Below are positions 1 to 64,000 of a stretch of DNA of 64,000 nucleotides, piece after piece (within the stretch, counting starts at the first letter, position 1; every line of letters begins with the position of its first letter). The stretch lies in NCBI RefSeq assembly GCF_964204645.1, contig NW_027437449.1:42762-106761 (forward strand), written 5' to 3'. The DNA comes from Tubulanus polymorphus. Taxonomy: Eukaryota; Nemertea; Palaeonemertea; Tubulaniformes; Tubulanidae. Below the pieces are notes generated by a model that was not told the DNA's origin, did not search any database, and worked only from the letters and a program-made list of their open reading frames with translations. The position numbers were made by a program, and so were the translations under genes.

Positions 1-2660
1 TCTTTATTTTCACTAACGGTTTCACTAATGTCTCTGTCGGTCAAATAGATAAATAACAGGTTAGCCTGGCTGTATTGCGCAATGTTGAATTCAGTTGTAC
101 ATGTATCATCATCAGGGTGACCGAAACCGGTTCTGTCCAGTTCAGGTCATCATTAGCTATGCGCGCCACTTGACCAATCAGAATTACTTATTGCGCCCCG
201 CATCAATTATGTGGCCTATCGCCGGCCGCGATGACCAGCCGCGCACGAACCGAGTGCAAAGCGAGCAAGAAACCCGCTCCATTAGAATCCGTCACAATCG
301 CGGTTTTAATTTACATCATAAAACACGAAATTAAACGATAAAAAAACAATTCAGAAACGATAAAACTGATACGGATAAGATGAACGCGATTGTTAGGTGA
401 GTTTGTCGAGATTTCCGCATCGCAAATTTCTAGATATTTACGTGAAAAAGTAAGTTGATTTTCACACGTGTGAAACCCAGCAATGTAAACGGCATATAAA
501 CTTCTACTCGTTACTTATAGACTATTCAGATACAAGGGTAGATGCAGGATTAATTTGCAGGGGGGGGGGGGCAACATACGTGGGGTGCCTTTTCGATTAC
601 AAGGGGCACCCCCCCCCCCGTAAAGCGAGTGCAGTGAGGCGCGAAGCTGTGAGGGGTTTTTGCCCGGGAAATGAATTTATCGGTATTTCGACTATGGTTG
701 TTTGAATTTCTTCTTTGTTTTATTTTTCAGGCTTCACGGAACTTGGAATCGATTCAATCGGAGTTCAATTAAATCAGGATTATTGCGATATTACAACAAA
801 CTGCGCTCATAACAAACTGTGAACTATTATAAAAAACACGAGGATAAAAACTGACTATAATTCTGAGGATCCCTGGATTCATACATTACACACAGGATTG
901 GATAAACTGTGAGTTAGAAAAACATTAACAGCTGAAATTATGTTTTATAGGTTAAGTTAGTTATTAGGAACTTACTCTGTGAGTTAGTAAGTTTTTAGAA
1001 AGGCATGAAAATTAGTACAATTTCCAACGAAATGTGTTAGTTAAAGTAAAGAAATTTGGGTGCTATTTGTATCAGGGTCCTGTGGGGTCTCTGGGTCTCT
1101 GGACTTGCAGATAGAGAAAGCAGTTTGTTTATTTCGATGCCTAATATATTTATTTCAGGATCCTGTATTTTACGCTTCTATTTCCAGGGTTTCTCTCTAT
1201 TTTCAGGTGTTTTCCTTTTATTTCAGAATTTCCGTTTTTTCTAATCTTTTGTTTTATAAGAAAACGACTTTCATGTAAAAACGTTTAGTTGAAATAAAAA
1301 TGACAATTTCAGGGTCATCGCTGAGACAAGACCCCAGAAGACTAGGCCACAGAGGACGTGTCTTCAACCCCAGCACACAACAGAGTGGCCCGATTCAGGT
1401 GCGGCCTGTATGTTCTATTTCAGTGTGAAGAACAAGACCCCCTAGTCACAGAAGATTGAACCTGAAGTTGAATGATGATGACAGAGTGACTGAAGAATTC
1501 CGGTGCGACCTGTATAACATGTCTCTATTTCAGTATCCCCCTCCCTAACCCCTAAACCCGAGCCCGAATAGGTAGGCCGAATATATATAGGTTAGGTTAG
1601 AATAGTTAGTTGATAAATCTGTGAATTAGAACATAATTTCAGCTGTTTATATAAAATACAGTTGTTATTTCAAGTGGAACTTTTTAACAATAAAAGTTGC
1701 ATTTATTTACAATGAACTGGATTGAAAATGTTTGACAGTTTGTGAGTTAAGTGTGATTTGATTAAGATGAAGAGTTGAACTGTTGAACTCTACTTCTTAT
1801 AAAATACAAATGACATTTACAACTGGTTTCAGGTTCAGATAGCACCCACCCCACCCGGTCGGGTCCTATTCCTGAGGTACCTCGGTTTCTGGTTTATTTG
1901 GTTGAATTAATTTACTGATTTTGGTCGCGCTGTTTTTGATGTCGATATTTCTCGCGTATATTTTTAGGAGACGCGGTTTTTTTAATTGATGATTCAAATC
2001 ATTGAACGATTATTATATTTAAATCATTCACACCTTGTTATTTTGAGGTCTCCTCTCAAATTAATCTCGTAATAGAAGCGGTTGTTTTTGTACCATTGAA
2101 CATCAGTGTTTTATTGCAAACATAGAAATTCATTACATAAAACAGAATTAGATTCAACAATTTATTACAATTTTCTATATGTAGATTATAAATGTTGGAT
2201 GTGGCTACGAACTTTTTAAGTCATCATTTTGAAGTCATTTCGTGTTGTTTTATTTTGCTCACGGCGATTCTAGGTAGGTCTCTGTGTATTGTAATTTCGC
2301 GAGGTCAGTTCCTCCAATTTCACAACCTTCTCGTTGTCGATAAAATTAAATTTCAAAGTTTTAAAATTCACTGTTTGAATTCGTTATAGTTGTGACGATA
2401 AACTCAACCAAACGACCATTTCAAATTACGTAGCTGAATTAGAAATAGGCCTGAAACAAACTAAGGCTCCGATGTAAATGTAACGACTTATCAAAATGAA
2501 ATTTAATTTCACTTCTTTCAGGTTTTGGTGTCTGTGAAGAGTTCACACGCTACTCATTGCTTCCTCGTAAGATGGCCGATGTTTATAGGTTATAGGATGG
2601 ATATTCTCCTCCTCCACTAGGAGGCGCTGTAGGTAAGACGCGGTGCAACAATGTTGACAA
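1..2660. other. Intergenic DNA, no gene recognised
   Basis: No open frame here resembles a known protein. A run of G near 559-570 and a run of C near 609-619 flank a short GC-rich stretch. Segment 720-920 resembles 22870-23010 (both follow a TTTTTCAG or TTTTTTCAG and share a GGATCC..TGAATTCATACAT-like stretch), so this could be a duplicated non-coding exon or an old repeat. Nothing further can be supported. Confidence 0.5.
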
Positions 2661-3330
2661 AATAGAACAAATTCAGCTGATAATTCTTGATAGCGTCGAT
2701 AGAAGAGAAAGTTTTTAATTTATTTCTGGCGGCGGCAATTTAGATCAGGTCTGATTAGAAACTGTTGTAATCAGAGAATGATAGCGGGTAGTCAGTGAAG
2801 AGTCACCACATCTGACTGGTCACTGGTCACCGAACCTGACTGGTCACCAGTCACCACACCTGACTGTGTTATTTCTGTTCTTCCCAGCATGTCGTTTTGG
2901 TGAAGAAGGCGTAATTTATTACCGGGGGCGATCGGGTCTGATTAGAAATTGTTGAAATCAGAAAGATCATAACTTTTTGATATTTCACAAGCAAGATAAA
3001 CTTGTTCGACTTTTATAAAACAGAAGTAGACCGTATGACGTAAACATCAAGCGATTGAAATATTCACTTAACTTTTATTTAGCAAAAAATCCTCGAGATG
3101 ATTTTGTTTGCTAGATTTAAGTTGTTCAATTAAACAACTTAGTATTCAAAAATGATGGTAGTTTTGTTTTTATAATTTTCAATATAAATGGTAGGACTTA
3201 CTTTTTAGAATATTTGATAACGCAATCGATGCTTCAAAAAATACCGATAGAAAAGGAGGAATTAGATATATTTATTACATAATTACATATAATTTTCTGA
3301 CCGATTAGAGGGATTGAGATCGGCCCAAGT
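2660..3330 (+). repeat. Diverged segmental duplicate of 23215-24430
   Basis: The stretch from AAATAGAACAAATTCAGCTG through the GGCGGCGGCAATTTAGATC motif, a short TCACTGGTCACC minisatellite (2795-2875) and the downstream CAGAAGTAGACCGTATGACG block occurs again in the same order at 23215-24430. The minisatellite is about 80 bp here and about 420 bp in the other copy, so it has expanded or contracted since duplication. Confidence 0.75.
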
Positions 3331-3577
3331 GGAATTCTAATATGAGGAGCTAACTAAGGGCAATAGCAGCGGTAAATATCAGTAAAAATGGATGTCTAAT
3401 AATAGTTTATCGCAGTTACCCGAATATTTTAAAATCTGTGTTTAATTCTATCGTTGCGAGGAAAAATGAAATTGGTTTTTTCAAAATGAAAATTGTGAAT
3501 GATTTGAAATGCGTCGTTAAAAGTTGGTTAAAACGGTTTTTGGGAGAAGGCTATCAATACTCACAGTGATCAGCTTA

Positions 3578-3679
3578 GTCGCGACCCGGATCACAGTTGT
3601 GTCGTCTCTTAGTCGCGACCCGGATCACAGTTGTGTCGTCTCTTGGTCGCGACCCGGATCACAGTTGTGTCGTCTCTTA
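3578..3679 (+). repeat. 34-bp tandem repeat, 3 copies
   Basis: Three direct copies of a 34-bp unit begin at 3578, 3612 and 3646, each starting GTCGCGACCCGGATCACAG. They abut the next minisatellite directly. Confidence 0.9.
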
Positions 3680-3806
3680 GACCGGGCCCAGTCCATATAG
3701 AAATGGAAACTTGTGTAAGATTAGACCGGGCCCAGTCCATATAGAAATGGAAACTTGTGTAAGATTAGACCGGGCCCAGTCCATAGAAATGGAAACTTGT
3801 GGTCCA
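3679..3806 (+). repeat. 44-bp tandem repeat, about 3 copies
   Basis: Units starting AGACCGGGCCCAGTCCAT begin near 3679, 3723 and 3767. The third has lost a few bases. The 66-residue minus-strand reading frame across this block is a product of the repeat and not a gene. Confidence 0.9.
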
Positions 3807-5263
3807 TTCTCCTCATAATGAAAAATGCCCAGCTCCAAATAAACACCACACAACAATCTGTATAAACTAGATGACACAGTCTTTATTTTCAGCAGAATAT
3901 ATTGGGCTTGAGGGCACCATCTTTTCCAAGTAACAAATTTTCCGTACCCTTCTTTTCACAAAACAAACAACGCTCTTCACCATCAAACACCCTTTTCCTC
4001 TTAACTGACTCCATTCAGCTGCATTCATCCATGGCAAAGATTTGAGACATGATTTCAAAACAACACCCATTATTGTCGTTTCCAAGGATATTTTGAGCAA
4101 ACCTAAATTTGAATCATTAGCTGCAAATGAAGTCATGATCATTTCATCAAAATACAATGGATTTATATGGGATATGATGATTCCAGAACTATTTATTAGT
4201 GGTCGGACTACTAGATTTTCATTTTATTTTAGTTGTAGCTTTTTTCTCTGCCCAAAAACGGGTAGAGCGACCCGGAAAACATAGCAATCGATACCAGTAT
4301 CACTTTTCTGTGACAACTCAAGATCGGACTGTAACCAAAATAATTTCATAGGCATTTTCCGCCTTGGTTACCATGGAGACAGTCAACAATGTTGGAGTAC
4401 AACCTTTAACAATATGTGCTTCCATGGTAACGGAGTTTGTTTGATGTTGATGTCCCACAGCAACAGGAAAGTCGGTTATCCATTTATCCATTAATTAAAT
4501 CTAAATCTATGGTGTCATAGCAACGACTTTTCAACAATGATGGTCATTATGATTCGTCATATGGAACACGGGCAATAAATGAATTATGTTATTATTTAGT
4601 TAACTAAAACTGATTAATATAATTCCCGTGTCTTTGCATTAACAGAAATTTTCAGCCCTGTGAACAGCGCCCAGATTAGGTTGCTAGGCAGCAGCCAACA
4701 ATATATGATTTTAAACGTTGGATTCCTGGGTTTGACAAAACATGTATAAGCGTATATATATATATGAAACCATACTCTGCTGACGCGCAAAAGGTTAACA
4801 ACCTTTTAAGGTTAATTTGCAATATATTTGACGATTTTCCTTCCTAACGAATACCTCGTATTTAGCGCCCCCTATAGGCCGAAAGTGAAAAATCACATAG
4901 TGGCAGACAGGTGTTTCAGGGGGTGGGGGGAGTCTCACCTTTCATTTAAGCCCGGGTGCCAAGCTCTACCCAAAAATGCCCAAAGATTGGTCTTGGATAG
5001 CTGACTATATAGGTTGAGACCTTCTCTGTCCCGTACAGTGAATAAACATTGGTTAACAATAAAATAGACACGAAATACACAATTATATAAACAATTGACT
5101 ACAGCGAGCAAGATAAAAATAGTGAAACGATTAAAATCAGTAAGAAGATAACAAAAATTGAAAAGATACATGAAGTAATAATTAGTCCATATCTCACACT
5201 TGACGATATCTTGTGTGAGATCGAATCCTCGGGTTTTTTTAACTTGATTGAATAAATTCTTGA
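3807..5263. other. Intergenic DNA downstream of the NLR gene
   Basis: No recognisable gene. A minus-strand open frame of 96 codons (3867-4157) matches no family I know and has no supporting context. A TA microsatellite lies near 4753-4764. Confidence 0.45.
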
Positions 5264-5269
5264 TTTATT
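5264..5269 (-). terminator. Candidate polyadenylation signal of the NLR gene
   Basis: An AATAAA hexamer lies on the minus strand 2 bp beyond the stop codon (TAG, 5274-5272) of the NLR exon. It is the nearest canonical signal. The 3' UTR would be very short, so a later signal may be used instead. Confidence 0.45.
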
Positions 5270-5271
5270 TA

Positions 5272-8012
5272 CTATATATCTATTCCTACTCTCAGTCTTT
5301 TATTGAGTTTTTTAAGTTCTGATATGATGTAATCTCTCGTCGTATCGCGGTCGGTGCTGCAGCAGTAGATACACAGGTCAGAAAGATGCGGAAGATTATT
5401 GATTAATTCGACGATTGATTTGACGAATAAATCGATATCGTGCTGTGTATTAATCCGCGCGAGTGAACTGTGAAACTTTAAATAACGAATTGACGAGACG
5501 TGTTTTAGTTGTTTAAAGATGCGATTGTTCTGTTCCGGTCTATCGAGACAGCTATCAATACTGACTTTTATCAGCTGATTTACCGCATCTGTTGATAGAT
5601 ACCGAACAAGTGCGTCAACATCAGCTTCTGAATGCAACTGTATTTCTAATACAGTCAGCCGCGGCGGGTGATCTAGAACGCGGTGTATTGGTAAATTAAA
5701 TCCGTAAATGAAAAGACGTTTTAGTTTCGGCATTGAACCGACACTATCACTGATTGCTGCACATTCATCTGTCGTTAGTTTGCTCAGTCCGCTCAGTCCG
5801 AGCAGTCCGAGCTGAATTGTTTCGATGTGTGAAGATTTTATCGTGTTGTTTAAATCATTCAATTCCTCCGAACCGATCAAATCTTTATCGAATATTACTC
5901 CAAAAAGACATAAGGTTTTCAAACTCGGAATGATGTTTATCAGCCCTCTGATTGTATTTCTATCGAGCTGATATTCCCACAGCGATCTGAGATATAGATG
6001 TTTTATGGATGGATACGATTTGTGAATATTGACTAAAATATTACCTAAACGTTCCGCACTAACAACAGTATTAATAATCAGACTCTCCACTGTATTGTGT
6101 GTGTTAGTATCAACACTGATCAACCGCGCGTCATCTTTAGTGTTAATCTCGTGACTTGTAATAATCCATTCATTATTGAGTTTCTTGTAACATTCACCAT
6201 CTCGCCGCACAAACCAGTTTAAACTGTTGCTCTTCTGACACATAGTCAAGCACTGATCGGGTTTTGATGACCTGTATGTATCTAATATCATACCGTGAAG
6301 ACTAGTGTTACTCGCTATGGCTGTTTCTAATACGCGGTAATCGTCGGGTTCCAGTTCGTGAATACCCAGTATGTAAACTAGCTCGATCTGACATTGTTTG
6401 TGTTCGAGTATTTTTGCGAGCATGTTTATCTGCGATCTGCTATAAAATGCAGATACGAACAACATTTTCTGCATGTAGTGAACTATTTCACTAATGGCGT
6501 CGTCCGGCCAGTCGGCTTCATTCATGCAGATTGACAACTGATGAGATAAAACAGTTCTTTCGGATCGGAGTTCGATGTAGCGTTCGTAATCGGGGATGAG
6601 CGCCAAATCTGCCGATTCCCTAGTAACCGTAACAAAGGACTCGACTCTATCCACTATTGTGACTGCTTTTAAATGTTCATCTATTAAAGTCTTGAAAAGT
6701 TCACCGAGGCCGCGGTTAAACTTGTAACGATACAGCAGCCCTGCCATGAATCTCGGGTATAATTCACCATATTTCACAAGTTCGTCCTGTAGTTGTTCAA
6801 ACGCGCATTTATTCCAGGGTGTTTTCCAGGGTATTTCATTACTGTTGTTGAATTGTACGACCGAGTGTACCGCCGCCAGAAATTCGTGCACAGATTTGTG
6901 TATGAACCGCAGCTGGACGGAGCGGTCTGATTTCCGTCGCGGCGACATCTCTTTGCACGTCAAAGCCGTCCTTTTCGATTCGTCGAGTTTGAGACGACTT
7001 TCGGTGAAGCTGTTTTGATGCTCGATGAGCGTCTCATACGCGACTTGACAAATTTCTTTAAGCGCTTTAGAATTTTCGATATTGCGGAAAAAACATTCCT
7101 TCGACAACTCGAGGCCCTCGCGTTTACTGATCAGAAAACATGTCAAATCGATGTAGATATCGGTGAGTTTTGATGGTATCGTAATTTCTTCCTCGTCCAT
7201 ATACAGAAAACAAAACATATGTAGTATCAGCGGGTTGTAGTAGATACTTTTAAATAAAGGTGACGCTGCGGCTTCAATCTTGTCGAATAGCTGATATGGA
7301 TCGCGCTCGGGGAATTTTCTCTTCATAATATCGATGACTTCTTCCTGTTCGAAGCCGGATATCGATACAACGGTGAATTTGGGATCAGTGACGATCATGC
7401 TGCCCCCGGACTCACGTGTTGTTATGACGATATGCGCTTTCGGTAATTTATTGGTCACGTGTACGATGTCTTTTTTCGCTTTATCGTTTTTCAACTCGTC
7501 GAAGCCGTCTAGAAAAAATATCGATTTTTCTGCATTTTCCTCTACGAATTCTTTAAAACTATCAATCGGCAGAACCTTTCTGATTTCTGGATTCAAAAGA
7601 TTTTCGTAAATGTACTTATAAATACACGCGTTATCAGCGGGCAGTTCATTTAACGGTATATAGAATAACATAGGAAATGTTTTTAGAAACGGTGATCGCT
7701 CCCATGACAACACTTGATTAACTACCTGAGTAGTTTTACCCATACCGGGTTCACCTACGAGGCACACGGGTTTCACATCACTCTCTTTATAAGTGAAAAG
7801 TTTCCCGAAATCATCGGGTAAAATCAATGACTGCTCCTCACTTCCTTCATTTTTCTTCGGGTTTCGTTTTTGGGCTTGAATTTTCGCGTGTTCTTGGGTG
7901 AAGAAGTCATTGAAATTGGTGACTTCTTCGTTCCACCAAACCTCTTTGAAATTTTCAACATCGATCATTCGTTGATACGTTTTTTTCAAACTCATCTGAA
8001 CTTGATCAACAT
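5272..8012 (-). CDS. NACHT-domain NLR-like receptor, main exon
   Basis: STAND-class NTPase of the NLR type, expected to act in the cytoplasm as an innate immune sensor. Numbering residues from the internal Met at 7995: a short N-terminal segment (1-70); Walker A GEPGMGKTT at 81-89; Walker B FFLDGFDEL around 160-168; a sensor ITTRESG at 191-197; an NLR-type FIHKSVHEFLAA motif near 375; and a C-terminal half (about 630-907) with weak leucine-rich-repeat-like segments such as LKTLCLFGV. The Met at 7995 is unlikely to be the true start. A strong splice acceptor (TTTTATTTTTACAG) ends at 8013, and the frame stays open from 8012 through VDQVQ into MSLKK. One base from an upstream exon is needed (phase 1). 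The coding exon at 13849-13975 supplies exactly that phase. The exon is open over 900 codons, so it looks functional. Ligand and N-terminal effector are not evident. Confidence 0.88.
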
Positions 8013-8045
8013 CTGTAAAAATAAAATCAGTTTGAGATTTTTTAG

Positions 8046-9060
8046 AATTTCTATGGCGGCTGATTTTGCCTCAAAATCATAGAATCATAGAAAATGTCAT
8101 GAGCTAAAATTTTACAATATTGACTGCAGTTAAAAAATATACCAAGGAACTACAGAGTTATTCTGCTATTCAACGCCCCCTGGTGCCCTTAAACAAAAAC
8201 CAACGAACCTGAAACTCACCACAATCATATATCATGCCATGAGCTAAAACTTTGTAATTGATTGCGGTGGCAAAATATGCACCAGAAAGAATCTTTCTGT
8301 GGGGTCGGGTTAGCAACAAGTTCGATCAGAGACATTCAAGGTCCCATCTACACGAGTGGAAAAATCCTTTATTTTCAATCTACACGAGGAAAACATTTCC
8401 AAAAAAAGTCACCTTTAAAAATTCAGCTTTTTCACCTTTTTATACAAAATTATACTTAATCTAAAGATAAACGGCTTCATTGATTTTGGTGAGCTTCACG
8501 TGTTACTAAAACGAGGGCGATATCATCACAGCTCCGCAGTAAATACTGCAAACTACGCCGCGCATCAACATGCAATTTTCAGCACAGGACAAAATGTTTA
8601 TTAATCTTTCTCATCTTTCTCAGAATTTCAGTTTGAGTTAATCGGATGACAACAATTCATTTCATTTAGTTCTTAACTTTTGAAATGAGGATTGGAAAAC
8701 TGTATTAGTCACGTGATACACGATGAACCGGTTTTCTGAACACAAATCTTCGCTGCTTACGCGCATAAGAAGTGCCGGTTTTAAGTCTTTGCGCAGGTAA
8801 ACCAAATATACTTTGTTAATTTAGATTTCATCAAGAAATTGTTTCTTAATCTAAAGATAATTTAGCTGATTTTGGTGAGCTTCACGTGTTACAAAAACGA
8901 GGGCGCTATCATCACAGCTCCGCAGTAAATACTGCAAACTACGCCGCGCATCAACATGCAATTTTCAGCACAGGACAAAATGTTTATTAATCTTTCTCAT
9001 CTTTCTCAGAATTTCAGTTTGAGTTAATCGGATGACAACAATTCATTTCATTTAGTTCTT
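8046..9060 (+). repeat. Intronic duplicated repeat block
   Basis: The stretch 8046-8470 recurs at about 12140-12556 (both begin TATGGCGGCTGATTTTGCC). The stretch 8470-8660 recurs directly at about 8860-9055 and again at about 12556-12745, around the motif GGTGAGCTTCACGTGTTAC. The block lies in the putative large intron of the NLR gene. No coding capacity is recognised, and the small frames at 8258-8464 and 12357-12557 are copies of the same repeat. Confidence 0.8.
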
Positions 9061-9363
9061 TTTCATTGCCCCTAGTTTGCCTTGCTTACTTTAGCATTGT
9101 TTTCTAGTTGTTATGTCATTACTTTAATCTATTCCCCTTTCAATATTTTAATCACTCACTCTGCTTCTATTGTTTTGGTCTTGTATAAATATCTTGTAAT
9201 ATTCTCCTGTACTCAGTACGCCTGATGATGGCTAATAGTCTTTAGCCGAAACGTTGCGCAAATATATATAACTCTTCTATTCAAGTTTCTCGTTTTGGCT
9301 GAACTTATTGTGGGATTTCTCTTGTTATCTTCTTACACGGATATTGTGTATCTTCTCGTCTCA
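9061..9363 (+). mobile_element. Short insertion with retroelement-tail-like hairpin
   Basis: This roughly 300-bp piece interrupts the duplicated repeat block, which is continuous without it in the 12.5-12.95 kb copy. It contains CTGATGATGG, then a six-base-pair hairpin (GGCTAA / TTAGCC) and CCGAAACGTTGCGC at 9220-9262. That arrangement is often seen near the 3' ends of invertebrate PLEs and other retroelements. It probably is a 5'-truncated non-autonomous or dead copy. The family is not identified. Confidence 0.5.
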
Positions 9364-10030
9364 AAATGTTTCTAGGCCTGGGATATACAATACAATAAGT
9401 AGCGGCACACTTCAACGAGTATGAATTACTTTTTTAGAAAGGCCGATCAGCCATATCGGTGCTCAAAAGTAAAGGGATATCCCGATATGACATCAGGCGG
9501 GAAAATAATTATTATTTTACAGAATTCCTTCGATTTCTTCTTTCAGAAATAAATTCATTCCTTCTTTCAATAAACCCTGGAAAGTGCAACAAATTTTTTC
9601 TGAACTAATTACAAAGCTACGTATCTTGTGTCAAATAACAGAAAAAATGGGAAAATGAAGTCGAACCACTAAAACATCGTGGTCGGCGTTGCTACGCGAC
9701 CCGACCACAAAAATGAAATCAGTTTGAGATATTTTAAGCCGGGTGTAAGTCGGTTGCGACGCGATAAGTCTTTTTACAGTTGCCAGGCGCCATTTTTTGC
9801 TACCCACCGGGTCCGCATTGTTGAATTCTTGTCCCAATTTTTTCTCCGGTTTAATTTTTTTATTTCGTTCATATCTTTGGATTGGATTAAGATAGAAATA
9901 AGGTAAAAATATCGATGAACTCAGCTGATAATTAACTTTTCTATGATATCACTCATTCATAAATTTAAAGCAACAATGCGCGCTGGTGAAGTTATAAACA
10001 TTCATATCCTCTTCCCGATAATTCAACTTG
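9364..10030 (+). repeat. Intronic repeat, second duplicated block
   Basis: Segment 9364-9800 matches about 12927-13360. Segment 9673-10020 matches about 11370-11720. All three copies (9673, 11370, 13240) contain an imperfect inverted repeat, GTGGTCGG...CCCGACCAC. The 60-79 codon frames in both directions are shadows of this repeat. Confidence 0.8.
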
Positions 10031-11365
10031 AATTATTGCTCATCTCATTCAAAAGTTCATAATTCTTACAAATCTTAATCTACATTTTCATTATTCAATT
10101 TTGAAGGCAGGGTCTGGACTACCGATCCCCAAACCTGAAGTCTGTCCCTATTTTACTAGAACTACCTATATATCTTTATTTGCCATTTTTTTCAAATGGC
10201 TAAGTAACCTTATTTCCATAGTTACTGAAAATTTTGATTTCAACAAAGCAGGGGCCGGTAAAATTGTGAGATTTCCTGGAATAAAGATGCGATCGTCGCC
10301 TTGCGACGCAATCCTGGTGGCGTTTAATAGGTTGCAACGCGATTAGCGGCGACTGTGTGCGACTAATTGCTGCCAGTCGCAAGAGCGCGTTGGTCTGCGA
10401 TTCTGGTTGTCACGTGGTAACTAAAATTGGCACCAAATCACGCAAAGGTTCGAAGTTTCGAATTTCTGGCAGGGAAAATTGGGTTTCAACTCCGAGAACG
10501 AACATAACAACTTCTACAACTTCTGCAATTTCTATCCCCACAAACCAGTTCCATTCCATATTTGAAAGGCTATTTAGTAATAGTCCTTGACTTAGAGCTA
10601 AAATACTGGGCCCGGTTTAATAGACTGAGTATCTAAGTTATCCCTAGGGGTAAATCCTCAATTTGGGTGACAACCACCATAGTAACAATGAGAAACCATG
10701 GTTATAACTGAAGAATTTCAAAATATCCCCTGGGACTATCTTTTTTCCACATCTATGAAACCCAGCCCTGGTCTTTATGGTCAAAGCAGCTTGAAAACAA
10801 ATGGAGGAGATTAAATTCGCGATAAGAAATTCTACGAATCCTTCAAAAAAATTATTTCAAAACGCATCTCACAACTATTGTGGGTTCGAATCCCAGTATT
10901 ACTGGATCAAATCGCGCATCTCCCAGTCACTAGAGCGCGTAGCCGTAGGTTTATTGCGACGATCGCGTCGCAGTAAGTAGAACATGTGCGACTTGCTGCG
11001 ACTGGCGTCGTTAAAATTTCTATGCTCGCTGATTTGGTCTCAAAATTTCCGGTCAATTGAAAAAAATTAGCTAAAAGAAAATATTATTTCCAGCTTGTTC
11101 GAAAACAGCTTTTATTTGAGCGCTCACTGAAAAAAACTTATAGGTCCTGATATCAACGAGTTGATTTAAGCAAATCAACTTTTAAATCAATTCATTGATC
11201 GCGTTTACAAAATATGCAGAGTTACCAATATAAATGGAAAATTGTATTCAATTCAATATTTAATTCTCCTGGTGGGTTGAACAAAAGACCGAAATTCCAT
11301 GTCCTATGACAATGCTGATAACGACCAAATATCAAGACTAAGTTAAAATCACTAACCCACTATGT
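10031..11365 (+). other. Intronic DNA between repeat blocks
   Basis: No gene is recognised. Two GC-rich segments (10270-10400 and 10935-11030) share GCGACGATCGCR-like and GCGACT-like motifs in partly inverted arrangement. They may mark the ends of an old mobile element, but I could not define termini. Confidence 0.35.
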
Positions 11366-13370
11366 GAAAAACATCGTGGTCGGCGTTGCTACGCGACCCG
11401 ACCACAAAAATGAAATCAGTTTGAGATATTTTAAGCCGGGTGTAAGTCGGTTGCGACGCGATAAGTCTTTTTACAGTTGCCAGGCGCCATTTTTTCCTAC
11501 CCACCGGGTCCGCATTGTTGAATTCTTGTCCCAATTTTTTCCCCAGTTTAATTTTCTTATTTCGTTCATATCTCTGGATTGGATTAAGATGGAAATAAGG
11601 TAAAAATATCGATGAACTCAGCTGATAATTAACTTTTCTATGATATCACTCATTCATAAATTTAAAGCAACAATGCGCGCTGGTGAAGTTATAAACATTC
11701 ATATCCTCTTTCCGATAATTCAACTTGAATTATTGCTCATCCCATAATGATATAATATTATTACATTCTATACTGTAATGAACAGAAAATGGTTCCTCCG
11801 AAATAATGTAATATTTTAAATTAATCTCAATAAGTGAAGAGTTTGTGTGATGGATTTGTATTTAGTAGGATGTCTAAGGATAATGAATCATTCAAAAGTT
11901 CGTAATTCTTACAAAATTTAATCTACATTTTCAGAGTTTTTAGGATCAATAAACATCTATATGTGATCTTATGTGCTTTTTACGGTTTTCCATTATATTT
12001 ATTAGTTTTTAAGTAATTGCGAGTCAAACTTCCAAAACACGTTTTCTAGAGTCCCCTGCGTGCATCTTTAGCCTATATCAGGAAATTTCACAATTTTACC
12101 GGTCCCTGCTTTGTTGAAATCAACAACAATAAATAAACAAAAACTCTATGGCGGCTGATTTTGCCTCAAAATCATAGAATCATAGAAAATGTCATGAGCT
12201 AAAATTTTACAATATTGACTGCAGTTACAAAATATACCAAGGAACTACAGAGTTATTCTGGTATTCAACGCCCCCTGGTGACCTTAAACAAAAACCAACG
12301 AACCTGAAACTCGCCACAATCATACATCATGTCATGAGCTAAAACTTTGTAATTGATTGTGGTGGCAAAATATGCACCAGAAAGAATCTTTCTGTGGGGT
12401 CGGGTTAGCAACAAGTTCGATCAGAGACATTCAAGGTCCCATCTACACGAGTGGAACAATCCTTTATTTTCAATCTACACGAGGAAAACATTTCCAAAAA
12501 GTCACCTTTAAAAAAGTCGGCTTTTCACCTTTTTATACAAATTTATACTTAATCTAAAGATAAACGGCTTCGTTGATTTTGGTGAGCTTCACGTGTTACT
12601 AAAACGAGGGCGATATCATCACAGCTCCGCAGTAAATACTGCAAACTACGCCGCGCATCAACATGCAATTTTCAGCACAGGACAAAATGTTTATTAATCT
12701 TTCTCATCTTCTGTGAATTTCAGTTTGAGTAAATCGGATGACAACAAATAATTTCATTTAGTTCTTAACTTTTGAAGTGAGGATTGGAAAACTGTATTAG
12801 TCACGTGATACACGATGAACTGGTTTTCTGAACACAAATCTTAGCTGCTTACGCGCATAAGAAGTGCTGGTTTTATGTCCTTGCGCAGGGAAACCAAATA
12901 TACTTTGTTAATTTAGATTTCATCAAGAAAATGTTTCTAGGCCTCGGATATACAACATAATAAGTAGCGGCACACTTCAACGAGTATGAATTACTTTTTT
13001 AGAAAGGCCGATCAGCCATATCGGTGCGCAAAAGTAAAGGGATATCCCGATATGACATCAGGCGGGAAAATAATTATTATTTTACAGAATTCCTTCGATT
13101 TCTTCTTTCAGAAATAAATTCATTCGTTCTTTCAATAAACCCAGGAGAGTGCAACAAATTTCCCTGAACTAATTACAAAGCTACGTATCTTGTGTCAAAA
13201 AACAGAGAAAATGGGAAAATGAAGTCGAACCACTAAAACATCGTGGTCGGCGTTGCTACGCGACCCGACCACAAAAATGAAATCAGTTTGAGATATCTTA
13301 AGCCGGGTGTAAGTCGATTGTGACGCGATAAGTCTTTTTACAGTTGCCAGGCGCCATTTTTACGGTACTC
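11366..13370 (+). repeat. Third copy of the intronic repeat blocks
   Basis: Contains the GTGGTCGG inverted-repeat segment twice (11370 and 13240), the TATGGCGGCTGATTTTGCC block (12148) and the GGTGAGCTTCACGTG block (about 12580), in the order seen at 8.0-9.9 kb but without the 9061-9363 insertion. It shows that the intron grew by block duplication. Confidence 0.8.
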
Positions 13371-13848
13371 ACCTCCCTAATTTTACAGTCGAGATAAGAT
13401 GAACCTTTGTCTAGAATTATGAATTTGTTGTCACTTAATTCCTGATCACAAGTGTGACAAATTGCGAGCTCTGAACTCTCACCCGGCGGTCTTTAGGGAC
13501 TCAAGTGTTTTTCTGCTATTAATACACAGGGTCCAGTTCCACAGTTTGGAGTTAAAATTTAACCCTGAGTTAACTCATTGAAAATGAACTAATTTTAACT
13601 CAGAGTTAACTCTAACTCACAACTGTAGAACTGGGTCCTGTTCTTTTTTATCATAATTCAAAATACCGTAGACCCTGACTGTTTTAGTCAAATGTTGGTG
13701 GGTCCATTTTAGTCCTCAGAATCTTTAAAGACAATGTATTACTTTCGCCTCAAAACTTTATACCGGTTTTATATGCGAGATCACATTTAGACTCAAGTCA
13801 CATCATTCTGTACTGAACTGAACTCCGATGGTTAAAATCTATAATTAC

Positions 13849-13986
13849 CGAGATTCTCAGCAGGTCTGGTGCTGGCTTGTGTAACTGCGTGGATATTTTG
13901 ATTCACTGTATTATTGTCACCGATTATACTTAAATTAGAATTGTCTGCATTTATTCCTGGATTACTCGCCGCCATAGTAACGTTTA
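13849..13986 (-). CDS. First coding exon of the NLR gene, RHIM-like motif
   Basis: A splice acceptor (ATTCTGTTTTTCAG) precedes an exon starting at 13986. Its ATG at 13975 opens 42 codons plus one base, and the exon ends at a GTAATT donor (G 13849 | GT 13848-13847). The phase-1 end fits the phase-1 acceptor at 8013/8012 exactly: the split codon becomes GAT, giving ...RPAENL-D-VDQVQ-MSLKK. The peptide contains LSIIGDNNTVNQ. That pattern (I-x-G-x-N-N-x-V) resembles the core of RHIM-type amyloid signalling motifs found in front of some immune NTPases. The acceptor before the ATG implies a non-coding exon further upstream. The splice linkage is inferred from phase and strand; the motif assignment is tentative. 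Confidence 0.65.
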
Positions 13987-14483
13987 CTGAAAAACAGAAT
14001 TTAGAATTCAGTCATTTTATCTCAACAAGTGCAGCACAGTTTTCCTGAAAAAAAATATGCTGGTTGGCCAAATTGTAAATTAGTACATATCACATGCAGA
14101 AGACCAGATAACAATGATAAAAGCTTACTATAATACAAGTGTAGCAACCCAAGAGATCTCAATAATAACAATAATAAAATGTATGAATTTGTGAGCAGTT
14201 TTCGCCTGTAAATAATAAGACATAAACTACATGTAACACATTCTAGCCACAAATATTACCAGCCTCGCTAGCCATATACTTAGCACAAGCCATTAACCCT
14301 TTAGCTCATTAACCTCACTAGTTGGCGCAAAATCTTCACTGCCCGAAAAGTGAAAGCAACAATCAACTGGGACTTAAATCCCAACTGGGCTTGACAATCT
14401 TACGCCACCTGGCGGATAGAATATATTGAAATAAGATTTAAGAACAATCGGGTGGGTGCGTTCATTTCTGGATTCATAATTAC

Positions 14484-14642
14484 CGAGATTCTCAGCAGGT
14501 CTGTTTAAGGCTTGTGTATCTTCATGGTAGCGATATTCATGTGTGGTTTTAATACACTTTTTTTTATTTGTTGAACTGATTTGATCAATTTCAGAATTTT
14601 CTGCATCTATTTCTGGATTACACTCCGTCATGGTACCGGGTA
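14484..14642 (-). CDS. Paralogous alternative first coding exon
   Basis: Same architecture as the exon at 13849-13986: acceptor TTTTATTTTTCAG, 11 bases, ATG at 14631, 49 codons plus one base, and the same donor context (GAGAATCTCG|GTAATTAT). It ends in NRPAENL in phase 1, so it could splice to the same main exon. Its middle is different (NSEIDQISSTNKKKC) and lacks the GDNN motif. It could be an alternative first exon, or belong to a lost neighbouring paralogue. Confidence 0.55.
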
Positions 14643-14689
14643 CTGAAAAATAAAAGTTTAAAATTCAGTCATTCTATCGCGGTAAGTGC

Positions 14690-15285
14690 AGCGCATTAGC
14701 TGTCGGACAGCACACTGGCTAGCTGTCGGACAGCACACTGGCTAGCTGTCGGACAGAACACTGGCTAGCTGTGAGACAGCACACTGGCTAGCTGTCGGAC
14801 AGCACACTGGCTAGCTGTCGGACAGCATACTGGCTAGCTGTCGGACAGCACACTGGCTAGCTGTCGGACAGCACACTGGCTAGCTGTCGGACAGCACACT
14901 GGCTAGCTGTCGGACAGCACACTGGCTAGCTGTCGAACAGCACACTGGCTAGCTGTCGGACAGCACACTGGCTAGCTGTCGGACAATTCACCAGCTATCA
15001 GCCAGTTCCCTAGCTGTCAGCCAGTTCCCAAGCTGTCAGCCAGTTCCCTAGCTATCAGACAGTTCACCAGCTATCACACAGTTCACTAGCTATCACACAG
15101 TTCACTAGCTGTCAGACAGTTCACTAGCTGTCAGACAGCACTATGGCTAGCTGTCGGACAGTTCACTAGCTGTCAGACAGTTCACTAGCTATCAGACAGT
15201 TCCCTAGCTATCACACAGTTCACTAGCTGTCACACAGTTCACTACCTGTCACACAGTTCACTACCTGTCACACAGTTCACAACTG
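14690..15285 (+). repeat. 20-23 bp minisatellite with near-palindromic unit
   Basis: Units of 23 bp (GCTAGCTGTCGGACAGCACAC + TG) run from about 14690 to 14985. They give way to about 20-bp variants (TTCACTAGCTGTCAGACAG) to about 15285. Each unit includes CTGTCNGACAG-like inverted halves and could form short hairpins. It lies between the second and third copies of the first-exon duplication. Confidence 0.95.
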
Positions 15286-15654
15286 TGTCAGCAAAAGACA
15301 GACTTATGTTAGATGTTGCAACGAGAAAACTTGTATCTTCTAAATCACTGAATACTGTTTTAACCTGCCGGAGGAAGGGGTGCATACTCGACAGTCTTAC
15401 ATTGGAATGAATGTAATTAGGATCAGTTTTTTCTTTCATGGATTTTAATGTAAAAAATAAATGATTCTAAAAGTTGATTTCATTAACATTCATTACGCAG
15501 GAAGGGAAGCTGCTTTGTTAAAGTCAGGCATAAACGTGTGACTCAGTCGCACGTCTCACAACTTTACACCAGTTTTATATACGAGATTACATTTTAACTC
15601 GAGTCACATCATTCTGTACTGAACTGAACTCCGATGATTAAAATCTATAATTAC

Positions 15655-15707
15655 CGAGATTCTCAGCAGGTCTATCGACGGTTTGCTCCTCGTCATAGTA
15701 ACGTTTA
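15655..15707 (-). pseudogene. Degenerate third copy of the first coding exon
   Basis: The acceptor, the TAAACGTTACT leader, the ATG at 15696 and the GTAATTATAG donor are all retained, as is flanking intron shared with the 13849 exon (CATTCTGTACTGAACTGAAC). The coding part has shrunk to 14 codons and ends in phase 0, so splicing to the main NLR exon would shift the frame. It looks like a broken copy. Confidence 0.6.
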
Positions 15708-15924
15708 CTGAAAAACAGAATTTAGAATTCAGTCATTTTATCTCAATAAGTGCAGCACATTTTTTCTGACCTAATTGTTGTGTCCAGTATTTACACAATA
15801 TTACACAATTTAGGGTTAGACTTTTTTGTTACATAATATGAATTTGTATAGCAATATAAAGTTCCATCAAAAACGATAAAAGTCTGAAATCTGTATATTG
15901 TGAATTTTGTATTAGTTTCAGCCC

Positions 15925-18498
15925 AAACTGTCGTTAGTTGTGTTCTAGTTGTGTCTGTCACGCGATTTCTAGTGGTAAATAGCGAATATCAAACTGTCGT
16001 TAGTTGTGTTCTAGTTGTGTCTACCACGCGATTTCTAGTGGTAAATAGCGGATATCAAACTGTCGTTAGTTGTGTTCTAGTTGTGTCTACCACGCGATTT
16101 CTAGTGGTAAATAGCGGATATCAAACTGTCGTTAGTTGTGTTCTAGTTGTGTCTGCCACGCGATTTCTAGTGGTAAATAGCGGATATCAAACTGTCGTTA
16201 GTTGTGTTCTAGTTGTGTCTACCACGCGATTTCTAGTGGTAAATAGCGGATATCAAACTGTCGTTAGTTGTGTTCTAGTTGTGTCTGACACGCGATTTCT
16301 AGTGGTAAATAGCGGATATCAAACTGTCGTTAGTTGTGTTCTAGTTGTGTCTACCACGCGATTTCTAGTGGTAAATAGCGGATATCAAACTGTCGTTAGT
16401 TGTGTTCTAGTTGTGTCTACCACGCGATTTCTAGTGGTAAATAGCGGATATCAAACTGTCGTTAGTTGTGTTCTAGTTGTGTCTGACACGCGATTTCTAG
16501 TGGTAAATAGCGGATATCAAACTGTCGTTAGTTGTGTTCTAGTTGTGTCTGACACGCGATTTCTAGTGGTAAATAGCGGATATCAAACAGTCGTTAGTTG
16601 TGTTCTAGTTGTGTCTACCACGCGATTTCTAGTGGTAAATAGCGGATATCAAACTGTCGTTAGTTGTGTTCTAGTTGTGTCTGCCACGCGATTTCTAGTG
16701 GTAAATAGCGGATATCAAACTGTCGTTAGTTGTGTTCTAGTTGTGTCTGCCACGCGATTTCTAGTGGTAAATAGCGGATATCAAACTGTCGTTAGTTGTG
16801 TTCTAGTTGTGTCTACCACGCGATTTCTAGTGGTAAATAGCGGATATCAAACTGTCGTTAGTTGTGTTCTAGTTGTGTCTGCAACGCGATTTCTAGTGGT
16901 AAATAGCGGATATCAAACTGTCGTTAGTTGTGTTCTAGTTGTGTCTGACACGCGATTTCTAGTGGTAAATAGCGGATATCAAACTGTCGTTAGTTGTGTT
17001 CTAGTTGTGTCTACCACGCGATTTCTAGTGGTAAATAGCGGATATCAAACTGTCGTTAGTTGTGTTCTAGTTGTGTCTACCACGCGATTTCTAGTGGTAA
17101 ATAGCGGATATCAAACTGTCGTTAGTTGTGTTCTAGTTGTGTCTACCACGCGATTTCTAGTGGTAAATAGCGGATATCAAACTGTCGTTAATTGTGTTCT
17201 AGTTGTGTCTGACACGCGATTTCTAGTGGTAAATAGCGGATATCAAACTGTCGTTAGTTGTGTTCTAGTTGTGTCTACCACGCGATTTCTAGTGGTAAAT
17301 AGCGGATATCAAACTGTCGTTAGTTGTGTTCTAGTTGTGTCTGCCACGCGATTTCTAGTGGTAAATAGCGGATATCAAACTGTCGTTAGTTGTGTTCTAG
17401 TTGTGTCTGCCACGCGATTTCTAGTGGTAAATAGCGGATATCAAACTGTCGTTAGTTGTGTTCTAGTTGTGTCTGCCACGCGATTTCTAGTGGTAAATAG
17501 CGGATATCAAACTGTCGTTAGTTGTGTTCTAGTTGTGTCTGCCACGCGATTTCTAGTGGTAAATAGCGGATATCAAACTGTCGTTAGTTGTGTTCTAGTT
17601 GTGTCTGCCACGCGATTTCTAGTGGTAAATAGCGGATATCAAACTGTCGTTAGTTGTGTTCTAGTTGTGTCTACCACGCGATTTCTAGTGGTAAATAGCG
17701 GATATCAAACTGTCGTTAGTTGTGTTCTAGTTGTGTCTGCCACGCGATTTCTAGTGGTAAATAGCGGATATCAAACTGTCGTTAGTTGTGTTCTAGTTGT
17801 GTCTACCACGCGATTTCTAGTGGTAAATAGCGGATATCAAACTGTCGTTAATTGTGTTCTAGTTGTGTCTGACACGCGATTTCTAGTGGTAAATAGCGGA
17901 TATCAAACTGTCGTTAGTTGTGTTCTAGTTGTGTCTGCCACGCGATTTCTAGTGGTAAATAGCGGATATCAAACTGTCGTTAGTTGTGTTCTAGTTGTGT
18001 CTACCACGCGATTTCTAGTGGTAAATAGCGGATATCAAACAGTCGTTAGTTGTGTTCTAGTTGTGTCTACCACGCGATTTCTAGTGGTAAATAGCGGATA
18101 TCAAACTGTCGTTAGTTGTGTTCTAGTTGTGTCTGACACGCGATTTCTAGTGGTAAATAGCGGATATCAAACTGTCGTTAGTTGTGTTCTAGTTGTGTCT
18201 ACCACGCGATTTCTAGTGGTAAATAGCGGATATCAAACTGTCGTTAGTTGTGTTCTAGTTTTTTCTACCACGCGATTTCTAGTAGTAAATAGCGGATATC
18301 AAACTGTCGTTAGTTGTGTTCTAGTTGTGTCTGACACGCGATTTCTAGTGGTAAATAGCGGATATCAAACTGTCGTTAGTTGTGTTCTAGTTGTGTCTAC
18401 CACGCGATTTCTAGTGGTAAATAGCGGATATCAAACTGTCGTTAGTTGTGTTCTAGTTGTGTCTACCACGCGATTTCTAGTGGTAAATAGCGGATATC
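15925..18498 (+). repeat. 66-bp minisatellite, 39 units
   Basis: Thirty-nine head-to-tail 66-bp units, nearly identical, each running from AAACTGTCGTTAG to GCGGATATC. Since 66 is divisible by 3 and the unit has no stop in one frame, the whole block reads as a single 879-codon frame with a 22-residue repeat. There is no start context, signal or known family, so I do not call a gene. Most variation sits at one spot (TCTACCACG, TCTGCCACG, TCTGACACG, once GCAACG). A few units have TTAATT for TTAGTT or ACAGTC for ACTGTC. Confidence 0.95.
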
Positions 18499-18539
18499 AA
18501 ACAAGACGCAGGTCTTTGTTTTTACCTGATTCTCCCTGA

Positions 18540-21500
18540 TGTCTCATTCTGTGTGTATTTTTATAAAAACTACTCCCTTCCCCTAATCAGAATCACGTTC
18601 TGTTCAAACACAATTCCCGAAAATGACTACAATATTTAAAACAACGTACCTCTTGGTTTGTGACAAAACTGTATGAAAAATGTCCGTAGAAACTACTGCG
18701 CATTGGGTAAAACACTGAACTGCGATCAAATTGAGATTTCACCGACCAATATTTCACCGCACTCCCGTCACGTGATATATCGTATTTTTAGATATGAGGT
18801 AATAATCGTCACGTGTCCTGTGAACCCCGTACATTACCTGACATTACGTCGTTCGATTAGAATAAGACACTGATTATTTTTAGACCCCGTAGAAAACCGC
18901 TGTCGTTTCGGGCCACACGATTGGTCGTAACATTAAGAAATATTTGTGTAATCAACTAGATTTCAGCGTCCAATGAAATCAATTTTTAGGTCCTGAAAAC
19001 AACAATCTCAAAGAAATTGTTCCGAGTAAGAGTTCAATTTCAAGTCACGGCCGAGGGTATATAGTTTGAGAGTCTTGTGACAAAGGCATCATGTGTTATT
19101 TGAGTATATTTTAAGTGACCACATTTCACTCAGACTCCAGATCGACTTTGATAAACAAAGCTTTGAAGATGTCCGATCAAATAAACCTAAAATAATATCG
19201 TAAGTTATCAATGTATCTAGATTCAGATGGCGCTGTATAAAATACTAGTAATTAAAAGTGAATAAAATCACGGGTTTTCTGTTTATTCGAACTCCTTGTG
19301 ATTTGAGGCAGTATTTTCATTGGTTGAGATTTGAACCTGTGTTTGATGTTTGCGCGGTTGGTCTTGTAAATAAATAAACTGATATTATTGAAAAGTTCTC
19401 ATGTTCTTGTTCAGGATTGAGATTCTATGGAGATATTACTGTTTCACTAAACAGTCACATATGAATTTTAAGAACCGTGGAATTCGGTCCAGATTAGATA
19501 TAAACTTTGTATAAAGGTTTTTTTAAATTTTAAAGTTCAATCTGTGATCAATGCAAAGCTTATATCACCTCTTTAAAATCGAGACGTTGCTTGTGACATA
19601 AAAATGATAAAGTTCTATGCATTCTGATAAGAGTATTTGACTCATTGAGCTGAACGACAGATTTCAGTAAACAATTGAATTGACCTGATTGTACTTTTTA
19701 ATGGTTTCATATATAATTTTGTCGCTCATTCTAAGGAATATATATGTTAAACAATAAATTCAGCTAATGACCATCTGTACTATACATAATCAGGACTCAA
19801 ACAGGACCTAGCGCCTGATGTAGGTTCAGACATACACATTTTTGGTTAAGTTAACATTTTTAGAATTTTGATTTCAATCCATAAACATGCTGAACAGATT
19901 TAAGAGTCTTTAAATCAGCTGGTATATACTGGTCTATTATAACTGCTTTTTATTGTGTTAAATATCATCCTCGCTTGCCAGGGTTTGATTGCGAGGACGG
20001 TTAAATATATGATATTGAAATGATGCGCATACGACCAAGAGAATTCGAATGTTGAGACCTCTGTTGCCCGGTACAGATGCAGCAACTATTGATGTCTCGG
20101 TTATAGTTTGCACGTAATTTAGGCCCTAGATTTTCTTGTTGTATTAAGTCTAACATGTCTCACTTAAACCAATAAGTTTTTATGTGGAACCTGGGCCATT
20201 TTAACCTAACCAACGTTTGATTCTGATGGTTCGGTTAGATACGTGTTCATTGATGACAGGTGCGTCAACATATATCACATGTACATGTCACATGATAAAA
20301 ACCACTCGCAGTGAAAAGACTGATATTTTTGCTAATTTTAAGAATTGTATAAAATGCGTCTCATTAATCGATGTTTTCGATTTAGGGCCAAACTATTGTC
20401 GGAAGATTTAAAGCCTAGCTAAAGATGAATTAAACTTCTTTCAGCTGTTTTAATAGCAGCTTTGCGAAATTCCGCCGGTAGCATTTTATTTTAGTGCAAA
20501 GCCATTGCAACAGACGGGCTGAAATAAACACCATCAGAAATTGTCACCTTTCTGCCTTCAACCAGCCCTGGCAGTGGTTGTCTCCACAGGATCATCCTAG
20601 TGTACCCAACTGCCCAGACACCTCAAATTCGCGTGACTTTGACACCGACCACATTTCAAGCGGCTTTTTTATCTGTGTTTAAACTGCGATATCTCAGCTC
20701 ATAAACAACTCATTTTGATAACTTTCTACACTGACCTTAAGACGTTTTACGTTTATATCTTTTTGACGATTGAATTTAATTACGGTCACCAGTCACCAGT
20801 TTGAACCGGTTGTTTTCACAGTACGTGATATTTTCCATGAATTCCTTTCATCAATTTATAACCATTTTTATATCTTTATTTCTTGAAGAAAAGCTGTTAC
20901 TATTGGTCAAACAATATCAGTCACATGATTGACCTATTTCTGTACGTTATAGCATTGTTTATCGGTGTCCCGGAAAAAAATGTCCCATTTTTGTAAGGTA
21001 GGAAAACATGTCCCGGTCTATCATTACTAACTTTTTAATTTAGTCAATTTCACATCAAAATAACACCAGAGAACAAACTTGGCAATACATTTTGATTACA
21101 TTTTTAACATCTAACAAAGAATGGCTCTACTTTGATTTGATTAATTTGTATGTAAAATCCTCTTAAGTTTGACGTATTTATTTAAGTAACAGTGCTTTTA
21201 CTTAATAACTTTTCATAATGTTCTCCATTAATAATATATTATTTAGCAACTGCGCATTCATTCAATTCGATTGTAAAACCTTCTTAAATTTGACGTATCA
21301 TGATAATGTTAATATACACAATGAATTCTCATGTTCACTTGATAAAACTCGTTCCAAATGTGTGTCGTTAAAAAAGAATTCATACAATCTTATAAAGCGT
21401 TGACGCGGCCTGTAAAGGGAGATAAGCCTCATTCACTTTCCTAACATGTACGCCTATATATAATCTATACTTTCATATTTGCACTGAGTTTGTTTTTTTA

Positions 21501-22350
21501 TTACTTACACAATATCAATTTCCATATGAAATGAACATTGCCAATCTTATTCCAACACTGATCGCTTATTAGAATTCAATGGTTTAGTCATCATTATGAT
21601 TTCACATGATGATTGTCCCGACTAAGACTTTACTCTCACAAGGTTTGACGACTTAAAAAATAATCTCCTCTCTTCGCTTTTGTATAAAGGCGAGTATTTC
21701 TTATAACGATTTTTTAAGGTGCTAATATATTTTCAATGCGGTTTATTTTTTATAGCGGAATTATTTTCACTTGTGAATATATTTTGATGGAAATCTATTT
21801 TTTTCAAAACGAAATAGTTTTTTGTGAAGAAATATTTTAATTGCCCTTATTATCAGCCACCATGGTATGATATTTGATGATGACTGATATTTCCTTTAAC
21901 GAGTCAAAATACCATATATAGTTGATGGATAGATTTTTATGCCAAATGTGATTAAATTGCATCTCACAGACTAAAAAATTTAAAATAAAAAAACCGACCC
22001 CCTTATTGAGCTATGGCATATATAACAGAGATCTTAAGATTTGTGAAATGATATGAATCAGTTGTAGCTCACAATATCCGTGATAAAACGATAAGTGTAA
22101 AATCAAACCCACATAAATGAATCTTTTTTTCTTAATATTGTTCTATTATTTATTTATTTATTAATGTGGCATACACATATAATTAGATTAACATATAACA
22201 TATAAATTGGTGCCCAGCCCAAAAAGTCACAATTGTATTTTCAATGCTATATATAAGCTACAAGTCATAAGAAACGTATGAGAGATTTAGAAAATAACCT
22301 AGATCAAACACAGCTATGGCCAAAATAATTGATAGCTAAAAAGATTTTAA
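18540..22350. other. AT-rich intergenic DNA, no gene recognised
   Basis: Only short frames (60-66 codons) with no recognisable similarity. The NLR first exons have an upstream acceptor, so their promoter and non-coding first exon may lie here or inside the minisatellites, but no promoter can be placed with confidence. Confidence 0.4.
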
Positions 22351-22505
22351 AAATTATTAGAAATATTTCGGGTGGTTCCTAAGTCTAAAAATGGAAAAAA
22401 ATAGTAGATAAAAACAGCCACTTGTCTATGGAAAACCAACATTGGAAAAAAATGTTTAGACCGGGAAAGGGTGGTAGCAACCACCCGAAATATTTCTAAT
22501 ATTTT
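22351..22505 (+). mobile_element. MITE-like element with 27-bp terminal inverted repeats
   Basis: The left end TTAGAAATATTTCGGGTGG (within 22351-22377) is matched by its reverse complement in 22479-22505, with two or three mismatches over 27 bp. The interior also pairs partly (GTCTAAAAATGG... near 22384 and ...TGTTTAGAC near 22452). The size of about 150 bp and lack of coding fit a small non-autonomous DNA element. Superfamily unknown. Confidence 0.65.
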
Positions 22506-23214
22506 AAATAAACATTTATAGCTCTCAACTCATTTATTGTTGTATTTAAGTGTCTCATATGGTCAAATTTTTGACGAGTGAAATAAACCAATTCGTTTAG
22601 CCTATATGACTTCTCTTCCGGCGGAAAAAAGAATTATTAACCGTATTCGTGCTAAACAAAACCAAAACAAAAAAATAGGAAAAGCATTGACGAAAAGTAA
22701 TTAAGAGATATAGTGTATTTTATTAAAAGAAATAGTGTAATTGATATTTAAAAAAATCAATCTTTAATATATCTGAATTGTATGAATCTTCGGTGGGCTC
22801 ATTTAACATGAATTCAAAAAGGTATTTAATCTATAATATTGGCGTCTGATCTTTTCAATTTCTAATTGTTTTTTTCAGAAATCATTCGAATTGGAATCGC
22901 ATTCAGGATAAAACGTTTCTGAAACTGAAGGGTTTAAATTGACTTTAAGGATCCTCGCTGAATTCATACATACACACACACACATGAGTCGCAGAATCTG
23001 TAAGGTAGGAATAAATATTGATCGCTGAAATCATATAAACTGCGCCCGATATTAGAATTCCTGAAATAAACCACGTGATATACTCCGAGATTTTCGAAGA
23101 TTCTGATATTTCTTACTCTACCTGATGTGGGCTTTCATACCGAACATATTTTTACGAGTCGATTGTGACCCTTAGCCTAATTCTGTCTCTGTATCAGTTA
23201 AATACATCAATATT
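22506..23214. other. Intergenic DNA, no gene recognised
   Basis: AT-rich, with a short CA run at 22972-22984. The piece 22870-23010 is a diverged match to about 720-920. Confidence 0.4.
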
Positions 23215-23356
23215 GTCAAAATAGAACAAATTCAGCTGGTAAATTTTGATAGCGTTGATAGAAGAGAAAGGCTTTAATTCATTACTGGCGGCGGCAATTT
23301 AGATCAGGTCTGATTAGAAACTGTTGTAATCAGGGAATAATAGCGGGTAGTCAGCG

Positions 23357-23775
23357 AAGAGTCACCACATCTGACTGGTCACTGGTCACCACACCTGACT
23401 GGTCACTGGTCACCACACCTGACTGGTCGCCGGTCGCCACACCTGACTGGTCGCCGGTCACCACATCTGACTGGTCACTGGTCACCACAACCTGATTGGT
23501 CACTGGTCACCACAACCTGATTGGTCACCAGTCACCACAACCTGACTGGTCACTGGTCACCACACCTGACTGGTCACTGGTCACCACAACCTGATTGGTC
23601 ACTGGTCACCACACCTGACTGGTCACTGGTCACCGCACCTGACTGGTCACTGGTCACCACACCTGACTGGTCACTGGTCACCACATCTGACTGGTCGCCA
23701 GTCACCACAACCTGATTGATCATTACATTTGACTGATTGGTTCACTGGTCACCACACCTGACTGGTCACTGGTTA
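23357..23775 (+). repeat. 24-25 bp minisatellite
   Basis: About 17 imperfect units of CTGACTGGTCACTGGTCACC plus ACAC or ACAAC. The unit itself contains the internal GGTCACTGGTCACC doublet. The 64-codon frame at 23521-23715 is an artefact of the repeat. Confidence 0.92.
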
Positions 23776-23820
23776 ACACAATGACCAGACAAACTTACAG
23801 TCCGCGTTTATCGTTACCAG

Positions 23821-23888
23821 TGTATGGTCTAGTGGTTAACACGTTCGTCTGGCATGCTGTTGGTCGCAGGTTCGAGTCCCTCTAGGGT
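23821..23888 (+). repeat. tRNA-like sequence (SINE head remnant)
   Basis: Contains a box-A-like TGGTCTAGTGG (23825-23835) and a box-B GGTTCGAGTCC (23869-23879), spaced as in a tRNA gene. No full cloverleaf with a paired acceptor stem is evident, so a SINE head or tRNA pseudogene is more likely than a working tRNA. It runs directly into CTCTAGGGTTAGGGTTA. Confidence 0.6.
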
Positions 23889-23925
23889 TAGGGTTACGGC
23901 CGATCTAGGGTTAGGGTTGGCGAGC
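23884..23925 (+). repeat. Interstitial telomere-like repeats
   Basis: Two short TAGGGTTAGGGTT runs directly after the tRNA-like sequence, separated by ACGGCCGATC. They lie 39 kb internal to the present telomere. Confidence 0.8.
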
Positions 23926-24430
23926 CAGGTCTAGTGTTGTTGCCTATTGTTTGGGCTTATTTTGCCGACTATTTTGCCTTTGTTTGGGGCTATTTCATGA
24001 TTCCTGTCGTCTCCTAAATGCCATTTTGGTGGAAAAGGGGTAATTAATTATTGGCGGCAATGGGGCCTTGATTAGAAATTGTTGTTATCAGGAAAATGAT
24101 AGCTTTTCGACAGATTACAGACCAGATAAAACAGAAAACAGAAGTAGACCGTATGACGTAAACATAAAGCGATTGAAATATTCACTTAAGGTTTTATTTA
24201 TTACAAAAAATCCTCGAGTTGATTTTGTACGTTACAATTAAGTTGTTCAATTAAACATTATTAAAGAAAATGATGGTTGGGTTTATAATTTTCAATATAA
24301 ATGGTGGAACTTACTTTTTAGAATATTTGATAATCGATGCTTTAAAAAATACTAATAGAAAAGGAGAAATGGAAGATGAAATGAAATAATTTTCAGATTG
24401 ACTAGAGAGATTGAGATCTTCTGGTGTTCT

Positions 24431-25394
24431 ACATCTTATGTTTAAAATACACGTATTTATTATAATGGTACCTGGTTTATCGTGGGCTGATTATATGTAC
24501 AGTCCGTCTGATATTCAAAAGGTTAACTAAATCTGATAAACATGTAGTCCAAAACCTGGGCCCTATAAGTGTCACTTTCGTAATCTTAATTTGCTCTAAC
24601 TGACATTGAATCACATAACTACGTGATAGGGGGAAATGTTCGTATTTTCAAAGCGTGGATTTCCGAACATCATCTACGGTGAATCAAACAGTGAATCGGT
24701 CGATACCGTATACAACTAGTGAAGATGGAGAAATTCAAATTTGATCAGTGTCATTAATTCAAGTCAATTACAGATAATACAGTCGTCTGTCAACAAAACG
24801 GTTACTATTATCAGTCACCAGCTGTCCTTGTACAACAACGCGCGTCACACATATAGACAATACAGATGTTTATTACTGTAGAAATTGTTTTTTAATTTCG
24901 AGGTTTTACTTGAAAAAGCCGCCATCTTGATTTTGATCTTTTAAAGGACATTTGACATTTAAAATGTAGTTTTAGATTTAAATAGCTATATCAGGAATAA
25001 AACACGTTATTGATAGTTTATATCATTATGATGATATTTATGTAAAGAAGACAGGTTCTGTTACGGGTGATGAAGCTCTGCAGTTTTACACCCGGAGACG
25101 GTTTAGGACGGCGTCCAGAATAGACTGAACGTGCTCCAGAGTGTGGAAGGTTTTTGTATTGTATCGAGTTTGCCGGGTTTTGCCGGTCATTTTGTACGTA
25201 AACATCGACCATGATTTGTGGAACTCGACGTATTGTATTCTAGCGATCAGAATTAGGCGCAACAACAAAATGGCAAAAAAGCTTTTGATTTCTAGTATTT
25301 TTCAGCATTTTATTGTTTACTGGAGAAGTTACTCCAGATTTTTGGTCGGATTTCTATGAACTCGCTCTGCCCTTTAAGTTTATATTGTAAGCGT
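24431..25394. other. Intergenic DNA before the tandem array
   Basis: No gene recognised. Short overlapping frames on both strands around 25018-25359 match nothing known. Confidence 0.4.
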
Positions 25395-28388
25395 TCATTG
25401 GCAGACCTCGATCTGCGGGTCCTACAGAACTAGCCCTCCTCAGTGTGGAGTATGTCCCATTCAACATGGCGGACGAATCAATCGAGGATTTTCACTTGAA
25501 ATATTCAGAAACTTCTCTTTCAACGCAGAAGCGACAGAATGTCTTCAAACCATTTCAACATTGAAATACAGTAAGTAAATTTACTTATGAATCGAATACT
25601 TGTGATGTATGAAGGTGATTCGAGATGGAGAGTGACATAAAACAATCCGGTTTAACCCCACGAGCTTGAAGTTTACCTTGAAGTTCTGGACCATATTCAA
25701 ACTAACGTTAAGTTCAGTAGAGCAGTAGCGTGAGGGTGGCGTACGTGGATAGTGGATTTGTGACTTCGTCATTCAAGAAACAATTAAATGTGATACATAT
25801 CAAGTGTGGATCGAGATCTAATTACTATCGATACTGATGGAGTATTTGACCCTGGATTTAGGATTTTTATGTTTATTTCAGGGTGATGCTCTACCAAAAA
25901 ACTGCATTCATCAGGAATTCAAATTCCGAATTTCGTGGTATTTCCCGCAACCATATATTCGGAGCGGCATGTAAAGTCTACCGCGGGCACTACCGTGAAC
26001 TCTTTAGTTGGTGCCTTCAGAGCGGCATGTTAGGTCTACTGCGGGCACTACCGTGAACTCTTTAGTTGGTGCCCGGAGCGCTCTTGCCACTGAGTCCTAG
26101 TCGACCTCGATCTGCGCGGACTACAGAACTAGCCCTCCCAAGTGAAGTATGTCCCATTTAAGAATGATGGCGGACGAATCAATGCTCACTTGAAATATTT
26201 AGAAGCTTCTCTTTCAACCAAGATGCGTCAGAATGTCTTCAAACCATTTCAACATTGAAATACAGTAAGTAAATTTACTCATGCATCGAATACTTGTGAT
26301 GTATGAAGGTGATTCGTGATGGAGAGCGACATAAAACACTCCGGTTTAACCCCACGAGCAGCAGCAGCAATCTCTATTCACTGATGCGTGCTGTAAAACC
26401 ATCATCATTCAGTAATAATAATAATATTAATATGTGTCTTATATAGTGCTAAATCCAGCCAAGCTGCTCAGAGCGCTTTACATTTTTCGGTATTATTACC
26501 CCGGCCAATTTTAATACTCTAACATGTATCAGTCATCTCTCCCTTTTGAGAAGTAACACCGAGCTGCTAACAAGCGCTCAGGAGTCATCTATCAGGCCAG
26601 GTACCCATTTACTCCTTGGTGGAGAGAGGCAATGAGGATAAGTGTCTTGCCCGAGGACACAACGGGGATCGAACCCACGACCTGGCTTCCCAGAGCTGAA
26701 CGCTCTAACCACTAGCCCTCACCGCAGTAAAAAGTATCATTAACATAAAGAGTGGATCGAGGCCTAAACTATTACTATCAATACAGATGGAGCATTTGAC
26801 CCCGCGGATACCCTGGAGTGCTTTCTCTGACAGGTTTCTAAGTTTATTTCAGGGTGACGCTCAACTGAATAACTGCAGTCATCAGGAAGTTCAAGGAATA
26901 ACTGTTTGGCGATGAAGTGAACAAGTGATCCCTCAATTCAGGTAGATATATCTTAGGCCCTAATCACAGACCTCTACAAACCAGTTTCAGTGGTGTTTTA
27001 AAACCGAGTTAACCAAAATCCAAGCAGGTTTTCAGCGCCGTTCTCAAATCATTGATGCCATCATGATTTGAAAGCTTGTCAAAGATTGCGGCTCAATTTA
27101 CTGTGTTTGGGACTTAGCAAAAATATTTGCTGCGACAAAATTAACTGTGGAAATATCAAACATGTTTGAATGGTGCGATTCACCTGCTGCTGAGCAACGA
27201 ACACGCTGAAAATTTCAGTGTGAAATCTGTAATTTCAGACGGTGTGGGAATAAATTCATATAGTGTTCCCTGCTCTAAGTCTGAACCAATTTACCGTTAT
27301 GTCTTGTATGAGAAAAAAATTCTAAGCCTGAAAATTGTTGGCACTAAATGCATTTTGAATCTGTTTTCATTTTTTATCTGATGAAGAAATAATGATTTTA
27401 AGTGTTTTGTATTATTTCAGATGTAGGCGTAACGCTAGAGTTTTGTTTATTCTACTCAAAAGAAGGTGATGTTTAGATTCAGGTTCGTTTAGTTACTCTT
27501 ATTTATATCGAATATTTACTATGATTTTTGTGAATTGCTCTAATGATGTTATAATGAATGTTGTTTGATTTATTTTCGGTCTAATGGAGGAGGATCTCAA
27601 TAACTGAAACCTGCGACACGTCTACACCTGAAATTGACTGCGCGTCAAATGAATGAATTATTGATTCTAAATGACTGTGATGTTTCATGCTGATTAGAGG
27701 ATTTGGAGGGATATCCCAAGTTCAAACCCAGTGATTTTGATCAGATGATAAACCAGGGTGTCTGATATATACTGATGAATAGTTACTACGACATGATCGC
27801 CACCTATTGGATTTCTGCTGAACCACCAAATTATTGGATTAATACGAATATGTATTCGTATTGGATTAAACTGTATATCACAGACGCCATCTATTGGAAA
27901 TTTAGAAATTTATATCTTGAGTCAAAATAAACGTGAAATGCATTTTAGATAAACAAAAATTGTTCTCAAGTTGAGTGTGAACTGTTGGTTTGATCTGAAT
28001 GCAGTGGAACACAATATCTGAGTGACTGTTAAAACCCTTCCAGGATTGGCACTGTCTTCCAGAGATGATTTTGATAAAACCAATGTCTCTAGTTAACTTT
28101 GAATCATCCAGAATCTACTCAACCAAAATAGGGAAACTTGAAACCAAATTTAAGAATCTACAGGGCTTCATTTCTGAATGCTTGTTGTTTGTTTTGACTG
28201 GTGCGTTGTCATGGTGATGGCAAGGTGATATTCTGGATCCGAATTTTGGAAAAATAGTAATTCCTCAAAACAGAGCCAAATTTCAAACTGAAATGAATAA
28301 CTTCACCTATTTTCATCGATATGATTCCAAAATGAATTTATTTGAGCAAAAAATTTCATAGATATCTGTTAAAGAAATACAAAACTTG
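25395..28388 (+). repeat. Subtelomeric tandem array, first unit (irregular)
   Basis: Carries two copies of the head motif (ending ..AAATACAGTAAGTAAATTTAC at 25563 and 26257), with an internal 65-bp duplication of ACCGTGAACTCTTTAGTTGG around 25990-26080. It then has SINE copy 1 and the exon-like segments that recur in all units: TTTATTTCAG|GGTGATGCTC (26853), TTATTTCAG|ATGTAGGCG (27421) and GTCTAATGGAGGAGG (about 27580). The unit's origin is not recognised and no long frame is open. Confidence 0.8.
26413..26724 (-). mobile_element. tRNA-derived SINE, copy 1
   Basis: On the minus strand: a tRNA-like head with box A (GGCTAGTGGTTAGAGCG) and box B (GGGTTCGATCCCC), a conserved body (GGGCAAGACACTTATCC, GGAGTAAATGGGTACC), the distal motif AGCGCTCTGAGCAGC and GCACTATATAAG, and an ATT-rich tail. 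This is the layout of widespread invertebrate and deuterostome SINEs. Empty array units read CATTCAGTAAAAAGTATC across the site. Here CAGTA flanks both sides, indicating a 5-bp target duplication. Confidence 0.88.
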
Positions 28389-29810
28389 TCGATACTGTCG
28401 GCCGTGCCCCGATGAAAAAACTATTAGGTTAAATACGTGTTGTGAGTCACCAATTCAACTTATAAGATTATTTGATTTTTTCATTAATTGGAAATAATTT
28501 TAGAATGTTTTATTCGAACAATAGCTCGGAAGTTCACTAGAATTGCTACGCATTGCTAATTCCATGGAATTCATTGCCCCCGCTAGTAATCCGGAGCGGT
28601 ATCTAAAGCCATCCGCGACTAGAACCGTGAACTCTTTAGTTGGTGCTCGGAGCGCAAGCCTGAATCCGAGTTGACCTCGAGCTGCGCGGTCTACAGAACT
28701 AGCATGGCGGACGAATAAATCGCTATTTTCACTTGAAATATTTATAAGTTTCTCTTTCAACGCAGAAGCGACAGAATGTCTTCAAACCATTTCAACATTG
28801 AAATACAGTAAGTAAATTTACTTATGAATCGAATACTTGTGATGTATGAAGGTGATTCGAGATGGAGAGCGACATAAAATCTTATCTGATGAAGAAATAA
28901 TGATTTTCAGTGTTTTGTATTATTTCAGATGTAGGCGTAACGCTAGAGTTTTGTTTATTCTACTCAAAAGAAGGTGATGTTTAGATCAGGTTTGTTTAGT
29001 TACTCTTATTTATATCGAATATTTGATATGATTTTTGTGAATTGCTCTAATGATGTTATAATGAATGTTGTTTGATTTATATTCAGTCTAATGGAGGAGG
29101 ATCTCAATAACTGAAGATTTGTAGGATGTCCGAAGTTCAAAACCAGTGATTTTGATCAGACGATAAACCAGAGTGTCTGATTTATACTGATGAATAGTTA
29201 CTACGACATGATCGCCACCTATGGTATTTCTGCTGAACCACCAAATTATTGGATTAATACGAATATGTATTCGTATTGGATTAAACTGTATATCACAGAC
29301 GCCATCTATTGGAAATTTAGAAATTTATATCTTGAGTCAAAATAAACGTGAAATGCATTTTAGATAAACACAAAATAGTTCTCAAATTGAGTGTGAACTG
29401 TTGGTTTGATCTGAATGCAGTGGAACACGATATCTGAGTGACTGTTAAAACCCTTCCATGATTGGCACTGTCTTCCAGAGATGATTTTGATAAAACCAGT
29501 GTCTCTAGTTAACTTTGCATCATCCAGAATCTACTCAACCAAAGTAAAGAAACATGAAACCAATTTCAATAATCTATAGGGCTTCATTTCTGAATGATTG
29601 GTGTTTAGTTTTGATTGGTGCGTTGTCATGGTGATGGCAAGGTGATGTTCTGGATCCGATGTCTGGAAAAACAGGAATTCCTCAAAACAGAGCCAAATTT
29701 CATACTGAAATGAATAACTACACTTATTTTCATCGATTTGATAACAGAATGAATTTATTTTAGCAAAAAATTTCACAGATATTTGTTAAAGAAATACAAA
29801 ACTTGTCGAT
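28389..29810 (+). repeat. Subtelomeric tandem array, short unit
   Basis: A 1.42-kb unit. The head motif with GAACTAGCATGGCGGACG (about 28697-28714) leads directly to the ATGTAGGCG segment at 28929. The SINE site and the GGTGATGCTC exon-like segment are deleted. The tail (TTGGCACTGTCTTCCAG, CAGCCGTGCCCCG) is intact. Confidence 0.8.
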
Positions 29811-31990
29811 ACTCTCAGCCGTGCCCCGCTGAAAAAACTACTAGGTTAAATACCTATTGTGAGTCACCAATTCAACTTAAAAGATTATTTGATTGTTTCA
29901 TTAATTGGGAATAATTTGAGAATGTTTTATTCGAACAATAGCTCGGAAGTTCACTAGAATTGCTACGCATTGCTAATTCCATGGAATTCATTACCCGCTA
30001 GTAATCCGGAGCGGTATCTAAAGCCATCCGCGGCTAGAACCGTGAACTCTTTAGTTGGTGCTCGGAGCGCAAGCCTGAATCCGAGTTGACCTCGAGCTGC
30101 GCGGTCTACAGAACTAGCATGGCGGACGAATAAATCGCTATTTACACTTGAAATATTTAGAAGTTTCTCTTTCAACGCAGAAGCGACAGAATGTCTTCAA
30201 ACCATTTCAACATTGAAATACAGTAAGTAAATTTACTTATGAATCGAATACTTGTGATGTATGAAGGTGATTCGAGATGGAGAGCGACATAAAACACTCC
30301 GGTTTAACCCCACGAGCAGCAGCAGCAATCTCTATTCACTGATGCGTGCTGTAAAACCATCATTCAGTAAAGAGTGCTTTCTCTGACAGGTTTCTATGTT
30401 TATTTCAGGGTGATGCTCTACTAATTAACTGCAGTCATCAGGAAGTTCAAGGAATAACTGTTTGGCGATGAAGTGAACAAGTGATCCCTCAATTCAGGTA
30501 GATAAATCTTAGGCCCTAATCACAGACCTCTACAAACCAGTTTCAGTGGTGTTTTAAAACCGAGTTAACCAAAATCCAAGCAGGTTTTCAGCGCCGTTCT
30601 CAAATCATTGATGCCATCATGATTTGAAAGCTTGTCAAAGATTGCGGCTCAATTTACTGTGTTTGGGACTAAACAAAAATTTGGCTGCAATGAAATTTAC
30701 TGTGGAAATATCAAACATGTTTGAATGTTGCGATTCACCTGCTGCTGAGCAACGAACACGCTGCAAATTTCATTGTGAAATCTGTAATTTCAGACGGTGT
30801 GGGAATAAATTCATATAGTGTTCCCTGCTCTAAGTCTGAACCAATTTACCGTTAAGTCTTGTATGAAAAAAAATTGTAACACTGAAAATTCTTGGCACTA
30901 AAAGCATTTTGAATCTTGTTGAATCTGTTTTCATTTTTTATCTGATGAAGAATTAATGATTTTCAGTGTTTTGTATTATTTCAGATGTAGGCGTAAGGCT
31001 AGAGTTTTGTTTATTCTACTCAAAAGAAGGTGATGTTTAGATCAGGTTCGTTTAGTTACTCTTATTTATATCGAATATTTGATATGATTTTTGTGAAATT
31101 GCTCTAATGATGTTATAATGAATGTTGTTTGATTTATTTTCGGTCTAATGGAGGAGGATCTCAATAACTGAAACCTGCGACACGTCTACACCTGAAATTG
31201 ACTGCGCGTCAAATGAATGAATTATTGATTCTAAATGACTGTGATGTTTCATGCTGATTAGAGGATTTGGAGGGATGTCCCAAGTTCAAACCCAGTGATT
31301 CTGATCAGATGATAAACCAGGGTGTCTGATATATACTGGTTACTACAACATGATTGCCACCTATTGGATTCCTGCTGAACCAACAAATTATTGGATTCAT
31401 ACAAATATACTGTATATCACAGGCGCCATCTATCGGAAATTTAGAAATGTATATCTTCAGTGTCAAATTAACCCTGAAATTTGTTTTACACTAAGACAAA
31501 ATATTTCTCAAATTGAGTTTGAACTGTTGGTTTTGATCTGAATGCAGTGGAACACAATATCTGAGTGACTGTTAAAACCCTTCCATGATTGGCACTGTCT
31601 TCCAGAGATGATTTTGATAAAACCAATGTCTCTAGTTAACTTTGCATCATCCAGAATCTACTCAACCAAAGTAAAGAAACATGAAACCAAGAATCTACAG
31701 GGCTTCATTTCTGAATGATATTTGTTTGTTTTGATTGGTGCGTTGTCATGGTGATGGCAAGGTGATATTCTGGATCTGATGTCGGGAAAAATAGTAATTT
31801 ATCAAAACAGAGCCGAATTTAAAACTGAAATGAATAACTACACTTATTTTCATCGATATGAAAACAGAATGAATTTATTTGAGCAAAATATTTCATAGAT
31901 ATTTGTCACATAAATATAGAACTTGACCTCGAATGATATGAAAGGGGTAATGTTGAGTCTTGGTGACCTCTAGATACTTCAGACCGCACA

Positions 31991-31992
<2 letters not shown>

Positions 31993-32048
<56 letters not shown>
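31993..32048 (+). repeat. GAT trinucleotide microsatellite
   Basis: About 18 perfect GAT units following CACAGATGAT. Confidence 0.98.
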
Positions 32049-32050
<2 letters not shown>

Positions 32051-32225
32051 AACTGTTATTTGTGTTCTCCTCTTCTTCAGAATCAGTCTATAAATAGATG
32101 AAGAAAAGATATCTGTATTTTTACTCTAAAAACAGTCAAGTATTTTGCTTTCATCAATATCAATAGGGTTTGCGCCCCCGGGCTGGGCGGGCCTTCTAAA
32201 TCAGGTTGCACTTTATTTCCGGATT

Positions 32226-32297
32226 GTTGATAATCTCGCGAGAACGAAACTAGATTTATACAATATTAGCGCTAGTCTCTCGAGACTATCAACAACA
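32226..32297 (+). repeat. Imperfect inverted repeat
   Basis: GTTGATAATCTCGCGAGA near 32226 is mirrored by TCTCGAGACTATCAACAAC ending near 32296, leaving a short AT-rich loop. It may be a small MITE or a structured spacer. Confidence 0.55.
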
Positions 32298-32525
32298 CAG
32301 AAATAAAATTCATAAGTCAGTTTGCCGGCTTTGGCTCTGTGCCAGATCCATCTTGATACCTTCTAAAAAATAGTTTATTCCTCTCGTAAAGTCCACATCA
32401 GTCTCGGAGCCCTTCTCGTCGTTTGACTTCAACTGAATATCATTGCATCACTTCACACCTAATCAGTTTTCACAATAGGTGCCATTCAGCGACGGTATAA
32501 CGGCGATCAAACTCGTCTAAAGATC

Positions 32526-32753
32526 ATGAAAATGTCATCAGCTGTTTCACAAAATCTACCGGAGCACCACCTGTTAGATATTTACTCCAACCGGGAAGTG
32601 TCGAGTCCCGCTTTACACCCAGTCCATCGGACTGTGTTTGTGTCCGGACGTATTTATCCCGTTCAGATTGATACCAGTTTGTTGCAGGATTTTAGTAGGA
32701 AATTCGACACGATTATCAAACACGTATCAAACGAATATAAAAAATATCACTGA
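32526..32753 (+). other. Unassigned 75-codon open frame
   Basis: ATG-initiated frame in the part of the unit that is unique in this window. It contains HLLDIYSNREVSSPALHPV and ends FDTIIKHVSNEYKKYH. No family recognised. Its composition looks more protein-like than its neighbours, so it could be an exon of a broken gene, but there is no supporting evidence. Confidence 0.2.
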
Positions 32754-32885
32754 TTCATTTGGCTTTTTAGACCAGAAATGAGTCACTTAAAAAACAGTGT
32801 CTGGCTTTTAAGTGATCTAGTTGATGGAATTTTCTACAGGACTTTTTTGAAACGAAATTGTAGCTCAATCTTAAGTCGATTTTGT

Positions 32886-35160
32886 CGGCCGCGCCCCGAT
32901 GATAAACTAGGTGAAATATCTATTGTGAGTCACCAAGTTAAGTTATAAAGTTTCTTTGCTTGAAATACTGGTATTTAATTCGGAATATTTTTTACATAAT
33001 TTTTCTGTGAACTATTGCACGGAAATCGCTACAAATTCCTTATTTCGTGGTATTATTTCCCGCAACTATCAATTCGGAGCGGTGTGTAAAGTCTACCACG
33101 GGCACTACCGTGAACTCTTTAGTTGGTGTCCGGAGCGCTCTTGCCGCTGAGTCCTAGTCGACCTCGATCTGCGCGGTCTACAGAACTAGCCCTCCCAAGT
33201 GGAGTATATGTCCCATTTAAGAATGATGGCGAACGAATCAATCGCAATTTACACTTGAAATATTTAGAAGCTTCTCTTTCAACCAAGATGCGTCAGAATG
33301 TCTCCAAACCATTTCAACATTGAAATACAGTAAGTAAATTTACTTATGAATCGAATACTTGTGATGTATGAAGCTGATTCGAGATGGAGAGCGACATAAA
33401 ACACTCCGGTTTAACCCCACGAGCAGCAGCAATCTCTATTCACTGATGCGTGCTGTAAAACCATCATTCAGTTAAAAGTATCAATAACATGAAGAGTGAA
33501 TCTAGGCCTAGTATAAACCATTACTATCAATACAGATGTAGCATTTGACCCCGCGGATACCCTGGATTTTATAGTGCTTTCTCTGACAGGTTTCTATGTT
33601 TATTTCAGGGTGATGCTCTACTAATTAACTGCAGTCATCAGGAAGTTTAAGGAATAACTGTTTGGCGATGAAGTGAACAAGTGATCCCTCGATTCAGGTA
33701 GATATATCTAAGGCCCTAATCACAGACCTCTACAAACCAGTTTCAGTTGTGTTTTAAAACCGAGTTAACCAAAATCCAAGCAGGTTTTCAGCGCCGTTCT
33801 CAAATCATTGATGCCGTCATGATTTGAAAGCTTGTCAAAGATTTCGGCTCAATTTACTGTGTTTGGGACTAAACAAAAATTTTGCTGCGATGAAATTTAC
33901 TGTGAAAATATCAAACATGTTTGAATGGTGCGATTCACCTGCTGCTGAGCAACGAACACGCTGAAAATTTCATTGTGAAATCTGTAATTTCAGACAGTGT
34001 GGGAATAAATTCATATAGTGTTCCCTGCTCTAAGTCTGAACTAATCTACCGTTAAGTCTTGTATGAAAAAAAAAATTGTACCACTGAAAATTCTTGGCAC
34101 TAAAAGCATTTTGAATCTTGTTGAATCTGTTTTCATTTTTTATCTGATGAAGAAATAATGATTTTCAGTGTTTTGTATTATTTCAGATGTAGGCGTAACG
34201 CTAGAGTTTTGTTTATTCTACTCAAAAGAAGGTGATGTTTAGATCAGGTTCGTTTAGTTACTCTTATTTTTATCGAATATTTGATATGATTTTTGTGAAT
34301 TGCTCTAATGATGTTATAATGAATGTTGTTTGATTTATTTTCAGTCTAATGGAGGAGGATCTCAATAACTGAAACCTGCGACACGTCTACACCTGAAATT
34401 GACTGCGCGTCAAATGAATGAATTATTGATTCTAAATGACTGTGATGTTTCATGCTGATTAGAGGATTTGGAGGGATGTCCCAAGTTCAAACCCAGTGAT
34501 TCTGATCAGATGATAAACCAGGGTGTCTGATATGTACTGATGAATAGTTACTACGACATGATCGCCACCTATTGGATATCTGCTGAACCACCAAATTATT
34601 GGATTAATACGAATACGTATTCGTATTGGATTAAACTGTATATCACAGACGCCATCTATTGGAAATTTAGAAATTTATATCTTGAGTCAAAATAAACGTG
34701 AAATGCATTTTAGATAAACACAAGATAGTTCTCAAGTTGAGTCTGAACTGTTGGTTTGATCTGAATGCTGTGGAACACAATATCTGAGTTACTGTTAAAA
34801 CCCTTCCAGGATTGGCACTGTCTTCCAGAGATGATTTTGATAAAACCAGTGTCTCTAGTTAACTTTGCATCATTCAGAATCTACTCAACCAAAATAGGGA
34901 AACTTTTAACCAAATTTAAGAATCTACAGGGCTTCATTTCTGAATGATTGTTGTTTGTTTTGACTGGTGCGTTGTCATGGTGATGGCAAGGTGATATTCT
35001 GGATTCGATGTCTCGAAAAATAGTAATTCCTCAAAAAAGAGCCAAATTTCATACTGAAATGAATAACTACTTATTTTCATCGATATAATAACAGAATGAA
35101 TTCATTTTAGCAAAAAATTTCACAGATATTTGTTAAAGAAATACAAAACTTGTGGATACT
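32886..35160 (+). repeat. Subtelomeric tandem array, complete unit without SINE
   Basis: All common segments are present (head 32960-33330, GGTGATGCTC at 33609, ATGTAGGCG at 34187, GTCTAATGGAGG near 34350). The SINE target reads TCATTCAGTTAAAAGTATC uninterrupted (about 33467), which makes it a useful empty-site reference. Confidence 0.85.
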
Positions 35161-35716
35161 CTCAGCCGTGCCCCGCTGAAAAAAACTATTAGGTTAAATA
35201 CGTGTTGTGAGTCACCAATTCAACTTATAAGATTATTTGATTTTTTCATTAATTGGGAATAATTTTAGAATGTTTTATTCGAACTATAGCTCGGAAGTTC
35301 ACTAGAATTGCTACGTATTGCTAATTCCGTGGAATTCATTACCCGCTAGTAATCCGGAGCGGTATCTAAAGCCATCCGCGGCTAGAACCGTGAACTCTTT
35401 AGTTGGTGCTCGGAGCGCAAGCCTGAATCCGAGTCGACCTCGAGCTGCGCGGTCTGCAGAACTAGCATGGCTGACGAATAAATCGCTATTTACACTTGAA
35501 ATATTTATAAGTTTCTCTTTCAACGCAGAAGCGACAGAATGTCTTCAAACCATTTCAACATTGAAATACAGTAAGTAAATTTACTTATGAATCGAATACT
35601 TGTGATGTATGAAGGTGATTCGAGATGGAGAGCGACATAAAACACTCCGGTTTAACCCCACGAGCAGCAGCAATCTCTATTCACTGATGCGTGCTGTAAA
35701 ACCATCATCATTCAGT

Positions 35717-36027
35717 AATAATAATAATATTAATATGTGTCTTATATAGTGCTAAATCCAGCCAAGCTGCTCAGAGCGCTTTACATTTTTCGGTATTATT
35801 ACCCCGGCCAATTTTAATACTCTAACATGTATCAGTCATCTCTCCCTTTTGAGAAGTAACACCGAGCTGCTAACAAGCACTCAGGAGTCATCTATCAGAC
35901 CAGGTTCCCATTTACTCCTTGGTGGAGAGAGGCAATGAGGATAAGTGTCTTGCCTGAGGACACAACGGGGATCGAACCCACGACCTGGCTTCCCAGAGCT
36001 GAACGCTCTAACCACTAGCCCTCACCG
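35717..36027 (-). mobile_element. tRNA-derived SINE, copy 2
   Basis: Occupies the same site as copy 1 in the repeat unit and is nearly identical, with the same CAGTA flanks. It was therefore inserted once and then amplified with the unit. Confidence 0.88.
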
Positions 36028-37193
36028 CAGTAAAAAGTATCAATAACATAAAGAGTGGATCGAGGCCTAAACTATTACTATCAATACAGATGGAGCATTT
36101 GACCCAGCGGATACCCTGGATTTTAGAGTGCTTTCTCTGACAGGTTTCTATGTTTATTTCAGGGTGATGCTCAACTGAATAACTGCAGTCATCAGGAAGT
36201 TCAAGGAATAACTGTTTGGCGATGAAGTGAACAAGTGATCCCTCAATTCAGGTAGATATATCTTAGGCCCTAATCACAGACCTCTACAAACCAGTTTCAG
36301 TGGTGTTTTAAAACCGAGTTAACCAAAATCCAAGCAGGTTTTCAGTGCCGTTCTCAAATCATTGATGCCATCATGATTTGAAAGCTTGTCAAAGATTGCG
36401 GCTCAATTTACTGTGTTTGGGACTTAGCAAAAATATTTGCTGCGACAAAATTAACTGTGGAAATATCAAACATGTTTGAATGTTGCGATTCACCTGCTGC
36501 TGAGCAACGAACACGCTGAAAATTTCATTGTGAAATCTGTAATTTCAGACGGTGTGGGAATAAATTCATATAGTGTTCCCTGCTCTAAGTCTGAACCAAT
36601 TTACCGTTATGTCTTGTATGAGAAAAAAAATTTTAAGCCTGAAAATTGTTGGCACTAAATGCATTTTGAATCTGTTTTCATTTTTTATCTGATGAAGAAA
36701 TAATGATTCTCAGTGTTTTGTATTATTTCAGATGTAGGCGTAACGCTAGAGTTTTGTTTATTCTACTCAAAAGAAGGTGATGTTTAGATCAGGTTCGTTT
36801 AGTTACTCTTATTTATATCGAATATTTGATATGATTTTTGTGAATTGCTCTAATGATGTTATAATGAATGTTGTTTGATTTATTTTCAGTCTAATGGAGG
36901 AGGATCTCAATAACTGAAACCTGCGATAGTCTACACCTGAAATTGACCTAGTTCTAAACACTGCGCATAAACCATATCAAGTGGTTACTGTCATTTAACC
37001 GTAATGACAAGGACATATGATAAGGCTTATCGGGTGAAATACAGGATATCGACAAATTCAAGTTCTGAAATTACTCGCTTGATGGCGCTAGTCAGAAACA
37101 GAAATTGGAACCTAAATCCACCACGCGCTAGATTTTTATCGCAAATTTTACTATGAAAAATGCTATTTCTCAAGTGTTTATCTTGTGTTTCAG

Positions 37194-37430
37194 TTACACA
37201 CACGTTACGGTCACCTACCACAGCACAAGAGGAATATGGTAATAGCCGGTGGTGTAACTGCGTCTGTTATCGTAGCGCCAGTTGTCGCTAGTTTAGCCGT
37301 ATGTTTACGGCGTGGTACCGATATCGCTGTGTCGCAGCGGTGGTTGCGGCGTATCGACGACTGACTCCGGGCGGAGTTCGATTTGAGTTCGAACAGAACG
37401 AAGGAAGTGGCCCATCGGGGCCTTACGCCC
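37194..37430 (+). pseudogene. RNF19: RNF19-like exon fragment, block 1 (transmembrane exon)
   Basis: Encodes part of the transmembrane region of RNF19A/B (Dorfin-like), a membrane-anchored RING-between-RING E3 ubiquitin ligase. Recognisable pieces are [20 protein letters not shown] and [13 protein letters not shown], followed in another frame by [11 protein letters not shown]. The exon has an acceptor (CTTGTGTTTCAG) and a donor (CCC|GTAAGT). It is broken: one extra G in CCGGGCGG (37369-37371) shifts the frame between the C-rich motif and GVRFEF, and this copy alone also lacks about 30 bp that encode [10 protein letters not shown]. Confidence 0.85.
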
Positions 37431-37509
37431 GTAAGTACTTGAACCATACTTTTCATATAGCGCAGGGTCCGGAATCAGCTGTCTTTCTAGGATTCTGAAG
37501 GGATAATTT

Positions 37510-37670
37510 GATGATGTCATAGGGGGATTTATTGGAGGTGGCCAACTTTTCTACGTTTTATATAGACTTGCCAGAAATAGAAAGATAATTTGATGATGTC
37601 ATAGGGGGATTAACTGATAAAGCCACGTTGTCTGGTGTGGCTGCTATATAAATCCCCCTATGACGTCATT
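37510..37670 (+). mobile_element. MITE-like element with TGACGTCATAGGGGGATT ends, copy 1
   Basis: Left terminus GATGATGTCATAGGGGGATT, present twice (37510 and 37591). Right terminus AATCCCCCTATGACGTCAT (about 37651-37669) is its near-perfect inverse. It sits in the intron between two RNF19 pseudo-exons. Confidence 0.7.
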
Positions 37671-37730
37671 TAAGTTAGTTCAGTACTAGTATGAGTGAAT
37701 GTTTATATTTGTTGTAGCTGATTCTCACAG

Positions 37731-37963
37731 TATAGAACGACCAGTCACCGGGTAGCGAACCCCAGTATCGGACCTAGTATCGGTGAGATGTCTATGGCTA
37801 TGACTGGCAGTCTTAGCGCTAGCGGAAACCACATCGACCGAGTCGGGATAATCCGCGATGAGAGCGATCGCTAATCGGCCAGTAACAGAGCGATTGCTGG
37901 CTCCAGTTTGAACGGTAGTTTATCGGGAAGCGCCGTTGCCGGGCCGAGCGGATTCCAAAACAG
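37731..37963 (+). pseudogene. RNF19: RNF19-like downstream exon fragment, block 1
   Basis: Next RNF19 exon: reads NPSIGPSIGEMSMAMTGSLS, then SASGNHIDRVGIIRDESDR, an in-frame TAA (37872-37874), then SNRAIAGSSLNGSLSGSAVA. This matches the conserved serine-rich stretch after the transmembrane segments of RNF19. Acceptor GATTCTCACAG, donor CAG|GTAAGAG. The stop is shared with blocks 2-4. Confidence 0.82.
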
Positions 37964-38430
37964 GTAAGAGATTTTCCCGACTACAATCTCACGAATCACG
38001 AGGATCCCCTGAGAAAATTGGAGGAGGGCACGGCGAAGGTACGGGTGCAGATTTAGGAAAATCTCAAAGAGAAGGAAGAGCAGTTCTCTGAGAAAGCAGG
38101 ATTAAGGCTGACTTATGTCGACAAGCAACGCGATGCCTACCGACACAACTGGGTTTATCGCCGATTAACGGCCTACGAGAGGCCGCCAGTTGCTGCTCTA
38201 TCTGTTCAACATAAGCCGGCTTGCGACGGCAACCCGACGCCTACCGACTCGTCGCAAGCCTGACCGGCTAGCTGCCCGTGTTCTACTCCGGCCTACGGTA
38301 GGCCAACAGTTGCTTTCGATCGCAACTGACACAAACTGCTGTGATATGCACGGCGTTGCACCACTTTTAGTCGACGAATAAAAAACCCACAGTAGATTTG
38401 TAGAAACAGTTTCGAAGTTAAAAACTGTGT
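37964..38430 (+). other. Unassigned tail of RNF19 block 1
   Basis: Block 1 and block 4 (46258-46720) carry an extra ~110-200 bp beginning CGAATCACG that blocks 2 and 3 lack. It reads with stops as charged peptide (LRKLEEGTAKVRVQI, ENLKEKEEQFSEKAGLRLTY). The source gene is not recognised. The end returns to array unit sequence. Confidence 0.4.
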
Positions 38431-39265
38431 TGTTTTAAAACCGAGTTAACCAAAATCCAAGCAGGTTTTCAGCGCCGTTCTCAAATCATTGATGCCGTCA
38501 TGATTTGAAAGCTTGTCAAAGATTGCGGCTCAATTTACTGTGTTTGGGACTAAACAAAAATTTTGCTGCGATGAAATTAACTGTGGAAATATCAAAGATG
38601 TTTGAATGTTGCGATTCACCTGCTGCTGAGCAACGAACACGCTGAAAATTTCATTGTGAAATCTGTAATTTCAGACGGTGTGGGAATAAATTCATATAGT
38701 GTTCCCTGCTCTAAGTCTGAACCAATTTACCGTAAGTATGAAAAAAGATTGTAACACTGAAAATTCTTGGCACTAAAAGCATTTTGAATCTTGTTGAATC
38801 TGTTTTCATTTTTTATCTGATGAAGAAATAATGATTTTCAGTGTTTTGTATTATTTCAGATGTAGGCGTAACGCTAGAGTTTTGTTTATTCTACTCAAAA
38901 GAAGGTGATGTTTAGATCAGGTTTGTTTAGTTACTCTTATTTATATCGAATATTTGATATGATTTTAGTGAATTGCTCTAATGATGTTATAATGGTGGTC
39001 TTAAATCTTGGGACTGGTCTTAAGTTGTTAGATTAGCTATAGAACTAAGTTGGTCTTGGACTAGTCTTAAGTCTAAGCCATGACTATGCAACTGGCGATT
39101 CTCTAGTTGTCAGAGCTCTGAATCAAATGGTTGCAAGTGATAGAATGAATCCATTGATATTTATGGTCCTTCCTTGTAAACCCGAGCTCGGCCTTTAAGC
39201 GATGATAAAGGTTTATAAGTCCTTAGAAATTGAGTAATAATTTAGTCGATTATGTTGATTTTCAG

Positions 39266-39428
39266 TCCGTCTGGCTGCACTTTCTGGGGTAAAAAGCCAT
39301 GGAGCCGAAAGAAGAAGATATTGTGGCAACTTGTCACGTTAGTTGGCGCTCCGGTCGGTATCGGACTCGTTGCTGGAATCGCAGTTCCCGCGATGATCAT
39401 AGGGATTCCCGTCTGGGTCGGACGCAAG
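39266..39428 (+). pseudogene. RNF19: RNF19-like first transmembrane exon, single open copy
   Basis: Acceptor TTGATTTTCAG and donor AAG|GTAAAT bound a 163-bp exon. In its open frame it reads [20 protein letters not shown], then [20 protein letters not shown] ending VWVGRK. This is the conserved RNF19 segment immediately before the HKRN...AGGVT exon. It ends in phase 0, matching the exon at 40248. It has no lesion itself, but the downstream exons are broken, so the locus as seen is a gene fragment. Confidence 0.85.
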
Positions 39429-39990
39429 GTAAATTATCGACTAATATTAGGAATCCATCTGCCGTCTGTCTGTGAGAATCTCAATTTAGTGATCATTATT
39501 ATATTTCCACAAGAGTCACAAGGGCCTCGTGCCCAAAAGGTCGTTTTTGGTCTGAATTCCGAGAACATATACGCATGGACACATAACTGGAAGTCTTTTA
39601 TACGTGAGGCCTATCACACAGGCTGACCACGTGAGACATAAAATGATAGCTTAATATGTGTGGTAGGTCAGCTTTCTGACTACAGTTTTTCAATTTGAGG
39701 AAATTGTTGAACTAAAGGAATTTAAACCAAACAGATGAACTGGGATTCAAAGTGTTCATTTATTGAATGCCTCATTACAGATATTATTATGTCCTTTGAA
39801 ATGTCCTTTCATGTTGAAATTAAACCCACACAACTGTTAAACTCAATACAAAGTCAATTCCAGTCAATCCCAATCCCAGTTTTTCAATAATTGAATATAG
39901 CCAAAAACTGGGATTGAATATAGACTGTATTCGAATTGAATTCACAGAGTGACGTTGAATAATCAACACTTAGAAGTAATAAATCATTTT
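39429..39990 (+). other. Unique DNA between RNF19 fragments
   Basis: Present once in the window; probably the original RNF19 intron plus flanking DNA. A direct and inverted CAATCCCAGTTTTTCAATA-like pair lies near 39868-39915. No gene. Confidence 0.35.
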
Positions 39991-40247
39991 TTGTCAAAAT
40001 CCTAGTTCTAAACACTGCGCATAAACTGTATCAAGTGGTTACTGTCATTTAACCGTAATGACAAGGACATATGATAAGGCTTATCGGGTGAAATACAGGA
40101 TATCGACAAATTCAAGTTCTGAAATTACTCGCTTGATGGCGCTAGTCAGAAACAGAAATTGGAACCTAAATCCACCACACGCGAGATTTTTATCGCAAAT
40201 TTTACCATGAAAAATGCTATTTCTCATGTGTTTATCTTGTGTTTCAG

Positions 40248-40513
40248 TTACATACACGTTACGGTCACCTACCACAGCACAAGAGGAATATGGTAATAGC
40301 CGGTGGTGTAACTGCGTCTGTTATCGTCGCGCCAGTTGTCGCTAGTTTAGCCGTTGGTATCGGTGTACCGATATTATTGGCGTATGTTTACAATGTGGTA
40401 CCGATATCGCTGTGTCGCAGCGGTGGTTGCGGCGTATCGACGACTGACTCCGGGCGGAGTTCGATTTGAGTTCGAACAGAACGAAGGAAGTGGCCCATCG
40501 GGGCCTTACGCCC
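40248..40513 (+). pseudogene. RNF19: RNF19-like transmembrane exon, block 2
   Basis: Full-length version of the exon, including [20 protein letters not shown] (Asn where other copies have Gly) and the shared extra G near 40452-40454. It is the only block with the preceding RNF19 exon (39266-39428) in phase upstream, so it may be the oldest copy from which the others derive. Confidence 0.85.
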
Positions 40514-40591
40514 GTAAGTACTTGAACCATACTTTTCATATAGCGCAGGGTCCGGAATCAGCTGTCTTTCTAGGATTCTGAAGGGATAATT

Positions 40592-40752
40592 TGATGATGT
40601 CATAGGGGGATTTATTGGAGGTGGCCAACTTTTCTACGTTTTATATAGACTTGCCAGAAATAGAAAGATAATTTGATGATGTCATAGGGGGATTAACTGA
40701 TAAAGCCATGTTGTCTGGTGTGGCTGCTATATAAATCCCCCTATGACGTCAT
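40592..40752 (+). mobile_element. MITE-like element, copy 2
   Basis: Same structure as copy 1, including the duplicated left terminus, so the element predates the block duplication. Confidence 0.7.
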
Positions 40753-40813
40753 TTAAGTTAGTTCAGTACTAGTATGAGTGAATGTTTATATTTGTTGTAG
40801 CTGATTCTCACAG

Positions 40814-41047
40814 TATAGAAACGACCAGTCACCGGGTAGCGAACCCCAGTATCGGACCTAGTATCGGTGAGATGTCTATGGCTATGACTGGCAGTCTTAG
40901 CGCTAGCGGAAGCCACATCGACCGAGTCGGGATAATCCGCGATGAGAGCGATCGCTAATCGGCCAGTAACAGAGCGATTGCTGGCTCCAGTTTGAACGGT
41001 AGTTTATCGGGAAGCGCCGTTGCCGGACCGAGCGGATTCGAAAACAG
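40814..41047 (+). pseudogene. RNF19: RNF19-like downstream exon, block 2
   Basis: Same reading as block 1, including the in-frame TAA (40956-40958). Donor CAG|GTAAGAG retained. Confidence 0.82.
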
Positions 41048-42031
41048 GTAAGAGATTTTCCCGACTACAATCTCCAGTTGCTGCTCTATCTGTTCGACAT
41101 AAGCCGGCTTGCGACGGCAACCCGACCCCTACCGACTCGTCGCAAGCCGTATCCGGCTAGTTGCCCGTGTTCTACTCCGGCCTACGGTAGGCCAACAGTT
41201 GCTTTCGATCGCAACTGACACAAACTGCTGTGATATGCACGGCGTTGCACCACTTTTAGTCGACGAATAAAAAACCCACAGTAGATTTGTAGAAACAGTT
41301 TCGAAGTTAAAAACTGTGGTGTTTTAAAACCGAGTTAACAAAAATCCAAGCAGGTTTTCAGCGCCGTTCTCAAATCATTGATGCCGTCATGATTTGAAAG
41401 CTTGTCAAAGATTGCGGCTCAATTTACTGTTTTTGGGACTAAACAAAAATTTTGCTGAAAATTTGCTGAAAAATTCTTGGCACTAAAAGCATTTTGAATC
41501 TCTTTGAATCTGTTTTCATTTTTTATCTGATGAAGAAATAATGATTTTCTTTGTTTTGTATTATTTCAGATGTAGGCGTAACGCTAGAGTTTTGTTTATT
41601 CTACTCAAAAGAAGGTGATGTTTAGATCAGGTTCGTTTAGTTACTCTTATTTATATCGAATATTTGATATGATTTTTGTGAATTGCTCTAATGATGTTAT
41701 AATGAATGTTGTTTGATTTATTTTCAGTCTAATGGAGGAGGATCTCAATAACTGAAACCTGCGATAGTCTACACCTGAAATTGACCTAGTTCTAAACACT
41801 GCGCATAAACCATATCAAGTGGTTACTGTCATTTAACCGTAATGACAAGGACATATGATAAGGCTTATCGGGTGAAATACAGGATATCGACAAATTCAAG
41901 TTCTGAAATTACTCGCTTGATGGCGCTAGTCAGAAACGGAAATTGGAACCTAAATCCACCACGCGCGAGATTTTTATTGCAAATTTAACCATGAAAAATG
42001 CTATTTCTCATGTGTTTATCTTGTGTTTCAG

Positions 42032-42297
42032 TTACACACACGTTACGGTCACCTACCACAGCACAAGAGGAATATGGTAATAGCCGGTGGTGTAACTGCG
42101 TCTGTTATCGTAGCGCCAGTTGTCGCTAGTTTAGCCGTTGGTATCGGTGTACCGATATTATTGGCGTATGTTTACGGCGTGGTACCGATATCGCTGTGTC
42201 GCAGCGGTGGTTGCGGCGTATCGACGACTGACTCCGGGCGGAGTTCGATTTGAGTTCGAACAGAACGAAGGAAGTGGCCCATCGGGGCCTTACGCCC
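42032..42297 (+). pseudogene. RNF19: RNF19-like transmembrane exon, block 3
   Basis: Full-length exon with [19 protein letters not shown] and the shared G-insertion frameshift. The block starts at the same CCTAGTTCTAAACACTG junction as block 1 (about 41785). Confidence 0.85.
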
Positions 42298-42376
42298 GTA
42301 AGTACTTAAACCATACTTTTCATATAGCGCAGGGTTCGGGATCAGCTGTCTTTCTAGGTTTCATAAGAGATAATTT

Positions 42377-42454
42377 GATGATGTCATAGGGGGATTAACC
42401 GATAAAGCCATGTTGTCTGGTGTGGCTGCTATATAAATCCCCCTATGACGTCAT
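42377..42454 (+). mobile_element. MITE-like element, copy 3 (short form)
   Basis: Only the inner pair of termini is present. The outer duplicated left arm seen in copies 1 and 2 is missing. Confidence 0.68.
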
Positions 42455-42515
42455 TTAAGTTAGTTCAGTACTAGTATGAGTGAATGTTTATATTTGTTGT
42501 AGCTGATTCTCACAG

Positions 42516-42749
42516 TATAGAAACGACCAGTCACCGGGTAGCGAACCCCAGTATCGGACCTAGTATCGGTGAGATGTCTATGGCTATGACTGGCAGTCTT
42601 AGCGCTAGCGGAAACCACATCGACCGAGTCGGGATAATCCACGATGAGAGCGATCGCTAATCGGCCAGTAACAGAGCGATTGCTGGCTCCAGTTTGAACG
42701 GTAGTTTATCGGGAAGCGCCGTTGCCGGACCGAGCGGATTCGAAAACAG
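42516..42749 (+). pseudogene. RNF19: RNF19-like downstream exon, block 3
   Basis: Same exon with the shared in-frame TAA. The charged tail found in blocks 1 and 4 is absent, as in block 2. Confidence 0.82.
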
Positions 42750-44956
42750 GTAAGAGATTTTCCCGACTACAATCTCCAGTTGCTGCTCTATCTGTTCGAC
42801 ATAAGCCGGCTTGCGACGGCAACCCGACCCCTACCGACTCGTCGCAAGCCGTATCCGGCTAGTTGCCCGTGTTCTACTCCGGTCTACGGTAGGCCAACAG
42901 TTGCTTTCGATCGCAACTGACACAAACTGCTGTGATATGCACGGCGTTGCACCACTTTTAGTCGACGAATAAAAAACCCACAGTAGATTTGTAGAAACAG
43001 TTTCGAAGTTAAAAACTGTGGTGTTTTAAAACCGAGTTAACCAAAATCCAAGTAGGTTTTCAGCACCGTTCCCAAATCATTGATGCCGTCATGATTTGAA
43101 AGCTTGTCAAAGATTGCGGCTCAATTTACTGTGGAAATATCAAACATGTTTGAATGTTGCGATTCACCTGCTGCTGAGCAACGAACACGCTGCAAATTTC
43201 ATTGTGAAATCTGTAATTTCAGACGGTGTGGGAATAAATTCATATAGTGTTCCCTGCTCTAAGTCTGAACCAATTTACCGTTAAGTCTTGTATGAAAAAA
43301 CAATTGTAACACTGAAAATTCTTGGAACTAAAAGCATTTTGAATCTTGTTGAATCTGTTTTCATTTTTTATCTGATGAAGAAATAATGATTTTCAGTGTT
43401 TTGTATTATTTCAGATGTAGGCGTAACGCTAGAGTTTTGTTTATTCTACTCAAAAGAAGATGATGTTTAGATCAGGTTTGTTTAGTTACTCTTATTTATA
43501 TCGAATATTTACTATGATTTTTGTGAATTGCTCTAATGATGTTATAATGAATGTTGTTTGATTTATTTTCAGTCTAATGGAGGAGGATCTCAATAACTGA
43601 AACCTGCGACACGTCTACACCTGAAATTGACTGCGCGTCAAATGAATGAATTATTGATTCTAAATGACTGTGATGTTTCATGCTGATTGGAGGATTTGGA
43701 GGGATGCTCCAAGTTCAAACCCAGTGATTCTGATCAGATGATAAATCAGGGTGTCTGATATATACTGATGAATAGTTACTGCAACATGATCGCCACCTAT
43801 TGGATATCTGCTGAACCACCAAATTATTGGATTAATACCATTACGTATTCGTATTGGATTAAACTGTATATCACAGACGCCATCTATTGGAAATTTAGAA
43901 ATTTATATCTTGAGTCAAAATAAACGTGAAATGGCATTTTAGATAAACAAAAATTGTTCTCAAATTGAGTGTGAACTGTTGGTTTGATCTGAATGCAGTG
44001 GAACACAATATCTGAGTGACTGTTAAAACCCTTCCAGGATTGGCACTGTCCCCTAGAGATGATTTTGATAAAACCAATGTCTCTAGTAAACTTTGCATCA
44101 TTCAGAATCTACTCAACTAAAATAAATAAACTTGAAACCAAATTTAAGAATCTACAGGGCTTCATTTCTGAATGATTGTTGTTTAGTTTTGACTGGTGCG
44201 TTGTCATGGTGATGGCAAGGTGATATTCTGGATCCGATGTCTGGAAAAATAGTAATTCCTGAAAACAGAGCCAAATTTCATACTGAAATGAATAACTACA
44301 CTTATTTTCATCGATTTGATAACAGAATGAATTTTTAGCAAAAAAAAATTTCATAGATATTTGTTAAAGAAATAGAAAACTTGTGGATACTCTCAGCCGT
44401 GCCCCGCTGAAAAAAACTATTAGGTTAAATACGTGTTGTGAGTCACCAATTCAACTTATAAGATTATTGATTTTTTCATTAATTGGGAATAATTTTAGAA
44501 TGTTTTTCCTGCGAACTATAGCCCGGAAGTTCAGTAGAATTGCTACGTATTGCTAATTCCGTGGAATTCATTACCCCCGCTAGTAATCCGGAGCGGTACC
44601 TAAAGCCATCCGCGGCTAGAACCGTGAACTCTTTAGTTGGTGCTCGGAGCGCAAAGCCTTAGTCCGAATCGACCTCGAGCTGCGCGATCTGCAGAACTAG
44701 CATGGCGGACGAATAAATCGCAATTTTCACTTGAAATATTTAGAAGCTTCTCTTTCAACCAAGATGCGTCAGATTGTATCCAAACCATTTCAACATTGAA
44801 ATACAGTAAGTAAATTTACTTATGAATCGAATACTTGTGATGTATGAAGGTGATTCGAGATGGAGAGCGACATAAAACACTCCGGTTTAACCCCACGAGC
44901 AGCAGCAGCAATCTCTTATTCACTGATGCGTGCTGTAAAACCATCATCATTCAGTA

Positions 44957-45220
44957 ATAATAATAATATTAATATGTGTCTTATATAGTGCTAAATCCAG
45001 CCAAGCTGCTCAGAGCGCTTTACATTTTTCGGTATTATTACCCCGGCCAATTGTAATACTCTAACATGTATCAGTCATCTCTCCCTTTTGAGAAGTAACA
45101 CCGAGCTGCTAACAAGCACTCAGGAGTCTTCTATCAGACCAGGTTCCCATTTACTCCTGGGTGGAGAGAGGCAGTGAGGATAAGTGTCTTGCCCGAGGAC
45201 ACAACGGGGATCGAACCCAC
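44957..45220 (-). mobile_element. tRNA-derived SINE, copy 3 (head deleted)
   Basis: Body and tail match copies 1 and 2, but the sequence breaks inside box B (ATCGAACCCAC|CATGG), losing the rest of the tRNA-like head and the right flank. This is a secondary deletion. Confidence 0.85.
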
Positions 45221-45539
45221 CATGGATACGCGGATACCCTGGATTTTAGAGTGCTTTCTCTGACAGGTTTCTATGTTTATTTCAGGGTGATGCTCTACTA
45301 ATTAACTGCAGTCATCAGGAAGCTCAAGGAATAACTGGTATGTTTGGCGATGAAGTGAGTAATGACAATGACATATGATAAGGCTTATCGGGTGAAATAC
45401 AGGATATTGACGAATTCAAGTTCTGAAATTACTCGCTTGATGGCGCTAGTCAGAACCGGAAATTGGAACCTAAATCCACCACACGCGAGATTTTTACCAT
45501 GAAAAATGCTATTTCTCATGTGTTTATCTTGTGTTTCAG

Positions 45540-45805
45540 TTACATACACGTTACGGTCACCTACCACAGCACAAGAGGAATATGGTAATAGCCGGTGGTG
45601 TAACTGCGTCTGTTATCGTAGCGCCAGTTGTCGCTAGTTAAGCCGTTGGTATCGGTGTACCGATATTATTGGCGTATGTTTACGGCGTGGTACCGATATC
45701 GCTGTGTCGCAGCGGTGGTTGCGGCGTATCGACGACTGACTCCGGGCGGAGTTCGATCTGAGTTCGAACAGAACGAAGGAAGTGGCCTATCGGGGCCTTA
45801 CGCCC
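45540..45805 (+). pseudogene. RNF19: RNF19-like transmembrane exon, block 4
   Basis: Has the shared frameshift plus a private TAA (GCTAGTTAAGCCG, about 45639-45641) that interrupts the transmembrane coding stretch. Confidence 0.85.
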
Positions 45806-45884
45806 GTAAGTACTTAAACCATACTTTTCATATAGCGCAGGGTCCGGAATCAGCTGTCTTTCTAGGAATCATAAGGGATAATTT

Positions 45885-45962
45885 GATGATGTCATAGGGG
45901 GATTAACTGATAAAGCCATGTTGTCTGGTGTGGCTGCTATATAAATCCCCCTATGACGTCAT
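45885..45962 (+). mobile_element. MITE-like element, copy 4 (short form)
   Basis: Same short form as copy 3. The two short forms group blocks 3 and 4 together. Confidence 0.68.
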
Positions 45963-46023
45963 TTAAGTTAGTTCAGTACTAGTATGAGTGAATGTTTATA
46001 TTTGTTGTAGCTGATTCTCACAG

Positions 46024-46257
46024 TATAGAAACGACCAGTCACCGGGTAGCGAACCCCAGTATCGGACCTAGTATCGGTGAGATGTCTATGGCTATGACTG
46101 GCAGTCTTAGCGCTAGCGGAAGCCACATCGACCGAGTCGGGATAATCCGCGATGAGAGCGATCGCTAATCGGCCAGTAACAGAGCGATTGCTGGCTCCAG
46201 TTTGAACGGTAGTTTATCGGGAAGCGCCGTTGCCGGACCGAGCGGATTCCAAAACAG
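46024..46257 (+). pseudogene. RNF19: RNF19-like downstream exon, block 4
   Basis: Same exon with the shared in-frame TAA, followed by the charged tail also found in block 1. Confidence 0.82.
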
Positions 46258-48080
46258 GTAAGAGATTTTCCCGACTACAATCTCACGAATCACGTGGATC
46301 CCCTGAGAAAATTGGAGGAGGGCACGGCGAAGGTACGGGTGCAGATTTAGGAAAATCTCATAGAGAAGGAAGAGCAGTTCTCTGAGAAAGCAGGATTAAG
46401 GCTGACTTATGTCGACAAGCAACGCGACGCCTACCGACACAACTGGGTTTATCGCCGATTAACGGCCTACGAGAGGCCGCCAGTTTCTGCTCTATCTGTT
46501 CAACATAAGCCGGCTAGCGACGGCAACCCGACCCCTACCGACTCGTCGCTAGCCGTATCCGGCTAGTTGCCCGTGTTCTACTCCGGTCTACGGTAGGCCA
46601 ACAGTTGCTTTCGATCGCAACTGACACAAACTGCTGTGATATGCACGGCGTTGCACCACTTTTAGTCGACAAATAAAAAACCCACAGTAGATTTGTAGAA
46701 ACAGTTTCGAAGTTAAAAACTGTGGTGTTTTAAAACCGAGTTAACCAAAATCCAAGCAGGTTTTCAGCACCGTTCTCAAATCATTGATGCCGTCATGATT
46801 TGAAAGCTTGTCAAAGATTGCGGCTCAATTTACTGTGGAAATATCAAACATGTTTGAATGTTGCGATTCACCTGCTGCTGAGCAACGAACACGCTGCAAA
46901 TTTCATTGTGAAATCTGTAATTTCAGACGGTGTGGGAATAAATTCATATAGTGTTCCCTGCTCTAAGTCTGAACCAATTTACTGTAAAGTCTTGTATGAA
47001 AAAAAATTGTAACAAATTCTTGGCACTAAAAGCATTTTGAATCTTGTTGAATCTGTTTTCATTTTTTATCTGATGAAGAAATAATGATATTCAGTGTTTT
47101 GTATTATTTCAGATGTAGGCGTAACGCTAGAGTTTTGTTTATTCTACTCAAAAGAAGATGATGTTTAGATCAGGTTTGTTTAGTTACTCTTATTTATATC
47201 GAATATTTGATATGATTTTTGGGAATTGCTCTAATGATGTTATAATGAATGTTGTTTGATTTATATTCAGTCTAATGGAGGAGGATCTCAATAACTGAAA
47301 CCTGCGACACGTCTACACCTGAAATTGACTGCGCATCAAATGAATGAATTATTGATTCTAAATGACTGTGATGTTTCATGCTGATTGGAGGATTTGGAGG
47401 GATGCTCCAAGTTCAAACCCAGTGATTCTGATCAGATGATAAACCAGGGTGTCTGATATATACTGATGAATAGTTACTGCAACATGATCGCCACCTATTG
47501 GATATCTGCTGAACCACCAAATTATTGGATTAATACCAATACGTATTCGTATTGGATTAAACTGTATATCACAGACGCCATCTATTGGAAATTTAGAAAT
47601 TTATATCTTGAGTCAAAATAAACGTGAAATGCATTTTAGATAAACAAAAATTGTTCTCAAGTTGAGTGTGAACTGTTGGTTTGATCTGAATGCAGTGGAA
47701 CACAATATCTGAGTGACTGTTAAAACCCTTCCAGGATTGGCACTGTCTTCCAGAGTTGATTTTGATAAAACCAGTGTCTCTAGTAAACTTTGCATCATTC
47801 AGAATCTACTCAACTAAAATAAATAAACTTGAAACCAAATTTAAGAATCTACAGGGCTCCATTTCTGAATGATTGTTGTTTGTTTTGACTGGTGCGTTGT
47901 CATGGTGATGGCAAGGTGATATTTTGGATCCGATTTCTGGAAAAATAGTAATTCCTGAAAACAGAGCCAAATTTCAAACTGAAATGAATAACTACACTTA
48001 TTTTCATCGATATTAAAACAGAATGAATTTATTTGAGCAAAAAATTTCACAGATATTTGTACAAAACTTGTCGATACTCT

Positions 48081-50603
48081 CAGCCGTGCCCCGCTGAAAA
48101 AACTATTAGGTTAAATACGTGTTGTGAGTCACCAATTCAACTTATAAGATTATTGATTTTTTCATTAATTGGGAATAATTTTAGAATGTTTTTCCTGCGA
48201 ACTATAGCCCGGAAGTTCAGAAGAATTGCTACGTATTGCTAATTCCGTGGAATTCATTACCCCCGCTAGTAATCCGGAGCGGTATCTAAAGCCATCCGCG
48301 GCTAGAACCGTGAACTCTTTAGTTGGTGCTCGGAGCGCAAAGCCTGAGTCCGAGTCGACCTCGAGCTGCGCGGTCTGCAGAACTAGCATGGCGGACGAAT
48401 AAATCGCAATTTTCACTTGAAATATTTAGAAGCTTCTCTTTCAACCAAGATGCGTCAGATTGTATCCAAACCATTTCAACATTGAAATACAGTAAGTAAA
48501 TTTACTTGTGAATCGAATACTTGTGATGTATGAAGGTGATTCGAGATGGAGAGCGACATAAACAGTCCGGTTTAACCCCACGAGCAGCAGCAATCTCTAT
48601 TCACTGATGCGTGCTGTAAAACCATCATCATTCAGTAATAATAATAATATTAATATGTGTCTTATATAGTGCTAAATCCAGCCAGGCTGCTCAGAGCGCT
48701 TTACATTTTTCGGTATTATTACCCCGGCCAATTTTAATACTCTAACATGTATCAGTCATCTCTCCCTTTTGAGAAGTAACACCGAGCTACTAACAAGCGC
48801 TCAGGAGTCATCTATCAGACCAGGTACCCATTTACTCCCGGGTGGTGAGAGGCAATGAGGATAAGTGTCTTGCCCGAGGACACAACGGGGATTGAACCCA
48901 CAACCTGGCTTCCCAGAGCTGAACGCTCTAACCACTAGCCCTCACCGCAGTAAAAAGTATCAATAACATAAAGAGTGGATCGAGGCCTAAACTATTACTA
49001 TCAATACAGATGTAGCATTTGACCCCGCGGATACCCTGGATTTTAGAGTGATTTCTCTGACAGGTTTCTATGTTTATTTCAGGGTGATGCTCTACTAATT
49101 AACTGCAGTCATCAGGAAGTTCAAGGAATAACTGTTTGGCGATGAAGTGAACAAGTGATCGCTCAATTCAGGTAGATATATCTCAGGCCCTAATCACAGA
49201 CCTCTAGAAACCAGTTTCAGTGGTGTTTTAAAACCGAGTTTACCAAAATCCAAGCAGGTTTTCAGCGCCGTTCTCAAATCATTGATGCCATCATGATTTG
49301 AAAGCTTGTCAAAGATTGCGGCTCAATTTACTGTGTTTTGGACTGAACAAAAATTTGGCTGCAATGAAATTTACTGTGGAAATATCAAACATGTTTGAAT
49401 GTTGTGATTCACCTGCTGCTGAGCAACGAACACGCTGCAAATTTCATTGTGAAATCTGTAATTTCAGATGGTGTGGGAATAAATTCTTATAGTGTTCCCT
49501 GCTCTAAGTCTGAACCAATTAAAAAAAATTGTAACACTGAAAATTGTTGGCACTAAAAGCATTTTGAATCTGTTGAATCTGTTTTCATTTTTTATCTGAT
49601 GAAGAAATAATGATTTTCAGTGTTTTGTATTATTTCAGATGTAGGCGTAACGCTAGAGTTTTGTTTATTCTACTCAAAAGAAGATGATGTTTAGATCAGG
49701 TTTGTTTAGTTACTCTTATTTATATCGAATATTTGATATGATTTTTGGGAATTGCTCTAATGATGTTATAATGAATGTTGTTTGATTTATATTCAGTCTA
49801 ATGGAGGAGGATCTCAATAACTGAAACCTGCGACACGTCTACACCTGAAATTGACTGCGCATCAAATGAATGAATTATTGATTCTAAATGACTGTGATGT
49901 TTCATGCTGATTGGAGGATTTGGAGGGATGCTCCAAGTTCAAACCCAGTGATTCTGATCAGATGATAAACCAGGGTGTCTGATATATACTGATGAATAGT
50001 TACTGCAACATGATCGCCACCTATTGGATATCTGCTGAACCACCAAATTATTGGATTAATACCAATACGTATTCGTATTGGATTAAACTGTATATCACAG
50101 ACGCCATCTATTGGAAATTTAGAAATTTATATCTTGAGTCAAAATAAACGTGAAATGCATTTTAGATAAACAAAAATTGTTCTCAAGTTGAGTGTGAACT
50201 GTTGGTTTGATCTGAATGCAGTGGAACACAATATCTGAGTGACTGTTAAAACCCTTCCAGGATTGGCACTGTCTTCCAGAGATGATTTTGATAAAACCAG
50301 TGTCTCTAGTAAACTTTGCATCATTCAGAATCTACTCAACTAAAATAAATAAACTTGAAACCAAATTTAAGAATCTACAGGGCTCCATTTCTGAATGATT
50401 GTTGTTTGTTTTGACTGGTGCGTTGTCATGGTGATGGCAAGGTGATATTTTGGATCCGATTTCTGGAAAAATAGTAATTCCTGAAAACAGAGCCAAATTT
50501 CAAACTGAAATGAATAACTACACTTATTTTCATCGATATTAAAACAGAATGAATTTATTTGAGCAAAAAATTTCACAGATATTTGTACAAAACTTGTCGA
50601 TAC
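48081..50603 (+). repeat. Array unit with SINE copy 4
   Basis: Complete unit without RNF19. Its tail half matches the tail half of the preceding unit almost base for base at an offset of 2526 bp (47841-48050 vs 50367-50576 encode identical 69-residue shadow frames), so this unit is a very recent tandem duplicate. Confidence 0.82.
48637..48947 (-). mobile_element. tRNA-derived SINE, copy 4
   Basis: Full-length copy at the same unit position, with shared variants (GCCAGGCTGC, GAGCTACTAAC) that group it with copy 5. Confidence 0.87.
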
Positions 50604-52728
50604 TCTCAGCCGTGCCCCGCTGAAAAAACTATTAGGTTAAATACGTGTTGTGAGTCACCAATTCAACTTATAATAATTTTAGAATGTTTTTCCTGCGAAC
50701 TATAGCCCGGAAGTTCAGTAGAATTGCTACGTATTGCTAATTCCGTGGAATTCATTACCCCCGCTAGTAATCCGGAGCGGTATCTAAAGCCATCCGCGGC
50801 TAGAACCGTGAACTCTTTAGTTGGTGCTCGGAGCGCAAAGCCTGAGTCCGAGTCGACCTCGAGCTGCGCGGTCTGCAGAACTAGCATGGCGGACGAATAA
50901 ATCGCAATTTTCACTTGAAATATTTAGAAGCTTCTCTTTCAACCAAGATGCGTCAGATTGTATCCAAACCATTTCAACATTGAAATACAGTAAGTAAATT
51001 TACTTATGAATCGAATACTTGTGATGTATGAAGGTGATTCGAGATGGAGAGCGACATAAACAGTCCGGTTTAACCCCACGAGCAGCAGCAGCAATCTCTA
51101 TTCACTGATGCGTGCTGTAAAACCATCATCATTCAGTAATAATAATAATATTAATATGTGTCTTATATAGTGCTAAATCCAGCCAGGCTGCTCAGAGCGC
51201 TTTACATTTTTCGGTATTATTACCTCGGCCAATTTTAATACTCTAACATGTATCAGTCATCTCTCCCTTTTGAGAAGTAACACCGAGCTACTAACAAGCA
51301 CTCAGGAGTCATCTATCAGACCAGGTACCCATTTACTCCCGGGTGGTGAGAGGCAATGAGGATAAGTGTCTTGCCCGAGGACACAACGGGGATTGAACCC
51401 ACAACCTGGCTTCCCAGAGCTGAACGCTCTAACAACTAGCCCTCACCGCAGTAAAAAGTATCAATAACATAAAGAGTGGATCGAGGCCTAAACTATTACA
51501 ATCAATACAGATGTAGCATTTGACCCCGCGGATACCCTGGATTTTAGAGTGATTTCTCTGACAGGTTTCTATGTTTATTTCAGGGTGATGCTCTACTAAT
51601 TAACTGCAGTCATCAGGAAGTTCAAGGAATAACTGTTTGGCGATGAAGTGAACAAGTGATCGCTCAATTCAGGTAGATATATCTCAGGCCCTAATCACAG
51701 ACCTCTAGAAACCAGTTTCAGTGGTGTTTTAAAACCGAGTTAACCAAAATCCAAGCAGGTTTTCAGCGCCGTTCTCAAATCATTGATGCCATCGTGATTT
51801 GAAAGCTTGTCAAAGATTGCGGCTCAATTTACTGTGTTTGAGACTTAGCAAAAATATTTGCTGCGACAAAATTAACTGTGGAAATATCAAACATGTTTGA
51901 ATGTTGTGATTCACCTGCTGCTGAGCAACGAACACGCTGCAAATTTCATTGTGAAATCTGTAATTTCAGACGGTGTGGGAATAAATTCATATAGTTTTCC
52001 CTGCTCTAAGTCTGAACCAATTTACCGTTAAGTCTTGTATGAAAAAAAATTGTACCACTGAAAATTCTTGGCACTAAAAGCATTTTGAATCTTGTTGAAT
52101 CTGTTTTCATTTTTTATCTGATGAAGAAATAATGATTTTCTTTGTTTTGTATTATTTCAGATGTAGGCGTAACGCTAGAGTTTTGTTTATTCTACTCAAA
52201 AGAAGGTGATGTTTAGATCAGGTTCGTTTAGTTACTCTTATTTATATCGAATATTTGATATGATTTTTGTGAATTGCTCTAATGATGTTATAATGAATGT
52301 TGTTTGATTTATTTTCAGTCTAATGGAGGAGGATCTCAATAACTGAAACCTGCGACACGTCTACACCTGAAATTGACTGCGCCTCAAGTTAATGAATTAT
52401 TGATTCTAAATGACTGTGATGTTTCATGCTGATTGGAGGATTTGGAGGGATGTCCCAGGTTCAAACCCAGTGATTCTGATCAGATGATAAACCAGGGTGT
52501 CTGATATATACTGATGAATAGTTACTACGACATGATCGCCACCTATTGGATTTCTGCTGAACCACCAAATTATTGGATTAATAGGAATACGTATTCGTAT
52601 TGGATTAAACTTTCAAACTGAAATGAATAACTACAGTTGTTTTCATCGATATGATTACAGAATGAATTTATTTGAGCAAAAAATTTCACAGATATTTGTT
52701 ACAGAAATACAGAACTTGTCGATACTCT
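50604..52728 (+). repeat. Array unit with SINE copy 5, tail deleted
   Basis: Common segments are present up to the GGATTAATAGGAATACG motif near 52580. The usual ~430 bp that follow (CTGTATATCACAGACGCC to CCAAATTTC) are deleted. Confidence 0.8.
51138..51449 (-). mobile_element. tRNA-derived SINE, copy 5
   Basis: Full length. Carries a box A change (GGCTAGTTGTTAGAGCG on the minus strand) relative to the other copies. Confidence 0.87.
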
Positions 52729-53966
52729 CAGCCGTGCCCCGATGAAAAAACTATTAGGTTAAATACGTGTTGTGAGTCACCAATTCAACTTATAAGATCA
52801 TTTGATTGTTTCATTAATTGGGAATAATTTTAGAATGTTTTATTCGAACAATAGCTCGGAAGTTCACTAGAATTGCTACGTATTGCTAATTCCGTGGAAT
52901 TCATTACCCGCTAGTAATCCGGAGCGGTATCTAAAGCCATCCGCGGCTAGAACCGTGAACTCTTTAGTAAGTGCTCGGAGCGCAAAGCCTTAGTCCTAGT
53001 CGACCTCGATCTGCGCGGTCTACAGAACTAGCCCTCCCAAGTGGAGTATGTCCCATTTAAAAGAATGATGGCGGACGAATCAATCGCAATTTTCACTTGA
53101 AATATTTAGAAGCTTCTCTTTCAACGCAGAAGCGACAGAATGTCTTCAAACCATTTCAACATTGAAATACAGTAAGTAAATTTACTTGTGAATCGAATAC
53201 TTGTGATGTATGAAGGTGATTCGAGATGGAGAGCGACATAAAACAGTCCGGTTTAACCCCACGAGCAGCAGCAATCTCTATTCACTGATGCGTGCTGTAA
53301 AACCATCATTCAGTAAAAAGTATCAATAACATAAAGAGTGGATCGAGGCCTAAACTATTACTATCAATACAGATGTAGCATTTGACCCAGCGGATACCCT
53401 GGATTTTAGAGTGCTTTCTCTGACAGGTTTCTATGTTTATTTCAGGGTGATGCTCTACTAATTAACTGCAGTCATCAGGAAGCTCAAGGAATAACTGTTG
53501 TGTTTGGCGATGAAGTGAGTAATGACAATGACATATGATAAGGCTTATCGAGTGAAATACAGGATATTGACAAATTCAAGTTCTGAAATTACTCGCTTGA
53601 TGGCGCTAGTCAGAAACGGAAATTGGAACCTAAATCCACCACACGCGAGATTTTTACTATGAAAAATGCTATTTCTCATGTGTTTATCTTGTGTTTCAGT
53701 TACATACACGTTACGGTCACCTACCACAGCACAAGAGGAATATGGTAATAGCCGGTGGTGTAACTGCGTCTGTTATCGTAGCGCCAGTTGTCGCTAGTTT
53801 AGCCGTTGGTATCGGTGTACCGATATTATTGGCGTATGTTTACGGCGTGGTACCGATATCGCTGTGTCGCAGCGGTGGTTGCGGCGTATCGACGACTGAC
53901 TCCGGGCGGAGTTCGATTTGAGTTCGAAGAGAACGAAGGAAGTGGCCCATCGGGGCCTTACGCCCG
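52729..53966 (+). repeat. Last array unit, truncated by the telomeric PLE
   Basis: Head, an empty SINE site (CATTCAGTAAAAAGTATC near 53308), GGTGATGCTC at 53445, then RNF19 block 5 by the same junction as block 4. The unit stops at 53966. Confidence 0.8.
53700..53966 (+). pseudogene. RNF19: RNF19-like transmembrane exon, block 5, cut at its donor
   Basis: Same exon and same frameshift, with one private change (GAAGAGAACG, Glu for Gln). The other blocks continue CGCCC|GTAAGTACTT. Here CGCCCG is followed at once by GGTTAGGTTTAGAG, the 3' tail of the PLE. The old chromosome arm ends here. Confidence 0.88.
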
Positions 53967-55893
53967 GGTTAGGTTTAGAGATAGAGGTTAGGGGACCAAA
54001 CCGAAGGTTTGGAGACCCCACTAGTGCACGGGCAGCGGGTTATCCCTGTAAAAAAGTAGTGAGAGTTAATTGTTGTAGTGAGGCGGTCTACGGGACGTTC
54101 ATGCCTCGGGGCGTGTTCGTGTCGAGTCGTCGTATCCAGTCTTGTTCGGCTGCTTCGCGGATCGGTCTCGTGGAGCCTGGTAGGTGTTGGAGACCGTACA
54201 CCCGAAAGTGTTCGCGGGTGTGGTCGACTTGGTTGAAGTGGTCCGAGACTGGAGTCGAATTCTTCGTTCTGATGCGTGAGACGTGATGAGTGACGCGTTC
54301 TCGTAGAGACATTCCGGTTTGGCCGACGTACAGCATGTTGCACTTGGTGCATTCGATGCAGTATACAATTTCACGGGTCGCGCAATTAATTGTGCTGCGG
54401 ATCGCGTGCATTTTGTTGTGGCTGCGGCAAACGGTTGTTTCTCGGACGAGTGGACACGTACGACATCTCGGTGTTCTGCATTTCTCGGTGCCTCGACGTC
54501 GGGTTGACGGAGTTCTTTGAGTAGACCTGGAAATAGAAGAATTGGAAACAACGGAAGTATTTCTGTTACGATGTGGTGAAGAGGGGACTCGGGGAGGGGG
54601 TGGCTCCGTGGGTTTGAGCTGCGACGAAGTAAGGAGATCTTTGAGACTCTTGTGCTTGGTGTAGGCGGTGACCGTGGTTACCTCGTCAGACCGGCCGGTG
54701 GCCGTAGCCAGTTCCGTAAATCTGGTTCGGATGTTACGGGCTAGGGTTCGGTTGGCTTCGGAGTGAGGTAAGATAAGCGGTAAACGCTTTTTCGGCGGTT
54801 CGTCGGCCCGTTGTTGTTCTCGTAGATCTCGTTCGGCGTGGTGCCGTAGAGCTTGGCTTTTGATGTGTCGCAGTTCGCGGTCTTTGTAGCCACGACCTCT
54901 GAGTACTTTAAGGACGGTTCCGGACGCTGCGTGTAAGTCCGAATCGTTATTGCAGATGCGCCGGAACCGGAGAATTTGACTTTTAACTATACCGGAAAAT
55001 GTGTGTTTAGGGTGAAACGAGGATCGATGTAGTAATTGATGCGAATCGGTTGGTTTGAAGTAGACTTTGGTGTCTACTGTGCCACTTGTCTCGAATCGCG
55101 GGCCTTTGAAAGTGGTTACGTCCAGGAAGTTGACGCTGGTGTCGCTGATTTCGAACTTGAGTTTGATGGATCGGCTCACTGTTTGTAGGACGTCGATGAA
55201 TTGCATCAACGTTTCGCGGCCGTGTTCCCAAACTATGTAGATGTCGTCGATGAACCGAGCGTATAGCGATGGTTGGAGTTCGCTTCTGGACAGACCTTCT
55301 TTTTCCCATTCGGCTACAAAGATATTGGCATAAGAAGGAGCAAAACGCTTACCCATTGCGGTACCTTTTACCTGTAAATATGTGTTTTCGTTAAAGTTAA
55401 AGTCATTTTTCTTCAGGCTGATTTCGAGTAGTTTCAGCAGCTCGGCATCCGGGCGTCCCGGGTTTGGGTTATCTCGGAGAGCTTGTCGGATGCTGGCGAT
55501 ACCCTCTTCGTGGGGGATGTTGGTGTAGAGCGAATCGATGTCCATGGTGACGAGTAACGCATCGGCGCTAAATTGTTTACCGGCCAAAATATCTAGAAAG
55601 TGGTTGGTATCTTTGACGTACGACGGGTGACCGCGGGCGATCGGCTGCAAATAGTAGTCGATCCATTCCGAAATTTCGTAGGTTTCGGAGCCGCAGTCGG
55701 AGACGATCGGTCTCCCCGGCGGTACGCGATCGGGTACCGTCCACTTCTCGCGTTCTTTATGGATTTTGGGAAGCAGATAGAACTGCCTCTGTTTCGGATT
55801 ATCGGGCGGTAATAGATATTCGGCGGTTTTTAGCGGGATGATTTTTCGTCGAGCCATATTTTCGATGATTTCGCGAATTTCTTCCCCGGTCTG
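53967..55893 (-). mobile_element. Penelope-like element copy 1, 5'-truncated
   Basis: Minus-strand element whose 3' end (53967, CCTAACC-rich on its own strand) abuts the array and whose 5' break (55893) is followed by TTAGGG repeats. It matches copy 2 at a constant offset of 1944 bp. I found four substitutions in the 1927 bp (54535, 54574, 54631, 55465), so it is very young. It lacks ORF1 and the first ~166 codons of ORF2 as numbered from 58332. Confidence 0.92.
54088..55893 (-). pseudogene. ORF2 remnant of PLE copy 1 (RT + GIY-YIG)
   Basis: Retains LPKIHK, GRPIVS, MDIDSLYTNIP, GTAMGKRFAPSYANIF, the catalytic FIDD and the whole C-terminal GIY-YIG region, uninterrupted. The amino end is lost at QTGEEIRE. 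The frame runs on upstream into translated telomere repeat (NPNPNPS), which is accidental. RT catalysis alone might be preserved, but there is no promoter or natural start. Confidence 0.88.
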
Positions 55894-55910
55894 GCTAGGG
55901 TTAGGGTTAG
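55894..55910 (+). repeat. Telomere repeats between PLE copies
   Basis: GCTAGGGTTAGGGTTAG leads into the tail of copy 2. About three TTAGGG units separate the broken 5' end of copy 1 from the 3' end of copy 2, as if telomerase had briefly healed the end before the next attachment. Confidence 0.9.
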
Positions 55911-56031
55911 GGTTAGGTTTAGAGATAGAGGTTAGGGGACCAAACCGAAGGTTTGGAGACCCCACTAGTGCACGGGCAGCGGGTTATCCCTGTAAAAAAG
56001 TAGTGAGAGTTAATTGTTGTAGTGAGGCGGT

Positions 56032-58497
56032 CTACGGGACGTTCATGCCTCGGGGCGTGTTCGTGTCGAGTCGTCGTATCCAGTCTTGTTCGGCTGCTTC
56101 GCGGATCGGTCTCGTGGAGCCTGGTAGGTGTTGGAGACCGTACACCCGAAAGTGTTCGCGGGTGTGGTCGACTTGGTTGAAGTGGTCCGAGACTGGAGTC
56201 GAATTCTTCGTTCTGATGCGTGAGACGTGATGAGTGACGCGTTCTCGTAGAGACATTCCGGTTTGGCCGACGTACAGCATGTTGCACTTGGTGCATTCGA
56301 TGCAGTATACAATTTCACGGGTCGCGCAATTAATTGTGCTGCGGATCGCGTGCATTTTGTTGTGGCTGCGGCAAACGGTTGTTTCTCGGACGAGTGGACA
56401 CGTACGACATCTCGGTGTTCTGCATTTCTCGGTGCCTCGACGTCGGGTTGACGGAGTTCTTTGAGTAGACCTGGAAATGGAAGAATTGGAAACAACGGAA
56501 GTATTTCTGTTACGATGCGGTGAAGAGGGGACTCGGGGAGGGGGTGGCTCCGTGGGTTTGAGCTGCGACGAAGTTAGGAGATCTTTGAGACTCTTGTGCT
56601 TGGTGTAGGCGGTGACCGTGGTTACCTCGTCAGACCGGCCGGTGGCCGTAGCCAGTTCCGTAAATCTGGTTCGGATGTTACGGGCTAGGGTTCGGTTGGC
56701 TTCGGAGTGAGGTAAGATAAGCGGTAAACGCTTTTTCGGCGGTTCGTCGGCCCGTTGTTGTTCTCGTAGATCTCGTTCGGCGTGGTGCCGTAGAGCTTGG
56801 CTTTTGATGTGTCGCAGTTCGCGGTCTTTGTAGCCACGACCTCTGAGTACTTTAAGGACGGTTCCGGACGCTGCGTGTAAGTCCGAATCGTTATTGCAGA
56901 TGCGCCGGAACCGGAGAATTTGACTTTTAACTATACCGGAAAATGTGTGTTTAGGGTGAAACGAGGATCGATGTAGTAATTGATGCGAATCGGTTGGTTT
57001 GAAGTAGACTTTGGTGTCTACTGTGCCACTTGTCTCGAATCGCGGGCCTTTGAAAGTGGTTACGTCCAGGAAGTTGACGCTGGTGTCGCTGATTTCGAAC
57101 TTGAGTTTGATGGATCGGCTCACTGTTTGTAGGACGTCGATGAATTGCATCAACGTTTCGCGGCCGTGTTCCCAAACTATGTAGATGTCGTCGATGAACC
57201 GAGCGTATAGCGATGGTTGGAGTTCGCTTCTGGACAGACCTTCTTTTTCCCATTCGGCTACAAAGATATTGGCATAAGAAGGAGCAAAACGCTTACCCAT
57301 TGCGGTACCTTTTACCTGTAAATATGTGTTTTCGTTAAAGTTAAAGTCATTTTTCTTCAGGCTGATTTCGAGTAGTTTCAGCAGCTCGGCATCCGGGCGT
57401 CCCGGGTTCGGGTTATCTCGGAGAGCTTGTCGGATGCTGGCGATACCCTCTTCGTGGGGGATGTTGGTGTAGAGCGAATCGATGTCCATGGTGACGAGTA
57501 ACGCATCGGCGCTAAATTGTTTACCGGCCAAAATATCTAGAAAGTGGTTGGTATCTTTGACGTACGACGGGTGACCGCGGGCGATCGGCTGCAAATAGTA
57601 GTCGATCCATTCCGAAATTTCGTAGGTTTCGGAGCCGCAGTCGGAGACGATCGGTCTCCCCGGCGGTACGCGATCGGGTACCGTCCACTTCTCGCGTTCT
57701 TTATGGATTTTGGGAAGCAGATAGAACTGCCTCTGTTTCGGATTATCGGGCGGTAATAGATATTCGGCGGTTTTTAGCGGGATGATTTTTCGTCGAGCCA
57801 TATTTTCGATGATTTCGCGAATTTCTTCCCCGGTCTGTTCGAAGATCGGTTGCTGCAGCGGCTGATAATACTCGAGATCGGCTAGTTGGCGCATGGCTTC
57901 GAGGACGTAGTCGTCGCGGTCCATGATAACCGTAGCGGAACCCTTATCGGCGGCTTTGATGACAATATTAGTGTTGTCACGCAGCTGCTGGAGGGCTTCG
58001 CGTTCCTGTTTAGTGAGGTTATCATTTACGCGACGCGTATCCCTGGTTTGTTGAGCCAATTCGTGCGCGTCGTTGCAGAACCCGGCGATTACTGGTTCTA
58101 TTTCATCCGGAGCCCAACTGCTGGGCAGACGGAAACGCGGAGCCTCGCGGTCCGGTTTGTCACGGAAGTGATGGTCGAGTTTCACTAGCCGGTTGAATCG
58201 GCACACTCCCTTGGTGCGCTCGGTCGCGGCGGCATCAGAACCGATTTTTGGAGTCGGGCAATAAGTGAGGCCCTTTCGGAGTAGCTGATGTTGCGCCGGA
58301 CTTAGGCGGAGTGAACGTGTGAGGTTGACCACCGGGCTCCCGAGAGCGGTGACCGGATCGCGTCGCGCTTGGTTTGGTGCCGGTTCTTCGTGTTCGTCGG
58401 ACCTGGAAATGGAAGAAATCAGAGAAGCATTGGTTAATTCCGGTTGATTTAACTCACCAATAGTGGACCCGTTGGTCTCACTAATACTTAGTTTAAA
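56032..58497 (-). CDS. PLE ORF2: reverse transcriptase with GIY-YIG endonuclease
   Basis: Numbering from 58332, where the first codon is GTG and not ATG: DKGSATVIMD (129-138), LPKIHK (206-211), GRPIVS (225-230), MDIDSLYTNI (282-291), GTAMGKRFAPSYANIF (342-357), the catalytic FIDD (379-382) and VNFLDV form a PLE-type RT related to telomerase RT. A Cys/His cluster (C637, C642, C645, C654, H657) precedes a GIY-YIG nuclease: VYCIEC (675-680), YVGQT (687-691), an Arg near 696-698, a Glu near 745-748 and terminal Asn764. The frame has no ATG near its start but is open upstream to 58497, overlapping the end of ORF1 in the -1 frame. It is therefore probably made as an ORF1-ORF2 fusion by frameshifting (see 58461-58497). 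An upstream acceptor-like CTTCCATTTCCAG (58403) is the alternative route. Confidence 0.9.
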   Translation of the reverse strand, partial: FKLSISETNGSTIGELNQPELTNASLISSISRSDEHEEPAPNQARRDPVTALGSPVVNLTRSLRLSPAQHQLLRKGLTYCPTPKIGSDAAATERTKGVCRFNRLVKLDHHFRDKPDREAPRFRLPSSWAPDEIEPVIAGFCNDAHELAQQTRDTRRVNDNLTKQEREALQQLRDNTNIVIKAADKGSATVIMDRDDYVLEAMRQLADLEYYQPLQQPIFEQTGEEIREIIENMARRKIIPLKTAEYLLPPDNPKQRQFYLLPKIHKEREKWTVPDRVPPGRPIVSDCGSETYEISEWIDYYLQPIARGHPSYVKDTNHFLDILAGKQFSADALLVTMDIDSLYTNIPHEEGIASIRQALRDNPNPGRPDAELLKLLEISLKKNDFNFNENTYLQVKGTAMGKRFAPSYANIFVAEWEKEGLSRSELQPSLYARFIDDIYIVWEHGRETLMQFIDVLQTVSRSIKLKFEISDTSVNFLDVTTFKGPRFETSGTVDTKVYFKPTDSHQLLHRSSFHPKHTFSGIVKSQILRFRRICNNDSDLHAASGTVLKVLRGRGYKDRELRHIKSQALRHHAERDLREQQRADEPPKKRLPLILPHSEANRTLARNIRTRFTELATATGRSDEVTTVTAYTKHKSLKDLLTSSQLKPTEPPPPRVPSSPHRNRNTSVVSNSSISRSTQRTPSTRRRGTEKCRTPRCRTCPLVRETTVCRSHNKMHAIRSTINCATREIVYCIECTKCNMLYVGQTGMSLRERVTHHVSRIRTKNSTPVSDHFNQVDHTREHFRVYGLQHLPGSTRPIREAAEQDWIRRLDTNTPRGMNVP
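58461..58497 (-). promoter_or_regulatory. Candidate -1 ribosomal frameshift signal
   Basis: The end of ORF1 reads GGT TTA AAC TAA. This is the classical slippery heptamer T TTA AAC (58497-58491) in the zero frame, directly before the stop (58490-58488). Slipping back by one gives TTT AAA CTA AGT..., and I checked every codon from there to 58332: none is a stop. After a 7-nt spacer (TAAGTAT) comes a stem-loop: TAGTG (58483-58479) pairs with CACTA (58465-58461), and GACC (58477-58474) with GGTC (58469-58466), with one bulged A and loop AACG. Heptamer, phase, spacing and stem all fit known -1 signals. Activity is inferred. Confidence 0.78.
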
Positions 58498-60050
58498 CCA
58501 CTGAGCCAGTGGTCCAGCAGGGTGTTAGCTGTACCACGGTTCCAGTGGATCCCGTCTCCAACAACTCTGAAGCGTCGATCATCGATGGGTGGTATCGCGG
58601 TGACGTCGTCGTGAATCTCGAGGAATTCGTTGAACTTCCGGGCGAACTGCTGGTGTTCGCGGGTCGTGTTGAGTTGAACGAAGTGGACGAACGAGTGCTG
58701 ATACTTCTTGACTGCGGCGTTGATCAGGCGCTGTGTGGTCTTCTTGGCGGTCGCTTCGAAGTTGTTGTCGCGGTTGTTGATTCCGACGCTGATGATCACC
58801 GTATCCGGGCGATCTCGGCGCTCCGGTACAGCATCGATCAGGTCGGCGAGATGAGCTATCTTGCAGCCGGGGAAGCTCTCGATCTGGACGTCATCCGGAC
58901 GGCGGCTTGATGTGATGTTACTCAGATTTGAGTCACCAATCACCAGAATGGGTCGCCGGGTTGGTGGCAGACTCCAATCCTGTTTCTTCCGACCCGTATT
59001 CGGATGACGGCGAACTTCCTGGGGCGCCATCGGTCTCGGTGTTGGCGTCGGACTTCGCGCTGGCAGTAGGCGCCCTGGTGACCTGTAATGAGACGGAGAG
59101 CTGGAAAGAGAAGAAGAGAGAGACGGCGTCGGACTGCTGGTTGGTGCGGTCGGCGTTCTCTGCGGCGGCGGCGGCGTCGGGTTTCGAGGCGGCGGCGTCG
59201 GACTTCTCGGTGGCGTCGGACTTCTTGGTGGCGGCGGCGGCGGCGTCGGCATCGGACTTCTCGGTGGTGGCGCCATTCTGGTTGGTGGCGTCCTGGTGAC
59301 ATCCGCGTAGCTTCTCGGTGACCTGGAATCAGAAAAAGAAGGAGGCGCTGTGGGCGCGGCGGGCGCGACTGCGGTTGGTGCAGGCGTCCTCGGCGTCGCG
59401 GGCTTTCGAATCTTCCGGCTCGGTCTCGGCGGCGGACGAATCTTCGGCTCCGTGGGTGCCTCCTGGTGGTGTGACCTGAAATGAGAAGGGGAAGAAGGTG
59501 GGTTAGATAGGACATTTCTGAGTTTGTCAGACAGAGCCTGACCGCGGAATTTCGACCGCAAATCCAGCGCGATGTTGAAAAGCCGGATCGTTCCGGGGCT
59601 CAGACGGGAGCCGAAATTCCTCCGGGCCCATGTCAGGGCGACATCCTGTGCTGATAGACAGTCCGGCAGAGGATCACCCATTAGCTGAACAAATGTGGCA
59701 GCGTAATGGATGGTCAGCTCTTTCGAAACTGTCTCCATCCAGACGTCCGCGGCAGCGTGCAGCTGCACCGTTACTGCTTCGGTGCAAGCCGCCGGCCGCA
59801 GGAACATCTTCAGATGGTCCTTCTTCCTCCGAATCGCTTTCGGACCAGAGCTCAACTGGGCAAGGTGGTGCGCCACTTGAAGAGCTCTATAGTAATTTTT
59901 CGGCGACATCCCGGGTTGCTGGTGTCGCTCAGGGCGTCCTCCGCCCTTGCTGGTCTTCTCAGCTGGTGGTCGTTTCTTCTTTCGAGTAGATCGCTCCATT
60001 GACAGATATTTCGGCGAGGTTGCCTTCGTCAGTGTCAGTGCAGGAATCAT
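58488..60050 (-). CDS. PLE ORF1 with C-terminal SGNH/GDSL hydrolase-like domain
   Basis: 520 codons from an ATG at 60050. Residues 1-45 are basic (RSTRKKKRPP). About 48-190 is a predicted helical region of unknown family (QVAHHLAQLSSGPKAIRRKK...). About 190-365 is low complexity and Pro/Ser/Arg-rich. From 366 an SGNH fold is clear: PILVIGDSNLSNI with block I GDS (Ser374), block III VGINNRDN (423-428) and block V GDGIH (Asp499, His502). Ser-Asn-Asp-His are all present, so hydrolase activity is plausible. SGNH/esterase domains occur in ORF1 of CR1-type LINEs and in rotifer terminal elements; their role is not settled. A TATA-like box only 24 nt upstream would put the transcription start near this ATG, so Met18 (MERSTRKKK) may be the real start. 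Confidence 0.85.
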   Translation of the reverse strand: MIPALTLTKATSPKYLSMERSTRKKKRPPAEKTSKGGGRPERHQQPGMSPKNYYRALQVAHHLAQLSSGPKAIRRKKDHLKMFLRPAACTEAVTVQLHAAADVWMETVSKELTIHYAATFVQLMGDPLPDCLSAQDVALTWARRNFGSRLSPGTIRLFNIALDLRSKFRGQALSDKLRNVLSNPPSSPSHFRSHHQEAPTEPKIRPPPRPSRKIRKPATPRTPAPTAVAPAAPTAPPSFSDSRSPRSYADVTRTPPTRMAPPPRSPMPTPPPPPPRSPTPPRSPTPPPRNPTPPPPQRTPTAPTSSPTPSLSSSLSSSPSHYRSPGRLLPARSPTPTPRPMAPQEVRRHPNTGRKKQDWSLPPTRRPILVIGDSNLSNITSSRRPDDVQIESFPGCKIAHLADLIDAVPERRDRPDTVIISVGINNRDNNFEATAKKTTQRLINAAVKKYQHSFVHFVQLNTTREHQQFARKFNEFLEIHDDVTAIPPIDDRRFRVVGDGIHWNRGTANTLLDHWLSGLN

Positions 60051-60073
60051 GCTGAACTAGGATTAGACACGGG

Positions 60074-60081
60074 TTTTTATA
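60074..60081 (-). promoter_or_regulatory. TATA-like box upstream of PLE ORF1
   Basis: TATAAAAA on the minus strand, 24 nt before the first ATG of ORF1. With the usual ~30-nt spacing, transcription would start at about 60045-60052, giving an essentially leaderless mRNA for the first ATG and a ~50-nt leader for Met18. This would make the remaining ~800 bp non-transcribed upstream DNA, which conflicts with it being part of the retrotransposed RNA. A second, upstream promoter is then needed for the full-length copy. Confidence 0.4.
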
Positions 60082-60880
60082 CACGCAGCGCGCAACAAGT
60101 GAACAGTATTCGAGTTAGAAGTTAAGTGACCATATGAGACCTTGTGATCTAGACTAATTGTACTTCTGTGATCAAGCTAATAGACAAACTAGGGGTCTGA
60201 CTAATTATGCCTTTGATCCAGAGTGACTAGAAAACAGCACTAATTATGGCCCTTGATCTAGCTGTTGAATAGTTTGCGTTGATGTATAGTTCTAAAGATC
60301 TAAAGAGCGGCGTGTCTAATATAGAATTGAAAAGTTTATTTCGATATAACCTAATAAATACTCAAAGTGTTTTCTATAAAGAGAAATCTAGAATATGTAT
60401 TATTAATATACGTGAACCGGAATGTTCGAAATATGTCCGAGTTCAGTTTCAAAATTGCTTAATTCCTAATTAGTTTAGACGCGTTAATTAGCGGTGCGCG
60501 GCCGAGGCGTATTCCGATATACGCGTGTTTACTAAATAGTCGTAAATGGTGAAATCCGGTTCTTAGTTAATCAAGTTTTCTCCGTATTCTAAAGCTTTTA
60601 AGAGCGGATTTTGAAATATCTACGCGGTATTCTACCGAAAATTGGATGAATTAGACAGCGCGGCGTCGGCGATTTAGTAGGAAGTTATAACCCGTAAGAT
60701 CTAAATTACTGAGTGAGCGCGGGTGGTTGATTAGCCCTAATTATGGGTGACGAGTTTTGATAGAAATGTCTTACTAATACGTCTGTTTTAATTCTAAGTT
60801 CTTAAATATAATTCTATTAGATAAACTACGCTTATTTAGAGTTATTAGGATCGAGTAAAGCTATGTGAACTTGAACATGT
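60082..60880 (-). other. Non-coding 5' region of PLE copy 2
   Basis: About 800 bp with no open frame of interest, AT-rich, ending at TTAGGG repeats. Being enclosed by telomere repeats together with the ORFs, it is most simply the element's 5' leader or promoter. It could instead be a separate small telomeric insertion. I see no direct duplication with the element's other parts. Confidence 0.5.
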
Positions 60881-61094
60881 AGGGTTAGGGTTAGGTTTAG
60901 AGGTATAGGTTAGGGGAACCAATCAGAGTATCAATTAATGTTTTTGTGTTCTTCAGATTAACCCACCACAATTAATCGAGAGTAATTAACTGATATCTTT
61001 TCAGAACCCCACTGTGACACTGGCAGCGGGAAAGCCGGCTAACTCCACCTGCCGGAAGGTATTAGAGTTAGGGATACCGAAAAGCAATCCACCA

Positions 61095-61165
61095 CCTAGA
61101 CCGGGACTCGAACACCGGACCTTTCGTTTGCCGGACGACTGCTCTACCGATTGAGCTACCTGGGC
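61095..61165 (-). repeat. tRNA-like head, unit 1
   Basis: Box A TAGCTCAATCGGTAGAGC and box B GTTCGAGTCCC in correct spacing. The acceptor halves GCCCAGG and TCTAGGT pair with one mismatch and two G-T pairs, the D stem GCTC/GAGC is perfect, and the anticodon stem has 4 of 5 pairs. The anticodon loop is CCGGCAA (C in place of T33, GGC in the anticodon position) and the T stem has two mismatches. It is tRNA-derived and probably transcribable by pol III, but a poor candidate for a functional tRNA. Confidence 0.72.
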
Positions 61166-61431
61166 GGACCGACGATTGCTCTCGGTTTCACCTCTATATC
61201 TCCGCACTTTCCTGGCACTGGTCGGGGTTAGGTTTAGAGGTATAGGTTAGGGGAACCAATCAGAGTATCAATTAATGTTTTTGTGTTCTTCAGATTAACC
61301 CACCACAATTAATCGAGAGTAATTAACTGATATCTTTTCAGAACCCCACTGTGACACTGGCAGCGGGAAAGCCGGCTAACTCCACCTGCCGGAAGGTATT
61401 AGAGTTAGGGATACCGAAAAGCAATCCACCA

Positions 61432-61502
61432 CCTAGACCGGGACTCGAACACCGGACCTTTCGTTTGCCGGACGACTGCTCTACCGATTGAGCTACCTGG
61501 GC
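61432..61502 (-). repeat. tRNA-like head, unit 2
   Basis: Identical to that of unit 1 as far as I can see; 337 bp further along. Confidence 0.72.
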
Positions 61503-61768
61503 GGACCGACGATTGCTCTCGGTTTCACCTCTATATCTCCGCACTTTCCTGGCACTGGTCGGGGTTAGGTTTAGAGGTATAGGTTAGGGGAACCAATCAG
61601 AGTATCAATTAATGTTTTTGTGTTCTTCAGATTAACCCACCACAATTAATCGAGAGTAATTAACTGATATCTTTTCAGAACCCCACTGTGACACTGGCAG
61701 CGGGAAAGCCGGCTAACTCCACCTGCCGGAAGGTATTAGAGTTAGGGATACCGAAAAGCAATCCACCA

Positions 61769-61839
61769 CCTAGACCGGGACTCGAACACCGGACCTTTCG
61801 TTTGCCGGACGACTGCTCTACCGATTGAGCTACCTGGGC
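61769..61839 (-). repeat. tRNA-like head, unit 3
   Basis: Identical to that of unit 1. Confidence 0.72.
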
Positions 61840-62105
61840 GGACCGACGATTGCTCTCGGTTTCACCTCTATATCTCCGCACTTTCCTGGCACTGGTCGGG
61901 GTTAGGTTTAGAGGTATAGGTTAGGGGAACCAATCAGAGTATCAATTAATGTTTTTGTGTTCTTCAGATTAACCCACCACAATTAATCGAGAGTAATTAA
62001 CTGATATCTTTTCAGAACCCCACTGTGACACTGGCAGCGGGAAAGCCGGCTAACTCCACCTGCCGGAAGGTATTAGAGTTAGGGATACCGAAAAGCAATC
62101 CACCA

Positions 62106-62176
62106 CCTAGACCGGGACTCGAACACCGGACCTTTCGTTTGCCGGACGACTGCTCTACCGATTGAGCTACCTGGGC
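62106..62176 (-). repeat. tRNA-like head, unit 4
   Basis: Identical to that of unit 1. Confidence 0.72.
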
Positions 62177-62442
62177 GGACCGACGATTGCTCTCGGTTTC
62201 ACCTCTATATCTCCGCACTTTCCTGGCACTGGTCGGGGTTAGGTTTAGAGGTATAGGTTAGGGGAACCAATCAGAGTATCAATTAATGTTTTTGTGTTCT
62301 TCAGATTAACCCACCACAATTAATCGAGAGTAATTAACTGATATCTTTTCAGAACCCCACTGTGACACTGGCAGCGGGAAAGCCGGCTAACTCCACCTGC
62401 CGGAAGGTATTAGAGTTAGGGATACCGAAAAGCAATCCACCA

Positions 62443-62513
62443 CCTAGACCGGGACTCGAACACCGGACCTTTCGTTTGCCGGACGACTGCTCTACCGATT
62501 GAGCTACCTGGGC
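62443..62513 (-). repeat. tRNA-like head, unit 5
   Basis: Identical to that of unit 1; the most telomere-proximal copy. Confidence 0.72.
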
Positions 62514-62573
62514 GGACCGACGATTGCTCTCGGTTTCACCTCTATATCTCCGCACTTTCCTGGCACTGGTCGG

Positions 62574-62662
62574 GGTTAGGTTTAGAGGTATAGGTTAGGG
62601 GTTAGGGTTAGGGTTAGGGTTAGGTTTTAGGGATAGAGGTTGGGGGTTTGCACCCCCGGTGC
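62574..62662 (-). mobile_element. Two very short element tails before the telomere
   Basis: 62574-62599 is the first 26-27 bp of a sixth 337-bp unit (GGTTAGGTTTAGAGGTATAG) and then runs into TTAGGG repeats. After about four repeats, 62615-62662 reads GTTTTAGGGATAGAGGTTGG and GGGTTTGCACCCCCGGTGCT. The first part resembles the common tail; the second matches neither the PLE copies nor the 337-bp unit closely. It may be the extreme 3' end of another, severely 5'-truncated telomeric element. Confidence 0.5.
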
Positions 62663-63840
62663 TAGGGTTAGGGTTAGGGTTAGGGTTAGGGTTAGGGTTA
62701 GGGTTAGGGTTAGGTTAGGGTTAGGGTTAGGGTTAGGGTTAGGGTTAGGGTTAGGGTTAGGGTTAGGGTTAGGGTTAGGGTGGTTAGGGTTAGGGTTAGG
62801 GGTTAGGGTTAGGGTTAGGGTTAGGGTTAGGGTTAGGGTTAGGGTTAGGGTTAGGGTTAGGGTTAGGGTTAGGGTTAGGGTTAGGGTTAGGGTTAGGGTT
62901 AGGGTTAGGGTTAGGGTTAGGGTTAGGGTTAGGGTTAGGGTTAGGTTAGGGTTAGGGTTAGGGTTAGGGTTAGGGTTAGGGTTAGGGTTAGGGTTAGGGT
63001 TAGGGTTAGGGTTAGGGTTAGGGTTAGGGTTAGGGTTAGGGTTAGGGTTAGGGTTAGGGTTAGGGTTAGGGTTAGGGTTAGGGTTAGGGTTAGGGTTAGG
63101 GTTAGGGTTAGGGTTAGGGTTAGGGTTAGGGTTAGGGTTAGGGTTAGGGTTAGGGTTAGGGTTAGGGTTAGGGTTAGGGTTAGGGTTAGGGTTAGGGTTA
63201 GGGTTAGGGTTAGGGTTAGGGTTAGGGTTAGGGTTAGGGTTAGGGTTAGGGTTAGGGTTAGGGTTAGGGTTAGGGTTAGGGTTAGGGTTAGGGTTAGGGT
63301 TAGGGTTAGGGTTAGGGTTAGGGTTAGGGTTAGGGTTAGGGTTAGGGTTAGGGTTAGGGTTAGGTTAGGGTTAGGGTTAGGGTTAGGGTTAGGGTTAGGG
63401 TTAGGGTTAGGGTTAGGGTTAGGGTTAGGGTTAGGGTTAGGGTTAGGGTTAGGGTTAGGGTTAGGGTTAGGGTTAGGGTTAGGGTTAGGGTTAGGGTTAG
63501 GGTTAGGGTTAGGGTTAGGGTTAGGGTTAGGGTTAGGGTTAGGGTTAGGGTTAGGGTTAGGGTTAGGGTTAGGGTTAGGGTTAGGGTTAGGGTTAGGGTT
63601 AGGGTTAGGGTAGGGTTAGGGTTAGGGTTAGGGTAGGGTTAGGGTTAGGGTTAGGGTTAGGGTTAGGGTTAGGGTTAGGGTTAGGGTTAGGGTTAGGGTT
63701 AGGGTTAGGGTTAGGGTTAGGGTTAGGGTTAGGGTTAGGGTTAGGGTTAGGGTTAGGGTTAGGTTAGGGTTAGGGTTAGGGTTAGGGTTAGGGTTAGGGT
63801 TAGGGTTAGGGTTAGGGTTGGGTTAGGGTTAGGGTTAGGG

Positions 63841-63881
<41 letters not shown>

Positions 63882-64000
63882 GGGTAGGGTTAGGGTTTGG
63901 GTTAGGGTTAGGGTTAGGGTTAGGGTTAGGGTAGGGTTGAGGGTTAAGGGGTAGGTTAGGGTTCGGGTTTAGGGTTAGGGTTAGGGTAGGTTAGTAGGAA
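62663..64000 (+). repeat. Telomere (TTAGGG)n
   Basis: Almost uninterrupted TTAGGG on the + strand, G-rich strand running 5' to 3' outward, as for a right chromosome end. Occasional TTAGG, TAGGG and GGTTAGGGG variants occur. The last ~120 bp become irregular (TTGGG, TTCGGG, GTAGG), which is more likely read error at the end of the assembly than biology. Long translated frames here are repeat artefacts. Confidence 0.98.

Follow-up and report, generated by a model that had tools for sequence, protein, structure and literature searches.

PLEs are related to telomerase. Retroviral and LTR gag-pol and coronavirus ORF1a/1b are expressed by -1 frameshifting at heptamers of the form X_XXY_YYZ. The relevant passages of PMC5009743 rank U_UUA_AAC and A_AAA_AAC among the most shift-prone heptamers on mammalian ribosomes and give 5-9 nt as the spacer used in many frameshift studies. 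For PLEs bearing a GIY-YIG endonuclease, PMC11167929 and PMC6431247 describe a single ORF in the sections that deal with them, and passages of PMC3905857 note an SGNH esterase in RepBase PLEs. The main text of the latter does not contain the word ‘frameshift’, and its passages on SGNH-bearing PLEs are silent on how the RT is expressed. The searched open-licence papers gave no answer to how two-ORF PLEs express their RT, and searches of open-licence PMC papers listed no description of frameshifting in PLEs; where Penelope elements and frameshifting turned up in one paper, the two subjects were unconnected.

The window analysed here, a 64,000-nt stretch of the 267.8-Mb Tubulanus polymorphus genome, forms the right-hand end of contig C32 and closes with 1.4 kb of TTAGGG-type repeats. 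It carries an element whose 5’ end points to the telomere and whose parts are as follows.

58488..60050, minus strand: ORF1, 520 aa, proline-rich, with a C-terminal SGNH/GDSL esterase-like domain (first ATG at 60050, TAA at 58490-58488)
58491..58497, minus strand: slippery heptamer T_TTA_AAC, in phase with ORF1 and immediately 5’ of its TAA (TTTAAAC at 58497-58491)
58461..58483, minus strand: hairpin, candidate stimulator, separated from the heptamer by 7 nt (9 bp with one bulge and a loop of 4 nt)
56032..58524, minus strand: ORF2, RT and GIY-YIG, 830 aa from stop to stop, in the -1 frame relative to ORF1 (stop at 56034-56032)
57097..57507, minus strand: reverse transcriptase domain RVT_1, ORF2 residues 340-476 (E 1.1e-7, over the Pfam cut-off)
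56068..56313, minus strand: GIY-YIG endonuclease domain, ORF2 residues 738-819 (E 3.8e-4; 21.1 bits, Pfam cut-off 22.6)
55894..55937, minus strand: PLE 3’ end joining CCCTAA-type telomeric repeats
54056..55893, minus strand: next copy inward, 5’-shortened and abutting telomeric repeats (99.8% identical over 1838 nt)

Judged by these domains and surroundings, the element is an endonuclease-bearing PLE adjoining the telomere, in which ORF1 is of SGNH type and ORF2 encodes RT and GIY-YIG; we take its RT to belong to the PLE clade on the basis of the RT and GIY-YIG domain pair and of general background. As in canonical EN+ PLEs (Penelope/Poseidon), RT and GIY-YIG sit in one polypeptide, here ORF2, and copies occur in tandem or partial tandem; unlike those single-ORF elements, the window element has two overlapping ORFs, with the SGNH-type ORF1 upstream and in another frame. 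An SGNH ORF1 within a PLE is what it shares with the RepBase elements noted in the passages of PMC3905857. With the Athena/Terminon PLEs of bdelloid rotifers it shares head-to-tail telomeric copies and 5’ truncations capped by telomeric repeats. The descriptions of those elements in PMC3846280 and PMC6431247, in the parts that treat them, make them endonuclease-deficient and allow them no more than stand-alone GIY-YIG-like ORFs, whereas the window element has its GIY-YIG domain inside the RT ORF.

The esterase assignment of ORF1 rests on a profile match (A3) to PDB chain 4c1b_A, ‘ORF1-encoded protein’ (E 2.2e-7), which we take to be the ZfL2-1 esterase of PMC3905857; Pfam Lipase_GDSL_2 scored well under its cut-off (E 0.056). 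In an alignment of six ORF1-type proteins, including the window protein, P0121, P0122, L009, P0089 and P0123, GDSN and a later G-x-N were kept in all six. The terminal D-x-[IL]HW was present in the window protein, P0121, P0122 and L009, and changed or absent in P0089 and P0123. A further protein search with an ORF1 alignment added P0123 alone.

The sequence-only reading had proposed that a phased slippery site joins the two frames, and the letters bear this out: ORF1 ends in ...CTC AGT GGT TTA AAC TAA, and from 58524 onwards the -1 frame meets no stop before the one at 56034-56032, giving 830 codons that run through RT and GIY-YIG. ORF1 and ORF2 overlap at the heptamer by 37 nt. ORF2 likewise begins as that reading had it, with no initial ATG and a first GTG at 58332, to which we add two earlier CTG codons (58509 and 58422); its first AUG is codon 201 (57924). 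The heptamer is the sole in-phase X_XXY_YYZ among the 523 codons of the window ORF1. When codons were shuffled, an in-phase heptamer of any kind fell within the overlap with a probability of 0.013, and one of the four top heptamers with 0.0019.

Such an arrangement—an in-phase X_XXY_YYZ, a -1 overlap and a candidate downstream structure—is that of gag-pol and ORF1a/1b, and a gag-pol-like mechanism can be proposed for it. Most ribosomes would translate ORF1 and stop at its TAA. Some would pause with TTA in the P site and AAC in the A site, shift back by one base to TTT/AAA and go on in ORF2. The predicted product is an SGNH-RT-endonuclease fusion of 1339 aa (520 + 819, the ORF2 part counted from 58491) with the junction peptide ...HWLSGLNLSISETNG..., in which the heptamer is read in the -1 frame as FKL. 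As with gag-pol, the fusion would be a minority product, in constant proportion to free ORF1 protein. In contrast to gag-pol, there is no Gag in the window element; an esterase-like ORF1 protein stands upstream, in a different class of retroelement.

The hairpin claimed in the sequence-only reading is present at 58483-58461, with the 9-bp stem, single bulge, 4-nt loop and 7-nt spacing given for it. For the stretches +5..+45, +5..+55 and +5..+65 after the heptamer, 6.0%, 3.8% and 6.8% of 500 shuffles, respectively, folded equally well, as did 95 of 200 shuffles when 91 nt were taken; at some 8% of the element's positions, folding is stronger than in this hairpin. By itself, the window hairpin is modest evidence. 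What lifts the window site well above chance is that its position, phase and heptamer class recur in distant families.

Three SGNH-bearing families (the window family, L047/L051 and L009) could be compared at the DNA level, and all three carry an in-phase heptamer inside a -1 overlap. L047 and its second copy L051 represent a second family in the same genome, lying within a run of copies near the start of contig C4; L047 is 49% identical to the window element in the RT and 34% in ORF1. Their ORF1 ends in GTA AAA AAC GAA TAG, placing A_AAA_AAC in phase 3 nt 5’ of the stop codon, and the L047 ORF2 follows in the -1 frame, with a 73-nt overlap and its first AUG at codon 208. Another in-phase A_AAA_AAC lies far upstream in the L047 ORF1, so that the heptamer is not unique to the junction there. 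L009 comes from a record labelled Epulopiscium sp. and comprises two identical tandem PLE copies; the DNA is probably that of the surgeonfish host of Epulopiscium. Its RT is 38% identical to that of the window. The SGNH-type ORF1 of L009 ends in TAT TTA AAC TTC AAA GCC CCT TAA, with T_TTA_AAC in phase 12 nt 5’ of the stop codon, and ORF2 again lies in the -1 frame, overlapping by 85 nt and holding its first AUG at codon 392 (none in 391 codons). The GIY-YIG domain exceeds the Pfam cut-off in L047 and L009 and falls slightly under it in the window copy, while RVT_1 of L009 is slightly under its own.

Codon shuffling gave chances of 0.059 (L047) and 0.077 (L009) for any in-phase heptamer in a stretch of the overlap's length, and of 0.0144 and 0.0096 for the four top heptamers. 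With the window values, and with independence of the three families assumed, the products are about 6e-5 (any heptamer) and 3e-7 (four top heptamers). The letters of the heptamer vary among the families while its class, phase and place stay constant, a pattern that speaks against conservation of a peptide as its cause. What can be read directly from the DNA is the heptamer with its phase, the -1 overlap, the lack of an early ORF2 AUG, and the recurrence of site and phase in two other families. The two other SGNH-bearing families keep the overlap and the in-phase heptamer that the sequence-only reading had expected of related elements.

The stem fared differently. Downstream folding is strong in L009 (stem after 6 nt), moderate in the window (after 7 nt) and confined to weak hairpins in L047; depending on the length taken, 2-15%, 4-7% and 0.4-31% of shuffles, respectively, folded as well. 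No hairpin of the window shape has a counterpart in L047 or L009, and the three sites fold into unrelated structures when folded without pseudoknots. The stem was therefore rejected as a shared feature, and the idea that it forms a conserved part of the signal did not hold across the three families. It might help slippage in the window element.

A scan of a genome contig collection yielded L009, L010 and L011, and one of a viral contig collection yielded no further relatives. In three PLEs without a recognised SGNH ORF1 (L010, L011 and L048), the arrangement was absent. L010 has a single RT ORF with an ATG and about 200 additional N-terminal residues. L048, too, has a single ATG-containing RT ORF; no open stretch around its TTTAAAC at 1274 exceeds 39 codons. 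The more distant L011 has a -1 overlap; the only heptamer there (GGGAAAC, at 1239) does not lie in phase, and the ORF1 stop is overlapped by an ATG in the -1 frame (TCATGA).

A footprint of the same junction appears in database proteins. FKL is the peptide that results from -1 reading of TTTAAAYTN. Among the 120 RT relatives listed, out of 2691 found among 8000 scored, 107 could be anchored where the conserved region begins, and FKL stood upstream of that anchor in 21 of these. Most listed relatives start downstream of the FKL place, and those without FKL either begin past it or carry other residues at that point; of the 41 listed that have 35 or more residues ahead of the anchor, 20 had FKL, as did P0033 with 34. 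Counted by position, FKL occurred 22 times in 3110 positions before the anchor versus 14 times in 76272 elsewhere, a 38.5-fold rate, proteins showing amino acids and not codons. At 60% identity, the window element, L009 and the 21 FKL proteins form 17 groups.

The residues preceding FKL carry a second trace. Nine FKL proteins extend 6 residues or more upstream of FKL, and in six of these the residues at -5..-3 are compatible with His-Trp of the ORF1 C-terminus being read in the -1 frame, with the offset seen in the window and against a background of 0.0057; at control offsets (-6..-4 and further upstream), none of the 7 to 9 FKL proteins fitted. The fit is absent from P0060, P0113 and P0097. 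Among the ORF1 proteins themselves, P0122 ends in HWLCCLN and the window protein in HWLSGLN (HWLxxLN); the endings CLN of P0122 and PFL of P0121 are compatible with T_TTA_AAY and T_TTT_TTA. In P0089, SGNH, RT and EN lie in a single ORF and one frame.

Taken with the other families, this footprint supports the SGNH-RT-endonuclease fusion of gag-pol style that the sequence-only reading had put forward, slippage itself being the inferred step. The RT-endonuclease of the window element is thus very likely made by -1 programmed ribosomal frameshifting. More broadly, such frameshifting is probably an old, conserved strategy of the SGNH- and endonuclease-bearing branch of PLEs, from ribbon worms to what appear to be fish, in which the ratio of ORF1 to ORF1-RT-EN would be fixed, an esterase would replace Gag, and the heptamer letters would be free while the phase is kept.

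The strongest competitor, itself improbable, is that an intron or leader trans-splicing joins ORF1 to ORF2 or supplies ORF2 with a start codon, the heptamer being incidental. A spliceosomal intron has been reported in a PLE copy in the passage of PMC3846280 concerned. The window has a donor-like GTGAGT at +30 and an acceptor-like TTTCTTCCATTTCCAG that ends 85 nt past the ORF1 stop, L047 has similar donor- and acceptor-like sites at +20 and +70/+74, and in both nemertean families the best sites flank 50-55 nt right after the ORF1 stop. In addition, the RefSeq model P0001, made on an older copy, starts with Met-Ala where the genomic -1 frame of L042 reads His-Glu, suggesting that the NCBI pipeline proposed an upstream exon. 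The strong donors, however, lie downstream of the ORF1 stop, and each of five candidate intron removals either put ORF2 behind a frame lacking an AUG or kept ORF2 in its own frame, likewise without one. Among frame-compatible pairs, the best five per family had their donor 153 nt or more 5’ of the ORF1 stop, within the SGNH domain or ahead of it, or, in the window and L009, at -160 to -339. L009 has no comparable sites at its junction, and splicing would leave three in-phase heptamers unexplained. Scoring of donors and acceptors was approximate, as were the matrix values used; by this scoring, the intron that the sequence-only reading had raised as a concern found no good frame-compatible candidate sparing the SGNH domain. 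Site scoring and candidate intron removal having given no AUG-led path, splicing of an intron was rejected as the route to ORF2.

Less probable still is an independent start of ORF2, either by reinitiation once ORF1 has terminated or from a non-AUG codon. The CTG at 58422 and the GTG at 58332 are in the ORF2 frame beyond that stop, and the ATG of L011 overlapping its ORF1 stop is in line with such a start. Yet the first ORF2 AUG comes only at codons 201, 208 and 392 in the window, L047 and L009, and an own start leaves unexplained the in-phase heptamer, the open -1 frame 5’ of it and the in-frame fusion in P0089.

In the best-supported account of its sequence, the window element is a two-ORF, SGNH- and endonuclease-bearing PLE that would work like gag-pol, and frameshifting in PLEs would be new as far as the searched open-licence literature shows. 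We infer that the fusion would be a working protein; at a fixed ratio, whatever the rate of slippage, the SGNH protein would partner the RT stoichiometrically, in the way Gag partners Pol. In this branch of PLEs, which are the third class of eukaryotic retroelement, gag-pol logic would then be reached with an esterase instead of Gag. Many PLE ORF2 proteins in databases would be N-terminally truncated or mis-started, and annotation could follow the rule of seeking an in-phase heptamer at the end of ORF1. The frameshift model is directly testable.

Within the genome, a protein search scored 54 of 922 first-look candidates, so that copy counts are lower bounds. ORF2 spans 830 stop-free codons in 48 of the 54 scored matches, and the 30 near-identical copies that were cut out all agree in the site and share one ORF2; their ORF1 stays open over the full stretch extracted in 25 and is interrupted by a stop in four, and in one the locus begins later. 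A broken element, or a heptamer lying by coincidence near a frameshift mutation, is the least credible explanation, since the codon-shuffle probability of 0.013 for a single heptamer has to be set against these near-identical copies with intact ORF2, the arrangement in all three SGNH-bearing families and the protein footprint in others. The copies of the window family are no test of selection because they are nearly identical; they show that the arrangement is able to spread, and selection on the heptamer is not implied.

The sequence-only reading had called the element a telomeric PLE, which is true of the window copy; the family also has interior copies, with matches on contigs C1, C2, C3 and C6. 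Many copies stand in series with a shared orientation, at low coordinates on C4, C10 and C65 as well as on further contigs. The hammerhead ribozyme of the pLTR is common in PLEs but not universal; Rfam returned none in window positions 53500-62700 at E up to 1, nor any in L009. The P0097 peptide preceding FKL, read by eye, fits Asn-Trp. The closest database match of ORF2 is Tubulanus polymorphus LOC141902624 (97% identical). Among older copies of the family, the junction is deleted in L043, and the heptamer is kept in L042 (on contig C1), L049 and L050.

Just 3' of the ORF1 stop, 50-55 nt are flanked by the strongest splice-like sites (donor-like GTRAGT on one side, acceptor-like on the other) in both nemertean families, namely that of the Penelope-like element (PLE) in the window and the second family represented by L047, a locus of the same genome. 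This stretch is a possible mini-intron, or else a product of chance. Reading by eye, we also noted five pyrimidine-rich CAG|GTC stretches in the window PLE, all sharing one codon phase.

Window 58403-58457 (minus-strand PLE): between donor-like and acceptor-like sites
L047 1894-1947: between donor-like and acceptor-like sites
Window about 58403: CAG|GTC stretch
Window about 56472: CAG|GTC stretch
Three places in ORF1 of the window PLE: CAG|GTC stretches

The peptides encoded at the five stretches are like SSxSxRS, and the stretches look like recurring copies of a 3' splice site or, alternatively, of a linker peptide. P0089, a database protein related to the PLE reverse transcriptase (RT), carries SGNH, RT and GIY-YIG in a single ORF of 951 aa; here, the -1 frameshift proposed for the window PLE appears to have been lost or never gained.

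Since the 3' end of the PLE continues into CCCTAA repeats (window 55894-55937), its RNA could anneal to the G-rich overhang of the telomere and prime at that site, despite the element's endonuclease. A 337-bp unit, repeated in 5.1 perfect copies (window 60888-62601), likewise ends in CCCTAA-type sequence and has 3' blocks in common with the PLE: some of 35-43 nt, matching at 91-93%, and one of 26 nt, matching at 88%. The array yielded five minus-strand tRNA-like matches, each scoring 43 bits against the Rfam tRNA model, whereas ARAGORN detected no tRNA in it. The unit thus looks like a tRNA-derived SINE that would borrow the telomeric PLE's machinery.

Elsewhere in the window, a 932-aa open frame (5272-8070) contains a NACHT domain (E 1e-15), suggesting an NLR-like protein. 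Another, of 883 aa (15888-18539), consists of repeats of a ~22-residue unit (QTVVSCVLVVSTTRFLVVNSGY) and is a minisatellite without stops in that frame.
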